Positions 1 through 64,000 of a stretch of DNA of 64,000 nt are shown piece after piece. The position numbers and the translations under genes are program-made. The notes below the pieces were generated by a model. It ran no database searches and was not told where the DNA came from. It was given only the letters and a program-made list of their open reading frames with translations. Positions within the stretch are counted from its first letter, which is position 1, and every line of letters begins with the position of its first letter. The stretch comes from Paraphotobacterium marinum. Lineage in GTDB: Bacteria > Pseudomonadota > Gammaproteobacteria > Enterobacterales > Vibrionaceae. The DNA is taken from NCBI RefSeq assembly GCF_002216855.1, contig NZ_CP022355.1, forward strand, positions 1,158,695 through 1,222,694. The letters run 5' to 3'.

Positions 1-1
1 T

Positions 2-163
2 AGTGACGACTACATTAAAGATATTGTGAAACAAAAAGAAATTATTGAAATAAAATTCTTAAAGAAGAAGTCAATTTCAGATAAAATTACCAAATCAAGT
101 GTTAATATAATTGATGATATTTTATCTAAAGTTGTTCATAGAAATACAAATCATTTACTATAA
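2..163 (+). CDS. sohB: SohB peptidase, C-terminal end only (partial at window edge)
   Basis: The frame starting at base 2 is open from the window edge and ends with TAA at 161-163, giving the last 53 residues of a protein. The tail resembles the end of E. coli SohB, a membrane-bound serine peptidase of the S49 (signal peptide peptidase A) family, in spacing and in the run of basic residues (for example EIKFLKKKSISDKIT against the E. coli VNVRYMQRKRLIDRFT). No catalytic residues fall in this fragment. The position just upstream of topA on the same strand is where sohB sits in enteric bacteria, which supports the call. The identification rests on a short tail plus synteny. Confidence 0.7.
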   Translation, partial: SDDYIKDIVKQKEIIEIKFLKKKSISDKITKSSVNIIDDILSKVVHRNTNHLL

Positions 164-192
164 TTTATTAAAATTCAAAGGTTAATCGTAAC

Positions 193-2810
193 ATGAGTAA
201 ATCCCTTGTAATTGTGGAGTCGCCAGCAAAAGCAAAAACAATTAATAAATATTTGGGCAAAAATTACATTGTAAAGTCAAGTGTGGGTCATATTCGAGAC
301 TTACCAAAAGGAAGTTCTTCAGACCGAAAAAAGGCGGTTAAAAAAAAAGAAGGTTTAACTAAAGCCGAAAAAGAAAAACAAAAAAAAATTGATGAAAAAA
401 ATGCCTTAATCAGAAAAATGGGAATTAATCCTTTTGATCATTGGAAGGCTCACTATCAAATATTACCTGGAAAAGAAAAAGTAGTTGCAGAGTTAAAGAA
501 GCTTTCAGAAAATGTTGACTGTATATATTTAGCAAGTGATTTAGATCGTGAAGGTGAAGCAATTGCTTGGCATTTGAAGGAAGTAATTGGTGGAGATAAT
601 TCTCGCTTTAAAAGAGTTGTTTTTAATGAAATTACTAAAAATGCAATAAAAACTGCATTTGACCATCCAACTGAAATAAATATGGATAGAGTTCATGCTC
701 AACAAGCCAGAAGATTTTTGGACAGAGTTGTTGGTTTTATGGTTTCTCCATTGTTATGGAAAAAAGTTGCTAGAGGACTTTCTGCTGGAAGAGTTCAGTC
801 AGTAGCTGTTAAGTTACTAGTTGAAAGAGAAAAACTTATTAAAGCTTTTGTTCCAGAAGAATATTGGGATATTGATGTTGAAACAAGCACAGTTAGTAAT
901 AAATTATTAAATTTAAAATTAACACACGTTAACGATAAACCTTATAGAATTCCAAATCAAAAAGATGCAGAAAGTATCGAACAAAAAATTCGACAAAATA
1001 CCGTAAAAGTTGTTGAGTGTACATTAAAACCAACGACAAGCAAACCACCTGCCCCATTCATTACATCGACACTACAGCAAGCAGCTAGTACTAAGCTAGG
1101 ATTTGGTGTAAAAAGGACAATGTCCCTAGCTCAGAGACTTTATGAAGCTGGTTATATTACATATATGAGGACGGATTCAACAAATCTTAGTAAAGAAGCT
1201 ATTTCTTCGGTAAGGCAATTAATAGAAGAAGATTTTGGAAGTAAATATTTACCGAAAAAAGCTAATAGCTATGGAAACAAAGACAACTCTCAAGAAGCTC
1301 ATGAAGCTATCAGACCCTCTGATGTGTTAGTAAAAAAAGAACAATTGTTGAATATTGAGCCTGCAGCTTTAAAACTTTATGAGTTAATATGGGCTCAATT
1401 TGTAGCATGTCAAATGACACCCGCTGAATATGATTCATCAACAATAGTTGCAAAAGTAACTGAATTTTCATTAAAAGCAAAAGGAAAAACTTTAAGATTT
1501 CCTGGTTGGACAGTCGTAATGAAGTCATTTACTAGAAATGAAGATATTTTGTTACCTGATGTTACGGTAAATGAGAGTTTATCTTTAAACAAAGTAATAA
1601 AGAAACAGCACTTCACGAAACCACCAGCGCGTTTTACAGAGGCTGCATTGGTTAAGGAATTAGAAAAAAAAGGAATTGGCAGGCCATCAACATATGCCTC
1701 AATTATTTCGACAATTCAAGAAAGAGGTTACGTAAAGGTTGACCAAAGACGTTTTCATGCAGAAAAAATGGGTGAGATAGTTACTGATAGATTAGATTAT
1801 AGTTTCCATGACCTTATGAGCTATGACTTTACCGCTAAAATGGAAGGTGATTTAGATATTATCGCAGAGGGTAATGTTAACTGGACTGAAGTTTTAGATT
1901 CTTTTTTTAGTAAATTTACTACTGAATTAAATAAGGCGGAACTTCCAGACATTGATGGTGGAATGAAGCCAAATGATATGGTGATAACAAATATTAGTTG
2001 CCCAACTTGTTCTCGACCAATGGGAATAAGGAATGCTTCAACTGGTGTCTTTTTAGGTTGCTCGGGATATAATTTACCTCCGAAAGAGAGATGCAAGACA
2101 ACTCTTAATTTAATGAATGAAGAAGGTGTTGTAAATATACTTTCAGATGATGTTGAAACAGACGAACTTCGTTCAAAAAAAGGTGCTCAATATGTGGCAC
2201 AGCAATGGATCCCTATTTAATCGACGAAAAACGTAAATTACATATTTGTGGTAATAACCCAGCATGCTCAGGTTATGAAGTAGAAAAAGGTGAATTTAAG
2301 TTAAAAGGATATGATGGACCGGTAGTTGAATGTGAAAAATGTGGGTCAGATATGCAGCTTAAAGATGGACGATTTGGCAAATATATGCTTTGTACTAATG
2401 AAGAGTGCAAAAATACCAGAAAAATTCTCAAAAATGGTGAAGTTGCACCACCACGCGAAGATCCTATTCATTTTCCTGAATTAAAGTGTACAAAGTCTGA
2501 TGCATATTTTGTTTTAAGAGATGGAGCATCAGGTTTATTTTTAGCTGCTAGCAGCTTTCCAAAATCTAGAGAAACAAGAGCGCCCTTGGTGTCAGAACTA
2601 CTTAAATATAAAGATAGACTACCTAATAAATTTTTATACTTAACTGAAGCTCCTCTTGAAGATCCAGAGGGTAATCAATCAGTAGTTAGATATAGCAGAA
2701 AGAATAAAGAAAGTTATGTAAGAACAGAAGTAGATGGAAAGCCAACTAATTGGAGTGCACTTTATCGCGAAGGAAAATGGGAAATTCAAGATAAAGGTAA
2801 GAAAAAGTAA
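193..2810 (+). CDS. topA: DNA topoisomerase I, split by a -1 type frameshift
   Basis: Type IA topoisomerase that relaxes negative supercoils. The Toprim domain is at the N-terminus (DLDREGEA, about residues 116-123). The active-site tyrosine lies in YITYMRTDS (Tyr324). A first four-cysteine zinc motif follows near residue 600. The frame starting at 193 stops at 2220 after 675 residues. The remaining zinc-ribbon region continues one frame back, with an internal ATG at 2205. Adding one A to the A7 run at 2175-2181 joins them as [14 protein letters not shown], exactly where E. coli has RAKRRCPKCGTAMD, and gives 872 residues (E. coli 865). The slip site also fits a -1 ribosomal slip on A-AAA-AAA, but I see no strong downstream hairpin or upstream Shine-Dalgarno stimulator. 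TopA is normally essential, so a true null is unlikely. Confidence 0.93.
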
Positions 2811-2815
2811 TTTAA

Positions 2816-3595
2816 ATGAATATAGAAGATTTAACTAAGCCGGCTATAGAGTTTTTGCATTGTGAGACCCCAAAAGAATGGATTAATGAAGCCTCAAGGA
2901 AAGAAAATTTATCGATTATTTTATTGGATCATTTAATATGTGAATTAAAAGCTGCCCAAACAGCAATGTGGCTAATTCGAAAATATGCCGTTGACAAACA
3001 AAGCGGAGATCATTTATTAAGTTGGTTAAAACCATATGAGGATTTTGTATACCGAAATGAGGGCAGTTTAGAAAAACTTTCTAAAAATTTAAAGTTCAGT
3101 AAATCGATTATTTCTAAAAATGGAGCACATTTCAATCAAGATTTAGTGAATAAGATGGTTTTGTTAATAAATGAGGAATTACATCATTTCTATCAAGTAC
3201 TCGAAATAATGGAAAGGCGGAATATATCATATCGTAATATATCTGCAGGTCGTTACGCGAAAGGTTTGATGTCGCATGTTAGAACTTATGAACCGGAAGC
3301 ATTAATAGATAAATTAATTTGTGGTGCTTATATAGAAGCACGATCCTGTGAAAGATTTGCAAAATTAGCCCCTCATTTAGATGATGAGCTTCAAAAATTT
3401 TATTTTTCTTTATTAAAATCAGAAGCCCGACACTTTCAAGATTATTTAACTTTGGCTCAAAATTTATCTAAAGTTAACATTTATACTAGAGTTGATTACT
3501 TTGGAAAAATTGAAGCCAGCTTAATTCAATCAGATGATACTGATTTTAAATTTCATAGTGGCAAACCAATCACAAAAGATTTAATGTTTAGTTAA
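2816..3595 (+). CDS. miaE: tRNA 2-methylthio-N6-isopentenyladenosine hydroxylase
   Basis: Non-haem diiron monooxygenase that hydroxylates the isopentenyl side chain of ms2i6A at position 37 of tRNAs reading UNN codons. The 259-residue protein has the ferritin-like four-helix layout with the expected iron ligands: EELHH near residue 121, EARSCERF near residue 173 and SEARHFQDY near residue 201. Length matches Salmonella and Pseudomonas MiaE. It starts 5 bases after the topA stop, so it is probably co-transcribed with topA. MiaA and MiaB, which make its substrate, are not in the window. E. coli lacks miaE but many marine gammaproteobacteria keep it. Confidence 0.88.
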   Translation: MNIEDLTKPAIEFLHCETPKEWINEASRKENLSIILLDHLICELKAAQTAMWLIRKYAVDKQSGDHLLSWLKPYEDFVYRNEGSLEKLSKNLKFSKSIISKNGAHFNQDLVNKMVLLINEELHHFYQVLEIMERRNISYRNISAGRYAKGLMSHVRTYEPEALIDKLICGAYIEARSCERFAKLAPHLDDELQKFYFSLLKSEARHFQDYLTLAQNLSKVNIYTRVDYFGKIEASLIQSDDTDFKFHSGKPITKDLMFS

Positions 3596-3638
3596 AGAAA
3601 CTGTATTTTATTAGTTACAACTTATTAGGAAATAAAAT

Positions 3639-4607
3639 ATGAAGATTCAGCATCTTAAAACTTTGGTGGAACTAACGCAGAATAATTTTCATGTTTCTGA
3701 TACAGCTAAAAAATTACATACATCCCAGCCTGCGATAAGTAAACATATAAAAATTCTAGAAGAAGAGTTGGGTATCCAACTTTTTAACAGACAGGGCAAA
3801 TCATTATTGAGTTTAACCCCAGTAGGGAAAAAAGTGCATAATATTGCAAAAGATATTTGTAAAAATTTAACTGACATTGAGTTTATTGTTGCGCAAGAAA
3901 TACAACCTAAAATTGGTGTTTTAAATGTTGCTACTAATCATACCCAGCTAAAGTACATACTTCCAGATGTTATTTTGCAATTCACAAAAAAATTTCCAAA
4001 TGTAACAATAAATTTTCTTCAGGGCACTCCTCAACAATTATCAGATTGGCTTCACAATGACCAATGTGATTTTGCTATTATTACTGAAAATACCTTTTTA
4101 CATGAATCAACATTAACTTTTCCTTGTTATAAATGGCACCACTCAATTATCCTTCCGAGTAATCATGAGTTAACAAAGTTATCAAGCATAAGTTTAGAGC
4201 ATATATCAAAATACCCCTTAATAACTTATAATTTTGGCTTTAATGACACTTCTATATTAGAGCGAAGTTTTTTTGAACAAAAATTAATACCGAATATTAT
4301 TTTGACAGCTGGTGATACCGATATTATTAAGACCTATGTCAAAAATGGATTAGGCATTGGAATCATCGCTGACATGGCATATAATTCTGATAGGGAATTA
4401 GTGAAAATTTGTGGTAAAAATTTATTTCCTTTTTCAACTACTAAAATTGCAATAAAAAAAAGTAGTTTTGTGAAGGATTTTACTTTTTATTTTATTGAAC
4501 TTTTTAATTCAAAATTAAACAAAAATTTAGTACAAAAGTTGATTTATACAGGCAATCAAAGTGATATTGATTCAATGTTTGACAACAGAACTTTAGATGT
4601 CAAGTAG
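3639..4607 (+). CDS. cysB: LysR-family regulator CysB
   Basis: LysR-type transcription factor of 322 residues. The N-terminal winged helix-turn-helix (TSQPAISKHIKILEEELG, about residues 29-46) is followed by the helix linker and a periplasmic-binding-like effector domain. The opening MKIQHLKTLVE and the TSQPAISKHI helix are typical of the CysB/Cbl branch, which controls sulfate uptake and cysteine synthesis and senses N-acetylserine. The position after topA is the same as in E. coli. The 3' end overlaps the convergent transporter gene by 15 bases. The effector domain is more divergent than the DNA-binding domain, so a Cbl-like paralogue remains possible. Confidence 0.82.
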   Translation: MKIQHLKTLVELTQNNFHVSDTAKKLHTSQPAISKHIKILEEELGIQLFNRQGKSLLSLTPVGKKVHNIAKDICKNLTDIEFIVAQEIQPKIGVLNVATNHTQLKYILPDVILQFTKKFPNVTINFLQGTPQQLSDWLHNDQCDFAIITENTFLHESTLTFPCYKWHHSIILPSNHELTKLSSISLEHISKYPLITYNFGFNDTSILERSFFEQKLIPNIILTAGDTDIIKTYVKNGLGIGIIADMAYNSDRELVKICGKNLFPFSTTKIAIKKSSFVKDFTFYFIELFNSKLNKNLVQKLIYTGNQSDIDSMFDNRTLDVK

Positions 4608-5543
4608 GTTATTGAATAGACCTTCCTTATAAAATAGTATTATAAAGCTAATAGTAAATAAAGATAGGAGCGTTGTTAAAAGTAAGGCGCTTGATGATTC
4701 TTTTTCGTAGTTTTTATATTTCTGCGAAAATAAAACTGGAGTCGCCCCAACAGGTAGAGCAGAAAGAAGAATAGTTACAATGCCCCATAAACCGCCAACC
4801 TTAAAAAAATATACAAAAACTACGGCCAACATTGGTTGTAAAATAGCCTTAATAAGAATATTTGAAAATATTTCTTTAGATAATTTTACCTTTTGTTTTT
4901 GTAAAATCATTCCGACAGAAAATAATGCAAGGCTACTTGTTGAAAGACTAATTTCATTTACACACTGAGACAAAAAGAAAGGTAATTTAATTTTAAAAAT
5001 TGAGAACACGATACCTAAAATGGCACTTATTACAACACTTTTCTTGAACACATTTAGAAAAACTTCATGTAATTTTGTTTTGCTATCATTTTTTAAATCT
5101 AGTTCAACAATAAATATTGCTAAAGGCATTAAAAAAATATCATTTATAAATGTTCCTATTACTATTGGAGATATAACTTCAGGACCAATCAGTGTAGTTA
5201 GAATAGGTAAACCAAAATAACCTGTGTTTGAAAAACTACTTGTGAGGGCTCTTAAAGAAGACTTTGATACAGAACCTCCAAAAATCCTTTTTAATGTGAT
5301 AAAACTAAATATAAAGGTTACAAGTAATATTAAACTGTATGATATTACAAAATTTATGTTAATTAACGAGGATATATTTTTTTGTGCTAAATGAATGAAA
5401 ATTAAACAAGGTAGCGCAATGTTTAAAACAAAATTTATAAGATCTTTATAAAAGTCATTGGCAAAATATTCTTTTTTACTGCAATAATAACCAAGTAAGA
5501 TTATTAATAAAAATGAAAAAATTGAAGAAAATATAGCTTCCAT
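4593..5543 (-). CDS. AEC-family (auxin efflux carrier type) membrane transporter
   Basis: Hydrophobic protein of 316 residues with about ten membrane segments arranged in two halves, as in the AEC family. GYFGLPI near residue 113 and the PVGATPVLF stretch near the C-terminus are typical of bacterial members. The family exports or imports organic acids and related small anions; the substrate cannot be read from sequence. It overlaps the 3' end of cysB on the opposite strand and precedes the nrd cluster without an obvious operon link (a 94-base gap lies between it and yfaE). The LysR neighbour may be coincidental. Confidence 0.8.
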   Translation of the reverse strand: MEAIFSSIFSFLLIILLGYYCSKKEYFANDFYKDLINFVLNIALPCLIFIHLAQKNISSLININFVISYSLILLVTFIFSFITLKRIFGGSVSKSSLRALTSSFSNTGYFGLPILTTLIGPEVISPIVIGTFINDIFLMPLAIFIVELDLKNDSKTKLHEVFLNVFKKSVVISAILGIVFSIFKIKLPFFLSQCVNEISLSTSSLALFSVGMILQKQKVKLSKEIFSNILIKAILQPMLAVVFVYFFKVGGLWGIVTILLSALPVGATPVLFSQKYKNYEKESSSALLLTTLLSLFTISFIILFYKEGLFNNLLDI

Positions 5544-5622
5544 GTTTTTGATGTTAAATAATTTTGAGTAGGTTAACTTTAAATTTTAATCTACTCATTG
5601 TAAATAATTTTTGTGACTTTAA

Positions 5623-5661
5623 TTTATTTTATAGATTTTATTTTATAGATTTTATTTTATA
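5623..5661. repeat. 14-bp tandem repeat, 2.8 copies, across the yfaE stop
   Basis: The unit TTTATTTTATAGAT recurs with a period of exactly 14 bases. The array covers the last codons and stop of yfaE (stop at 5638-5640) and runs into the intergenic space. Because 14 is not a multiple of three, a change in copy number would change the C-terminal residues and the stop used. Confidence 0.8.
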
Positions 5662-5913
5662 ATTAAAATCCAATTTTAAATTTGTTAGGGGTATGCTACA
5701 GCAAGTTAAAATTTCACTTGATTGAATATAGGCAATAGAATCTTGGTTAAATCGAACATCTCCTGATAACAATTTACATTTACAGGCTCCACAAAATCCA
5801 CTTCTACATTGATTTTCTATATTAAATCCAGCCTTTTCCAGCTGGATTAAGAGGGGTTCTTTTGGATTTAGCTTCATCTCTATTGATTCTTTTTCAATAA
5901 TTAATGTACTCAA
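5638..5913 (-). CDS. yfaE: 2Fe-2S ferredoxin that maintains the NrdB cofactor
   Basis: Plant-type ferredoxin of 91 residues. The 2Fe-2S ligands are CRSGFCGAC (about residues 36-44) and a fourth cysteine in ILTCCS near residue 71. In E. coli, YfaE reduces the diiron site of NrdB so that the tyrosyl radical can be regenerated. The gene follows nrdB on the same strand with a 15-base gap, the usual nrdA-nrdB-yfaE order. The last residues are lysine/isoleucine-rich and are encoded inside a 14-bp tandem repeat, making the tail slightly longer than in E. coli (84 residues). Confidence 0.9.
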   Translation of the reverse strand: MSTLIIEKESIEMKLNPKEPLLIQLEKAGFNIENQCRSGFCGACKCKLLSGDVRFNQDSIAYIQSSEILTCCSIPLTNLKLDFNYKIKSIK

Positions 5914-5928
5914 AAGTCCTTCTCCCTT

Positions 5929-7062
5929 TTATAATTCAAAATCACCGAGATCTTCATCCTCAACATCATTGGAAATTTGTCCGACAAGGTATGAGCTTAT
6001 TTCGACTTCTTGAGGAGCTACTTGAACATTATCAGAAGAAAGCCAAGTATTTATCCAGGGAATTGGATTTTGTTTGGCTTGTGGATATGCTGGTGACAGT
6101 CCAACTGATTCCATTCTTAAATTTGTTATGTATTCAACATATTGGCAAAGTATATCTTTATTTAACCCAATCATTGAACCATCTTTAAATAAATATTCAG
6201 CCCATTCTTTTTCTTGTTCAGCGGTTTTGTAAAAAATATCAAACGACTCATTTTCTAATTCTTTTGATATTTGGAACATTTCAGGGTCGTCTTGATTATT
6301 TTTGAATAAATTTAAAATATGTTGAGTACCACTTAAGTGAAGAGCCTCATCTCTAGCAATTAGTTTGATAATTTTTGCATTTCCTTCCATTAGTTTTCTT
6401 TCAGCAAATGCAAATGAACAAGCAAAGCTTACATAAAATCTAATAGCTTCAAGAGCATTTATAGACATTAAACATAAATATAATTGTTTTTTTATGTCAT
6501 AAAGGGAAATATTAATTTTTTGATCATTTATAATATGATTTCCTTCGCCCAATCTATGATAATCATTGATAGATACGATAAGATTATCATAGTACTTTGA
6601 AATATCTTCAGCTCTTTTAACTATATGTTCATTTTGCACAATATCATCAAATATTATAGATGGATTATTAACAATATTTCTTATTATGTGGGTATAGGAT
6701 CTTGAATGAATTGTTTCCGAGAAGGCCCATGTTTCAATCCAAGTTTCAAGCTCTGGAATTGAAACAATAGGTAAAAGGGCAACATTAGGGCTTCTGCCTT
6801 GTATAGAATCTAGAAGAGTTTGGTATTTTAGGTTACTAACAAATATATGTTTTTCATGCTCAGGTAGATTTTGATAGTCTATTCTATCACCTGATATATC
6901 AACTTCTTCAGGCCTCCAAAAAAAAGATAATTGTCTTTCTATAAGTTTTTCAAAAATTTCAAATTTTTGTTGATCATAACGAGCTATGTTAACTGGCTGA
7001 CCAAAAAACATAGGTTCTTTTAATGGGTTATTACTTGATTGAACAAAAGTACTATATTTCAT
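5929..7062 (-). CDS. nrdB: Ribonucleotide reductase class Ia, small subunit
   Basis: Small subunit carrying the diiron-tyrosyl radical that starts catalysis in NrdA. The product is 377 residues (E. coli 376) and nearly collinear with it: [11 protein letters not shown] at the start, the radical tyrosine in [12 protein letters not shown] (near residue 122), iron ligands in RDEALHL, and a C-terminal tail (DLGDFEL) that docks into NrdA. The longer frame from 7146 overlaps nrdA and has no homology in its first 28 residues. ATG at 7062 matches the family start and has a GAGAG-type ribosome site. It lies 25 bases downstream of nrdA in one operon. Confidence 0.96.
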
Positions 7063-7087
7063 AAAAACAATTCTCTCGATTCCTTTA

Positions 7088-9352
7088 TTAAATTTTGCAA
7101 CTTGCACAGTCTTCGGCAGTTTCATTCTGCTGATCAGAAGCACCATCTCTTGTATTATGATAGTACAAAGTTTTAATACCTAACTTATAAGAAGTTAATA
7201 AGTCTTTTAATAAGGTTTTCATTGGTACTTTACCATCAGGAAACTTCATGGGGTCATAATTAGTATTAGCTGAAATTGACTGATCTATAAACTTCTGCAT
7301 TATACCAACCAATTCTAAATAACCATTATTATTTGGTATATTCCATAATAGCTCATAATTATCTTTATATTTGGCGTATTCAGGAACAACTTGTTTAAGA
7401 ACTCCATCTTTTGAAGCTTTAATCGATACAAATCCTCGAGGTGGTTCAATGCCACTTGTCGAGTTTGAAATTTGTGAAGATGTCTCCGATGGCATTAATG
7501 CGGAAAGGGTCGAGTTTCTCAATCCAAATTTCACAATATCTTCTCTCAACTTCTCCCAGTCTAATTTTAGGGCTGTATTACAAACTTTATCTAAATCTTT
7601 TTTATAAGTATCTATTGGTAAGATTCCTTGAGAGTATGTTGTTTCGTGAAACTTCGGACACTTACCTTGCTCTTTTGCGAGCTCCATAGATGCCTTCAAC
7701 AAATAGAATTGAAGAGCTTCAAATGTTTCATGAGTTAATTGATTCGCGCTCCCATCTGAGTATCTTTTGTTGTTTTTGGCTAAGTAATATGCAAAATTTA
7801 TAACACCAACGCCTAGAGTCCTTCGATTCATTGTTGCTTGTTTGGCCGCCGGTAAAGGGTAATCTTGATAATCTAATAGAGAGTCTAAGGCCCTTACTGT
7901 TAAATTGGATAAATTTTCCAATTCATCAAGTGACTGAATTTTACCTAAATTTATCGCTGATAAAGTACAAAGTGCTATTTCACCTTCAGGGTCTTCTACA
8001 TTATTTAAAGGCTTGGTCGGTAATGCAATTTCTAAACATAAATTAGATTGTCTAATTGGAGCTACTGCTGGATCAAATGGACTGTGAGTATTACAGTGAT
8101 CGACATTTTGGATATAGATTCGTCCTGTAGATGCTCTTTCCTGCATTAATAATGAAAACAAATCAATTGCTTTGATTTGTTTGCGTTTTATTGTTTTTTC
8201 ATTTTCATACTTTACGTATAACTCTTCAAATTTATTTTGATCTTGAAAAAAAGCATCATATAAACCAGGCACATCAGATGGAGAAAATAATGAAATATTT
8301 TCTCCTTTAATTAAACGAGTATACATTAATTTATTTATTTGAACACCGTAATCCATGTGTCGTACTCTGTTTTCTTCAATACCTCTGTTATTTTTTAAAA
8401 CAAGTAGAGATTCTACTTCAGCATGCCATATTGGGTAGAAAAGAGTAGCGGCACCACCTCTAACGCCTCCTTGTGAACAACATTTAACAGCTGTTTGAAA
8501 GTACTTATAAAATGGAATACATCCAGTGTGGTATGCCTCACCATTTCTGATAGCGGAACCTACACCTCTGATTCTTCCAGCATTTATTCCTATACCTGCT
8601 CTTTGTGATACATAACGGACTATAGAGCTTGCTGTAGCATTGATTGAATCTAAGCTATCATCACACTCAATTAAAACACAAGAACTAAATTGACGAGTTG
8701 GTGTTCTCACTCCAGCCATAATAGGTGTTGGTAGAGAAATTTTGAAAGTTGAAATAGCATCATAGAACTCTTTTATGTATTTCAATCGTGTTTCTTTTGA
8801 GTACTTTGAAAATAAACATGCTGCAATTAAAATATATAAAAATTGAGGGCTTTCATATATATCGCCTGTCACTCTATTTTGAACAAGGTACTTTCCTTCA
8901 AGTTGTTTAACCGCTGAATATGAAAAAGACATATCACGCCAATGATCAATATAGGTCTCGATTTCTTCAATTTCTTCTTTGGTATAATCATTGAGAATAT
9001 GTTGGTCATATTTTCCCTTTTCTACTAAATTAACTATGTGATCATAGAGTCTTGGGGGCTCAAATTGATTGTATGCTTTCTTACGAAGATGAAAAATTGC
9101 TAACCTAGCCGCTATATGTTGATAATCGGGTGTTTCTTCAGAAATTAAATCTGCAGCTGATTTGATTATTGTTTCGTGAATTGTTGATGTTGTAATACCG
9201 TCATAGAATTGTATTTGTGCTTTCAATTCGATTTGCGACACTGAAACGTTTTCAAGGCCTTCTGATGCCCATGTTATTACTCGATGAATTTTATCAAGTA
9301 AAAGAGGTTCGCGTTTACCATTTCTTTTAAGAATGCTTATTTGTTTGTTCAT
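7088..9352 (-). CDS. nrdA: Ribonucleotide reductase class Ia, large subunit
   Basis: Reduces ribonucleoside diphosphates to deoxy forms. The product is 754 residues (E. coli 761). The N-terminal ATP cone ([16 protein letters not shown]) supports dATP feedback control. Active-site cysteines are visible in [18 protein letters not shown] and [10 protein letters not shown], and the C-terminal shuttle pair is present as CASCKI. That pair is spaced CX2C here, not CX4C as in E. coli. The start was set at 9352 ([12 protein letters not shown]) by alignment; the frame could extend four codons. Upstream lie tandem NrdR-like boxes and a DnaA box. Confidence 0.96.
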
Positions 9353-9382
9353 TTTGAAATCCATTAATGCGTAATATTAAAA

Positions 9383-9429
9383 ACACAATATGTAGTATTA
9401 ATTAATAATATAAAAACAAGATAGAGTAT
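9383..9429. promoter_or_regulatory. Tandem NrdR-box-like operator upstream of nrdA
   Basis: Two 16-bp elements lie at 9383-9398 and 9414-9429, starting exactly 31 bases apart. That is the three-helical-turn spacing known for NrdR repressor boxes. Against the consensus ACACWATATATWGTGT, the first (ACACAATATGTAGTAT) differs at three positions or fewer and the second (AAACAAGATAGAGTAT) matches 12 of 16. The position 31-77 bases ahead of the nrdA start fits repression of nrdAB by NrdR-dATP. The motif, spacing and location together support this; nrdR itself is not in the window. Confidence 0.75.
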
Positions 9430-9467
9430 TTTTTTAATAAAAGCAAGGTATATAACATTCAGTAACC

Positions 9468-9476
9468 TGTGGATAA
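9468..9476 (-). promoter_or_regulatory. DnaA box upstream of nrdA
   Basis: TGTGGATAA on the plus strand is the exact complement of the strong DnaA box TTATCCACA. It lies about 115 bases upstream of the nrdA start, beyond the NrdR-like boxes. In E. coli, DnaA binds upstream of nrdAB and ties dNTP synthesis to replication initiation. Only one perfect box is visible here, so this is a regulatory site and not an origin. Confidence 0.65.
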
Positions 9477-9598
9477 TTACGTTACTTTTATTTAATAAGT
9501 TGTGATTATTCAATGCAAGAGTATGTTTTAGAAAACTTTTAAGTATTTTAGAGAATTTTTGAAATATTTTTCAAATTATCCGATTCTTTAAAAATATT

Positions 9599-10306
9599 TT
9601 AATCAATAAATTTAGCGTGTAATATATAATTAACATCTACATTATTATTGCTCAGTGAAAACTTGTAAGTTAATGGATTGAATAAGATGCCAGCAATTCG
9701 TTGCTCTTCAAATTTGGTATTATCAAGTATTTCCATAATGTCAGAGGGCTTTAAAAACTTTTTAAAATCATGAGTTCCATTAGGAACAATTTTGAAAATT
9801 TTCTCAGCGGCCAAAATTGCTAAAAGATAAGATTTCATATTTCTATTAAGAGTCGATAGAAATATGTGACCATTGGGTTTAATAAGTTTTGCACATGATT
9901 TTATTATGGAAGAAGGATCGGGAACATGCTCAAGCATTTCGAGACAAGTTATAATATCGTATTTTTTCTGTGATTCATTAGCAAACTCTTCGATGGTAAG
10001 GTGCTTGTAACTTATGTCTAAATTAGATGCATAAGCATGCTCTTTAGCAATATTGATTGATGCCAAAGCAGGATCCAAACCTGTTACTTTCGCTCCTTCT
10101 TTAGCTAAAGCTTCAGAAAGAATACCTCCACCACAACCAATATCGAGAATTTCTTTCCCAAATATTCCACTGCATTGCTCAGTGATGAAATCTAGCCTAA
10201 TAGGATTCATTTCATGTAATGGTTTAAATTTACCATTGAGATCCCACCACTCATTGGCGATATTGTTAAATTTATCCAGTTCTGTGTTATCAATGTTATT
10301 GTTCAT
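9599..10306 (-). CDS. ubiG: Ubiquinone biosynthesis O-methyltransferase
   Basis: Class I SAM-dependent methyltransferase that performs both O-methylations in ubiquinone synthesis. The product is 235 residues (E. coli 240). The opening ELDKFNNIANEWWDLNGKFKPLH is diagnostic. The SAM-binding glycine motif is LDIGCGGGILSE near residue 57, and ITCLEMLEHVPDP near residue 118 is motif II/post-I. It is divergent from gyrA, as in E. coli. The 246 bases between it and nrdA hold only the nrd control sites; yfaL, which lies there in E. coli, is absent. Confidence 0.95.
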   Translation of the reverse strand: MNNNIDNTELDKFNNIANEWWDLNGKFKPLHEMNPIRLDFITEQCSGIFGKEILDIGCGGGILSEALAKEGAKVTGLDPALASINIAKEHAYASNLDISYKHLTIEEFANESQKKYDIITCLEMLEHVPDPSSIIKSCAKLIKPNGHIFLSTLNRNMKSYLLAILAAEKIFKIVPNGTHDFKKFLKPSDIMEILDNTKFEEQRIAGILFNPLTYKFSLSNNNVDVNYILHAKFID

Positions 10307-10494
10307 TTCATTTTAATAAAATTTTAAAATTTATATATTTAATATTATTTAAATTTTAATAGAAAGTACATCATATTTAAAAAAAATTGAAAATATAATT
10401 TATCATACTGAGACTAAACTAGTTATAAAATTAACTCTAGTGTGATAAAATAAAAAAAAAATTCACATACTTCTATCTAAAGGATTTATCAATA

Positions 10495-13083
10495 ATGAGT
10501 GATAAAGCTAGTGCAATAACACCAATTAATATCGAAGATGAACTTCAAAACTCATATTTAGATTATGCGATGTCTGTTATAGTTGGGAGAGCATTACCTG
10601 ACGTAAGAGATGGTTTAAAACCAGTTCATAGGCGAGTTTTATACGCCATGAATGGATTAAATAATGATTATAATAAACCTTACAAGAAATCGGCTCGTGT
10701 AGTTGGTGATGTAATTGGTAAATACCATCCGCATGGCGATACTGCTGTTTATGATGCTATTGTCCGTATGGCGCAGCCATTTTCATTAAGATATATGCTT
10801 GTTGATGGACAAGGAAATTTTGGCTCTGTTGACGGGGATTCACCTGCGGCTATGAGATATACAGAAGTTCGTATGACTAAATTGTCTCATAAATTATTGG
10901 CAGATATTGATAAAGAAACAGTTGATTTTGGACTAAACTATGATGAAACAGAAAAAATTCCCGAAGTTTTGCCAACTAGAGTACCCAATTTACTTATAAA
11001 TGGCTCATCAGGTATTGCTGTGGGAATGGCTACAAATATTCCACCACATAATTTAGGTGAAGTTGTTGATGGTTGTATTAAGTTAATCGATAATGAAAAT
11101 ATTACGACTCAGGAATTAATGGAGGTTATTCCAGGCCCAGACTTTCCAACTGCTGGAATTATAAGCGGTCAACAAGGTATTATTGATGCTTACAACACGG
11201 GGCGTGGCAAAGTGTACATGCGAGCCCAAACAGATATTGAAGTAAGTTCAAATGGTAAAGAAACAATCGTAATTACTGAAATTCCTTACCAAGTGAATAA
11301 AGCTCGTTTGATAGAAAAAATTGCAGAATTAGTTAAAGATAAAAAAATTGAAGGTATAAGTGCTTTAAGAGATGAGTCCGATAAAGATGGAATGAGGATT
11401 GTAATTGAATCTAAACGTGATGCCTCAGCTGAAGTAATTCTTAATAATTTATTCAACCACACTCAATTACAGTGTACATTTGGTATAAATATGGTTGCAT
11501 TAGATAATGGCCAGCCAAAACTATTTACCTTAAAAAAAATGTTAACAGCTTTTGTTAATCATAGAAGAGAAGTAGTAACAAGAAGAACAATTTTTGAATT
11601 GAAAAAAGCTAGAGATAGAGCACATATATTAGAAGGTTTAGCTGTAGCACTGGTTAATATAGATGAAATTATAGAATTAATTAAGAATTCGGAAACATCA
11701 CAAGTAGCAAAAAATGAACTTACGAATCAAGGTTGGAGTTTAGGTGAAGTAAAGGCGTTATTATTTCAAAGTGATAATGAACAAAATGTAGCGAAGCCTG
11801 ATTGGCTTGAAGATGGATTTGGAGTTATTTCTGATAAATATTACCTAACAGAACAACAAGCGCAAGCAATCCTAGATATGCGCTTACATCGATTAACAGG
11901 GCTTGAGCATCAAAAGATTTTTGATGAATATAAATCTTTACTCGAACAAATTAGAGAATTGATTCATATTTTAAATAGTCGTCAAAGGTTAATGGAGATT
12001 ATTCGAGAAGAATTGCTTGAAATACGAGAAGAATTTGCTGACTCAAGAAGAACCGTAATATCATCAGCGATACATGATATAGATTTAGAAGATCTTATTA
12101 GACCAGAAGAAGTTGTACTAACACTATCACATGAAGGTTATGTCAAGTATCAACTTTTAACTGAGTATGAAGCACAAAGAAGAGGTGGAAGGGGTAAGTC
12201 AGCTACATCAATGAAAGACACTGATTTTATTGAAAAGCTTATTGTTGCGAATACACATGATAGTATATTATGTTTTTCAACAAGAGGTCGATTGTATTGG
12301 TTGAAGGTTTATCAATTACCTCAGGCTAGTCGAGCTGCGAAAGGTAAGCCAATAGTTAATTTACTGCCATTACAAGAAGACGAAAGAATAACCGCTATTT
12401 TGCCAGTTAAAAGCTTCACTAATGATCACTTTGTTGTGATGGCAACTGCTCATGGAGTAGTAAAGAAAACAGCTTTAGATGCATTTAGTAGGCCAAGAGC
12501 TGGCGGTATCATTGCTATAAATTTACGTGATGGTGATTCCTTAATAGGAGTTTCCATAACAAGCGGAACAAATAATATTATGTTATTTTCAAAGAAAGGG
12601 AAAGTTGTAAATTTCCATGAAGATAACATAAGAGCTATGGGTAGAAGCGCTACAGGAGTTAGAGGAATAAACCTTGACAAAGACGAAGTTGTTTCGTTAA
12701 TTATTCCAAATGAAAATGGTGATGTGCTAACAATCACTCAAAATGGATTTGGAAAAAGGACAGATATAAGTGAATATCCAGTCAAAGGAAGAGCAAATAA
12801 AGGAATTATTTCTATTAAAATATCTGAAAGAAATGGTTTAGTTGTTGGGGCTGTTCAGGTTCAAGAGTCTGATGAATTTATGATGATTACTGATCAGGGA
12901 ACATTGGTTAGAACAAGGGTTTCTGAAGTAAGTCGTATCGGAAGAAATACACAAGGTGTTACTTTGATTAAAACATCTGATAAGGAACATGTTGTTGGTA
13001 TTCAGAAAATTGAAGAAGCAATTTTTCAAAAAGATGATGTAATTGATGATGATGAAAAAACCAATAATTTGAATAATGAGTGA
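10495..13083 (+). CDS. gyrA: DNA gyrase subunit A
   Basis: Catalytic subunit of DNA gyrase (A2B2), which introduces negative supercoils using ATP hydrolysed by GyrB. The product is 862 residues. The winged-helix breakage-reunion domain carries the active-site tyrosine in [10 protein letters not shown] near residue 122. The GyrA-box QRRGGRGKS near residue 561 begins the DNA-wrapping beta-pinwheel. The quinolone-determining segment reads [13 protein letters not shown], with threonine where E. coli has Ser83, a natural variant in several genera. The C-terminal tail is acidic. An AAGGA ribosome site precedes the ATG. serC begins within a few bases of the TGA stop. Confidence 0.97.
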
Positions 13084-13091
13084 TCTTCAAA

Positions 13092-14177
13092 ATGATGAAA
13101 AATTATAATTTTTCAGCTGGGCCAGCTATGATCCCAGATGAAGTTAAAGTTCGTATGCAAAATGATCTATCTGGATGGAAAGTTCCAGGTATATCAGTTG
13201 CCGAAATAAGTCACAGATCATCAAGTTATATCGATCTCCTTGATGATACTAAAGAGCGATTTAAAAGTCTTTTAGACATCCCAAATGATTATGAGGTTTT
13301 ATTCTGTCATGGAGGTGCTCGAGCACAATTTTCAGCTGTGCCATTAAATTTAGTCAGTGAAAATGATAAGCCACAATATTTGAATGGAGGTTACTGGGCC
13401 CAAAGTGCTTATGATGAGGCTAGATTATTTTGTAATGCAAAACTTACATCAATTGAACAATATCATAATAAAGTTTATAGTTTGAAGCCCTGCGATGAGT
13501 GGGATATTGATATAGATGCACCATATATACATTTTTGTTCAAACGAAACATTAAATGGTATTGAAATAACGCAATTACCTGAACAAAATTTTCCTTTTAT
13601 TGCGGATATGACATCTAATATTTTGTCTAGACCAATAAATGTGAATAAATTTTCTATGATATATGCAGGTACTCAAAAAAATTTAGGTATTCCCGGGTTA
13701 AGTGTAATTATTTTGAAGAAATCTATTATTAATTCTGACAACGAGAGAGTTCCGAGCGTACTGAATTATAAAAAATTACTTGATAGTAACTCTCTATATA
13801 ATACCCCATCAACGTATGCAATTTATGTTACAAATCTTATTTTAAAATGGATTTCAAGTCGAGGTGGATTAATGAAAATATTTCATGAAAACCAAAAAAA
13901 AGCTGATTATTTATATAGCTACTTAGATAATTCACCTTATTATTCTAATAATGTTGATCCGAAATATAGATCTTTGATGAATGTTTCTTTTAATATTGAA
14001 GGTAACAACTTTTTAGATGAAAAGTTCATTGAGGCTGCTGAAAAAAATGGTTTACATTACCTCAAGGGACATAGAGCTATTGGAGGTATGCGGGCTTCTA
14101 TTTATAATGCAATGCCGTTTGAAGCTATTGAAAAACTAGTTAACTTTTTAGATTTATTCACAAAAAACATTAAGTAA
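13092..14177 (+). CDS. serC: Phosphoserine aminotransferase
   Basis: PLP enzyme that converts 3-phosphohydroxypyruvate to phosphoserine and also serves pyridoxine synthesis. The product is 361 residues from this start (E. coli 362). The family opening YNFSAGPAMIP is clear, FCHGGARAQFSAVPLN follows, and the PLP lysine lies in YAGTQKNLG near residue 196. HRAIGGMRASIYNAMP at the C-terminus is strongly conserved. The frame opens at a GTG (13080), but homology starts at the paired ATGs (13092 or 13095). The gyrA-serC-aroA-cmk-rpsA order is common in Vibrio/Shewanella-type genomes. Confidence 0.95.
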   Translation: MMKNYNFSAGPAMIPDEVKVRMQNDLSGWKVPGISVAEISHRSSSYIDLLDDTKERFKSLLDIPNDYEVLFCHGGARAQFSAVPLNLVSENDKPQYLNGGYWAQSAYDEARLFCNAKLTSIEQYHNKVYSLKPCDEWDIDIDAPYIHFCSNETLNGIEITQLPEQNFPFIADMTSNILSRPINVNKFSMIYAGTQKNLGIPGLSVIILKKSIINSDNERVPSVLNYKKLLDSNSLYNTPSTYAIYVTNLILKWISSRGGLMKIFHENQKKADYLYSYLDNSPYYSNNVDPKYRSLMNVSFNIEGNNFLDEKFIEAAEKNGLHYLKGHRAIGGMRASIYNAMPFEAIEKLVNFLDLFTKNIK

Positions 14178-14183
14178 ATATTT

Positions 14184-15482
14184 ATGAAAAAATTGAAGAT
14201 AGAACCTATTCAAAGTGTGTCGGGAGAATTGGATATACCAGGTTCGAAAAGTATTTCTAATAGAGTCCTCTTAATTGCAGCATTGGCATCGGGAAATTGT
14301 CATATTCATAATCTTCTGGATAGTGATGATGTAAGTTATATGTTAGACGCTTTAAAAAAACTTGGCATTAATTTAAGCCTAAGTGATGATAAAACACAGT
14401 GCTCTGTTGTTGGCAATGCAGGTTTATTTAAAAATAATGAAAGTTTGGAATTATATCTTGGAAATGCCGGTACAGCGATGAGACCTCTTGTTGCAGCATT
14501 AGCTTTTTCAGGTGGTGAATATCTTTTATGCGGCGAACCAAGAATGCATGAAAGACCGATTGGCGATCTAGTAGAAAGTTTAAGTCAACTAGGCGCAAAT
14601 ATTCAATACCTTAATGAATGTGGATATCCACCATTAAAAATTAAAAAAAGTAATTTAAGTGGTTCTGATAATATATTCATTAAAGGAAATATATCTAGCC
14701 AGTTTTTAACCGCTATTTTAATAGTAGCCCCAATGTTGAAAAAAAGGATTCTAATTAACATTGAAGATGAACTTGTTTCTAAGCCATATATTGACATTAC
14801 TTTAAAGATTATGGAGGATTTTGGGGTTACAGTAATTAATAATAATTATAAAACTTTTGAAATTAATGGAAATCAAGAATATACGTCGCCTTCTTCATAT
14901 TATATTGAAGGTGATGCATCTTCTGCCTCTTATTTTGTTGCTGCTGCTGCCATATCAGGAGGAACATTAAAAATCAATGGAATCGGGAATAAAAGTATTC
15001 AGGGTGATATTGGCTTTCTGGATTTGGTAGAAGATAGTGGGGCTAAAATTGAAAGATTCGATAATTATGTTAGAGTTACCTCTACAAAAAAAATTCATCC
15101 AATTGATAGGGATCTAAATCATATACCAGATGCAGCAATGACGGCATTAATCTTAGGATTATTTTCAGGAAAAAAAACTGTTATTAGAAATATTTATAAT
15201 TGGCGAGTAAAAGAAACAGATAGATTAAGTGCAATGACACATGAATTAAGAAAAATAGGTGCAGAGGTTGTTGAAGGAAAAGATTTTATTGAAGTATCGC
15301 CAATTCAAAAATTTAATGTAGCTGAAATAGAAACATATAATGATCATAGAATGGCAATGTGTTTTTCTTTAATTGCTCTTTCAGGAACATGTGTCACTAT
15401 TAAGAATCCATCATGTGTAAATAAAACTTTTCCTAATTTTTTTGATATTCTTGATTCAGTTGCGATAAGAACGGTGGTTTGA
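14184..15482 (+). CDS. aroA: EPSP synthase (3-phosphoshikimate 1-carboxyvinyltransferase)
   Basis: Shikimate pathway enzyme joining phosphoenolpyruvate to shikimate-3-phosphate. The product is 432 residues, normal for the family. Substrate-binding motifs are present: PGSKSISNR (about residues 20-28), GNAGTAMRPL near residue 94, RMHERPIGDL near residue 119, and RVKETDRLSAM with the later YNDHRMAMCF. The NAGTAMRP signature marks a class I enzyme. It lies 6 bases after serC, so the two are co-transcribed as in E. coli. The TGA stop at 15480-15482 is followed by 56 bases before cmk. Confidence 0.96.
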   Translation: MKKLKIEPIQSVSGELDIPGSKSISNRVLLIAALASGNCHIHNLLDSDDVSYMLDALKKLGINLSLSDDKTQCSVVGNAGLFKNNESLELYLGNAGTAMRPLVAALAFSGGEYLLCGEPRMHERPIGDLVESLSQLGANIQYLNECGYPPLKIKKSNLSGSDNIFIKGNISSQFLTAILIVAPMLKKRILINIEDELVSKPYIDITLKIMEDFGVTVINNNYKTFEINGNQEYTSPSSYYIEGDASSASYFVAAAAISGGTLKINGIGNKSIQGDIGFLDLVEDSGAKIERFDNYVRVTSTKKIHPIDRDLNHIPDAAMTALILGLFSGKKTVIRNIYNWRVKETDRLSAMTHELRKIGAEVVEGKDFIEVSPIQKFNVAEIETYNDHRMAMCFSLIALSGTCVTIKNPSCVNKTFPNFFDILDSVAIRTVV

Positions 15483-15538
15483 TTGAGTAGCTTAAAATTA
15501 AAAAATATGCAGTTATTAAAATAAAAATGAGATTAAAG

Positions 15539-16219
15539 ATGAATAATTTAATAGTTCCTGTAATAACTATAGATGGTCCAAGTGGAGCGGGAAAGGGTAC
15601 AGTAAGTCAAATACTCTCAGAAAAATTAGGTTGGAATTTATTAGATTCAGGCTCACTATATAGAATTGTAGCATATGCCATTTTAAAGAATCACATTAAT
15701 CTAGATGATCAGGTTTGTATTGAACAATTAATCAAATCTATTGATATAACCTATAATGTAACTGAATCATCTACGGAAGTTTTGTTAGATGATAAAAATA
15801 TTACAAATTACTTAAGGGATGAAAAGATAGGTGAAACTGCGTCTGTTATTGCTGCAAATGAGATTGTTCGAGGATATTTAATTCAGAAACAAAAAGATTT
15901 CGCAAAGCCTCCGGGCTTAATTGCTGATGGTAGAGATATGGGAACTGTTATTTTTCCTAATGCTTTATTAAAGATATTTCTTGATGCTTCACCTGAAGAA
16001 AGAGCAAGAAGAAGAACTAAACAATTGCAAGATAAGGGTTTAGATGTTAATATTGATGAAATTTTAGCTAATATAATAGATAGGGATCAAAGAGATCGTA
16101 ATAGAAGCATATCTCCGTTAGTTCCAGCAGATAATGCAATTGTAATAGATTCCACTAATTTGTCTATAAATGATGTTGTTAGCTATATCTTAGAGTCTTA
16201 TGCTCTATTAAGAAAATAA
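15539..16219 (+). CDS. cmk: Cytidylate kinase
   Basis: Phosphorylates CMP and dCMP with ATP, recycling nucleotides. The product is 226 residues from the second ATG (E. coli 227). The P-loop GPSGAGKGT follows VITIDG near the N-terminus. The NMP-binding region and the LID arginines (SPEERARRRTKQL) near residue 153 are intact, and the C-terminal DRDQRDRNRSISPL motif is conserved. The frame also allows an ATG four codons upstream at 15527, which aligns less well. It lies upstream of rpsA as in most gammaproteobacteria. Confidence 0.95.
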   Translation: MNNLIVPVITIDGPSGAGKGTVSQILSEKLGWNLLDSGSLYRIVAYAILKNHINLDDQVCIEQLIKSIDITYNVTESSTEVLLDDKNITNYLRDEKIGETASVIAANEIVRGYLIQKQKDFAKPPGLIADGRDMGTVIFPNALLKIFLDASPEERARRRTKQLQDKGLDVNIDEILANIIDRDQRDRNRSISPLVPADNAIVIDSTNLSINDVVSYILESYALLRK

Positions 16220-16313
16220 ATTTACTATTAATTTCAAGGACCGAAATTAATTACTTTAACAGCCCCATGTGGTAGGAAACTACGTGGATGTTTATAAAAT
16301 GAAGATAAAATAC
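16220..16313 (+). promoter_or_regulatory. rpsA leader with two GGA-loop hairpins (S1 autoregulation element)
   Basis: The leader between cmk and rpsA folds into two clear hairpins. The first, 16227-16251, has a 9-bp stem ATTAATTTC/GAAATTAAT around loop AAGGACC. The second, 16265-16287, has a 9-bp stem CCATGTGGT/ACTACGTGG with two G-U pairs around loop AGGAA. Both expose GGA in the apical loop, and no canonical Shine-Dalgarno precedes the ATG, only a weak GAAG. This is the architecture described for gammaproteobacterial rpsA leaders, where excess S1 represses its own translation. The structure is read by eye and not computed. Confidence 0.8.
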
Positions 16314-17987
16314 ATGACAGAATCTTTTGCTCAACTTTTTGAAGAATCACTTAAAGAAATTGAAACACGTCCAGGAACAATTGTTAAGGGCACTGTAGTT
16401 GCTATTGATAATGGTTACGTTCTGGTTGATGCCGGTCTTAAATCTGAATCAGCTATCCCAGCAGAACAATTTAAAAATGCATCAGGCGATCTTGAAATTG
16501 AAATTGGTACTGAAGTAGACGTTGCTTTAGATGCGATTGAAGATGGATTTGGTGAAACTCAGTTATCACGTGAAAAAGCCAAACGCCATGAAGCTTGGAT
16601 TGTTTTAGAAAATGCTTATGAAAAAGCAGAAACTATTCTTGGTATTATTAATGGTAAAGTTAAGGGTGGATTTACGGTTGAACTAAATGGTATAAGAGCA
16701 TTTTTACCTGGTTCTTTAGTAGATGTTAGACCTGTTAGAGAGACTCTACATCTAGAAAATAAAGAACTTGAATTCAAAGTAATAAAACTTGACCAGAAAC
16801 GTAATAATGTAGTTGTATCACGTCGTGCAGTCATTGAATCAGAAAATAGTGTTGAAAGAGATGAGTTACTAGCTTCTTTACAAGAAGGTATGGAAGTTAA
16901 AGGTATTATTAAAAATTTAACTGACTACGGTGCTTTTGTTGATTTAGGCGGTGTTGACGGGTTATTGCATATAACTGATATGGCTTGGAAAAGAGTGAAA
17001 CACCCAAGTGAAATAGTTAATGTTGGTGATGAAGTTAAGGTCAAAGTTTTAAAATTTGATCGTGATAGAACTCGTGTATCTCTGGGATTAAAGCAATTAG
17101 GTGAAGATCCTTGGATTGCAATTGCTAAAAGATATCCTGAAGGTAAACGTTTGTCTGGAAGAGTAACTAACTTAACTGATTATGGTTGTTTCGTTGAAAT
17201 TGAAGAAGGTGTGGAAGGTTTAGTGCATGTTTCTGAAATGGATTGGACAAATAAGAACATTCATCCGTCTAAAGTAGTAAATGTTGGCGATGAAGCTGAA
17301 GTTATGGTTTTAGAAATAGATGAAGAAAGAAGACGAATTAGCCTAGGTCTGAAACAATGTAAAGCAAACCCTTGGCAACAATTTGCTGATGCACAGGAAA
17401 AAGGCGATAAAGTTACTGGAAAGATTAAATCAATTACAGATTTTGGTATTTTCATCGGCTTAGAAGGTGGTATTGATGGCTTAGTGCATTTATCTGATAT
17501 TTCATGGAATGTCGCTGGAGAAGATGCAGTAAGAGACTTTAAGAAAGGTGATGAAATATCTGCTGTAGTGCTTGCAGTAGATGCTGAAAGAGAAAGAATT
17601 TCTTTAGGGATTAAGCAAATTGAAGAAGACCCTTTTAATCAATGGACAGCTGACAATAAGAAAGGTGCAGTGGTTAAAGGTAAAGTAATTGAAGTTGATA
17701 CTAAAGGTGCAACTGTATCTTTGGATAATGGTGTTGAAGGTTACATTAGAGCATCTGAAGCATCTAGAGATCGTGTCGAGGACGCTACTTTAGTTCTTGC
17801 GACTGGTGACGAAGTAGAAGCTAAATTTACTGGTGTAGATCGTAAGAATAGAGTTATACACCTTTCAATTAAAGCAAAAGACGCTGCTGAAGAGCAGGAA
17901 GCTATGGCTAGTGTTAATAGTAAAAAAGATGATCAGAATTTTACTAATGCAATGGCTGATGCTTTCAAAGCAGCGAAAAGTGAGTAA
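16314..17987 (+). CDS. rpsA: 30S ribosomal protein S1
   Basis: RNA-binding ribosomal protein that brings mRNA to the 30S subunit, especially where Shine-Dalgarno pairing is weak. The product is 557 residues, the same as E. coli, beginning [13 protein letters not shown] and containing six S1 (OB-fold) repeats. The repeats with the [10 protein letters not shown]-like signature recur near residues 200, 285, 372 and 459. The frame is open 15 codons further upstream, but that segment covers the regulatory leader. Codon use looks more regular than its neighbours, as expected for a highly expressed gene. Confidence 0.97.
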
Positions 17988-18000
17988 ACACTAAAAAAAA

Positions 18001-18038
18001 TAATATCTATTATAAAATATAAGTTATAATAGATATTA
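18001..18038. repeat. Perfect 15-bp inverted repeat between rpsA and ihfB
   Basis: TAATATCTATTATAA at 18001-18015 pairs perfectly with its complement at 18024-18038 across an 8-base loop. It starts 13 bases after the rpsA stop and ends 24 bases before the ihfB start. It is very AT-rich and has no T-tract, so it is not a standard terminator. It may protect the rpsA 3' end or act as an attenuator or operator for ihfB. Confidence 0.6.
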
Positions 18039-18062
18039 GTCAGTAAATTTTGGAGCTTATTC

Positions 18063-18341
18063 ATGACAAAATCCGAACTTATTGAATCTTTATGTTCTTT
18101 AAAGATTCACCTGTCTTCTAAGCAACTTGAAGATTCAATAAATGTTATTGTTGAGTCTATGTCTCAAACTCTTGAAAGTGGAGATAGAATTGAGGTTAGG
18201 GGATTTGGTAGTTTTTCTCTTCATTTTAGGGAAGCAAGGATGGGTAGAAATCCAAAAACTGGCGAAAAAGTCCAGTTAGATGGCAAATATGTCCCGCACT
18301 TTAAACCAGGTAAAGAACTCAGAGAAAGAGTTGATTACTAG
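18063..18341 (+). CDS. ihfB: Integration host factor, beta subunit
   Basis: DNA-bending nucleoid protein that pairs with IhfA. The product is 92 residues (E. coli 94). It has the HU/IHF fold, with [18 protein letters not shown] (about residues 46-63) holding the beta-arm with the intercalating proline, and [11 protein letters not shown] at the C-terminus. FGSFSLH-type residues distinguish IhfB from HU. It lies downstream of rpsA, the standard position, and is followed by a strong terminator. Confidence 0.95.
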
Positions 18342-18348
18342 TGTATCT

Positions 18349-18373
18349 AAAAGCGCTTCAAAGCGCTTTTTTT
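18349..18373 (+). terminator. Rho-independent terminator after ihfB
   Basis: AAAAGCGC and GCGCTTTT form a GC-centred stem with a 6-base loop, followed by more T residues (seven in total). It begins 8 bases after the ihfB stop and closes the gyrA-to-ihfB group. Confidence 0.85.
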
Positions 18374-18471
18374 GAATATATCTATTTTGATTTAATAATA
18401 TTAATCGTAATTTTTTTAATTTAGTTATACTAGTTAAAATGAGTTGATTTTAATAGCTTTGGGTAACAAAG

Positions 18472-18753
18472 ATGAAGTTTTTTAATGGTTTTTTATTAGC
18501 TATTGCCCTTATAATTGTATTGGCGCTGGGGTTTTACAATGATGAAGTCGTGACTCTGAATTATTTGTTTGGTTCACACCAGATCACACTTTCTTTATTA
18601 ATTGGTTTTTCTTTTGCAGCAGGATTTATAATTTGCTGGTTATTTTGCATTACAAGTTTGTTGAAAAATAAGTTTGAAGTAAGAAAATTGAAAAAAAAAA
18701 TAAATAAGTCAATAAATACAACTGAAGAGCCAAAAATAGACAATGATAAGTAA
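18472..18753 (+). CDS. lapA: Lipopolysaccharide assembly protein A
   Basis: Small inner-membrane protein of 93 residues (YciS/LapA, DUF1049). Two hydrophobic segments, about residues 5-22 and 40-62, are joined by a short loop with the NDEVVTLNYLFG motif typical of the family, followed by a basic, charged cytoplasmic tail. In E. coli, LapA and LapB together tune LPS synthesis by controlling FtsH degradation of LpxC. It lies 30 bases upstream of lapB on the same strand, the conserved pairing. Short length makes motif evidence modest, but the synteny is strong. Confidence 0.87.
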   Translation: MKFFNGFLLAIALIIVLALGFYNDEVVTLNYLFGSHQITLSLLIGFSFAAGFIICWLFCITSLLKNKFEVRKLKKKINKSINTTEEPKIDNDK

Positions 18754-18783
18754 TACTGAATTATCTGAGAAAATTAAGAATTA

Positions 18784-19950
18784 ATGTTTGATTTACTTTT
18801 TTTACTTTTACCCATAGCTGCTGGTTACGGTTGGTATATGGGCAGTAGAAGTGTTCGAGAGAAAAAAGAAGAGGATTCATATAATATTTCAAAAAATTAT
18901 ATTCAAGGGTTAAATTTACTGTTAGCTGATAAAACAGAAAAGGCTCTTGAAGTATTTATTAATTTATTGGAGCTTGATGATGATACCTTAGATACTCACT
19001 TAACTTTAGGCAATTTATTTCGTCAAAATGGTGAAATTGAAAAAGCTATAAAAATTCATAAAAGCTTATTAAGTAGGGATGGTTTAACTTTTAATCAAAA
19101 CTCATTGATACTTCAAGAACTCGCAAAAGATTATTACTCCGTTGGTTTGTATGATAGATCTGAAAAAATTTATTCTAAGCTTTTGGAACAAAACTATGAT
19201 AATTTGAATGCATTACAAAATCTAGCAAACATATATATTAGAACTAGAGATTGGGAAAAAGCCATTTCAATAACAAAAATAAATAATAATATTGAAAAAA
19301 AACAACAAAAAACTCAAATTGCACAATTTTATTGTGAGCTCGCATGTAATGAATTTGACATAGGTAACTACGCTAAAACAGAATCTCTTGTTAAGAAAGC
19401 GCTATCTGAAAACCCTAATTGTGTCAGAGCCTCATTATTAATGTGCGACATTCTCAGTAACTCTAAACAAGAAAAAAAATTATTTAAACAACTCGAATTG
19501 ATTGTGAAACAAGATATTCGTTTTGTAACAGAAATACGCCCATTCCTTGTAAATCTCATTGATAAAATACCTTATAAAGAAATAACTGACTTTTTTGATA
19601 TATTAATATCAAATAAAGCTGGTACTTCATTTGATATTATGTACTCTAATTTAATCGAAAAAAAAGAAGGCTTTTCTAAGGCACTTGCTTTTATGGACAA
19701 GCAAATCAATGCAAACCCCTCAATGAGAAATTTTGCACATTTAATTTTGTTTTATATTAAGAGCTCATCAAATGCACAAGAAAAAAACAATTTAATTAAA
19801 TTACAAGCTTTGGTTCAAGAAGAAATTAAAACTTTAGCAAAATATCAATGTAACAACTGTGGTTTTGAAACAAACACACTTTTTTGGAATTGTCCTTCCT
19901 GTCATAGTTGGGAGACTATTATTCCTGTTAGAGGATTAAAAGGCGAATAA
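18784..19950 (+). CDS. lapB: Lipopolysaccharide assembly protein B (TPR, rubredoxin-like)
   Basis: LapB/YciM of 388 residues (E. coli 389). An N-terminal membrane anchor (LLFLLLPIAAGYGWYMG) is followed by TPR helices over most of the protein. A C-terminal rubredoxin-type metal site carries two CXXC pairs (CNNCGF and CPSCHSW). In E. coli it tethers FtsH to LpxC and so limits LPS production. It works alongside MsbA and LpxK encoded elsewhere in this window. It is followed after 16 bases by pyrF, the same order as in E. coli. Confidence 0.94.
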   Translation: MFDLLFLLLPIAAGYGWYMGSRSVREKKEEDSYNISKNYIQGLNLLLADKTEKALEVFINLLELDDDTLDTHLTLGNLFRQNGEIEKAIKIHKSLLSRDGLTFNQNSLILQELAKDYYSVGLYDRSEKIYSKLLEQNYDNLNALQNLANIYIRTRDWEKAISITKINNNIEKKQQKTQIAQFYCELACNEFDIGNYAKTESLVKKALSENPNCVRASLLMCDILSNSKQEKKLFKQLELIVKQDIRFVTEIRPFLVNLIDKIPYKEITDFFDILISNKAGTSFDIMYSNLIEKKEGFSKALAFMDKQINANPSMRNFAHLILFYIKSSSNAQEKNNLIKLQALVQEEIKTLAKYQCNNCGFETNTLFWNCPSCHSWETIIPVRGLKGE

Positions 19951-19966
19951 ATAAAGGAGAAAAACT

Positions 19967-20665
19967 TTGAAAAACAAAAATATTATTGTAGCTCTGGATT
20001 ATGATTCTGAGTATAAAGCTTTAACTTTCCTTGATTCAATAGATCCTTGCAGCTGCCGAATTAAAGTGGGGAAAGAAATGTTCACATTATTTGGCCCCTC
20101 ATTAATTAAAAGTATTCATGCTAGGGGGTTTTCAGTTTTTTTGGATTTGAAATTTCATGATATTCCGAACACATGCGCAAATGCGGTTCGAGCAGCTGCT
20201 GATCTTGGAGTTTGGATGGTTAACGTTCATGCATCAGGGGGAGAAAAAATGATGTCTGCTGCAAAAAAAATAATAGAGCCTTATGGAAATGATAAGCCTT
20301 TATTAATTGCAGTAACTGTCTTAACTAGCTTTAGCCCATCGGATCTCATATCTATTGGTATAAATAATTCAACTAATGAACAGGTGCTTCATTTAGCCAA
20401 ATTAGCTCATCAATGTGAACTTGATGGTGTTGTTTGCTCAGCACTAGAAACACCTTTGATTAAGCAACATATTGATAAAAGCTTTCTTACAGTTACACCC
20501 GGCATAAGAATGGATAATGATAATGTAAATGACCAAAGCCGAGTTATGTCACCATTTAATGCGATAAAAAATGGAGCAGATTATCTTGTTATTGGTAGAA
20601 GCATAACAAGTTCAGAAAAGCCATCTTCAGTATTGGATAGTATTATTTCGTCTATTCAAAACTAA
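19967..20665 (+). CDS. pyrF: Orotidine 5'-phosphate decarboxylase
   Basis: Final step of UMP synthesis, converting OMP to UMP. The product is 232 residues and forms a TIM barrel. The catalytic Lys-Asp network is in DLKFHDIPNT (about residues 60-69), and TPGIRMD with IGRSIT near the C-terminus binds phosphate. The start is TTG at 19967, supported by a good AAGGAG site six bases upstream; no ATG gives a better N-terminus. The 3' end overlaps the convergent sapF end by 14 bases. Confidence 0.94.
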   Translation: MKNKNIIVALDYDSEYKALTFLDSIDPCSCRIKVGKEMFTLFGPSLIKSIHARGFSVFLDLKFHDIPNTCANAVRAAADLGVWMVNVHASGGEKMMSAAKKIIEPYGNDKPLLIAVTVLTSFSPSDLISIGINNSTNEQVLHLAKLAHQCELDGVVCSALETPLIKQHIDKSFLTVTPGIRMDNDNVNDQSRVMSPFNAIKNGADYLVIGRSITSSEKPSSVLDSIISSIQN

Positions 20666-21415
20666 TGATTTTTTTTGTATAGTTCTCTTGGGGATTGAAT
20701 AATACATCTTTAGTTGGTCCCTGCTCGACAATTTCACCATTTTTTAAAATAATTACCTTATCTGACAGGTGTTTAGCTAAATCTACATTTTGAGAAATAA
20801 AAATATAAGAAAGTCCCATTTCTTTTTGCAGATCAATTAATAGATTAAGTATTTGAGCTCTGATTGAAATATCCAATCCATTAATTGATTCATCCGATAT
20901 AATTATTGATGGTTGTAAAATTAAAGAACGAGCAATCATTACTCTTTGTTTTTGTCCTGCTGATAGCATCGATGAATAAAAAGTAGCATGTTCAGATAAG
21001 AGTCCAACTTTTTTTAATATGTTATTTACTCTTATTTTTCTTTCAGTAGAATTCATGTTCGTATTTGTTTTAAGTGGATTTTCAAGAATATCACCAATTT
21101 TTAGACTTGGATTAAGAGAGTTGCTTGAATATGAAAATATCATTCTAATTAATCTCGTTCTATGAGAAGAGTTGTAAAAAATATTTCTATCTCCATTTAT
21201 TTCTATTAATCCTGAAGATGCTTGAGTTATACCAGCAAGAATTTTAATTAAAGTTGATTTTCCGGAGCCATTTTCTCCCATGATTACAAGTGTTTCGGCT
21301 TGATTTAATTCAAAATTTATTGCATTTAATATATTAATATTTTTTTAAAAAACAACATTTTTGTAATTTTAATATTCTTAGATATGTTTTGTACATTAAG
21401 TAATGGAATATCCAT
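20652..21415 (-). CDS. sapF: Peptide ABC transporter ATPase SapF, frameshifted
   Basis: ATP-binding subunit of the Sap peptide/putrescine importer. Walker A is GENGSGKS, the signature is LSAGQKQR, and Walker B reads IIISDESINGLD. The intact part encodes 209 residues from an internal ATG. Upstream, MDIPLLNVQNISK starts at 21415, aligns with the E. coli SapF opening and is out of frame by one base. Adding one A (coding strand) to the run complementary to T7 at 21340-21346 joins them into 254 residues (E. coli 268). The P-loop lies after the break, so no functional product arises without correction or slippage. Confidence 0.85.
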
Positions 21416-21436
21416 ATTTATTTCTCTGATTTTAAT

Positions 21437-22426
21437 TCAATTTTTTAAATTTAGAGGGAAGTGGCAAAAAAACTTGTGATTTTTTAATTTTGTTTGAGGA
21501 GGGACCTCAACACATTTTCTCTGGGCATAAGGGCATCTTGGACCAAGTCTACATCCGATTGGTAAAGCTTCCATGGGAGGAACTGACCCTTTTAAAGTAG
21601 TAAGCTTACTTTTATGAGGCAGATTAACATTAAAAGAGGGAATTGCATTTAATAAAGCTTTTGTATATGGGTGATGAGGTTCTGAAGTGACAGCTTTGTT
21701 TGTACCTGATTCCACAGTTTGACCACAATAAAGAACCGTGATTTTATGAGCAATATTAATAACTCTATTTAAATCATGGCTGATTAGTAATATGGAGGTT
21801 TTATTGATTTGATTCATCTTATTTAAAAGTCTAAAAATTTGATCTTCCGTAACAATATCCAGACCGTTCGTTGGATCGTCGGCAATAATAATTTTTGGTT
21901 TATTAGCTATAGCCATTATAATCATTATTTTCTGACATTCTCCCTCTGTGAGCTCATGAGGATAACTATTCATTAATACTTTATAATTTCTGATTCCAAC
22001 TTTATGCATCAATTGCTTCAAATAGGTAGATTTCCATTTAAATCTTTTCCACCATTTCCCAGTGTAAGTAGAATTAAACAGGTTAAATTTTAATTGTTTA
22101 TCAATTTTTATTGAAGGGTCTAAATAACTTGAAGGTTCTTGGAAAATAATACCAATTTCTTGTGCAACAATTTTTCTTCGTTTTCTAGATGATAATTGCA
22201 AAAGATCAATACCATTTAGTCTGAATCTATCAGCGGTTACTATCCAATTAGTTTTTGTAGCTCCAATAATAGCTTTTGCGATTAAGCTTTTTCCCGATCC
22301 TGATTCTCCTAATAATCCGCGAATTTCCCCTTCATTAATTAAAAGACTCACTCTATCAAGAGCTTTAAACTCACCATGAGGTGTATTAATGGTAATAGAT
22401 AAGTGTCTAATATCCAAAAGAGCCAT
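21437..22426 (-). CDS. sapD: Peptide ABC transporter ATPase SapD
   Basis: Second ATPase of the Sap importer, 329 residues (E. coli 330). Walker A is GESGSGKS. The signature region is the SapD-type LTEGECQK, not LSGGQ. The oligopeptide-type C-terminal cysteine region (IGCRLGPRCPYAQRKC) is present and binds an iron-sulfur cluster in related Opp/Dpp ATPases. Walker B reads IIIADDPTNGLD, with aspartate where the catalytic glutamate is expected. This suggests a degenerate catalytic site, with hydrolysis mainly at the partner site. It lies 3 bases from sapC. Confidence 0.92.
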   Translation of the reverse strand: MALLDIRHLSITINTPHGEFKALDRVSLLINEGEIRGLLGESGSGKSLIAKAIIGATKTNWIVTADRFRLNGIDLLQLSSRKRRKIVAQEIGIIFQEPSSYLDPSIKIDKQLKFNLFNSTYTGKWWKRFKWKSTYLKQLMHKVGIRNYKVLMNSYPHELTEGECQKIMIIMAIANKPKIIIADDPTNGLDIVTEDQIFRLLNKMNQINKTSILLISHDLNRVINIAHKITVLYCGQTVESGTNKAVTSEPHHPYTKALLNAIPSFNVNLPHKSKLTTLKGSVPPMEALPIGCRLGPRCPYAQRKCVEVPPQTKLKNHKFFCHFPLNLKN

Positions 22427-22429
22427 ATA

Positions 22430-23320
22430 TTATTCAATTCCTTCATTTAAAGCATTAATAATAGAGTTACTTAAAAAATTTGTAGAAAATATACATATAG
22501 ATAAAGTTATACCCGGAATTATAATTAACCATGGGGCAATGTAAGTAAATTGAATGGAACTACCAATCATACAGCCCAACTCAGAAGAGGGTGGTTGTGC
22601 ACCCAAACCAAGAAAACCAAGTGCAGAAATATCTATAATTGTTATAGTCATTCCTCTAGTAAATTCATTTATAATTGGAACTAATAGGTTGGGTAAAAGT
22701 GAGTTTTTGAATAAACCCCAATTTTTTTCTCCATCCAGTTTAGCTGCAGTTACATAATTTTTATTCAATTCGGCTTTAGTGATTGTTCTAATATTTCTTA
22801 TAAATTGTGGTATTAAAGATAATCCAATTGCAAATAAAACGTTAAACTCGCCGGGACCAACTATTATAACTATAATAATTGCAATCAAAATAGAGGGCAT
22901 TGAAAGAATTGGATCAAGAAAATGATTAATCACGCTAGATTTTAGGCCTCTAGTCATCCCGGAAATGACACCTAAAAATACACCAACTATAATAGAGATT
23001 AAAACAACACATATTGAATATCCATAAGTTAATTGTATTCCAGTGATAATTCTTGTAAATACATCTCTACCATAGGAGTCAGTTCCTAAAAAATAATTTA
23101 ATGATCCTGATTGGTCCCAAGAAGGTTTTAGTAAAGGAATACCTACTGAATCGTTAGGCGAGTAAGGAGAAACAATACTAGCAAAAATACTTACAAAACA
23201 TATAAATATAACCAACCAAAATGAAACATGGGACAAGGGGTTATTTAAAATATAAATTTTTATTTTTTGAAAGTTATTTACTACTATATCTTTTTTATAT
23301 ACTGATTTATCCTCTTGCAT
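22430..23320 (-). CDS. sapC: Peptide ABC transporter permease SapC
   Basis: Inner-membrane permease of the Sap importer, 296 residues (E. coli 296). It belongs to the OppC/DppC family: a cytoplasmic N-terminus, then six membrane segments. LGTDSYGRDVFTRI near residue 78 is characteristic, and the cytoplasmic EAA loop is around residues 195-225. The gene overlaps the sapB end by 14 bases, so the two are translationally coupled. Confidence 0.92.
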   Translation of the reverse strand: MQEDKSVYKKDIVVNNFQKIKIYILNNPLSHVSFWLVIFICFVSIFASIVSPYSPNDSVGIPLLKPSWDQSGSLNYFLGTDSYGRDVFTRIITGIQLTYGYSICVVLISIIVGVFLGVISGMTRGLKSSVINHFLDPILSMPSILIAIIIVIIVGPGEFNVLFAIGLSLIPQFIRNIRTITKAELNKNYVTAAKLDGEKNWGLFKNSLLPNLLVPIINEFTRGMTITIIDISALGFLGLGAQPPSSELGCMIGSSIQFTYIAPWLIIIPGITLSICIFSTNFLSNSIINALNEGIE

Positions 23321-24242
23321 AATTCTCCCTTCTTCTTAAAGGGTCAATAAAGAATCCTAATATATCAAATACCATATTTATAAATAAGATAAAAATACCA
23401 ATAGAAAGAACACCAGCCTGAATAGCTATTAAGTTTTGATGTTCCATAGCAAAAAGTAACCATCGACCAATTCCTGGCCAAGAAAAGATAGTTTCTGTAA
23501 TAATAGCAAAGGTTACTAGAGTAGAAAATTGATTGCCAATTTTTGGAATAATTGGAATTACTATATTTTTTAGTAGGTGTCTAAAAATTGTTTTAGTTGT
23601 GGATAGCCCTTTGGCATTAGCATTTTTTATAAAGTTTTTTTGAATTAATGATTTGGTTTTGTCCTTGGTATTATTTAAAACCTCTGATGTAGGAACAACC
23701 GCTAAAACAACTATTGGAATTAGAATATGAGAAATATTTTGGACATCGATAGTTCCTTTGAAAATAGAAAAAGAATAAGACTCATTAGTTACTAAGCTTA
23801 CATCATGTGTTGATAAGGGCAAAAAATTAAGTATATATGATGAAAAAAAAACAATGACTACAATGGATAACCAGTATACAGGTATCGATAAACCGATATT
23901 TGAAATAAACGAAATTAGTTTATCAACCCATGTGTTATGATTATATCCTGCAATTATTCCAAGTGGAATACCGATCATTAAAGAAAGTAAAAGGGCTAGA
24001 GAGCAAAGCTCTATAGTTGCAGGGAAGACATTAAGAACTTGGTTTGTTATATCTGACCTTTCAGCAAATATACCTAAATTACCTTTAAATAACTCTTGAA
24101 TGTAAAAAAACCAACCGTTCAAAACTCCTGAAAATAAATTAATGTGAGTAATATCAAATCTAATTATACTATAACCAATTAAAGTTAAAAAAAAACTACT
24201 AACTATAAATAAGGATACTCTCTTAAACAAATAAAGAAGCAT
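23307..24242 (-). CDS. sapB: Peptide ABC transporter permease SapB
   Basis: Partner permease of SapC, 311 residues from ATG 24242 (E. coli 321). It has OppB-like topology with an N-terminal membrane helix, then FPATIELCSLAL and the EAA-type loop around KGLSTTKTIFRHLLKN, and ITETIFSWPGIGRWL near the C-terminus. It is the first gene of the sap group. The periplasmic binding protein gene sapA, which normally precedes it, is absent: tyrR starts divergently 109 bases away. The frame could begin at a TTG seven codons upstream, without better support. Confidence 0.9.
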   Translation of the reverse strand: MLLYLFKRVSLFIVSSFFLTLIGYSIIRFDITHINLFSGVLNGWFFYIQELFKGNLGIFAERSDITNQVLNVFPATIELCSLALLLSLMIGIPLGIIAGYNHNTWVDKLISFISNIGLSIPVYWLSIVVIVFFSSYILNFLPLSTHDVSLVTNESYSFSIFKGTIDVQNISHILIPIVVLAVVPTSEVLNNTKDKTKSLIQKNFIKNANAKGLSTTKTIFRHLLKNIVIPIIPKIGNQFSTLVTFAIITETIFSWPGIGRWLLFAMEHQNLIAIQAGVLSIGIFILFINMVFDILGFFIDPLRRRENYARG

Positions 24243-24351
24243 TAAAAATAATCCGAGAGACAAATATCAAAATATAATTTATAATTGTAACTCATTTGTT
24301 AGATTTTCGAAATTAAAATATTTGATGTTGAGTGAGATTAACAGGAAAATA

Positions 24352-25863
24352 ATGTACATTCAAATTGTTATTAAAAATGATGTGGGAGTTTGTTTTTATC
24401 AAATTTTAGATGTTTTTAATAAGTTAAATATGAGAATTGTTAAAACTATTTCTAAAGAAAACACTTTACAAATAGAATTTGAAAATGTTCACTTTAAAGT
24501 TTTTTCTGAGTTAATGAAAGCATTACGAGAAATTGAATTGATATCTGATGTTAAAACAGTCAGTTTTTTGTATGATAGTCTGCATGAGGATAGTAACAAC
24601 CTCTTATATAAAATTATTAATGAAAATATTATTTCTTTAAATCACAAATACCAAATTATCAACTTGTCTAATTTAGCAATTAAAACTCTTAAACTCAATG
24701 CGAAAAATCAAAAAACAAATTTTATTGGAGAATCAATTTTAGATTTTATTCCTGGGTACTCGGACAGTTTAAAAAAAACAAATAAAACATTATTAGAGTT
24801 GAATAATCATAAATATATAGCTAAAACATATCCATTAAAAGAAAAAGACATGGTTAATAACCATAAGGGTTATATTTTAAAATTGGAAGCATATGATAAA
24901 AAAATTTTAAAAAGAAAATTTGAAGCAATTTTTTTCGAAGATTTAATCGGAGAATCAAAATTATTTTTAAATACAATCGAGGTTTTAAAAAATTATGCGA
25001 ATGTGAATGAACCTTTATTTCTTTATGGAGAAACAGGAACTGGAAAAGAAATTTTGGCTAGGTGCAGTCATAATTATTCAGAACGAAAAAATTTCCCTTT
25101 TATAGTTATAAGTTGCGCAAGTATTCCAGATTATTGTTTAGAAACTGAATTATTTGGGATAAAAGTTCTTTCGTCAGGTCGAGTATCTCGCGGAATTTTT
25201 GAATTAGCAAATGGTGGTACTGTATTTTTTGATAATGCTTCAGAAATGTCTTCGACTTTTCAAACAAAATTACTTAGATTATTAGAAACTAAAACTTTTA
25301 GAAGAGTGGGTAGTGAAGAGGAAATTAAAGTAGATGTTAAGATTATTTGTTCTGCACAAATGAAATTAAAAACATTAATGAATCAAGGACTTTTTAGAAA
25401 AGATCTCTATTATCGATTAAATGCTCTTTCAATTGATATACCACCATTAAGATATAGAAAAAATGATATTACTTTATTCTGTAAATATTTTTTTAAAGAA
25501 TATTCTCATAAACAAACTTATGAAGCTTTTATTAACAAATATCCTCAATTTGAAAAAGAAGTCTTGCAAAATTTTTGGTATGGTAATATAAGAGAATTAA
25601 AAAATTATTTATTGAACAAAATTTTTGATGTAAATACTAGCAACACTTTTTATGTAGATGAAATTGACAGTCAACAAAGTCTTCTAAATCAGTTAGAGTA
25701 TGAAAAAAGAAGTTTAGATGTGATAATGAAAAACTATGAAGCTAAGATTTTTGAAAGTCTTTATAAAAATTATCCATCAACTCGTAAACTAGCAAAAAGA
25801 TTAGGTATTTCACATACAGCAGTTGCGAACAAATTAAAAGAATATGTTATTAAATTAAATTAA
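24352..25863 (+). CDS. tyrR: Transcriptional regulator TyrR
   Basis: Regulator of aromatic amino-acid synthesis and transport, 503 residues (E. coli 513). It has an N-terminal ACT domain (VIKNDVGVCFYQILDVF), a PAS region, and an AAA+ domain with Walker A GETGTGKE near residue 230 and RVGSEEEIKVDVKIIC. The C-terminal helix-turn-helix YPSTRKLAKRLGISHTAVAN is the family hallmark. The sigma-54 contact motif GAFTGA is missing, as in E. coli TyrR, which works with sigma-70. ATG 24352 has an AGGA site; the open frame upstream to 24322 is not supported. The middle PAS region is divergent. Confidence 0.92.
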   Translation: MYIQIVIKNDVGVCFYQILDVFNKLNMRIVKTISKENTLQIEFENVHFKVFSELMKALREIELISDVKTVSFLYDSLHEDSNNLLYKIINENIISLNHKYQIINLSNLAIKTLKLNAKNQKTNFIGESILDFIPGYSDSLKKTNKTLLELNNHKYIAKTYPLKEKDMVNNHKGYILKLEAYDKKILKRKFEAIFFEDLIGESKLFLNTIEVLKNYANVNEPLFLYGETGTGKEILARCSHNYSERKNFPFIVISCASIPDYCLETELFGIKVLSSGRVSRGIFELANGGTVFFDNASEMSSTFQTKLLRLLETKTFRRVGSEEEIKVDVKIICSAQMKLKTLMNQGLFRKDLYYRLNALSIDIPPLRYRKNDITLFCKYFFKEYSHKQTYEAFINKYPQFEKEVLQNFWYGNIRELKNYLLNKIFDVNTSNTFYVDEIDSQQSLLNQLEYEKRSLDVIMKNYEAKIFESLYKNYPSTRKLAKRLGISHTAVANKLKEYVIKLN

Positions 25864-25878
25864 AATATGGAATTGAAT

Positions 25879-27078
25879 ATGATAGTAAAACCTAAAGTCA
25901 GAGGATTTATTTCAACAACAGCTCACCCTAAAGGTTGTGCTAAAAATGTTGAAAAACAGATATCTTTTGTAAAAAACAATCCTAAAAAGATTAATCAAGC
26001 ACCCAAAAATGTTTTAATTATTGGTTCATCAACGGGTTATGGTCTTGCAACGAGAATAGTATCTGCGTTTGGCAGTGGCTCTTCAACTATAGGTGTTTGT
26101 TTTGAGAAAGAAGCAACGGATAAAAAGACTGCCACTGCTGGGCTATACAATACTGTTGCTTTTGAAGATGCTGCGAATGCTGAAGGATTATATGCTAAAA
26201 CAATCAATGCAGATGCATTTTCTGATGAAACTAAGGAAACAGTTATTGACTTGATTAAAAAAGATTTGGGTAAAATTGACTGTGTAATATATTCTCTTGC
26301 ATCTCCAGTGAGAAAGATGCCAGAATCAGGAGAGTTGATCAAGTCAACTCTTAAGCCTATTGGCAAACCATATATTGCTACAGCTGTTGATACAAATAAG
26401 GATCAATTGTTTGAAGCAAAAATTGAGCCGGCTACACAACAAGAAATTGATAATACAGTAACAGTAATGGGCGGTGATGATTGGTCTAGATGGATACATG
26501 CTCTACAAAATGCTGATGTTTTATCAAAAGGTTGCTTAACATTAGCTTACTCATATATTGGTGGAAATATAACATGGCCAATATATTGGGAAGGGACTAT
26601 TGGTCAAGCAAAGAAAGATTTAACTTCAACAGCTAAAAAATTAAATAAATTTTTGGAAGAGAAGCTTTCGGGGCATGCACATGTTGCTGTTTTGAAAAGT
26701 GTTGTTACGCAAGCTAGTGCAGCTATCCCTGTAATGCCTTTATACTTGTCAATGGTTTTCAAAAAAATGAAACAAGAAGGAATTCATGAAGGGTGTATTG
26801 AACAAATTTTTAGAATGTTTGAAAGTAAACTATTTAAATTAGAAAATCAGTTCGAATTAGATAATGATGATCAGGTTAGACTTGATGACTGGGAATTGAG
26901 AGAAGACGTCCAAAACTTCTGTAAACTACTTTGGCCAAATTTAACTAATGATAATTTATTTGATGAAACAGATTATCAATACTACAAAGATGAATTTATG
27001 AAACTTTTCGGTTTTAACTTTGATGAAGTAAATTACGATGAAGATACTGATATAAAGGTAAATATTTCCGAAATTTAA
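25879..27078 (+). CDS. fabV: Trans-2-enoyl-ACP/CoA reductase
   Basis: NADH-dependent enoyl reductase of the FabV type, which completes the fatty-acid elongation cycle and is naturally less sensitive to triclosan than FabI. The product is 399 residues, the family norm. The nucleotide-binding [13 protein letters not shown] lies near residue 50. The catalytic Tyr-X8-Lys is visible as [10 protein letters not shown], and [17 protein letters not shown] is the standard opening, so the start is 25879 and not 25867. It follows tyrR by 15 bases and is closed by a terminator. No FabI is seen in the window. Confidence 0.95.
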
Positions 27079-27111
27079 AGAGTAAGAACACTGATTTTAT
27101 AAATTAAATTC

Positions 27112-27140
27112 TAAAGAGGTTAATTAAAAATACCTCTTTA
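27112..27140. terminator. Bidirectional terminator between fabV and phoQ
   Basis: TAAAGAGGT and ACCTCTTTA form a perfect 9-bp stem with an 11-base loop in the short gap between these convergent genes, followed by a T-rich stretch on the plus strand. Confidence 0.75.
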
Positions 27141-27142
27141 TT

Positions 27143-28555
27143 TTATTGGGTTATGTCAAATGTAATATAAAAACATGCACCTTGTAATTGTGAAGTTTTA
27201 ATATTTATTTGCCCATTGTAACTTAAGACAATATCATGACACACAGATAGTCCAATACCTTGGCCAGGATTTAGCCTATCAGCTCTAACGCCTCTTTGAA
27301 AAATTGCTTCACGATGCTCCTTATTAACGCCAGGACCATCATCTTCTACAGTGATTTTAAATTTATTATCGGTTCTCTCAGCCGTTATCATAATATGCTT
27401 ATTGGCAAACTTAAAAGCATTTTCAATTAAATTCCCCATTAACTCCATTAAATCCATTTGAGAAATTGGTAAAGTGAATGTATTCGATAGTTCTAAGGAT
27501 ATTTTTATATTTTTATGGTTGTGTATTTTTTCAAGAGTTTTTGTTATTGATAAAAGAACTGGGTAAAGTTTTGTATATTCCGTTTGTAAGCTTTTTTGTC
27601 CTAGTCTAGCCTTTCTTAATTGATATGAAATTAATTCATCAATTTGACTGAGTTGTTCTAATAGTTTTTTATTTAACTCAGATTGTTTATTTCCACTGGT
27701 CATATCTGATTCAATAATTGCATACATTGCCGCAAGCCTTGTTTTCAAACTATGAGCTAAATCATCTAATGCATTTGTATAATTTTTTTGTCTAGAAGAA
27801 TTAATTTCAATTAATGTATTGATCGTTTTTGTTAACTCTAATAAATCAGCTGGATAAGATGAACTTAGTTTTTTTATTTTTGAATCAAATAGAAGTTGCA
27901 GTTCATCAGTAATTTTTCTAATTGGAATAAAGCTCCAATAATTAGAGAGCAATAAAAAGATAGTTGCTACAATTAAAAAAACAATTAAAAGAGCAAAAAC
28001 TTCTCTTTGATTATGAAGTTGTGCCTTTTGATAATTGGCTGCATCTGTATAGAAAACAGCATAGTTTTCGGTAAGGATTTTGTTATTTATTTTTCTTTTA
28101 AATTGGTAGCCCAACGCAATAATAGTGTGGTCTTTAATTTTTAAAAGAACTCCACTCGGTTGATTCAATTTCAATTTATTCAAGTAAAAGTTATCACATA
28201 ACTCATAAATAGTGCCTGTAGAAAACTTTTTATCGGCATGATTATCTATACAAATTATTCTTTTTATTGATTTTAATGGTTTTATCTTATTTGTTTCAAC
28301 CACATCTTCTAAAGAGTCATAATATTTACCATCAATTACTTTTTGTAAAAAAATAGGAGTTTGGTTTCTTAAAGAGTCAATAAAACTTTTTACTAACAGA
28401 GTATTATAGAGTTTATTTAAGATTAAAAACATCATTAATATAGATATAATTAAAATGATGAATGATGTTACAAATGAGCGATTAATAAGTTTAGGACGGT
28501 ATGATTTTTTTAAACTAAAAATCAAAGCGATTTGCTTAACAGTTTTTTTTATCAT
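27143..28555 (-). CDS. phoQ: Sensor histidine kinase PhoQ-like
   Basis: Membrane sensor kinase of 470 residues. Two transmembrane helices (about residues 28-50 and 190-210) flank a periplasmic domain. The H-box is DLAHSLKTRLA (His near 269), the same AHSLKT arrangement as PhoQ's THSLKT. The catalytic domain has N-box NLIENAFKFAN, G1 DDGPGV and G2 GQGIGLSV. In E. coli, PhoQ senses low Mg2+, acid and cationic peptides. The periplasmic domain here lacks the E. coli acidic cluster, so the stimulus may differ. It follows phoP by 5 bases. Confidence 0.85.
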   Translation of the reverse strand: MIKKTVKQIALIFSLKKSYRPKLINRSFVTSFIILIISILMMFLILNKLYNTLLVKSFIDSLRNQTPIFLQKVIDGKYYDSLEDVVETNKIKPLKSIKRIICIDNHADKKFSTGTIYELCDNFYLNKLKLNQPSGVLLKIKDHTIIALGYQFKRKINNKILTENYAVFYTDAANYQKAQLHNQREVFALLIVFLIVATIFLLLSNYWSFIPIRKITDELQLLFDSKIKKLSSSYPADLLELTKTINTLIEINSSRQKNYTNALDDLAHSLKTRLAAMYAIIESDMTSGNKQSELNKKLLEQLSQIDELISYQLRKARLGQKSLQTEYTKLYPVLLSITKTLEKIHNHKNIKISLELSNTFTLPISQMDLMELMGNLIENAFKFANKHIMITAERTDNKFKITVEDDGPGVNKEHREAIFQRGVRADRLNPGQGIGLSVCHDIVLSYNGQINIKTSQLQGACFYITFDITQ

Positions 28556-28560
28556 AAAGC

Positions 28561-29238
28561 TTAAGTTGTTTGTAGATTAAACATATAACCTTGTCCACGA
28601 ATTGTTTCAATGGGGTTTGATATACCAGCTGTAGTTAATTTTTTTCGTAATCTACTAACCATCACCTCAATAGTATTAGGATCTCCTGACTGGTCTTGAT
28701 AAATAAGATCTAATATTTCGAATTTTGATTTCACTTGACATGAATGTCTCACTAAAAATTCTAAAATATCATATTCGAATGCAGTTAATTCAATTTCTTC
28801 TTCAAAAATAAATAATTTTTTTTGCAAAAGATTCAGCTCCATGTTTTCAGCATGTATTGTTGATTGAGCTATTCTATTATGTCTTCTTATGAGCGCATTC
28901 ATTCTGGCTATAAGCTCTTCTTTTTGAAATGGCTTGACCAAATAATCATCTGCTCCAGCATCTAGTGCTCTAACTTTTTCTTCCCAATTTGATCTTGCAG
29001 TTAAAATTAAGATCGGTATTGATATTTTTAGAGATCTGACTTTTGTGACCAGTTCAACTCCATCCATATCAGGAAGACCAAGATCTATAATAGCAATATC
29101 GCATGGATGATCTTTCAAGAAGTAAATACCTTCTTCAGCCGTTTTAGCACTCAAGACATTATGTCCATCAGAGTTTAGTTGGACTTTTAAGTGATGATTT
29201 AAGATAACATCATCTTCAATTATTAAAATTTTATACAT
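28561..29238 (-). CDS. phoP: Response regulator PhoP-like
   Basis: OmpR-type response regulator of 225 residues. The receiver domain has the acidic pair IIEDD, phosphoacceptor DLGLPDMDG near residue 52, and the conserved lysine in YLVKPF. The C-terminal winged helix includes LTAFEYDILEFLVRH and RLRKKL with the end GQGYMFNL. HHLKVQL and DIAIIDLGLPD resemble E. coli PhoP closely. It is the first gene of a phoP-phoQ pair. The autoregulatory PhoP box was not found. Confidence 0.88.
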   Translation of the reverse strand: MYKILIIEDDVILNHHLKVQLNSDGHNVLSAKTAEEGIYFLKDHPCDIAIIDLGLPDMDGVELVTKVRSLKISIPILILTARSNWEEKVRALDAGADDYLVKPFQKEELIARMNALIRRHNRIAQSTIHAENMELNLLQKKLFIFEEEIELTAFEYDILEFLVRHSCQVKSKFEILDLIYQDQSGDPNTIEVMVSRLRKKLTTAGISNPIETIRGQGYMFNLQTT

Positions 29239-29307
29239 TTTGGGTTTATCTTTTTATACACACTTAAATTATGCATGAATTTGATGAAAATGTGCAGGAA
29301 TTTAAAA

Positions 29308-29342
29308 AAAGCATTCAGTTTATATTAAGCTCTGAATGCTTT
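29308..29342 (-). terminator. Terminator after grxA
   Basis: An 11-bp stem (AAAGCATTCAG with its complement at 29332-29342) is followed on the minus strand by a run of seven T. It lies 20 bases past the grxA stop and separates grxA from phoPQ. Confidence 0.85.
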
Positions 29343-29361
29343 AAAAGCTATGAACGGAGTT

Positions 29362-29619
29362 TTAATTGTTTAAATGTTCTTGAGCATATGCATTAAACTC
29401 TGTATAACCACCAATAGGCTTTTCATCAATAAAAATTTGAGGAACAGTTTCAACTGGTTTACCTACCGATTTTTCTAAATCTGCTTTAGAAATACCTTCG
29501 GCATGGATGTCAACGTAACGAAAGTTAAAATCATCACGTTTTGATTTCAAGTCCTCAGCTAAATCTTTTGCTTTAACACAGAAAGGACAACCAGGCCTTC
29601 CAAAAATTACTACAAACAT
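29362..29619 (-). CDS. grxA: Glutaredoxin 1
   Basis: Dithiol glutaredoxin of 85 residues (E. coli GrxA 85). The active site CPFC is in GRPGCPFCVKAKDLAE. The cis-proline motif ETVPQIFIDEKPIGGYTEF is present, and the overall sequence matches GrxA more closely than GrxC. It is a hydrogen donor for ribonucleotide reductase NrdAB, also encoded in this window, and for other disulfide enzymes. It has its own terminator. The gap to sdaA is 48 bases, but sdaA lies upstream on the same strand, so read-through from sdaA is possible. Confidence 0.93.
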   Translation of the reverse strand: MFVVIFGRPGCPFCVKAKDLAEDLKSKRDDFNFRYVDIHAEGISKADLEKSVGKPVETVPQIFIDEKPIGGYTEFNAYAQEHLNN

Positions 29620-29667
29620 TTATATACCTTATTTTCAACAAAAAAATTATTATATCTTAAATAATAA

Positions 29668-31029
29668 CTAACATAAAACTTTTATTGCTAATCCACCTTT
29701 TGATGTTTCTCTATATTTTTCATTCATATCTTTACCGGTTTCAAACATTGTTTCAATGACCTTATCTAAACAAACTAAAGGAGTAGACTTTCTTCTCATA
29801 GCCATGCGAGATGAATTAATTGCCTTAACAGCACCTATTCCGTTTCTTTCAATACAAGGAACTTGTACTTGACCTCCAACTGGATCGCAAGTCAATCCTA
29901 AATGATGCTCCATCGCTATTTCAGCAGCGATACAAATTTGCTCAGGAGTTCCCCCTAATAAAGCTGTAAGTCCTGCAGCTGCCATTGAACAAGCAACTCC
30001 CACTTCTCCTTGACAACCCACTTCGGCTCCTGAAATTGATGCATTTAGTTTGTATAAGCCTCCTATTACGGTCGTGGTTAAAAAGAAAATTTTCAATTTA
30101 TTTGAATCAATTGGATTGATAAATTTTTCGTAGTATTTCAGAACGCTAGGCACAATTCCACAAGCACCGTTTGTAGGTGCCGTAACAACTCTACCTCCAG
30201 AAGCATTTTCCTCATTAACAGCAAAGGCATATAAGTTAACCCAATCCAAAATATCCATTGGATCATGAACTACCTTTTGGGAACTTAGGTCATTAAATAA
30301 ATCTGGAGCTCTTCTTTTCAGTTTGAGAGGTCCTGGAAGCGTATCTTTATTTTTTAGGCCATTAGCTATACATTCTTGCATAGTTTCCCATATTCTGTTG
30401 ATGTAGTTATCTATATCTTGCTCAGACTTAAATGCTAATTCGTTTTCATTGGCAATTTCATATATATTTTTATTATTTTCTTTACATAGCATGAGGAGCT
30501 GTGATGCTGAAGTGAATGAATATGGCTCAATTTTTTTTGAAGGAGTAGGGTTATTGAAATCCTGTTCACTAACAATAAAACCTCCTCCAATGGAGTAATA
30601 TGTGTTTTCATATATAGTTTTATTTTGATATTGAGCTCGGAACGTTAAACCATTTTCGTGTAGAGATAAATTTTTAAAATGAAAAATTAAATTTTCATCT
30701 GGATTGAAATTAAAGTTGAAATCGTAATCATTCAATTTAAATTTAATCTTTTTGTTTTTTTTAATTGAATTTAAAATAAGCTTCTTTTGTGCCATTGTTA
30801 TTGTATCAGGATCATAACCATGAAGACCAAGTATTATCGCTTTATCTGTATGGTGTCCTTTACCTGTAAAAGATAGAGAACCATAGATATCTACATATAT
30901 TGAACTTACATCTTTGGGATTTATACGCGAAAGCTCATTTAAAAATTGCTTTGCAGCTTTCATTGGTCCTATGGTATGTGAACTTGAGGGTCCAATACCA
31001 ATTTTAAAAATATCATAAACACTTATCAT
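29668..31029 (-). CDS. sdaA: L-serine dehydratase
   Basis: Iron-sulfur enzyme that deaminates L-serine to pyruvate, 453 residues (E. coli SdaA 454). It has the single-chain layout of beta domain followed by catalytic alpha domain. [12 protein letters not shown] lies near the N-terminus. The cluster cysteines lie in [24 protein letters not shown] and CDPVGG, and the last is the C-terminal autoinhibitory cysteine (VLC ending). It belongs to the pabB-nudL-sdaA run as in E. coli. A 245-base leader precedes it. Confidence 0.95.
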
Positions 31030-31274
31030 AACGATGTCCTTTTTTCGTAGCTCCTGAAGTTCAACATAGTTTTTTATGATAATGGAAATTAGAGTAAGTT
31101 CAAAATAAAAAATTGATTTTAGTTTTCATTTTTGAGGAGCTAAGCAAATTTTGTGTGTACATATTAGTATAGCTGAAAATATGGTTTTTTCTAAGCTGAA
31201 TAAGTTCCCTGTGCGAACTAAAATCATTGCTTATAGTGATTCACACAAACTTTTGATTTTAATTATGTAGGGTC
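31030..31274 (-). promoter_or_regulatory. Long upstream region of sdaA with pairing elements
   Basis: These 245 bases between nudL and sdaA hold no gene. On the minus strand, TAGCTCCT (31142-31135) is complementary to AGGAGCTA (31055-31048), which lies about 18 bases upstream of the start. The likely ribosome site AAGGA is just after it. A small hairpin with AGTTC/GAACT stems occurs at about 31203-31220. No known riboswitch core is recognised. The region likely holds the sdaA promoter and a structured leader; this is inference. Confidence 0.4.
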
Positions 31275-31868
31275 CTACTCTGAACTGTTCGATGAAATCC
31301 GTTTAGATAGATCATGCAATAACACTGCAGTAAGTCCCCAAATGAAATAGTTTTTAAATTTGATAGCTAAAGTATTTTTTATTTTATTTTTGTATAAAAA
31401 GGAAAATTTTTTATAATTTTCAAAATTTAGAAATATTTTAAAAGGAATTTCCACAATATTTTGTACTTCGCTTTTATTAATTATAAATTTCGGAGTTGTG
31501 TTAAGAAAAGCTATATATGGGTATACTTCGTATCCACTAAGTGTGTATGTTTTACTTAGTTTAGATATAACTTGTTTTCGAGGTATTATCAATCCAATTT
31601 CTTCCTCAGTTTCTCTGGTTGCAGTTTCTATTAAACTATTGTCAAGTGCATCATACCTTCCGCCAGGGAAAGAAATTTCATTTTTATGTCTACTGAGGCC
31701 CTTAGCTCTTTGCGTAAGAATAATAGTTTTATTCACTAGATTAAGTATAATTAATACGGATGATTTATGAACTTCCTTATTAAATATAACTTGATCATTA
31801 ACATTATCTTGTGATTTTTGTAATACTATCAGAGATAAAAGATTTTGTTCAATATAACTTAGTTTCAT
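31275..31868 (-). CDS. nudL: Nudix hydrolase, probable CoA pyrophosphatase NudL
   Basis: Nudix hydrolase of 197 residues. The Nudix box reads GGRYDALD followed by RETEEEIGL. The aspartate in place of the first glutamate and the one-residue longer spacing match the NudL/YeaB (UPF0035) family, which also carries the upstream LTQRAKGLSRHKNEISFPGG motif. Family members cleave coenzyme A or acyl-CoA to phosphopantetheine and ADP. It starts inside the last codons of pabB and precedes sdaA, the same order as E. coli pabB-nudL-sdaA. Paired ATGs make the start uncertain by one codon. Confidence 0.9.
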   Translation of the reverse strand: MKLSYIEQNLLSLIVLQKSQDNVNDQVIFNKEVHKSSVLIILNLVNKTIILTQRAKGLSRHKNEISFPGGRYDALDNSLIETATRETEEEIGLIIPRKQVISKLSKTYTLSGYEVYPYIAFLNTTPKFIINKSEVQNIVEIPFKIFLNFENYKKFSFLYKNKIKNTLAIKFKNYFIWGLTAVLLHDLSKRISSNSSE

Positions 31869-33246
31869 CACTTTCTAAAACCGATAAAATTTTACTCAAT
31901 TTATCAAAACTTTCTTGATACTCATTTTCCAAAACACTATCAAAAACTATCCCTCCACCAGCCCAGACATATATCATATTATTTTTACTTAATAACGTTC
32001 TAATACAAATATTTGTATCCATTTGACCACAGGCACTAAAGTAACCAATGCTCCCACAATAAATATCTCTAAAATTTTCTTCAAGCTCATTTATTATTTC
32101 CATAGACTTTCTTTTTGGAGCACCCGTTATTGATCCACCAGGAAAAATACTTTTGAGTAAATCAAAATGATCATATTGATGGCGTAGATTTGCTTGTATA
32201 GTACTTACCAGGTGATGCACTGCATTAAAAGATTCGATTTTAAAAAGTTTGGAAACTTTCACAGTTCCTGGTTGTGCTAATATGCCTAAATCATTCCTCA
32301 TTAAATCGACAATCATTAAATTTTCAGATCTGTCTTTTTCTGAGCGCTGGAGTTTGATTTTATTTAAATTATCAATTACTGGATCAGATGATCTAGGCTG
32401 TGTTCCTTTAATAGGCTTTGTTTCAATGCGCCTATTTGCATACAACTTTGTGAATCTTTCTGGTGACAAAGATAATATACTATAATCTTCTAATCTTATA
32501 AAACTTGAAAAGGGTGCTTTATTTTGTTGATCAAGTTTGAGATATGCACTCCAAGTGTCCCCTTCAAATTTAGATGAAAATCTATGAGTTAAATTAACTT
32601 GGTAACAATTTCCCTGATTAAGGTGATCCTTAATTTTTTCAAATTGTTTTTCGTAACTTGAATATGTCGTATCAGACTTCCACTTTGATAATAATTTAAA
32701 TTTATTTTTTGAAACTGTTAAGTGATTTCTTAGCCAAGTTAATCTTTTGGAGACATCCCATTCAACAAGAGTACATTTTTGTAATTTATGATCAACGATA
32801 ATACACCAGTCATATATACCGATAGCAAAATTAGGTATTCTTAATTCATCATTTTGTTTTTGAGGTATATCGTGAAGTTTTAATCCTTGTTCATAACCTA
32901 GATAACCCATTGCACCTCCACAAAATGGAATATTTGGTATAGATGGAACTTTTTCAAAGCTATTTCTCATTAAATTTTGAGTTATTACCCAAGGGCATTC
33001 TGTAGAAGAGTACTTTTTTTCTTGAACAGAATCTGAGACTATAGTTTTTTCTTTGTGAATAATTTTGTAAATAGGCTCAGAAGTAAGAATATCGAAGCGG
33101 TTGGAATTTTCACACTCTGTTGTTCCCGAAGATTTAAGTAAAATACTCCATGGGATGTGTTCGAACTTTTCAAATAATTCTATAGATATATTCGTCGAAT
33201 ATTCTAATTCTTGTAATATAATTTTTCGTTTTCTCTGACTATGCAT
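31849..33246 (-). CDS. pabB: Aminodeoxychorismate synthase component I
   Basis: Chorismate-binding enzyme that, with glutaminase PabA, makes 4-amino-4-deoxychorismate for folate. The product is 465 residues (E. coli 453). The C-terminal chorismate domain has the signatures PIKGTQPRS, IVDLMRNDLG, FPGGSITGAPKRKSME and YCGSIGYFSACG. The N-terminal region (GAMGYLGYE) holds the tryptophan-site fold. PIKG, with lysine, marks a PabB-type aminodeoxychorismate synthase as opposed to an anthranilate synthase (PIAG). It is the first gene of the minus-strand run, with nudL overlapping its end. Confidence 0.93.
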   Translation of the reverse strand: MHSQRKRKIILQELEYSTNISIELFEKFEHIPWSILLKSSGTTECENSNRFDILTSEPIYKIIHKEKTIVSDSVQEKKYSSTECPWVITQNLMRNSFEKVPSIPNIPFCGGAMGYLGYEQGLKLHDIPQKQNDELRIPNFAIGIYDWCIIVDHKLQKCTLVEWDVSKRLTWLRNHLTVSKNKFKLLSKWKSDTTYSSYEKQFEKIKDHLNQGNCYQVNLTHRFSSKFEGDTWSAYLKLDQQNKAPFSSFIRLEDYSILSLSPERFTKLYANRRIETKPIKGTQPRSSDPVIDNLNKIKLQRSEKDRSENLMIVDLMRNDLGILAQPGTVKVSKLFKIESFNAVHHLVSTIQANLRHQYDHFDLLKSIFPGGSITGAPKRKSMEIINELEENFRDIYCGSIGYFSACGQMDTNICIRTLLSKNNMIYVWAGGGIVFDSVLENEYQESFDKLSKILSVLESDETKLY

Positions 33247-33352
33247 TTATTTTGATATATGAAAGAATAAATTATTTGTAGAATATAATAACATTTTAAA
33301 AATTTTTATAAACAATCACGATATATAAATTTAAAGTATCAGGAAGGAATTG

Positions 33353-34885
33353 ATGACAATAATTAAAAGCAAAGATTTGATTGATAGCGTGGAAGATGCA
33401 CTACAATTCATATCGTACTATCACCCTAAAGATTTTATTGATGCACTTTACCAAGCTTATTTAAATGAAGAAAGCAAGGCAGCAAAAGATGCAATGTCGC
33501 AAATATTAGTTAACTCAAAAATGTCTGCAGAGGGAAAGAGGCCTATTTGTCAAGATACAGGTATTGTGACATGTTTTGTTAAAGTAGGTATGGATGTGAG
33601 GTGGGACTCAAAACTTTCCCTACAAGAAATGATTGATGAGGGTGTTAGAAAAGCATATCTAAATCCGGATAATCCTCTTCGAGCTTCTATTGTTTCTGAA
33701 CCAGCAGGTAGAAGACTTAATACAAAAGATAATACACCATCTGTAGTTCATGTTGAATTAATACCAGGTAATACAGTTACAGTTTATCTTGCTGCAAAAG
33801 GTGGTGGATCAGAAAATAAATCTAAATTGGTGATGTTAAACCCTTCGGACGACATAGTTGAAACTATAGCTGAAATTGTGCCTAAAATGGGAGCTGGTTG
33901 GTGTCCACCAGGTGTGCTCGGTATTGGTATTGGTGGTACAGCAGAGAAAGCGGCTGTGCTTGCAAAAGAGTCTTTATTAGATCATATAAATATTAATCAC
34001 TTATCTAAAAAAGATGTGCTTACGGACGAGGAACAATTAAGATTAGATATTTATAATAAAGTTAACTCTTTAGGTATAGGGGCACAGGGATTAGGAGGAT
34101 TGACAACTGTTTTAGATGTGAAGATTAAATCAGCACCTACCCATGCCGCATCAAAACCTTTATGTATAATTCCAAATTGTGCCGCGACACGTCATATTCA
34201 CTTTACATTAGATGGTCAAGGTAAAGCATCTTTACCAAAACCCAATTTAGATGATTGGCCAGAAATATCAATGGGTAACTCTGCTGAATCAAAAAGAGTT
34301 AATTTAAATAATATAACTAAACAAGACATAGAAAGTTGGGTTTGTGGTGAAACTTTATTAATCTCCGGAAAAATTCTTACAGGTCGAGATGCAGCTCATA
34401 AACGCTTATTAAATATGTGGGAATCTGGAGAAGAGTTTCCAAAAAACATTAACTTTGAAAATAAATTTATTTATTATGTTGGTCCAGTGGATGCCGTTGG
34501 TGACGAAGTTGTTGGTCCCGCAGGACCAACAACTTCAACTAGGATGGATAAATTTACAGATTTTATGCTTGAAAAACTAAAAATTTCTGGAATGATTGGT
34601 AAAGCTGAAAGAGGTCCCAAAACTGTAGACTCCATAAAAAGAAATAAATCTGTTTATTTAATGGCTGTTGGTGGTGCCGCTTATTTGGTTTCTAAAGCAA
34701 TTAAATCAGCAAAAGTTGTTGCATTTCCTGATTTAGGTATGGAAGCTATTTATGAATTTGAAGTAGAAAATATGCCAGTAACTGTTGCCGTTGATACAAA
34801 TGGAGAGAATATTCACGAGAAGGGTCCAGGAATATGGAAAATAGAAATTGAAAAAATGAATCAACTTCAACAAAAAAAGATATAA
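33353..34885 (+). CDS. Fumarate hydratase class I
   Basis: Iron-sulfur fumarase of the FumA/FumB type, interconverting fumarate and malate in the TCA cycle. The product is 510 residues with the alpha (N-terminal) and beta (C-terminal) domains fused. 4Fe-4S ligands are visible in RPICQDTGIVTC, IPNCAATRH and the later WVCGE region. The beta domain has GPTTSTRMDKF and GKAERG. ATG 33353 follows a strong AGGAAGGA site; the TTG just before it is unlikely. It is monocistronic, with a terminator shared with convergent pyrC. FumA and FumB cannot be told apart. Confidence 0.93.
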   Translation: MTIIKSKDLIDSVEDALQFISYYHPKDFIDALYQAYLNEESKAAKDAMSQILVNSKMSAEGKRPICQDTGIVTCFVKVGMDVRWDSKLSLQEMIDEGVRKAYLNPDNPLRASIVSEPAGRRLNTKDNTPSVVHVELIPGNTVTVYLAAKGGGSENKSKLVMLNPSDDIVETIAEIVPKMGAGWCPPGVLGIGIGGTAEKAAVLAKESLLDHININHLSKKDVLTDEEQLRLDIYNKVNSLGIGAQGLGGLTTVLDVKIKSAPTHAASKPLCIIPNCAATRHIHFTLDGQGKASLPKPNLDDWPEISMGNSAESKRVNLNNITKQDIESWVCGETLLISGKILTGRDAAHKRLLNMWESGEEFPKNINFENKFIYYVGPVDAVGDEVVGPAGPTTSTRMDKFTDFMLEKLKISGMIGKAERGPKTVDSIKRNKSVYLMAVGGAAYLVSKAIKSAKVVAFPDLGMEAIYEFEVENMPVTVAVDTNGENIHEKGPGIWKIEIEKMNQLQQKKI

Positions 34886-34905
34886 TTTAAACTCATTGTT
34901 GTTAG

Positions 34906-34934
34906 CTAAGCCATTATTACTAAAAATGGCTTAG
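34906..34934. terminator. Bidirectional terminator between fumarase and pyrC
   Basis: CTAAGCCATT and AATGGCTTAG form a perfect 10-bp stem around a 9-base loop in the 56-base gap between two convergent genes. T-tracts are weak on both sides, so termination may be partial. Confidence 0.65.
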
Positions 34935-34941
34935 TTCAACT

Positions 34942-35970
34942 TTAATCTAATACTTTCCACGAAATATTTTCATTTGCGCGAATAGGTTTTAGTATTGTAT
35001 CTCCAAAGGGGAGGTGATCAGGAACCAACCAGTTCTCTTTGACTAAGGTTATTTTATCTTTATTTCTAGGAAGATTGTAAAAATCTGGCCCATTAAAACT
35101 TGCAAATGCTTCTAAATGTTGAAGAGCATTTTTTTCTTCGAAAATCTCAGCGTAAAGCTCCAGGGATGCATGAGCAGTATAAGAACCTGCTCCGCAACAT
35201 GAAGATTCTTTCTTATGTTTAGCATGAGGTGCTGAGTCAGTTCCCAAGAAAAATCTCGAATCACCAGATGTTGCTGCTGTTATTAATGCATTTTGATGTA
35301 TATCTCTTTTTAAAATTGGGAGACAATATAAATGAGGCTTTAAACCTCCGACTAACATATCATTTCTATTAAACATTAGGTGATGAGCAGTGATTGTGGC
35401 GGCTGTATTCTTTTTTTGAGAGAGTACATATTCTACTGCATCTTTTGTTGTAATATGTTCTAAAACTATTTTTAAATTAGGAAATTTTTTTCTAGTAGGG
35501 ATTAAATGTTTATCAATAAAAGCTTTTTCACGATCGTAAATATCAATATCATTTGATGTTACTTCGCCATGTAAAAGTAGAGGAAATTTCGCTTTTTCCA
35601 TAATTTCAAGAAGGGGATAAATGTTTTTTATGTTAGTAACACCTGAACTTGAGTTTGTAGTTGCACCAGCAGGGTATAATTTTACAGCAAAAACATGAGG
35701 ATCTTTAATCGCTTCCTCAATATCCTTTACCGTTGTATTATCTGTCAAATATAATGTCATTAGAGGATTAAATTTATTTTCAGCATGAGCCATAATTCTT
35801 TTCTTATAATCTTGTGCCATTTTTGAATTAATTATAGGTGGGACAAGATTAGGCATAACGATAGCACGTGACATATATCGACTAATATCTTTTACTGTTT
35901 GTTCTAAAAAATCATCATCTCTTAAGTGAATATGCCAATCATCAGGTCTAGTTATTATGAGTTTGTTCAT
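34942..35970 (-). CDS. pyrC: Dihydroorotase
   Basis: Zinc enzyme closing carbamoyl-aspartate to dihydroorotate in pyrimidine synthesis, 342 residues (E. coli 348). Metal ligands are visible in DDWHIHLRD, the [12 protein letters not shown] lysine (carboxylated in the family), [14 protein letters not shown] and GTDSAPH. The single-domain class II form is clear. The frame allows two ATGs five codons upstream (35985/35982); 35970 aligns best. pyrF is also in this window but in a separate unit. Confidence 0.94.
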
Positions 35971-36065
35971 TTTTTTTTCCATCATTATAATATATTATTA
36001 TTTTATAAATTGTCTAAAATGAAGTAAAGTGATTAAAAAAATATATTTTGGATAAGGAGATATTT

Positions 36066-36416
36066 ATGGAAGAAACAATTTTTAGTAAAATTATTAAGCA
36101 AGAGTTACCAGCAGATATTATTTATCAAGATGATTTGGTAACAGCATTTCGCGACATAAATCCAAAGGCCCCAGTTCATATTCTTATTATTCCGAACAAA
36201 CTGATCCCAACAATAAATGATATTGAAGATTGTGATGAATTGATGCTAGGCAGACTTTTTACAGTAGCAAAAAATATCGCAAAAAGTGAAGGAATTAGTA
36301 AAAATGGTTATAGATTAATCATGAACTGTAATCAACATGGCGGTCAAGAAGTTTATCACATTCACATGCATTTAGTTGGTGGTGAGCCATTAGGCCCAAT
36401 GTTAATGAATTTATAG
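36066..36416 (+). CDS. hinT: HIT-family purine nucleoside phosphoramidase
   Basis: Histidine-triad hydrolase of 116 residues (E. coli 119). The catalytic triad motif is [11 protein letters not shown] near residue 100. The opening [20 protein letters not shown] is diagnostic. HinT cleaves AMP-lysine and other AMP-amide bonds. ATG 36066 follows a perfect AAGGAG site, so the TTG at 36048 is rejected. It leads the hinT-lpoB-thiK group found in enteric bacteria; ycfL, which follows hinT in E. coli, is missing. Confidence 0.94.
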
Positions 36417-36444
36417 AGTCAAAATATTAATAAAGGAAATGAAA

Positions 36445-37023
36445 ATGAAAAAAATTGTCTATATTGCAGCTGGTTTATTTATCCTGTCAGGTTGTAGTTC
36501 TTTAAAGAATCTTGGTCAAGATAATAATACTCAGGAAACGCAAAAGCAAAGTCAAAAAGCTCAAAACAAACCTCCTGTAAAAAGGGATTTTAATAGTGAA
36601 GCTGATAGCGCAGCAATGGATATCACTAAAAAGTTACTTTCGAGTACAACAGTTAGTAATGATCAATCTAATACTCCACTAATTTTTATAGAAGGGGTTA
36701 AAAATAATACAAATGAGTATATAAATACTAATAATGTAAAAGACATAATTAAATCTAATTTAGTTGACTCTGGGAAGTATGGATACCCTGATTCCGGGAA
36801 AATATCAGAAGTTAAGAATCAATTAGGTTTTAATGAAAATGATGATTTTGTAAATCAATCTCAAATTTTTCAATTTAGTAAAATGATCGGAGCAAATTAT
36901 GTTGTTCGTTCCAATATCAATGGTAAATCGAACAATTACTTTTTATCAATGAATTTAATCGACATAAATAGTGGGGCGATTAAATGGTCAGATAAAGTTA
37001 AACTCGGTAAAAAAGGTGAATAG
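36445..37023 (+). CDS. lpoB: Penicillin-binding protein activator LpoB
   Basis: Outer-membrane lipoprotein of 192 residues that activates PBP1B. The signal peptide ends in lipobox LSGC, so the cysteine near residue 18 is lipidated. A Gln/Asn/Lys-rich linker follows, then the globular domain ending in IGANYVVRSNING and GAIKWSDKVKLG, which aligns with the E. coli LpoB end (VGAHYVLYSS, GEIIWSGKG). ATG 36445 is better spaced from the AAGGA site than ATG 36439. Its end overlaps the next gene's likely GTG start. Confidence 0.87.
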   Translation: MKKIVYIAAGLFILSGCSSLKNLGQDNNTQETQKQSQKAQNKPPVKRDFNSEADSAAMDITKKLLSSTTVSNDQSNTPLIFIEGVKNNTNEYINTNNVKDIIKSNLVDSGKYGYPDSGKISEVKNQLGFNENDDFVNQSQIFQFSKMIGANYVVRSNINGKSNNYFLSMNLIDINSGAIKWSDKVKLGKKGE

Positions 37024-37776
37024 TGTTCATAAACTATTCTATGATTGGGCGTTTTTAAACGCTCAAGATAAAATCATCGAATATGCCTTTTTAGAAGGTG
37101 GAATGTCTTCCGAAGTTTTGTATTTTAAGACACAAAATAAACAATTGGTGTGGAAAAAATCAAATGAGGAGCTACCAAAATTAGGCCTTTCAGCTTTCAA
37201 CGAATATTTTATATTAGAAAAAATTATTGATCAGAACTTTAGTCCAAAACCTATTGCAAAAGCAAAATTTGGTTACATACAAGAGTTTATAAATGGAACA
37301 ATAATTGATTTAAAAGAGTTTCAAAGTTGTGCTGTTTCAATTCTATCTAGGATTCATAAAATTAAATTAAATACTTGGCATAATACTATTTCACCCATTT
37401 CAGTTATTGAGCTCTATTGGAATTCGCTTGCAGATTCTCATAAGAACACTGCAATAATAAAAAAAAAAATATTTTATTAAACTCTTTTAATGGCAACATT
37501 TTCAAGCCAACTCTTTGTCATAATGACCTGCATCCCGGTAATCTATTCAAAGTTAAAAATCAATTTAAAGTTATTGATTGGGAGTATGCCTATATTTATG
37601 ATCCTTCTTATGACTTGGCTATGATGATATACCTTAATCAAATGGATATTGATGATGCAGTTAGTCAATACTGTTCTATAAATTTTCAAATTAATGAAAA
37701 GAAATGGAAAAAAGCAATTATATATTGGACACCATACTGTAAATTTATTTGCAAACTATGGGAAAAGTTGAAATAA
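37016..37776 (+). CDS. thiK: Thiamine kinase-like phosphotransferase (ThiK/YcfN), frameshifted
   Basis: Aminoglycoside/choline-kinase fold protein, in the position of E. coli thiK after lpoB. The first part (about 155 codons) stops at 37480. The rest, including the catalytic loop HNDLHPGN and the metal-binding IDWEYA, is one base out of frame. The frame break lies at an A11 run (37459-37469): one extra A reads through and gives 253 residues (E. coli 274). Runs this long are classic sites for RNA polymerase slippage, so some full product is plausible. The start is probably GTG 37016, overlapping lpoB. Residue-level similarity to ThiK is modest apart from the motifs. Confidence 0.75.
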
Positions 37777-37867
37777 TTTTTTGATTTTTTAACTAGATCA
37801 CAATTATCATATTGACGTGAATTTGTTATAATTAAGTTAGATAGAATTTTAACGGGGTTTTGATTTG

Positions 37868-39151
37868 ATGAATATAGTTGTAGTTGGTGGTGGGGCTGGC
37901 GGCTTAGAGTTAGTAACTAAGCTAGGTAATAAATTAGGTAAAAACAAAAAAGCTAATGTAACTTTAGTTGACAGAAACACAAGCCATGTTTGGAAACCAC
38001 TATTGCATGAATTGGCTACAGGTGCAATTGATGAGGGTGTTGATGCATTAAGTTATAGTAGTCATGCTAAAAATCATGGGTTTAATTTTCAACTGGGCAC
38101 GCTTTGCGACGTTGATACATCATCGAAGTTTATAACACTTGCTCCCTTAATAGAAAATAGTGAAGTTATTTTGCCTGAAAGAAAAGTTGATTATGATTAT
38201 TTAGTTCTTGCAATTGGCTCAACCTCTAATGATTTTAACACACCTGGCGTATCGGAAAATTGTATTTTTCTTGATTCACCTTCTCAGGCACATAAATTTA
38301 GAAGAAAGCTTTTTAACTCTTTCATGAAAATACAAGGAGATTTAATTGAATCCTCAGTAGATGTGGCTATTGTTGGTGCAGGTGCAACGGGAGTGGAATT
38401 GTCAGCTGAGCTGTATAACGTTTTACAAGAATTAAAAAGATATGGTTTTAAAGATTTAACACAGAAAAATTTAAATGTTAATTTAATTGAAGCAGGAGAT
38501 AGAATTTTACCAGCGTTACCTCCAAGAATTTCATCATCTGTTCATAATGAATTATCAAAACTTGGTGTAAAAGTTAAAACAAACACCTTGATAGTCAAAG
38601 CTGATTCACAAGGTCTTTATACTAAAGATGGAGAAACTATTAGAGCAGATTTAATGGTATGGGCTGCTGGCATTAAAGGACCAGACTTCCTGAAAGAGTT
38701 TAAATGTTTTGAAATTAACCGTATTAATCAAATAGTTGTTAAGCCTACATTACAGACGACAACCAGTGACGATGTTTATGTCATAGGTGATGTAGCACAA
38801 TTTACTCAAGAAAATGGAAAATTTGTTCCACCAAGAGCTCAATCAGCTCATCAAATGGCAAGTACTTGCTACAAAAATCTAATGAATAGACTTAAAAACA
38901 AACCGCAATTAAATTTTATCTATAAAGATCAGGGTTCATTAGTTTCATTGAGTCGATTCAGCACTGTAGGCAATTTAATGGGTAATTTGACAAAAGGAAG
39001 TATGATGATAGAGGGAAGAATTGCAAGAATTATGTATGTTTCTCTTTATAGAATGCATCAAAGGGCGCTCCATGGAACCTTTAAAACTCTATTAATGATG
39101 CTTGTAGGTAAAATTAATAAGGTATTAAAGCCATCTGTAAAACTACATTAA
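37868..39151 (+). CDS. ndh: NADH dehydrogenase type II
   Basis: Non-proton-pumping NADH:quinone oxidoreductase, 427 residues (E. coli 434). The FAD-binding [10 protein letters not shown] lies at the N-terminus, the NADH-binding [13 protein letters not shown] near residue 173, and the second FAD motif [10 protein letters not shown] near residue 305. The C-terminal amphipathic region binds the membrane. ATG 37868 is chosen over the TTG one codon earlier. It lies 91 bases after the thiK-like gene; nagZ and ycfP, which lie between them in E. coli, are absent. Confidence 0.93.
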
Positions 39152-39164
39152 TTTTTCATGAAAT

Positions 39165-39206
39165 ATACAATAGATTTGTTACTTAATAATTTGTTATCTA
39201 TTGTAT
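39165..39206. repeat. 11-bp perfect inverted repeat after ndh
   Basis: ATACAATAGAT at 39165-39175 pairs perfectly with ATCTATTGTAT at 39196-39206 across a 20-base loop (one further T-A pair outside). It lies 14 bases past the ndh stop. No T-tract follows, so it is not a typical terminator. It may be a 3'-end stabiliser. Confidence 0.5.
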
Positions 39207-39323
39207 AAGCTTTATTAATTTCAAAGAAATAATATTTTTTACATTTTAAATTAATTTACAAATGTCTTTATCCAATAATTATAAGAGTTTTACTTGATTA
39301 ACTAACATATCTTAGAGCTAAAA

Positions 39324-39362
39324 AAAACTTATTGCTTGTATTTAACAGAAGCAATAAGTTTT
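39324..39362 (-). terminator. Strong terminator between ndh and mfd
   Basis: A 14-bp perfect stem (AAAACTTATTGCTT with its complement at 39349-39362) surrounds an 11-base loop. On the minus strand a run of seven T follows, so it mainly ends mfd. On the plus strand a short T-tract would also allow ndh termination. Confidence 0.88.
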
Positions 39363-39376
39363 AAATATTCTATGAA

Positions 39377-42300
39377 TTATTTTATTTGTTTAATAAATTC
39401 GTTTATGAAATCTATTCTTTTTGCAGGTTGATTATTTTCATATTTAATAATCAGTGTATCAGGACCTTTCAAGGAATATCGGTTAGGGAATTTTTGAAGT
39501 AATTGAATCATTGATTCATGAGAAATATTTGGTTGCTTAGTAAACTCAATCTTCCCTGAATTATTATTTAGCTGTATTTTTTTGATACCCAGTGATGATG
39601 AAATATTTTTAATTTTTTGTATTTCAATAAAATTCTTCACATAAGAAGGTAGCAAGCCGAAACGGTCTATTAATTCAATGTGAATTTTTTCGATTTGTTC
39701 TGAAGTTTCACAGCTTGATAAACGCTTGTAAATTGAAAGTCTTATATTTGTATCAGGAATATAATCTTCAGGAATTAAAGCACTTATTCCAAGCTCAACT
39801 TCGGTGGTCCTATGATTGATTAAATTTAGAGATTCTTTAGAGTTGCCATTTTTTAAGTTTTTAACAGCGTCATTTAACATATCTATGTACATAGAATAAC
39901 CAACAGATTGTATTTGCCCGCTTTGCTCTTCACCTAACAATTCTCCAGCCCCTCTAATTTCTAAGTCATGGGTTGCTAACATAAAACCAGCACCTAGATC
40001 TTCCAGAGAAGATATTGCTTCTAATCTTTTTAGTGCATCTTTGGTTATTAATTTTTTGGGAGGTGTCAAAAGATATGCATATGCTTGGTGAGAAGATCTT
40101 CCAACTCGTCCTTTAATTTGATGTAACTGCGCAAGCCCTAATTTATCTGCTCTATCGATGATTATAGTATTAGCACTGGGTATATCTATACCCGTTTCAA
40201 TTATTGTGGTACAAACTAAAATTTGAAATCGTTGATGATAAAAATTATTCATCACGTCTTCTAATTGCTTTTCTCTCATTTGACCATGGGCAAACGATAC
40301 CTTAATTTTAGGAAATAGTAATTGTAAATCTTCAGAAACTTTTTCAATTGTTTTAACATCATTATGTAAAAAAAACACTTGGCCACCTCTTAATGTCTCC
40401 CTTTCGATAGCCTCTCTTATAGTCGAAGAATTATGTTCAGTAACAAAAGTTTTTATTGGCATTCTTTTAGCTGGTGGTGTCGCTATAATTGAGAGTTCTC
40501 TAATTGAATGCATTGCCATATTTAATGTACGTGGAATTGGAGTAGCAGTCATTGTAAGTATGTCTATTGAGTTTCTGAATGCTTTTAGTTTTTCTTTTTG
40601 TTTTACACCAAATCTATGCTCTTCATCAATAATTAAAAGACCTAAATCATGGTAATCAATTGTTGTATTGATAAGTTTATGAGTACCAATTAGGATATCA
40701 ATTTTTCCAGCTTCTAAATCAGTTAGAATTTGTTTTTGTTCCTTTGCAGTTTTAAATCTTGATAACATTTCAATCTTGAATGGAAAAGCAGAAAATCTAT
40801 CTCTAAAGTTTTCAAAATGTTGTTGTGCCAGAAGAGTTGTAGGCACTAGTATGATTGCCTGCTTAGCATTTTCCACACATAAAAAGGATGCTCTCATAGC
40901 AACTTCGGTTTTTCCAAAACCAACATCACCACACACTAATCTATCCATTGATTTTGGTGAGGTCATGTCTCTTAATACATCATTAATTGCATTTAATTGA
41001 TCTTCAGTTTCTTCAAAGGGGAACATTTCAGAAAAAGAACGATATAGGTCTTTATTAAGATTAAATGCAAAGCCCTTAGATAATTCTCTAAGTGAATAAA
41101 CATCCAAAAGTTCGGCGGCTACATCATGAACTTTTTCCTTTACTTTTTGTTTTGTTATGGCCCATTGTTCCGTTCCAAGTTTACTGAGTTTTGTATTTTC
41201 TTCGTTACCACCTGTATATCTACTAATTAGATTTAGTGAACCTACTGGAACATATAGGACGGCATCGTTTTGATAATGAATCGTCATAAACTCTGATATC
41301 ATATTGTTTGTTTCAATGGTTTCAAGACCTTTAAAACAACCAATCCCATGATCATGGTGAACAATTAGTTGGTTTAATTTTAGCTCTGCTAAATTTTTAA
41401 TAATTGTATTGGGGTTATTTTTGACTGATTTGTTTTTATTCTTTTTGTTATTATAGTGAGTGATTCTTTGACCAAATAAGTCATTTTCACAAACTAAAGC
41501 GAAAACATTATTTTCGAAAATAAAACCATCTTCTAATTGATTTATTGTGATTGTAAATTGTTCAGAACTGTTTACACATTCAAGTAAAGTATCGTAACTT
41601 TTCGGATAAATTTTGATTTGAGATAAAAACTGAAGCAAAACCTCTCTTCTTCCAGATGACTCTGTTGTGAAAATAATTCTTCCTTCAAATTTTTTCTGAA
41701 AAATTTCAAAATGATGAAGTGGATTTTTTTGTTTATTATTTATAGATATATTGGGTAATTTGGTCAACAAGTCCCAAGCTTTAAATTTATCATTATTTCC
41801 AATGATATACTGTTCGTATTTGGTTAACTGTTGATGAAGTTGATCTTCCTTCAGCCATAATTCTTTTGGTTCTAATAGAGGTCGATGAATGTCAACGTTC
41901 ATGTTAACAAAACGAGTCTTTGTTTCTTGAAGAAAGTTAGGGATATCTTTTGTATTGTAGGCAAAATTTAAAATTAAGGTATTTTGGGAAATATAATCAA
42001 AGAAATTCGCTGTTTCTTTAAAGAATAATGGAAACCAATACTCAATTCCATCAGGGATTATTTTTTTGGAAACTTTATTATAAATTGACTCAGTAGCTTT
42101 GCTGGATGTGAACTTTTCTCTCCATTTTGTCCTAAATAATTCAATGCCATTCTTATCAGTAGGGAATTCGTAAGCTGGGAGAAGCTCTACAGAAGCTACT
42201 TCATCCGTACTTAATTGAGTATCGATATCAAATAATTTAATGGAATCAATTTCATCATCAAAAAAGTCAATTCGTATCGGAAGCTCACTACCCATTGGGT

Positions 42301-42832
42301 AAATATCCAATAGACTTCCTCTTTTTGCAAATTGTCCATGCTCATTAACTTGTTCAACCCTAGAATAACCATTATTAATAAGCTTCTTTACAAAATTTTC
42401 TAGGGGTAAAACTTGTTCTCTCTTAATCATTAGAGAGTATTGGTTAATATAAGTTACAGGTGGTAATTTAAGTAAAAGAGTCGTAACTGAAACAATAATG
42501 ATTTTTTTTTCTGTAAAATGTAATGCTTTATTTAGTATTGTTAATCGATTAGATATGATATCTTGATTGGCTGAAAAATGGTCATAAGGTAAAGTTTCCC
42601 AGTCTGTAAAAACATCAACTGAATAGCCTGATAATTGTTCAATTTGATTTTGTAAAATAAATGTTTCTTGATTATTTTGCGTTATAATCAGCATCGATCT
42701 TGTCATACTTTGATAAAGTGAATCAATAAACACTGCACGAGAGGATCCTTCAAGGGGAGGTAAAAAGTGTTTTTTATGATTAGAGTTATTTACAAGTGAT
42801 TTGAAAAGGTTAGGGTAGTCGAATTGCATCAT
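39377..42832 (-). CDS. mfd: Transcription-repair coupling factor
   Basis: Superfamily 2 translocase that removes RNA polymerase stalled at lesions and recruits UvrA, 1151 residues (E. coli 1148). It has an N-terminal UvrB-like module (DWETLPYDHFSANQDIISNRL), then the RNAP-binding domain (HHDHGIGCFKGLE). The helicase core has Walker A GDVGFGKTE, DEEH, TATPIPRTL and the RecG-type motor region GRVGRSSHQAYAYLL. The C-terminal autoinhibitory domain includes TEVELGISALIPEDYIPD. The open frame extends to 42886 without homology; 42832 or 42829 matches the family start. It is divergent from lolC as in E. coli. Confidence 0.95.
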   Translation of the reverse strand: MMQFDYPNLFKSLVNNSNHKKHFLPPLEGSSRAVFIDSLYQSMTRSMLIITQNNQETFILQNQIEQLSGYSVDVFTDWETLPYDHFSANQDIISNRLTILNKALHFTEKKIIIVSVTTLLLKLPPVTYINQYSLMIKREQVLPLENFVKKLINNGYSRVEQVNEHGQFAKRGSLLDIYPMGSELPIRIDFFDDEIDSIKLFDIDTQLSTDEVASVELLPAYEFPTDKNGIELFRTKWREKFTSSKATESIYNKVSKKIIPDGIEYWFPLFFKETANFFDYISQNTLILNFAYNTKDIPNFLQETKTRFVNMNVDIHRPLLEPKELWLKEDQLHQQLTKYEQYIIGNNDKFKAWDLLTKLPNISINNKQKNPLHHFEIFQKKFEGRIIFTTESSGRREVLLQFLSQIKIYPKSYDTLLECVNSSEQFTITINQLEDGFIFENNVFALVCENDLFGQRITHYNNKKNKNKSVKNNPNTIIKNLAELKLNQLIVHHDHGIGCFKGLETIETNNMISEFMTIHYQNDAVLYVPVGSLNLISRYTGGNEENTKLSKLGTEQWAITKQKVKEKVHDVAAELLDVYSLRELSKGFAFNLNKDLYRSFSEMFPFEETEDQLNAINDVLRDMTSPKSMDRLVCGDVGFGKTEVAMRASFLCVENAKQAIILVPTTLLAQQHFENFRDRFSAFPFKIEMLSRFKTAKEQKQILTDLEAGKIDILIGTHKLINTTIDYHDLGLLIIDEEHRFGVKQKEKLKAFRNSIDILTMTATPIPRTLNMAMHSIRELSIIATPPAKRMPIKTFVTEHNSSTIREAIERETLRGGQVFFLHNDVKTIEKVSEDLQLLFPKIKVSFAHGQMREKQLEDVMNNFYHQRFQILVCTTIIETGIDIPSANTIIIDRADKLGLAQLHQIKGRVGRSSHQAYAYLLTPPKKLITKDALKRLEAISSLEDLGAGFMLATHDLEIRGAGELLGEEQSGQIQSVGYSMYIDMLNDAVKNLKNGNSKESLNLINHRTTEVELGISALIPEDYIPDTNIRLSIYKRLSSCETSEQIEKIHIELIDRFGLLPSYVKNFIEIQKIKNISSSLGIKKIQLNNNSGKIEFTKQPNISHESMIQLLQKFPNRYSLKGPDTLIIKYENNQPAKRIDFINEFIKQIK

Positions 42833-42929
42833 AATTAAATTTACATTTTGTTGATAATATATTACTGGAATATTTTGAGAATACATTATAACATGACTTT
42901 TTAAGATTATATATGTTGATATTATTAGT

Positions 42930-44147
42930 ATGCATTTCCCAATAAGTTTATTTATAGGTCTTAGGTATTTAAAAGGTAGAAATCAAAATTACTTCAATAA
43001 ATTTATATCTCACATTTCTACATTTGGAATTTTAATTGGAGTTATGTCTCTAATCATTGTTTTATCGGTAATGAATGGTTTTGAGTCTAAATTAAAGGGA
43101 CGTCTACTGGAACTAGTACCTCAAGCAGTTATAACTAGTGATGAAGATAGAGTATCAGAAAACCAAATGGTTAAATTGAATTCAGACAACCAGTTAAGAG
43201 TTAAGTTATCAGAGCCAATTGTTCAAATTAACAATGCATTAGTTTCAAATAATAATAAGATTACCGTCGCAAATATTCAAGGTATCAGTAATAAATCTCC
43301 CGATCCTCTTATGGACTTTGTTTTCGCTGGCAACCCTGACTCTCTTATTCCTAATACATATAATGTCATACTCAGTCAGCAAACAGCAAACCAATTAAAC
43401 GTTAGTATTGGTGATAAAATTGATATTCTTATACCTCAAAAACTAATTTATTCCCCTATGGGATTACTGCCAGCTCAAAGACAATTCAAGGTTTCTGGTA
43501 TATATAATACTGGGACATGGTTAGACAAAGATCTGATTGTTATCAACATAAAAGATGCTCAAAAATTGCTTCGATTACCGTCTGATATATATACAGGAAT
43601 AAGGTATTATCTGAGAGATCCTTTTAAAGTAGATCAGCTTGAAGCTCAAAACTTACCTAAACCATTAAAATGGAAAGATTGGAGAACAGAATTAAACCTT
43701 GGAACTTTTTTTCAATCTGTTGCTATGGAAAGAAAAATTATGGGTTTCATGTTAGGTCTTATAATATTAGTTGCTGGGTTTAATATGATTTCATCCTTAA
43801 TATTAGTTGTTTTACAGAAAAAAAGTGAAATAGCTGTATTTAAAACACTTGGGCTCAAACAACGACAAATTATTGAAGTTTTTATTATTCAGGGTGCAAC
43901 AAGTGGAATCATTGGTTCAATTTTAGGTGGTGTTTTCGGTGTATTGATAGCTAAAAATATTAACAGTATACTGAATTTTTTTAATTTAAATAACTTACTG
44001 TTGGGACAAAACTTGCCAATTAGCGTAAATTCAAGTCAGATATTATTGGTGATCATTCTTGCCATCTTTTTGAGTGTTATTTCAACTATTTTTCCTGCTT
44101 ATCAAGCATCAAAAGTTAATCCATCTGAGGAATTGAGACATGAGTAA
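42930..44147 (+). CDS. lolC: Lipoprotein-releasing ABC transporter permease LolC
   Basis: Inner-membrane subunit of LolCDE, which extracts outer-membrane lipoproteins and passes them to LolA. The product is 405 residues (E. coli 399). One membrane helix near the N-terminus ([33 protein letters not shown]) is followed by a large periplasmic domain (about residues 50-270) and three C-terminal helices, the MacB-like FtsX topology. LpoB, encoded nearby, is one of its expected cargoes. The end overlaps the lolD start by 8 bases. Confidence 0.93.
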
Positions 44148-44819
44148 AATATTACTTAAGTGTGAAAATATTTGTAAAACATATACTGAGGGAAATATTT
44201 CAACTCAAGTTTTAAAAAATGTTAATTTTACATTAAATGAAGGTTCATTATCATCGATTGTTGGTTCTTCAGGCTCTGGAAAGAGTACTTTACTCCATAT
44301 TCTTGGAACCCTTGATAAGCCTACTAAAGGTTCAGTATTTTTTAATGAAACTAACATTCATAAAATGAAGTTAAACAAACAAGCTTCTTTTAGGAATTCA
44401 GAAGTTGGATTTATTTATCAATTTCACCATTTATTAAATGATTTTAATGCAATTGAAAATGTTAGTATGCCACTTTTAATAGCAGGCACAAAACGAAAAA
44501 ATGCCGAATTAGAAGCAAAAAAAATGCTACAACGTGTAAATCTTGGACATAGATTGAAGCATAGACCATCAGAGTTATCAGGAGGTGAAAGACAAAGAGT
44601 TGCTATAGCGAGGGCATTAATAAGACATCCAAAGCTTATACTTGCTGATGAGCCTACAGGTAATTTGGATTTTAAAACTGCAGAGGAGACTTTTAATTTG
44701 ATTAAAGAATTAAATAGGGACTCTAATTGTTCTTTTTGATTGTCACGCATGATAATGATTTGGCAAAAAGAACTGATAATATTCTTACAATGAAAGATGG
44801 GAAGTTAGCACATGTTTAA
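44140..44819 (+). CDS. lolD: Lipoprotein-releasing ABC transporter ATPase LolD, frameshifted
   Basis: ATPase of LolCDE. Walker A is GSSGSGKST, the signature is LSGGERQR, and Walker B is [12 protein letters not shown]. The frame stops at 44739 after 199 residues (SNCSF then TGA). One base back, the reading continues as [11 protein letters not shown] and MKDGKLAHV to 44819, matching the E. coli tail (VVTHDLQLAKR). Adding one T to the T5 run at 44733-44737 yields 226 residues (E. coli 233). The lost part contains the H-loop histidine needed for hydrolysis. LolD is essential in E. coli and both partner genes are intact, so a real null is unlikely. The restored stop overlaps lolE. Confidence 0.9.
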
Positions 44820-46071
44820 TAGAAGGAAACGAGAGATATATTCCCTTTGGATTGCGTTTAGATTTAGTCGTTCTAAACAAAAAAATACTATGATATCCTT
44901 TATTTCTCTATCCTCTATTATAGGAATTTCGTTAGGCGTAGCAATTATAATTATTGGTTTATCTACAATGAATGGTTTTAAAAAAGAACTTCAAACTAGA
45001 ATTTTAAATGTTATTCCACAAGTTTCTATTTCCTCCCTGGATAATGGTGGCTCAATAAATGATTGGTCTAAAATATCTGACAATTTATCAAATATTCCGA
45101 ATGTACAAAGTGTTACCCCTTCAGTTAACTTATTCGCCTTACTAATAAATGGAAGCAAGTCGAAAGGTGTTGCTATAAGAGGTGTTGATACTAATTCATT
45201 TTCTACAAATATAAAAAAATATATTATCGGCAATGATATTCAAAAATTTGAAAACAATGAAAACGACATTATAATTGGCCAAGGAATTGCCAAAAAATTA
45301 AATGTTAAAGTAGGTGATGAACTTTCTGTTTATTTACCAGGAAAAGATCGACAAAATATAAACTCCTATCAAATTAAAACATTAAAAGTTTCAGGTTTAA
45401 TTAAGTTATCAGGTGAGTTTGATGATTTATTGGCATTTATTCCTCTGGTGGATGCTCAAAAGTATTTAGATTTGAATAATGCTGTAAATAACATTGAATT
45501 AAAATTAAAAGATCCATTTGAAGTAGAACAAGTATTAAAGCAAGTGTCTGAAAAACTTCCTACTAATCAAAGTTGGAGCTTAAGATCATGGAAAAATCAA
45601 TATGGTTATTTTATTAAAGATATAAACCTTGTTAAAACTATCATGTATATCGTGATGTTTTTGATTATTGGCGTTGCTTGCTTTAACATAACCTCCACCT
45701 TAATGATGTCTGTAAAAGATAGAGAAGGAGATATAGCTATATTAAAAACGATGGGTGCAAGTAAGGCATTGATATACAGGATTTTTATCTGGTATGGATT
45801 TTTTTCTGGTTTAATTGGCGCGTTGTTTGGGTCATTGGTAGGTGTATTTATAGCATTAAATTTAACATATATAACAAATTTCCTTCAGAATATTACCGGA
45901 GTTACACTTTTAAATCAGAGTATATATTTTATTGATTTTATACCTTCACAAGTGGATTTTTATGATGTTACTTTGGTCAGTTTTACTGCGATTATGCTAA
46001 GCTTAGTTTCAACCTTTTTTCCGGCTAAAAAAGCAAGTCAAGTAAATCCTGCTATAGCATTGTCAGGATGA
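44812..46071 (+). CDS. lolE: Lipoprotein-releasing ABC transporter permease LolE
   Basis: Second permease of LolCDE, 419 residues (E. coli 414). It has the same topology as LolC, with an N-terminal helix (MISFISLSSIIGISLGVAIIIIGLSTMNGFKKEL), a periplasmic domain and three C-terminal helices. The order lolC-lolD-lolE supports the assignment of LolE to the last gene. LolE initially binds the lipoprotein. Its ATG overlaps the frame-corrected end of lolD, a typical coupled arrangement that supports the corrected lolD reading. TGA stop at 46069-46071. Confidence 0.92.
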   Translation: MFNRRKREIYSLWIAFRFSRSKQKNTMISFISLSSIIGISLGVAIIIIGLSTMNGFKKELQTRILNVIPQVSISSLDNGGSINDWSKISDNLSNIPNVQSVTPSVNLFALLINGSKSKGVAIRGVDTNSFSTNIKKYIIGNDIQKFENNENDIIIGQGIAKKLNVKVGDELSVYLPGKDRQNINSYQIKTLKVSGLIKLSGEFDDLLAFIPLVDAQKYLDLNNAVNNIELKLKDPFEVEQVLKQVSEKLPTNQSWSLRSWKNQYGYFIKDINLVKTIMYIVMFLIIGVACFNITSTLMMSVKDREGDIAILKTMGASKALIYRIFIWYGFFSGLIGALFGSLVGVFIALNLTYITNFLQNITGVTLLNQSIYFIDFIPSQVDFYDVTLVSFTAIMLSLVSTFFPAKKASQVNPAIALSG

Positions 46072-46103
46072 ATTATTTAAATAAAAATAATAATTCTCAA
46101 AAT

Positions 46104-46618
46104 TTATCTATTATTTTTCTTCCTTTTTTTCATTTGAGAAATAATAGATAATCGCCAGAGAAATCTAATTGAAAAATAACCAATTAAACTTGAAACACTT
46201 GCACAAATTAATGAACCAAGTAGAAGAGGGTAACCAATTAAAGTCATTTGAGATGATAGAAACTTCCAACTTAGTTCAAATTCAAAATTATTACTTGGTA
46301 TATGCAAGATAGAAGCGCCTATTTTATATGCAAAATAAAACATTACAGGCATTGTTAGAGGATTGCTTATCCAAACTAATGCTACTGAAAGAGCTATATT
46401 AGCACTAAAGATAATGGCAAACAAAGCAGCTAAAATCATTTGCGCTGGAAGAGGAATAAACATAAAAAAAAGACCAATCGCAAAGCATTAGCCGCGGAGC
46501 GCCTATTTAGGTGCCAAAGATTTGGTTTATGAAGCCATTCACCAAATATACTTAAACACCTATTAGATTTAATTTTTTGATGATCAGGTAAAAATTTTTT
46601 GATTGTTTTTTTTGGCAT
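46104..46618 (-). CDS. DUF2062 membrane protein, frameshifted
   Basis: Member of the DUF2062 family of small inner-membrane proteins of unknown function. The N-terminal part (KKTIKKFLPDHQKI, then KPNLWHLNRRSAANA) begins at 46618 and stops after 60 residues. The membrane part (GLFFMFIPLPAQMILAALFA) continues one base out of frame. One extra base near the A3 run at 46482-46484 joins them as SAANAFAIGLFF and gives 171 residues, normal for the family. At least two membrane helices follow. In related genomes a DUF2062 gene sits between lolE and msbA, so position supports it. Confidence 0.75.
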
Positions 46619-46732
46619 AAATAAATGGCTTAAGTTAACGTAAAGTGAATGAATTTATGTTATTATATATTTTTTAGACTAATTTTGTATTAGTTAAATT
46701 AACTTTTATTAAGAAGATTAAGACAAATTAAA

Positions 46733-48481
46733 ATGGACAGCAAAAATCAAAAATCATTTCAAATTTTTAAGCTTTTAATACCATATTTTAAACCTTATAA
46801 AGTTATTATTATTATAGCTGTAATTGCTTTAATTATCACTCAAGTCACTACACTTGGTGCCACTTATCTTACAAAACCTATAATTGATGATGGTTTTAAT
46901 GCACAAAGTCAAGGGAATAATTTTTGGGTTTGGTTGCCCTTAGTTTTATTAGGATTAGTAATCATTAAAGGGTTCACACAATTTGTTTATGTTTATTTAA
47001 TCGAATATACCACCTCTAAAATGGTTATGTCATTGAGACAGCAATTATTTGAACATTATTTGAGATTGCCAGTACAATTTTTTGACAAACGAAATACAGG
47101 CTCTTTGTTATCAAGAATTACTTATGATACTGAGCAAGTAGCTCAGGCTTCAGGGGATGCCTTAATACGTTTGATAACAAATACAACACTTGTTATTGGT
47201 TATTTAGCGCTTATGATTTATCAAAATTGGATTTTAAGTTTATCTACATTAGTTCTCGTTCCAATAATGGGGTATTGTTTAAAATATATACAAAACAAAA
47301 TGAGAACAATCGCAAAAAGATTACAAGATACTATGGGAAGTGTCGCTGCTGTAAGTGAAGAGATGTTGAGAGGACACAGAGAAATAAGAAGTTATGGCGG
47401 ACAAAAACATGAAAAAAAGAAATTTTTAGAAACCAATAATTTTTACCGTAGACAATATATGAAAATGCAGACTGTAACTGCAATTGGGGATCCAGTCATT
47501 GTCATTATCAGTAGTTTTGCTGGTATCATATTAATTTCATTGATGAATTTTGAATTTATTAGAGACTCATTGACACCGGGCTCTTTTGTGTTGATTGTTT
47601 CTTCAGCAATGATGTTGCCAAAACCAGTTAAAACTTTTTCCAAAACACTTTCTAGTTTCCAAAAGGGGATGGCTGCCTGTGAAACGCTATTCCAGCTTTT
47701 TAATTTTAAACCAGAAAAAGACGATGGTAATCTTGAAATTAATAAAATTTTAGGAAATATAGAATTTAAAAACGTAAGTTTTGAGTATGAAAATAGTGAT
47801 TCAAAAGCTTTAAAAAATTGCTCATTCAAATTACAGAAAGGTAAAAGTTTAGCTCTTGTTGGACGTTCTGGTTCTGGTAAAACGACCATTACTAATTTAC
47901 TCAATCGTTTTTACACTGTCACAGAAGGTAATATTTATATTGATGGTCATGACATTAATCAACTTAAACTGAATGATCTTAGAAAAAACATTTCAATAGT
48001 CTCTCAAAACATTCATTTATTTAATGACTCCATTTATAATAATATTGCATACCCATACAATAATGTTCATGAAGATGAGGTAATAAAAGCGGCTAAATTA
48101 GCAAATGTATCTGAGTTTGCAGATAAGTTAGAAGCGGGTTTAAATACCGTAGTTGGCCAGAATGGTGTATTATTGTCTGGAGGACAGAAACAACGTATTG
48201 CTATTGCAAGAGCGTTATTAAAGAGTTCACCAATTTTGATTTTAGATGAGGCAACATCTGCTTTAGATACAGAATCTGAAAGATTAATACAGCAGGCAAT
48301 AGAAAACTTAGAAAAAGATAAGACTGTTATTGTTATTGCTCATAGGCTTTCTACAATCGAAAACTGCGATACTATTGCAGTCATGGATCGAGGTGAAATT
48401 GTCGAAATGGGTACTCACAGTGACTTAATCAAAAAACAGGAAGCATATTATGCTTTTCACAATACTCAGTTTGAACAGTAA
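46733..48481 (+). CDS. msbA: Lipid A export ABC transporter MsbA
   Basis: Half-transporter that flips lipid A-core across the inner membrane. The product is 582 residues, identical to E. coli in length. Six membrane helices occupy the N-terminal 320 residues, with RLPVQFFDKRNTGSLLSRITYD typical of the family. The ATPase has Walker A GRSGSGKT near residue 380, signature LSGGQKQR and Walker B LILDEATSALD. It lies 4 bases from lpxK, the conserved msbA-lpxK operon. The upstream region holds small palindromes (ACTAAT/ATTAGT near 46680) of unknown role. Confidence 0.96.
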   Translation: MDSKNQKSFQIFKLLIPYFKPYKVIIIIAVIALIITQVTTLGATYLTKPIIDDGFNAQSQGNNFWVWLPLVLLGLVIIKGFTQFVYVYLIEYTTSKMVMSLRQQLFEHYLRLPVQFFDKRNTGSLLSRITYDTEQVAQASGDALIRLITNTTLVIGYLALMIYQNWILSLSTLVLVPIMGYCLKYIQNKMRTIAKRLQDTMGSVAAVSEEMLRGHREIRSYGGQKHEKKKFLETNNFYRRQYMKMQTVTAIGDPVIVIISSFAGIILISLMNFEFIRDSLTPGSFVLIVSSAMMLPKPVKTFSKTLSSFQKGMAACETLFQLFNFKPEKDDGNLEINKILGNIEFKNVSFEYENSDSKALKNCSFKLQKGKSLALVGRSGSGKTTITNLLNRFYTVTEGNIYIDGHDINQLKLNDLRKNISIVSQNIHLFNDSIYNNIAYPYNNVHEDEVIKAAKLANVSEFADKLEAGLNTVVGQNGVLLSGGQKQRIAIARALLKSSPILILDEATSALDTESERLIQQAIENLEKDKTVIVIAHRLSTIENCDTIAVMDRGEIVEMGTHSDLIKKQEAYYAFHNTQFEQ

Positions 48482-48484
48482 TTT

Positions 48485-49489
48485 ATGATAGAACGTTTTT
48501 TTAATAAGATATGGTATAAACAAACAATATTATTTTATATCTGTTTTCCAATACTGGCTTTTTTTTCTTTTATATATTTTTTAGTTACTAAACTAAGATA
48601 TCACTTATATTTTACATTTAAATTTTTTAAAATATATAAGGCTAAGGCTCCCGTTATAGTTATAGGGAATTTGTCTACTGGTGGAAATGGAAAAACACCA
48701 GTGGTTATTTGGTTAGTGAATCTTTTAAAAAAAAATGGATATAAACCAGGTGTCATTTCACGAGGTTATGGTGGACACAGTCAAAATTATCCTGTACTAG
48801 TTGATGATAGTATGTTACCTAATGAAACAGGTGATGAGCCCATAGAGATCTTTAATCGGACTGGTTGCAAAGTATCTGTTTCTCCAGATAGAGTTCAATC
48901 TATCAAACAACTTTTAGATTGCGGTTGTGACATTATTATTTCAGATGACGGATTACAACATTATAAGTTTCATCATGATATTGAAGTATTGGTTATTGAT
49001 GCAAAAAGAAGATTTGGCAATGAATATTTATTACCACTTGGACCTTTGAGAGAGAATATTAGCAAATCTAAAAGTGTTGATTTGGTAGTTTATAATGGCC
49101 AAACAAATGATGAGTATAATTTTTCAATGGATCTTGTACCTTCTGAAATAGTAAATATAAAAACACGTAAAAAAATTGATTTTAAGAACTTGCATAACGT
49201 AATTGCAATTGCAGCTATTGGAAACCCTGAAAGATTCTTTGATACTGTAGAAGGAATTGGTATCGATATTTTAAAAAAAGTTTCATACCCTGATCATTAC
49301 AAATTTTCAAAAAATGACTTTAAGGGTTTATTAGAAAAAAACCAAAATTTATTAATGACTGAAAAAGACGCTGTTAAGTGTAAGCACATATGCAATAGTG
49401 ATAATTGGTGGAGTTTAAAAGTTGATCCTATCCTTGATGTGCGAGCTGAACAAAAAATTTTAGAAAGAATCGAAGGATTAAAAATATGA
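48485..49489 (+). CDS. lpxK: Tetraacyldisaccharide 4'-kinase
   Basis: Adds the 4'-phosphate to the lipid A disaccharide in the inner membrane. The product is 334 residues (E. coli 328). The N-terminal membrane helix (ILFYICFPILAFFSFIYFLV) precedes the P-loop VIGNLSTGGNGKTP near residue 59. DDGLQHYK near residue 155 is the catalytic region, and RPLGPLRE-like residues (LLPLGPLREN) bind the substrate. It is coupled to msbA and ycaR: its TGA overlaps the ycaR ATG. Confidence 0.94.
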   Translation: MIERFFNKIWYKQTILFYICFPILAFFSFIYFLVTKLRYHLYFTFKFFKIYKAKAPVIVIGNLSTGGNGKTPVVIWLVNLLKKNGYKPGVISRGYGGHSQNYPVLVDDSMLPNETGDEPIEIFNRTGCKVSVSPDRVQSIKQLLDCGCDIIISDDGLQHYKFHHDIEVLVIDAKRRFGNEYLLPLGPLRENISKSKSVDLVVYNGQTNDEYNFSMDLVPSEIVNIKTRKKIDFKNLHNVIAIAAIGNPERFFDTVEGIGIDILKKVSYPDHYKFSKNDFKGLLEKNQNLLMTEKDAVKCKHICNSDNWWSLKVDPILDVRAEQKILERIEGLKI

Positions 49490-49659
49490 AACAAGAACTA
49501 ATCAATATCGTAGCATGTCCACTTTGTAAAGGGAAACTACAATTTGATAAACAAAAAAATATATTGGTTTGTAGATTTGATAAATTAGCTTTTCCTATAG
49601 TTGATGGTATTCCTGTTTTAATTGAATCAGAAGCTGACAAAATAACTCTTGATGACTGA
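49486..49659 (+). CDS. ycaR: Trm112-family small protein YcaR
   Basis: Protein of 57 residues (E. coli YcaR 60). It begins MKQELINIVACPLCKGKL, with the family CPLCKG zinc-type pair, and ends with FPIVDGIPVLIESEA, the UPF0434/Trm112 signature. The ATG overlaps the lpxK stop (ATGA), so translation is coupled. In E. coli ycaR is followed by kdsB; here kdsB is absent and a transporter gene follows. The precise function is unknown in bacteria. Confidence 0.9.
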   Translation: MKQELINIVACPLCKGKLQFDKQKNILVCRFDKLAFPIVDGIPVLIESEADKITLDD

Positions 49660-49754
49660 ATCTTAGAACATGCAAAAGGTATAAATTTATAAAGTTTTAA
49701 ATTTGAATTTTTATTTATTTTAATCTTAATTATATATTTTTGAAGGCAATTGTT

Positions 49755-50516
49755 ATGGACTTTCCCACTTACATTTTCTTTATAATGTTTTTTGTTGCCT
49801 TATTAGCAGGTTATGTTGATGCCGTTGCTGGTGGAGGAGGGATGTTAACTGTACCAGCATTACTTTCTATTGGTTTGCCACCATCCCAAGCTATTGCAAC
49901 TAACAAACTTCAGGGTACAGTAGGAAGTTTATCTTCAACTTTATACTTCCTTAAAAAAAAACTAATTAATCTAAATGAGCTCAAGTTTGCTATATTATTT
50001 ACCTTCATAGGAGGGTTGCTGGGCTCTATTACTATTCAAATTATCCACGCAGACTTTCTATTAAAATTAATACCAATACTCTTAATTATAATTGCTTTTT
50101 ATTTTCTTTTGGCACCTAAGGTTACTTCTAATAATAACATTAAAAAACCCATTTTAAGCAATTTTAATTTTGCATTAATAATAGGATTATTGATTGGTTT
50201 TTATGATGGATTCTTTGGACCAGGAACAGGTTCCTTTTTTGCTATCGCTTTTGTTTTTTTAATGAAATTAGATTTAGTAAAGGCTACAGCTAAAACAAAA
50301 ATTTTAAATTTTACAGCGAATTTATCTGCACTCATTATGTTTATATTAGGAGGAGCAATTATTTGGAAAATTGGCCTAGTAATGGCTATAGGACAGTTTA
50401 TTGGTGCACAAATAGGAGCGAAGATGGTTGTAGGGAAGGGGACTAAGTTTATTAGACCAATGGTGATAATTGTGTCGTTAATAATGGCGTTTAAATTAAT
50501 AGTTGCGAACTTTTAA
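49755..50516 (+). CDS. yfcA: TSUP-family transporter YfcA
   Basis: Membrane protein of 253 residues of the sulfite exporter TauE/SafE family. It has seven to eight helices in two related halves, each with the family motif: AGYVDAVAGGGGMLTVPALL near residue 18 and GFYDGFFGPGTGSF near residue 139. It resembles E. coli YfcA most closely among named members. The transported anion is not known. ATG 49755 is preferred over the TTG at 49740. It lies 95 bases past ycaR and is not clearly in the msbA operon. Confidence 0.88.
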   Translation: MDFPTYIFFIMFFVALLAGYVDAVAGGGGMLTVPALLSIGLPPSQAIATNKLQGTVGSLSSTLYFLKKKLINLNELKFAILFTFIGGLLGSITIQIIHADFLLKLIPILLIIIAFYFLLAPKVTSNNNIKKPILSNFNFALIIGLLIGFYDGFFGPGTGSFFAIAFVFLMKLDLVKATAKTKILNFTANLSALIMFILGGAIIWKIGLVMAIGQFIGAQIGAKMVVGKGTKFIRPMVIIVSLIMAFKLIVANF

Positions 50517-50605
50517 TATTAATAATTTTAAATATAAAAATTAGACAATTCTGACATAATTATCTATAAATATATATTACAAATAATAATTATTTAGGAA
50601 ATATA

Positions 50606-50914
50606 ATGTCTATGGTAAGTGCTAAAGCATTTGCTTTATGGCTTAAAACAAGGTTTTCTGATTTTGAGGGGATTGTGCTCGAAAGACAGGATATTAACAT
50701 ATTGACTGGTAGGCAGAATTTTACCATTGACTTTGTCAACGATATTCACTACGAATTAATGCGTTTTGGTATGGCATTCGTGACTGATACAAATAGAGAA
50801 AAATTTTATTTAATAAAAATTAAAGAGCAGAAGTGGGAAGATATTTTAGTAAATAAAATTGATAAAAGTTTGAATTTGAATATATTTGCTATGGATAAGT
50901 TAAAAAACCAATAA
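50606..50914 (+). CDS. Hypothetical protein, unrecognised
   Basis: Protein of 102 residues that I do not recognise. It is soluble, with no signal peptide or membrane segment, and mixed charge. It has a good AGGA ribosome site six bases upstream, a normal codon pattern, and is closed by a terminator that overlaps its stop. Notable stretches are FALWLKTRFSDFEGIVLERQD, which looks like an amphipathic helix, and HYELMRFGMAFVTDTNREKFYLI. It sits between yfcA and convergent aspC. A genuine small gene is likely; no function is inferred. Confidence 0.7.
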   Translation: MSMVSAKAFALWLKTRFSDFEGIVLERQDINILTGRQNFTIDFVNDIHYELMRFGMAFVTDTNREKFYLIKIKEQKWEDILVNKIDKSLNLNIFAMDKLKNQ

Positions 50915-50949
50915 CACTTGCCTTATATAACAAGTTTAATTGGTTTTTA
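50902..50949. terminator. Bidirectional terminator between the unknown gene and aspC
   Basis: A long imperfect stem (AAAAAACCAAT...ACTTG pairing with CAAGT...ATTGGTTTTT, two internal mismatches) spans the convergent gap, with T-runs on both strands. It overlaps the stop of the upstream gene. Confidence 0.75.
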
Positions 50950-50955
50950 TAATTT

Positions 50956-52145
50956 TTAAAGCACTGAATTTATTGAATCCGCAACATATCTAATGTTTGA
51001 ATCATTTAATCCTGCTATATTTATCCTTCCTGATTTTAGAAGATAAACGCCAAACTCATCTTTTAATCTAGTTACTTGTTTCCCATCTAAGTCAATGATT
51101 GAAAACATTCCTTTTTGGTTAATAATGTAGTCAAAATCAACCTTACTTTGTTTTCTCGATAGATGTTCTGAGAGCAAAGATCGCATATTATGAATTCGTT
51201 TTCTCATTGAGTTCAATTCATTCATCCATAAATTTTTTAGTACGTTATCAGATAAAATTTCAGTTACAATTCCCGCGCCATGGAAAGGAGGATTCGAATA
51301 ATTTGAACGAACTATTGGTTGAATATTTGTTAGTATAGTTTCACTCATATCCTTATTATGAGAAATTATGTGTAATGCTCCAATACGCTCATTATATAAA
51401 CCAAAATTTTTTGAAAAGGAGTTTGCCAAAAAAAACGTATTCAATTTTTTCTCAAATATTTTTATTCCAATAGTATCAGACTCAAGATTATCCCCAAACC
51501 CTTGATATGCCATATCGAATAATGGAATAAGTTCTTTTTTACAACAAATATCAGCGAGCTCTTCCCATTGATTTAAATTTAAATCAACCCCTGAAGGGTT
51601 GTGACAACATGCGTGCAGTACTACAACATCATTTGGTTTTGATTGTTTAAGATCATTTTTGAACCCTTCAAAGTCTAGGGATTGGTTACTTTTATCAAAA
51701 TATCGGTAGTAATTTGTTTTTAATCCAGAATTTTAAATATGCTTAAATGATTTCCCCAAGTTGGATTACTTATCCAAATTGTTGAAGAAGGAAATCTTTC
51801 GAACATAAAATCTGAAAAAACTTTTATTGCTCCAGTCCCACCAGGTGTTTGTATAGATTGCACTTTCTTATTTAAAACCAAATTTGAGTTCTTACCAAAG
51901 ATTAGTTGCTGAGAAAGTTTTCTGTACAAAGGATCGCCTTCTATGCTCAGATAGGACTTACTCCTCTCATCTTTTAATAGTAGCTCTTCAGCTTTATGTA
52001 CAGCCTCGAAGATTGGTGTAACACCATCATTGTTTTTATAAATTCCAATAGTAAGATTCACTTTATCAGAACGTTCATCTTTTGCGAATTGTTCACTCAA
52101 ACCAAACACGGGATCTGGTGGTAACATCTTTAAATTGTTAAACAT
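50956..52145 (-). CDS. aspC: Aspartate aminotransferase, frameshifted
   Basis: PLP-dependent class I aminotransferase making aspartate from oxaloacetate and glutamate. The N-terminal part starts at 52145 (LPPDPVFGLSEQF) and stops after 141 residues at 51720. The rest, HACCHNPSGVDL to the PLP lysine SFSKNFGLYNERIGA and the substrate arginine near SGRINIAG, is intact one base out of frame. Adding one base to the A4 run (coding strand) at 51731-51734 restores FKNSGLKTNYYRY and gives 396 residues, exactly the E. coli AspC length. It lies next to asnS, as in E. coli apart from the missing ompF. TyrB cannot be fully excluded. Confidence 0.88.
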
Positions 52146-52179
52146 TTAAAATCCTTATTATTAAAAATATTAGAGCATA

Positions 52180-53577
52180 TTAAAACTTAGCAGATCTCGG
52201 GGCTCTAGGAAATGGGATTACATCCCTAATATTTGAGACGCCAGTTACATATGAGACAAGTCTCTCTAAACCTAATCCCCACCCAGCATGTGGGACAGTA
52301 CCGTATTTTCTTAGGTCCCTATACCAATCCATATGCTCTTTTTCAATACCAACAGATTCCATTCGTTTATCCAGAAGCTCTAATCGCTCTTCTCTTTGAG
52401 CTCCTCCCATAATTTCTCCAATTCCAGGAGCTAAAACATCCATTGCAGCAACAGTTTTACCATCATCATTTAATCTCATGTAGAAAGCTTTGATGTCTTT
52501 AGGGTAATTAACAACAACGACTGGGCTATCAAAATGCTCTTCTGCTAGGTAACGTTCATGCTCAGATGACAGGTCAATTCCCCAGCTTACTGGAAATTCA
52601 AATGTCTTGTTTGCATTTTCTAAAATTTCAATTGCATCAGTATAGTCGACCGTAATAAATTCTGACTTTAAAAATTTTTCTAAACGTTGTATTACTTCAT
52701 TATTAACTCGTTTTTCAAAAAATAACATGTCATCTTTACATTCATTTAATACATTTTGAAAAACATGTTTTAACATTTTTTCAGCTAGAAGTGTAACATC
52801 AGATAAATCAGCAAAAGCCATTTCAGGTTCAACCATCCAAAACTCGGCAAGGTGTCTACTTGTATTAGAATTTTCAGCTCTAAAAGTAGGACCAAACGTG
52901 TAAACTTTACTGAGAGCACAAGCATAGGCTTCAGCATTCAATTGACCAGATACAGTAAGATAAGACTCTTGACCAAAAAAATCTTTATCATAATCAACCT
53001 TATTATCAGCCGTTTTTGGTATATTTTGAAAATCTAAAGTGGAAACTTTAAACATTTCTCCAGCCCCTTCCGCATCCGAAGAAGTTATTAATGGAGATGC
53101 AACCCATAAAAAACCTTCTTGATTAAAAAACTGATGAATTGACTGGGATATGCAATTTCTAACCCTAGCTACAGCACCAATTAAGTTACTTCTCGGTCGA
53201 AGGTGCGCTACTTCTCTCAAAAATTCAATTGATTGTCTTGTTTTTGCTAAAGGATATGATTCCGGATTTTCTACCCAGCCTACAATACTCACTTCATTTG
53301 CTTGAACTTCATATTCTTGACCTTTTGCAGGCGATGTGATGAGTTTTCCTTTAATTTCAACTGCACACCCAGTTGTGAGTTTGAGAATATCATCATAATT
53401 TTGCAGTTCATTTGGAGTTACAACTTGTATTGGATCAAAACAAGAACCATCATATACAGCTAAGAAACTAAACCCAGCTTTAGAGTCTCTTTTAGAACGG
53501 ACCCATCCTTTGATTATGACTTCTTGATTTACATGTTCAGAATTTTTTAATATTTCCTTTATTGATAAACCAGACAT
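52180..53577 (-). CDS. asnS: Asparaginyl-tRNA synthetase
   Basis: Class IIb aminoacyl-tRNA synthetase charging tRNA-Asn, 465 residues (E. coli 466). It has an N-terminal OB-fold anticodon domain ([25 protein letters not shown]). Motif 2 is at [24 protein letters not shown], and motif 3 is at [27 protein letters not shown] at the C-terminus. The presence of asnS means Asn-tRNA is made directly. It lies 34 bases upstream of aspC on the same strand, so they may be co-transcribed. Confidence 0.96.
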
Positions 53578-53748
53578 TTTGTATTCCTCAGTTACATTAC
53601 ACTAAAAGTATCATATTACTTGTATTTATAATTGCTTCAAGTATCTATGAAAAAAAATAGAAAATTAAATAAAAAAATTAAAATATTAAATTTATATTGA
53701 AAATATAAAAATTTTTAATTATTATTAAATGTTTTTTTTTAACCTTGC

Positions 53749-54117
53749 ATGATTATGACAACAGAAATATTTAAAGAGTTTACGTTTGAAGCTGCCCACA
53801 AACTTCCCAATGTCCCAGAAGGTCACAAATGTGGGAGATTACACGGTCATTCATTTGTGGTCAGACTATACATTACGGGTAATGTAGATCCACATACAGG
53901 ATGGATCTTAGATTTTTCAGAAGTTTCTAAAGTATTTAAACCAATTTACAATCAATTAGATCATTATTACCTTAATGATATACCAGGTCTAGAGAACCCT
54001 ACAAGCGAAGTGCTAGCCAAATGGATATATAAAAAAGTCAAACCTAACCTACCATTGTTATCTAAAGTTATGATAATGGAAACGTGTACTGCAGGTTGTT
54101 TCTATACAGAGGACTAA
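53749..54117 (+). CDS. queD: 6-carboxy-tetrahydropterin synthase QueD
   Basis: Second step of queuosine/7-deazaguanine synthesis, converting dihydroneopterin triphosphate to 6-carboxytetrahydropterin. The product is 122 residues (E. coli 121). Zinc histidines lie in FEAAHKL and LHGHSF. The catalytic cysteine is in HKCGRLHGH, and DHYYLND with the conserved [14 protein letters not shown] follows. It is convergent with queE, overlapping by 4 bases. Both supply tRNA queuosine, alongside other tRNA-modification genes in the window. Confidence 0.95.
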
Positions 54118-54779
54118 TCTATATTTATATATTTGTGAACTTGGATTGATAAATTCCAGTTGTTTTTTATGCATTCTTGTACGCATAATTTAGTTGCTCT
54201 TTCTTTTTGACTAATTGGCTGTAAATAGATTTTTGGTTGTTGCTTTAAAAGATTCGATGCTAGGATATTTTTTAGGTTAGCTATGTCTTTATGAGTACCA
54301 ATGGGGTGCTTAATTTCGTTTGCTCTGCTCAAGGCTTTATGATTGAGTTTTAATTTTCCTTTCATATTAATCTTTGGTGATAAAGTTACCCAAGATTTTG
54401 ATGAGGCCTTAACTTCAAATGTTCCGCTTGTCTCAATCTGACAGAAATAACCTTGTGACTCCAATGATTCTGTTAAAGAAGTTAAATCATATATGCAAGG
54501 CTCTCCTCCCGTAATGACAATATGTCTAGCATTGAATTTTTTGGCTAAAAAATTTAGTATTTCAGATTCACTTGCTTGTCCCCAAGAATTAAGGATAGAG
54601 TTTTCATTTACTAATTCCTTAAAAGGGATTCGGTTTTCTTCATTTACAAACCATGAATGTTTTGTATCGCACCAACTACATCCTACAGGACAACCTTGTA
54701 GTCTGATAAAGATCGAAGGTTTACCAGTGAAATGTCCTTCACCTTGGATTGTCTCAAAAATTTCATTAATATTATACAT
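54114..54779 (-). CDS. queE: 7-carboxy-7-deazaguanine synthase QueE
   Basis: Radical SAM enzyme that contracts the pterin ring to 7-carboxy-7-deazaguanine, the step after QueD. The product is 221 residues (E. coli 223). The radical SAM cysteines are in [12 protein letters not shown], the QueE-type CX2-3CX2C arrangement after GQ-like [19 protein letters not shown] near residue 90 binds SAM. It lies 30 bases downstream of bioA on the minus strand. No strong ribosome site is visible. Confidence 0.94.
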
Positions 54780-54809
54780 ATAGTTAGTTAGTTAATAAAA
54801 AACGAAATA

Positions 54810-56084
54810 TTATCTCAATCTTTTAAGGTAATTGTCAATTGTTTTTAATAATTTTAACAGTTCTTTATTTGAAATAATAAATGGAGGCATTAAATAAATT
54901 AAATTTTTAAAAGGTCTAATCCATACGCCTTGTTTTACACAGAATTTCTGGAAAGACTCAATATTTATATTATGATGTAATTCAATGACACCAATAGCAC
55001 CAAGTACTCGGATATCTTTTACTAATTCATACTTTAAAAATTTGGGAAAAGTGTTAGAAAATATATATTCAATGTTTTGAACTTGCTTTTGCCATTTATT
55101 AGTCATGATAATATCTAGGCTAGCATTTGCTGCTGCACAGGCTAGAGGGTTACCCATAAAAGTAGGACCATGCATGAAGCATTGAGATGGGCCATTACAA
55201 ATTGTATCTGCAATTTTTTTGGAAGTAATTGTGGCTGCTAATGACATGTAGCCACCAGTTAATGCCTTCCCAACACACAAAATATCAGGTTGTATTTTGG
55301 CGTGTTCATAAGCAAATAATTTACCTGTTCTACCAAAACCAGTTGCTATTTCATCTAAAATTAAAAGTATATTGTATTTGTCACACAATTTTCTAACTTC
55401 AGTAAGAAAGTTTTTATGATAAAATCTCATTGCACCAGCACCTTGCACAATTGGCTCCAAGATAATAGCAGCAATATCTTCTTTATTTTCATCTAATAAT
55501 TTACTTATTGAGGCTATATCTTTTTTATTCCAAGAACCATTAAATTGGCTTTTGGGTGGTTCTGCAAATATATGTTCTGGAAGAAAACCTTTATAAATTG
55601 AGTGCATTGAATTATCTGGATCTGTTATCGACATAGCAGCAAAAGTATCACCATGATAAGAGTTTTTTATTGTTAAAAATTTTGGTCTAATTTTGTTTTG
55701 ACTATGCCAAAATTGTAATGCCATTTTTAAAGCTACTTCAACACTTACAGAGCCAGAGCAACATAAAAAATGAGTATCTAAATTAGATGAAGTTAACTTG
55801 TTTAATTTTTTACATAATTCTATAGCTGGGTCATGTGTGATACCACCAAACATTACATGAGAAACATTTTTTAATTGTTTTTTAATGGACTTATTAATTT
55901 TTTTATTATTGTAACCATGTATAGTTGACCACCATGATGACATACCATCGATAAGAAATTTATTGTTATCAATTTTTAATTTGGACTTTTTTGCAGACTT
56001 CACTAAATAATTTTTTAATGGATTTGATGTAGAAGTATATGGGTGCCAAATATGTTGTTTATCAAAATTGAGATCTTTGTTCAT
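54810..56084 (-). CDS. bioA: Adenosylmethionine-8-amino-7-oxononanoate aminotransferase
   Basis: PLP enzyme that transfers the amino group of SAM to KAPA, giving DAPA in biotin synthesis. The product is 424 residues (E. coli 429). DKQHIWHPYTS opens the protein, GMSSWWSTIHGYNN is near residue 46, EIATGFGRTG near residue 245, and the PLP lysine is in LCVGKALTGGYM. It is divergent from bioBFCD, as in enteric bacteria. The intergenic region 56085-56175 should contain the shared control site. Confidence 0.94.
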   Translation of the reverse strand: MNKDLNFDKQHIWHPYTSTSNPLKNYLVKSAKKSKLKIDNNKFLIDGMSSWWSTIHGYNNKKINKSIKKQLKNVSHVMFGGITHDPAIELCKKLNKLTSSNLDTHFLCCSGSVSVEVALKMALQFWHSQNKIRPKFLTIKNSYHGDTFAAMSITDPDNSMHSIYKGFLPEHIFAEPPKSQFNGSWNKKDIASISKLLDENKEDIAAIILEPIVQGAGAMRFYHKNFLTEVRKLCDKYNILLILDEIATGFGRTGKLFAYEHAKIQPDILCVGKALTGGYMSLAATITSKKIADTICNGPSQCFMHGPTFMGNPLACAAANASLDIIMTNKWQKQVQNIEYIFSNTFPKFLKYELVKDIRVLGAIGVIELHHNINIESFQKFCVKQGVWIRPFKNLIYLMPPFIISNKELLKLLKTIDNYLKRLR

Positions 56085-56095
56085 TAATAAGCCAC

Positions 56096-56158
56096 TTGTA
56101 AACTTTGTTTTCTTTATATTATTGACATGCTAACTATGTTTTATTAAGTTATCAACAA
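56096..56158. promoter_or_regulatory. Divergent bioA/bioB control region, possible BirA operator
   Basis: The 91-base gap between bioA and bioB contains TTGTAAACT (56096-56104), close to the BirA half-site TTGTAAACC, with a weak second half. It also contains TTGACA (56122-56127), resembling a -35 box. An imperfect inverted repeat TGCTAACT/AGTTATCA lies at 56128-56135 and 56147-56154. The location is right for repression of both operons by biotinyl-AMP-BirA, but the match is weak. Confidence 0.35.
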
Positions 56159-56175
56159 ATATTAAGAGGTAAGTT

Positions 56176-57204
56176 ATGGAAAATTCCACAATAAATTATA
56201 ATGAAGTAAAAAAATTATTTGAACTTCCATTCATGGATTTAATTTATAAAGCCCATTCTGTTCATCGTCAATTTCAAGAAAAAAATAAAATTCAAGTGAG
56301 TACATTACTATCTATCAAAACAGGAAAGTGTCCAGAAGATTGTAAATACTGCCCACAAAGTGCTCGCTATAATACTGGTCTAAAAAATGAAGATTTAATG
56401 CAGGTTAAAGATGTTATTGCCACAGCTAAATTAGCAAAAGAAGCTGGTTCAACTAGGTTTTGTATGGGCGCAGCATGGAAAAATCCTAAAGAAAGAGATC
56501 TTCCCATGCTAGAAAAAATGATCAAAGAAGTTAAATCTTTAGGGTTAGAAACTTGTATGACTCTAGGAATGTTGACGCAATCACAAGCCGATCGTCTCAA
56601 CAAAGCTGGTTTGGATTATTACAATCATAATTTGGATACTTCAAAAGATTTTTATGATCAAATTATAACAACTAGAACATATGAAGATAGACTTAATACG
56701 CTTCAATTTGTGAGAAATTCAGGGATGAAAATTTGTTCTGGTGGGATATTAGGCTTAGGAGAGCAACAAAAGGATAGAATCAATCTTCTACTTCAACTTG
56801 CTTCTTTAAAGCCTCATCCAGAAAGTGTGCCAATTAATATGTTAGTTAAAGTAAAAGGGACTCCACTTGCAGATATCGAAGACTTTGATGATTTTGAATT
56901 CATTAAAACCATTGCTGTGGCAAGAATTTTACTTCCTAATTCGGCTATTAGGTTATCGGCAGGCAGGTCAACCATGAATGAACAGATGCAAGCATTATGT
57001 TTTATGGCAGGTGCAAACTCTATTTTTTATGGCTGTAAGCTTCTGACGACGCCAAATCCAAAGGAACAGTCAGATCAATTGCTCTTCAAAAAATTAGGTA
57101 TAAATCAGGTGGAAAAATCTCAAATACCTGATGAGGTTAATGAAGAACAAATTATGAAGCGTATTAATAAAGAAGATCCTCTATTTTATGATGCATCAAT
57201 TTAA
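56176..57204 (+). CDS. bioB: Biotin synthase
   Basis: Radical SAM enzyme that inserts sulfur into dethiobiotin. The product is 342 residues (E. coli 346). The radical SAM motif CPEDCKYC lies near residue 55. Conserved [10 protein letters not shown] near residue 191 holds one of the 2Fe-2S ligands, and [11 protein letters not shown] near residue 263 holds the arginine ligand of that cluster. It is the first gene of bioBFCD, with an AAGAGG ribosome site, and overlaps bioF by 17 bases. Confidence 0.96.
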
Positions 57205-58342
57205 ACAAGAATTAAAAAAATTAAAAATTGATAATAACTTAAGAAAGTCGTTAACAATTTGCAATGTAGATAAAAACCATATTCTTGTACATGGAAATAA
57301 AAAATTAAACTTTTCAAGTAATGATTATCTAAGCTTGAGTTCCAGCTCTTATTTAAAAAAAAAATATTCTGAGGGTATAAATAACTTTGGAACGAGTAGT
57401 TCATCCTCTCCATTAATTTCTGGTAAAAGTGAAGTTCATGAATCATTAGAAGAACAACTTTGTGCTTGGCAAGGCTATGAGGCTGCTATTTTATTCAACA
57501 GCGGTTATTCAGCAAACCAGGCATTAATAAGGCTTTTGACAGATCAAGATACTTTATTACTACAAGATAGGCTTAATCACGCGTCATTAATAGAGGAAGG
57601 AATACTTTCACCGTCTAAAATGTTTAGATTTAAACATAATGACGTTGAGCATCTAAAGACTTTATTAGATAAACAATTTACTCATAAAATTGTTATAACT
57701 GAAGGTATTTTTAGTATGGATGGGGATTTTGGAAATATTAAAGAAATTCATAATATTCTTAAACCAAGTGAAAACGAATTTATTGTTGATGAGGCACATA
57801 GTGTTGGCGTTATAGGCAAGGAAGGCAAAGGTATCTCAGATTTTCTTGGAATTAAACCAAACATTAAAGTAATTACGTTTGGTAAAGCTTTTGGTTTAAG
57901 TGGTGCAGCCATTTTATGTGATAGTGAATTGAAAGATTATTTTGAAAATAAATCTAAACATTATATTTATTCAACTTACATGCAGCCAGCGCTTGCTTTT
58001 GCTTTAATGTCAGCATTAAAGATTGTAAGAACGGATAATCATAGGCGGTTAAAATTAGTTCAGCTTTCTGAAGCTTTTCACGATGAATTAAGTAATCGTT
58101 TTCAAGTAGTTTCTAGAGATTCCCCAATAATTTCCATAATTACAGGCAGTAATGTTAATGCTATTAAATTATCAGAGTTTTTATTGCATGAAGGCTTTTT
58201 AATATTCCCTATTAGACCTCCGACTGTTCCTAAGAATATGTCTAGAATTAGAATAACTTTAAATTATAGCCATAAAATTGATGATGTATTGAGATTGGCG
58301 AAAACTCTTAATCAATATAAGGGTACCTTTGATGCTAAATAA
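57188..58342 (+). CDS. bioF: 8-amino-7-oxononanoate synthase
   Basis: PLP enzyme condensing pimeloyl-ACP with alanine to form KAPA. The product is 384 residues (E. coli 384). [10 protein letters not shown] near residue 41 and [15 protein letters not shown] near residue 101 lead to the PLP lysine in [14 protein letters not shown] near residue 234. [15 protein letters not shown] is also typical. The start is one of two consecutive ATGs inside the bioB end, and its stop overlaps the bioC start, so the operon is tightly coupled. Confidence 0.94.
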
Positions 58343-59078
58343 TCTAAAATTTGTGAAAAAATCATTTAGTGCTGCAGTGCCTCACTATGATAATTTTGCT
58401 TTACTACAACAAATAACGAGTGATTTGTTGATTTCCTTAATACCTATTGAAGTTGTCAATGATAGACTTATTTGTGCAGATTTAGGGGCTGGTACAGGGT
58501 ATACCTCAGAAAAGCTTTCAAAGCTAAAAATAAAGAATTTAACAATGATTGATTTATCTCAAAAAATGCTATCGCAGTGTAAAAATAAATTTGAAAATCA
58601 ATTTTTGTATTTGAATGCGGATGTAAATCAATTAGGTATTAAAGATAATACGTTTGATTTAATTTGTAGTAATTTAATGATTCAATGGTCTGATAACTTA
58701 GATAAAACATTATCAGAGATAAATAGAGTACTCAAAGAACAGGGAACTTTCTTTTTTTCTACTTTATTACCAGGAAGTTTAATAGAATTAGATAAGTCAT
58801 GGAAATCTGTTGAACAGGGGGATCATATTAATCAGTTTTTACCATTTGATAATTTGAAAAAAAGCATCTTAGAAAACAATTTTCAAATTCAATCACTTAC
58901 TAAAAAAGAAATAAAACTGGAGTTTAATAATCCATTGGAGGCAATGAAAAGCCTAAAGTATGTAGGTGCAAACTTTGTGAAAAATAGACAAAATAAAGGA
59001 CTATGTACTGCAAACAAACTAACTAAAATGTTTGACTTTTATTCAAGAAATTTCAAAAAGATAATATGGTTGAATTAA
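58332..59078 (+). CDS. bioC: Malonyl-ACP O-methyltransferase
   Basis: SAM-dependent methyltransferase that caps malonyl-ACP so that the fatty-acid machinery (including FabV here) can build the pimeloyl chain. The product is 248 residues (E. coli 251). The SAM motif is ADLGAGTGYTSEKL near residue 48, and DLICSNLMIQWSDNLDKTLSE near residue 100 is the BioC-typical post-motif. KKSFSAAVPHYDNFALLQ opens the protein. BioH, which later removes the methyl ester, is not in the window. Confidence 0.92.
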   Translation: MLNNLKFVKKSFSAAVPHYDNFALLQQITSDLLISLIPIEVVNDRLICADLGAGTGYTSEKLSKLKIKNLTMIDLSQKMLSQCKNKFENQFLYLNADVNQLGIKDNTFDLICSNLMIQWSDNLDKTLSEINRVLKEQGTFFFSTLLPGSLIELDKSWKSVEQGDHINQFLPFDNLKKSILENNFQIQSLTKKEIKLEFNNPLEAMKSLKYVGANFVKNRQNKGLCTANKLTKMFDFYSRNFKKIIWLN

Positions 59079-59151
59079 GTTACCAAGTTTGTTTTGGACA
59101 TGTTGTGAAAAATTCATTAAACAGCTCCAGTGAATTAATAGGACAAATCAA

Positions 59152-59805
59152 TTGAAAAAATTAAACCAACTTTTAAATAATCTTCCTAAAAATATCTTTT
59201 TGACCGGAGTTTCAACAGATGTAGGGAAAACATATGTAATGAAACTCATCATAAAAGAATTTCAAAAAAATGGAATAAATGTTGCAGCCTATAAACCTAT
59301 ATCTTCAGGACATTCGGAGTTCGATAATAAAAGTGACGTAAATCAAATATTAAGTGCTTTAACAAACACACAACATTATAAAGATATAAATACGTATACT
59401 TTTACTATGCCAGTTTCTCCACATCTAGCTTCTCAAATTGAGTCAAATCCAATTGATGTATCAAAAATAGATGAGAAGTTGGAAAATTTAAATAATAAAT
59501 ATGAATGTGTGATTATTGAGGGTGCGGGTGGATGGAAAGTTCCTTATTCATCTGAAGGCTTTATTTCAGATTGGGTCACAAAAAACAAATTTCCAGTTAT
59601 TTTAGTTGTAGACAATAAGTTAGGGTGCATAAATCATGCATTATTATCAGTAGAGTCAATTGTGAGTTCTGGTAATTGTTTAATTGGATGGTTTATGAAT
59701 CACACATCTGAAGTTGATGAAATTATTGCTGATGAAAATATAAAATTCTTAGAAAAACATATTTCAGCTAAGTTTTTAGGCGTTATAAAGTTTAATCAAG
59801 AATAA
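59152..59805 (+). CDS. bioD: Dethiobiotin synthetase
   Basis: ATP-dependent carboxylation of DAPA to dethiobiotin. The product is 217 residues (E. coli 225). The P-loop is GVSTDVGKTYV near residue 19, the substrate lysine/serine motif is AAYKPISSG near residue 46, and EGAGGWKVPYS near residue 122 binds magnesium/ATP. The start is TTG 59152 with an AGGA site eight bases upstream; the next in-frame starts would cut the family N-terminus. It is the last gene of the bio operon, closed by a terminator. Confidence 0.92.
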   Translation: MKKLNQLLNNLPKNIFLTGVSTDVGKTYVMKLIIKEFQKNGINVAAYKPISSGHSEFDNKSDVNQILSALTNTQHYKDINTYTFTMPVSPHLASQIESNPIDVSKIDEKLENLNNKYECVIIEGAGGWKVPYSSEGFISDWVTKNKFPVILVVDNKLGCINHALLSVESIVSSGNCLIGWFMNHTSEVDEIIADENIKFLEKHISAKFLGVIKFNQE

Positions 59806-59828
59806 AAAAGCCTCTAAATGAGGCTTTT
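59806..59828. terminator. Bidirectional terminator between bioD and yccA
   Basis: AAAAGCCTC and GAGGCTTTT form a perfect 9-bp stem with a 5-base loop directly after the bioD stop, with A- and T-runs at both ends. It serves both convergent genes. Confidence 0.88.
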
Positions 59829-59855
59829 CAAATTTGTCTATACTGACAAAAGCTA

Positions 59856-60518
59856 TCAATCGTTGTTAGCAAAACCTAAAATACTTAATAGGCTAATAAA
59901 CAAATTATAAATTGAAACATATAAAGTTACAGTTGCTGAAATATAATTCGTTTCACCACCTCGAATAATTGCTTGCGTTGTCAGAAGTATCGCCATTGTT
60001 GAAAATATCGCAAATAAACTACTTAAAACAACATGGAAAATTGGCATTTGTATAAAGAAACTAGCTATCATACCTACAACTAAAACAACGAATAAAGCAA
60101 GCATCAGTCCGCCGAGAAAAGATAAATCTCTTTTTGTCGTTAAAGCATAAGCAGATGCTGCCAGAAAAGATAGAGCTGTAGCTCCTAAAGCTGGCATAAT
60201 TATACCACCAAGACCGGCAGTTACATATGAATTTAAAATAGGTCCGAGTGTATAACCCATAAAACCAGTAAGAGCAAATGTAAATAATAGCCCAAGAGAG
60301 CTATTCTTATTTTTTTCTATTAAAAACAACAATCCATAAAATCCAACTAAAGTAATTATAATACCTGGATAAGGAAGCTGAAATGCGAAAGAAACGCCAG
60401 CAATTACAGCTGAAAATAGTAAAGTTAGGGATAACAGAAAATAAGTATTTCTGAGTACTTTATTTGTTGCAATCACACTTTGGTTGGAAGAACCGCGTGT
60501 AACTATTCTCTCGTTCAT
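59856..60518 (-). CDS. yccA: BAX inhibitor-1 family membrane protein YccA
   Basis: Seven-helix inner-membrane protein of 220 residues (E. coli YccA 219). VLRNTYFLLSLTLLFSA, TGFMGYTLGPILNSY and the ending SLLSILGFAND align with YccA directly. In E. coli it interacts with the membrane protease FtsH and protects SecY from degradation when export jams. It may therefore relate to the FtsH-dependent LapB control in this window. The ATG at 60518 follows a perfect AAGGAG site; the open frame upstream to 60554 is unsupported. Confidence 0.93.
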   Translation of the reverse strand: MNERIVTRGSSNQSVIATNKVLRNTYFLLSLTLLFSAVIAGVSFAFQLPYPGIIITLVGFYGLLFLIEKNKNSSLGLLFTFALTGFMGYTLGPILNSYVTAGLGGIIMPALGATALSFLAASAYALTTKRDLSFLGGLMLALFVVLVVGMIASFFIQMPIFHVVLSSLFAIFSTMAILLTTQAIIRGGETNYISATVTLYVSIYNLFISLLSILGFANND

Positions 60519-60621
60519 AAAATTCTCCTTGCAATAGTCTACATACTTAGACAAGAATTGTGGTTAAAGTTCAAAAAATCAAGTTTAATTATAAAATAAA
60601 TTTTAAAATATAGGGTTAAGT

Positions 60622-61356
60622 TTAAAATATTATTTGATCAAGAAAAATTCTGGTCCTATCATATTTTGGATTTTCAAAAAATTCTTTGGGTTTATTTTCC
60701 TCTATAATTTCACCCCTGTCCATAAATATTACTTTATCAGCAACTTCTTTAGCAAATCCCATTTCATGAGAGACAACAATCATAGTCATTCCTTCATTTG
60801 CCAATTCAATCATTACATCTAAAACTTCCCTTACCATTTCAGGATCTAGAGCAGAAGTTGGTTCATCAAAAAGCATCACTTCTGGAGTCATGGCAAGCGA
60901 ACGAGCAATTGCTACTCGCTGTTGTTGTCCTCCTGACAATTGACCAGGATATTTATTTGCTTGCTCTGGTATTTTAACGCGTTCCAAATAAGACATTGCA
61001 ATCTCTTGCGCTCTTACTTTTGGAATTTTTTTTACCCAAATAAGACCTAAACTACAGTTGTCTAGGACACTTAAGTGAGGAAATAAGTTAAAATGCTGAA
61101 AACACATTCCTACATTTTTTCTTACTAACTCAATATTTTTTAAATTGTTATTAAGTTTCGTGCCTAAGACATTAATCGTTCCTTTTTGGTGTGTTTCTAA
61201 ATAATTAATACATCTTATGAGAGTTGATTTCCCTGATCCAGATGGACCACATATGACTATCTTTTCGCCTTTTTGAACTCTCAGATTTATATTTTTGAGT
61301 ACGTGAAAAGAATCATACCATTTGTTCAAACCGGAAATTTTTATTACATCATCCAT
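60622..61356 (-). CDS. aapP: General L-amino-acid ABC transporter ATPase AapP
   Basis: ATPase of a polar-amino-acid importer, 244 residues. Walker A is GPSGSGKST near residue 37, the signature LSGGQQQR near residue 140, Walker [13 protein letters not shown] near residue 160, and the H-loop is VVSHEMGF. It belongs to the GlnQ/AapP group. It is the last gene of the aapJ-aapQ-aapM-aapP set, 36 bases after aapM. The substrate range (broad L-amino acids) is inferred from the family. Confidence 0.92.
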
Positions 61357-61392
61357 TGCTATTAATCCTTTTTAACTTGATTTTTTTTAAAA

Positions 61393-62480
61393 TTATTTTT
61401 TAGAGTTTGTGTCTAGTTTTTTTTCTAGATAGTGACTATATCTAGACATTATGAAACAGAAAAACCAAAAAATCATACCTACAAAAAGATAACTCTCTGT
61501 TGAAAAGCCTAACCAATTTGGATCATTATTTGCTGCCTGACCAATCCCTAATACGTCAAACATACCAATGATTAAAACTAAACTTGTATCTTTGAAAAGT
61601 CCAATGAATGTGTTAACAATTGAAGGTATCGAAATTTTTAAAGCCTGCGGTATAATAATAAGAAAATTAGTTTTCCAATATGTTAAGCCGAGGGAACTTG
61701 AAGCTTCATATTGACCCTTAGGTATGGCTTGCAAACCACCTCTGATAACCTCTGCCATGTATGCGGAACTAAACAAAATAACCCCAATCAGGGCTCTAGA
61801 TAATTTATCAATTTCTGTGCCTGAATTTAAGAAAAGTGGAAGCATTACTGAGGCCATAAAAAGAACTGTAATTAACGGAACCCCTCTCCAAAACTCAATG
61901 TATATTATTGATATACTTCTAATGATTGGCATTTTTGAGCGTCGTCCGAGAGCAAGAATGATCCCAAGAGGAAGAGAAACAATTATTCCTGATACGGCAA
62001 TAACAATTGTTATTAGTAATCCGCCCCAAAGATGAGTATCTACTTTTACTAACCCCAAAAAACCACCATATAAAATAATAAAGCTGAGTATTGGATATGT
62101 TAAAATTGAAAATATCTTAATTTTATTTGGGGTTTTTGATAAAATTAAAATAAAAAATATTGTTGATAAAGCAAAAAAAACATTTACTCTCCAAATAGAT
62201 TCATCAGGATAAAACCCATAAATAAATTGTTGAATTCTAACTAAAATAAAAATCCAACAGGCACCTGAACTGTTGCACTGCGCTTTGGTGCTACCTAACC
62301 AATCTGCATTTATTAATGCCCAATTTAAAAAATAGTAATATTATAAATTACTAATATACTAAGAATGATAGAGATAATACCGCTTGTAAATGAGTAAAAT
62401 AAATTTTTCTTTAACCAGTAAATTAAGCCATGAGTTTTTTGGGGTGGGGGCAAGTCTGGTTTAAATATATGTTTTTTCAT
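61393..62480 (-). CDS. aapM: General L-amino-acid ABC transporter permease AapM, frameshifted
   Basis: Permease of the Aap importer. The C-terminal 220 residues hold the permease domain with its EAA loop (QYEASSSLGL). Upstream, an ATG at 62480 opens a frame that runs about 50 codons to a membrane helix and stops (ITIF then TAA). The missing middle part (NWALINADWLG, then WIFILVRIQQFIYGFYP) is one base out of frame and continuous with the permease. One extra T on the coding strand at the A6 run 62327-62332 gives 362 residues, near the family's 384. aapQ ends 4 bases before its start. Confidence 0.85.
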
Positions 62481-62483
62481 TAT

Positions 62484-63635
62484 TTATCTCTCTATTAAGG
62501 ATATTTTTTTATTATAGATATTCATAATGACTGATGTGAGTAAGCTTAGAGTTAAATAAACGCCCATAGTCATAAAAATAATTTCAATAGCCTGACCTGT
62601 TTGATTTAAGGTTGTTCCTGCAAAAACAGATACTAAATCAGGGTAACCAATTGCCATAGCTAATGATGAATTTTTTGTAAGGTTTAAATACTGACTTGTT
62701 AAGGGAGGGATAATTACTCTTAGAGCTTGTGGAATTATAATTAATTTTAAAATCTTGTTTTTTTTAAGACCAATTGAGTAAGCTGCTTCCCACTGACCAA
62801 GACTTATTGAAGTAATACCTGATCTCACGATTTCGGCAATAAATGAAGCTGTGTACAATGAAAGTGCAATTAAAAGTGCTGTTAGTTCAGGTAGTAAACT
62901 GATACCCCCAGAGAAATTAAACCCTTTGAGAATTGGTTTAGTAACGTTGATATCTATGTTAAAGGTGAAGATAGAAATTAAAGGTATACAGATCAAAATA
63001 AAGAGTGAAATTAATAATGCAGGTACTTCTTTTCCAGTTTTATTTTTATAATAATGTACATATTTATACCAAATGAAAATTAAAATGAAGCTAATAAATA
63101 TACTAAATAATAAAACTTGGTATCCATTTATTATATCTAAAGATGGCAGATAAAGTCCCCTTACGTTCAAGAATACAGACTCTCCAACATTAAAGCTATT
63201 TCTCGGAGAGGGGAGCGTTTGTAAAACAGCAAAATACCAAAAAAAAATTTGAAGCAGTAAAGGGACGTTACGAAATATCTCTATGTAACATGTTGCTAAT
63301 TTTTTTAGTAACCAATTATTAGACATTTTGGTAATACCAATCAGAAAACCCAGTATTGTTGCAAAAAATATTCCTAAGATTGACACTAATACAGTATTCA
63401 ACAAACCTACTAAAAAGGTATCGCCATATGTATTATTTTCCGAATAGTCAATTAATGACTGCGATATGCCAAAACCAGATTTTTCAGATAAGAAATCAAA
63501 ACCAGTTGTAATTCCTCTTGAGGATAAATTAGAAAATGTATTATTTAAAATGTAATAAAAAAAATAACAAATAATAATTACACAAATTATTTGAAAAAAT
63601 ATAGCCCTTGCTTTTTGATTGTAGATTAATTTCAC
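62484..63635 (-). CDS. aapQ: General L-amino-acid ABC transporter permease AapQ
   Basis: Partner permease to AapM, 383 residues. It has an N-terminal membrane helix, then GLLNTVLVSILGIFFATILGFLIG near residue 75, a large loop typical of AapQ (SPRNSFNVGESVFLNVRGLYLPS), and the EAA loop SLGQWEAAYSIGL near residue 283. KNSSLAMAIGYPDLV near residue 325 is characteristic. It forms the membrane channel with AapM. A clear AAGGAGG-type site precedes the start. Confidence 0.94.
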   Translation of the reverse strand: MKLIYNQKARAIFFQIICVIIICYFFYYILNNTFSNLSSRGITTGFDFLSEKSGFGISQSLIDYSENNTYGDTFLVGLLNTVLVSILGIFFATILGFLIGITKMSNNWLLKKLATCYIEIFRNVPLLLQIFFWYFAVLQTLPSPRNSFNVGESVFLNVRGLYLPSLDIINGYQVLLFSIFISFILIFIWYKYVHYYKNKTGKEVPALLISLFILICIPLISIFTFNIDINVTKPILKGFNFSGGISLLPELTALLIALSLYTASFIAEIVRSGITSISLGQWEAAYSIGLKKNKILKLIIIPQALRVIIPPLTSQYLNLTKNSSLAMAIGYPDLVSVFAGTTLNQTGQAIEIIFMTMGVYLTLSLLTSVIMNIYNKKISLIER

Positions 63636-63702
63636 TTTTCCTCCTTAAAAGTAAAAATTAAAAAGGATGATTTAATATCATCACTTTTTAATAAAATTTT
63701 TA

Positions 63703-64000
63703 TTACCTAATTGGAGGCGCATATTGAAGACCCTGTTTTGTCCATAAGTTATTGAGTCCTCTATCGATTTTAAGAGGGGAGTTCATGCCAACCGTTCTAT
63801 TAAAAATTTCACCATAGTTGCCAACTTGTTTTATTATTTGATATCCCCAATCTTGAGGTAAGTTCATGGATTTATGATGAGTTGATCCTGTTCCTATTAA
63901 TCTCTCAACATTTGGATCCGTAGATTCTTTCTGCATTTTATCAACATTTTTTGAGTTTATATCTAGCTCCTCCGCATTAACCAAGGCAAACAACGTCCAC
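63703..64000 (-). CDS. aapJ: General L-amino-acid ABC transporter binding protein AapJ, C-terminal end (partial)
   Basis: The frame is open from the window end to the stop at 63703. The fragment is the C-terminal ~98 residues of a periplasmic amino-acid-binding protein of the AapJ/BztA type. QVGNYGEIFNRTVGMNSPLKI and LNNLWTKQGLQYAPPIR match the family's ending. The signal peptide and binding residues lie outside. It is the first gene of the aapJQMP operon, 67 bases upstream of aapQ. Confidence 0.92.
   Translation of the reverse strand, partial: WTLFALVNAEELDINSKNVDKMQKESTDPNVERLIGTGSTHHKSMNLPQDWGYQIIKQVGNYGEIFNRTVGMNSPLKIDRGLNNLWTKQGLQYAPPIR

Follow-up and report, generated by a model that had tools for sequence, protein, structure and literature searches.

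The 94-nt leader that separates the end of cmk (16219) from the start of rpsA (16314) very probably governs translation of rpsA, like the homologous leader of E. coli and its relatives, on which S1 acts to repress its own synthesis; repression by S1 in the present organism is extrapolated from E. coli. On the basis of its fold, homology, covariation, place and the six-stretch S1 that it precedes, we assign it to the known class of gamma-proteobacterial rpsA leaders. The window, meaning the whole stretch of DNA analysed, comprises 64 kb of a 2.59-Mb Vibrionaceae genome (label G000, three contigs). A sequence-only reading of this DNA had described two nine-pair hairpins with GGA in their loops, the second containing G-U pairs, and this observation was confirmed. 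Hairpin I (16227-16251, + strand) consists of eight A-U pairs and one C-G pair, with no G-U pair, and its loop AAGGACC places GGA at 16238-16240. Hairpin II (16265-16287, + strand) includes two G-U pairs among its nine and has the loop AGGAA, with GGA at 16275-16277. Between them lies an AU-rich stretch (16252-16264, + strand) that is a probable S1 contact, a role assigned after a review of S1 (PMC10931766). A short outer helix on the same strand, in which 16261-16263 pair with 16290-16292, encloses hairpin II (16261-16292), and a further AU-rich stretch (16288-16313, + strand) leads to the rpsA start.

That start had also been said to lack a canonical Shine-Dalgarno sequence, which proved correct. 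Its place is taken by the weak start element GAAGAT (16301-16306), invariant in 36/36 Vibrionaceae leaders and present in E. coli K-12 as well. The upstream neighbour cmk (15527-16219, + strand) encodes cytidylate kinase, and rpsA (16314-17987, + strand) encodes ribosomal protein bS1 of 557 aa; a Pfam scan of this protein found six S1 stretches, that is, a full-length S1 including D6. The order cmk then rpsA is common to the window and E. coli K-12. A promoter scan of the + strand gave a single promoter-like match, within cmk (15741-15770), and matches were no more numerous than in shuffled sequence. An in-frame ATG (16299-16301) lies 15 nt 5' of the conserved rpsA start, overlaps GAAGAT and would add MKIKY to S1. 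Neither this ATG nor an in-frame GTG at 16269 is favoured as the rpsA start, because the spacing from GAAGAT to the start differs between relatives.

Homology was assessed with 36 distinct Vibrionaceae leaders including that of the window, four duplicates having been dropped from 40. RNAalifold predicted both hairpins unaided from the 35 relatives alone. A covariance model built on those 35 leaders scored the window leader at 70.7 bits (E 2.1e-12 in a search of its whole genome), and the next match in the same genome reached 23.4 bits (E 0.23). Covariation with other rpsA leaders, which the sequence-only reading had proposed as a check, was evident among the 36 sequences: nine pairs had changed on both sides (shuffle mean 4.2), as had 53 cells (shuffle mean 14.3), and the covariation score was 0.260 (shuffle mean 0.162), with 0/500 shuffles as high for each of these measures. 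The number of further pair types was 24 against a shuffle mean of 21.3, and 23/500 shuffles were as high. The named structure paired 92.6% of cells; when partners were slid by 1-3 columns, 29-45% were paired. Most of the covariation is carried by hairpin I, where both sides had changed in seven of the nine pairs and 84% of cells were paired, the innermost pair forming in only 6/36 Vibrionaceae. Stem I of the window differed from that of each of the 35 relatives by three to five fully compensated pairs. Hairpin II together with the outer helix (helix 2) showed changes on both sides in two of 12 pairs; six of the 12 never vary and three vary on one side only, which is weak evidence for pairing. 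The three pairs of the outer helix form in 36/36 sequences and hardly vary, and therefore say little.

That the two hairpins of the leader arose by chance in AT-rich DNA we consider practically impossible. The + strand of the window contains 79 perfect hairpins with at least nine pairs and a loop of 4-9 nt; GGA stands in the loop of three, and two of the three are hairpins I and II. When the 94-nt leader was shuffled 20,000 times with its dinucleotides preserved, one or more GGA hairpins of this kind arose in 119 cases and two separate ones in no case. Folding energies agreed with the two-hairpin finding more weakly than these counts: z was -2.23 for the leader (6/200 shuffles equally good), -3.40 for hairpin I and -2.39 for hairpin II. 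For a 131-nt stretch that includes the first rpsA codons z was only -1.46 (19/200 shuffles equally good), the one value that speaks for chance; against it stand the shuffle counts, the homology and the covariation, and the homology search had already refuted the idea. The single-sequence fold of the 131-nt stretch of the window also contained a weak hairpin at the first rpsA codons. In the model for E. coli rpsA mRNA, ribosomes enter at a non-contiguous site made up of three hairpins, the third of which lies close to the start codon. It is likewise very improbable that hairpin II acts as a transcription terminator or attenuator. A terminator scan did list it (one found, 0.3 expected), but its tail has at most three T in a row, and two or three at that place in aligned relatives, so this candidate was rejected for want of a real T run.

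The sequence-only reading held that the hairpins had been retained while the surrounding sequence drifted to AT. The drift is real: GC at rpsA third positions was 0.164 in the window against 0.315-0.48 in 32 relatives, and locus GC was 0.317 against 0.411-0.495. The stem of hairpin I was not spared, however, and has itself turned A-U, with one G-C pair where relatives have two to five, so that stem I is almost all A-U in comparison with the rpsA region of E. coli and other gamma-proteobacteria. Hairpin I of the window is the weakest of the 36 (-4.5 kcal/mol, median -8.0), whereas hairpin II is the most stable (-10.5 kcal/mol). The base that is bulged in hairpin II of the 35 aligned relatives forms a U-A pair in the window, hence the nine pairs, and hairpin II there has neither bulge nor mismatch; E. 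coli has a C/A mismatch (by eye). Outside the family, the 1.0-Mb genome G096 (locus L166) has, by eye, a similarly closed hairpin II with the same loop. Survival of the element at extreme AT content is not unique to the window: an Arsenophonus symbiont locus (L084) with 20% GC also keeps both hairpins, its stem I having one G-C pair in 11. Across 86 leaders the share of G-C pairs in stem I tracked locus GC (rho 0.44, p 2e-5); a lengthening of stem I in AT-rich genomes was not supported in the same 86 leaders (rho -0.15, p 0.16). The window shows a known RNA control element that kept pace with the A/T drift of its genome through changes on both sides of its pairs, in support of the element being in use in this lineage of the Vibrionaceae.

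We also examined the element beyond the family. A search at the level of the order with the Vibrionaceae model gave a match at E 0.1 or better in 87/295 genomes. The position of RpsA was compared with the 64 matches outside the Vibrionaceae, the 23 in-family matches being left aside, and 63 of them lay at the rpsA start, the exception being G255. The 208 genomes with no match are not all devoid of the element, since the model was built on one family and the filters were stricter; the leaders of four of them (G037, G041, G048 and G056) show it by eye. Minimum free energy folds of 140 leaders had at least two GGA loops in 74, one in 39 and none in 27, and 15 of the last group came from Pseudomonas, Marinobacter or Hahella, genera that contributed 17 leaders. 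For a broad alignment, 25 of 141 leaders were set aside (these 17 and eight judged unalignable by eye) and the remaining 116 were thinned to 80 by similarity. MAFFT recovered only hairpin II from these 80 and did not bring hairpin I into register. The Rfam families of ribosomal protein leaders resemble the present element as cis-acting leaders of ribosomal protein genes, but in Rfam 15 no family reached its gathering score anywhere in the window. A loose Rfam search of 16150-16400 returned three matches overlapping the leader, far below gathering and from unrelated families, and the same search at the loci of four relatives gave no match in the leader.

A 2024 review (PMC10931766) reports that in several gamma-proteobacterial families bS1 specifically represses its own mRNA, by way of conserved sequence and structural features of the rpsA initiation region. 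The review describes this region as having no canonical Shine-Dalgarno sequence, the introduction of which abolishes control, and free and ribosome-bound S1 as competing for it; domain D6 appears indispensable. In the window, the two hairpins and their flanking AU-rich strands would together serve as a site of ribosome entry that needs no Shine-Dalgarno sequence; once S1 exceeds ribosomes, the free protein would occupy those strands and so keep the 30S subunit off the rpsA leader. Both the occurrence of S1 repression in this organism and its mechanism are inferred from E. coli. The leader of the window resembles the rpsA region of E. coli and other gamma-proteobacteria in that it follows cmk, contains two GGA-loop hairpins as well as AU-rich stretches, has a weak GAAGAT in the absence of a canonical Shine-Dalgarno sequence, and precedes the gene for a six-domain S1. 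The sequence-only reading had called the hairpins the structural signature of S1 autoregulation. This stands insofar as the rpsA leader is conserved and covaries, and as the review backs bS1 autoregulation through the rpsA initiation region, which has no canonical Shine-Dalgarno sequence. What we question is the GGA loop as the mark of S1, because the review credits preferential S1 binding, most likely, to cooperative contacts with AU-rich single strands (PMC10931766), and because A(N)GGA, the CsrA motif, stands in loop I and GGA hairpins of the rpsA leader go with csrA in reduced genomes. The association with csrA suggests that S1 may not be the sole reader of the GGA loops.

Two readings of the GGA loops were weighed. 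One, after the non-contiguous entry-site model, takes them as a split Shine-Dalgarno sequence, both loops touching the 3' end of 16S rRNA and docking the ribosome; we regard this as rather doubtful. It accords with the missing canonical Shine-Dalgarno sequence, with most leaders of relatives having GGA in each of the two loops (at least two GGA loops in 74/140 and one in 39/140 of the folds above), and with GGA in loop II, which shows no A(N) bias and fits this reading at least as well as it fits CsrA. Some loops, AUGGAUG or ACGGAUG, are nevertheless poor extended matches to the anti-Shine-Dalgarno sequence, GGA of loop II is replaced by UGA in several Enterobacterales and Colwellia leaders (by eye), and a split Shine-Dalgarno sequence does not predict retention with csrA. 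The other reading, compatible with S1 control and put forward tentatively, at a little short of even chances, is that hairpin I is in addition a candidate CsrA site: a CsrA dimer would grip A(N)GGA in loop I, perhaps reaching loop II 37 nt on, and tune S1 synthesis. CsrA prefers GGA in hairpin loops, with the consensus RUACARGGAUGU or ANGGAN, and bridges sites 10-63 nt apart, as reported in PMC7652899. The window loop AAGGACC is A(N)GGA in a hairpin loop, the two GGA loops of the window are 37 nt apart, and the genome (G000) has csrA as a 64-aa ORF. With the place of loop I defined as GGA at -92 to -68 on a stem of at least seven pairs, 140 leaders gave 90 distinct loops; in 88 of these GGA was preceded by A at -1 or -2 (48.7 expected from composition), and in 76 by A at -2. 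The corresponding figure for loop II was 36/59 with 31.0 expected, and the CsrA motif is therefore shown by loop I only.

Compared with known CsrA/RsmA sites such as the CsrB repeats and the glgC leader, the window thus shares ANGGA in loop I, a second GGA loop 37 nt on and csrA in the genome, but differs in its longer stems, in having no GGA over the start site of rpsA, and in a loop II that is not biased to A(N)GGA across relatives. The nine-pair stems exceed most SELEX hairpins. Two genomes of 1.0-1.2 Mb that have csrA (G096 and G184; loci L166 and L167) also argue against CsrA, as by eye loop I reads UGA in place of GGA on a stem that persists, and loop II still has GGA. The main texts of an E. 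coli CLIP-seq study (PMC5694010) and of Salmonella work on the CsrA transcriptome do not name rpsA, and main-text passages of the literature naming both contained no report of CsrA binding to the rpsA leader, a statement about those passages and not about print at large. RpsA was among the proteins altered in a Campylobacter csrA mutant, according to one study. All five Buchnera strains of another study have csrA, and the antagonists CsrB and CsrC seem absent there (PMC3571970).

The CsrA reading was examined further in reduced genomes. Symbiont-like genomes with csrA had mostly kept a GGA-loop hairpin in the rpsA leader, including some of only 0.3 Mb and some whose stems are almost entirely A-U, and lineages that lost csrA had lost it; this is a correlation only. 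In family f19 (Enterobacteriaceae by inference), csrA was found in 376/392 genomes and was absent from 16. A first batch comprised 39 rpsA leaders from reduced genomes of one family, scored for a GGA-loop hairpin with at least seven unbroken pairs (strict rule). The CsrA idea preceded this batch, and the stem threshold was set after its leaders had been viewed. Under the strict rule 19/31 leaders with csrA and 0/8 without had the hairpin (p 0.003), with 1.5 expected in all from shuffles. The set was then enlarged to 89 leaders, and a permissive rule allowing one mismatch or bulge, written after the first batch, was added; the strict rule misses stems that are interrupted, as in G365. Among the 75 genomes of at most 0.9 Mb, the permissive rule found the hairpin in 44/60 with csrA and 1/15 without (p 3e-6), where shuffles gave expectations of 8.0 and 0.7; genomes with no csrA thus sit at background. 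The strict rule gave 30/60 and 0/15 (p 2e-4).

The two batches agreed under the permissive rule at all sizes: 24/31 with csrA against 1/8 without in the first, and 32/42 against 1/8 in the second. Restricted to genomes of at most 0.9 Mb, the second batch alone gave 20/29 against 1/8 (p 0.012), and under the strict rule 11/29 against 0/8, which, at p 0.08, tempers the CsrA reading along with the rules having been set after the first batch. Between 0.5 and 0.8 Mb the hairpin was present in 36/46 genomes with csrA and 0/9 without. Counted by genus, with G365 and G673 left out, the figures were 23/33 and 0/9 (p 2e-4). At all sizes the 16 genomes with no csrA scored 0/16 by the strict rule and 2/16 by the permissive rule; the two are G365, which is 87% complete, and G673, a draft of about 100 contigs whose four congeners have csrA. 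In G442, which has no csrA, GGA is still found in both places and the stems look decayed (by eye). Seven reduced genomes with csrA have no GGA at all in the leader, and GGA lay upstream of -60, the place of loop I, in only 28 of the 44 best hairpins and downstream in 16; both observations count against CsrA. In four genomes of a 0.3-Mb genus (G416, G519, G589 and G648), rpsA is otherwise recognisable but has five or six in-frame TGA codons, which suggests that TGA may be read as tryptophan there.

Leader features and one other gene were compared in the same way. The weak start element GAAG was not lost with csrA, being present in 13/60 genomes of at most 0.9 Mb with csrA and 6/15 without (p 0.19). 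Among trinucleotides, GGA differed most between leaders with and without csrA (p 0.0002); AGG (p 0.015) and GAT (p 0.013) also differed, though less, which weakens the CsrA reading somewhat. The only other gene set against hairpin retention was hfq. Genomes with no csrA are not poorer in this second RNA regulator: at sizes of at most 0.9 Mb, hfq was found in 10/15 without csrA and 11/60 with it (p 5e-4, kinship not corrected). The GGA hairpin was present in 7/21 genomes with hfq and 38/54 without, the direction opposite to that for csrA. Within the genomes bearing hfq it was present in 7/11 with csrA and 0/10 without, and within those with no hfq in 37/49 and 1/5. As a separate observation, at genome sizes of at most 0.9 Mb the presence of either csrA or hfq seems to go with the absence of the other.

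To take account of kinship, a careful tree of 43 RpsA proteins was used, in which each csrA loss was paired with the nearest free csrA-bearing row, a pairing of our own devising. On this tree csrA changes eight times. The commonest outcome of the pairing, in 216 of 500 draws, was eight agreeing pairs and no opposing pair, and opposing pairs appeared in 0/500, in favour of the CsrA reading; against it, support is low in many forks of the tree and two rows are very long. A branch test on a quick tree had only two usable pairs. The wider point is that the GGA-loop hairpin of the rpsA leader is co-retained with csrA. We propose, with reserve and at less than an even chance, that loop I is an old candidate CsrA site in Enterobacterales and their relatives and that S1 synthesis is set by both CsrA and S1 itself; if so, control of S1 would help to explain why shrunken genomes keep csrA. 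There would then be a direct link between a global regulator and the ribosome's mRNA-binding protein, and the question of what CsrA does in endosymbionts would become testable in E. coli K-12.

Elsewhere in the window, a ten-pair hairpin of A-U and G-U pairs with AAGGAGG in its loop was observed on the - strand at 63630-63656. It lies at the start of an ORF (62484-63635) that is amino-acid ABC permease-like, a label given by eye, and its loop may hold a Shine-Dalgarno sequence or a CsrA-type site.
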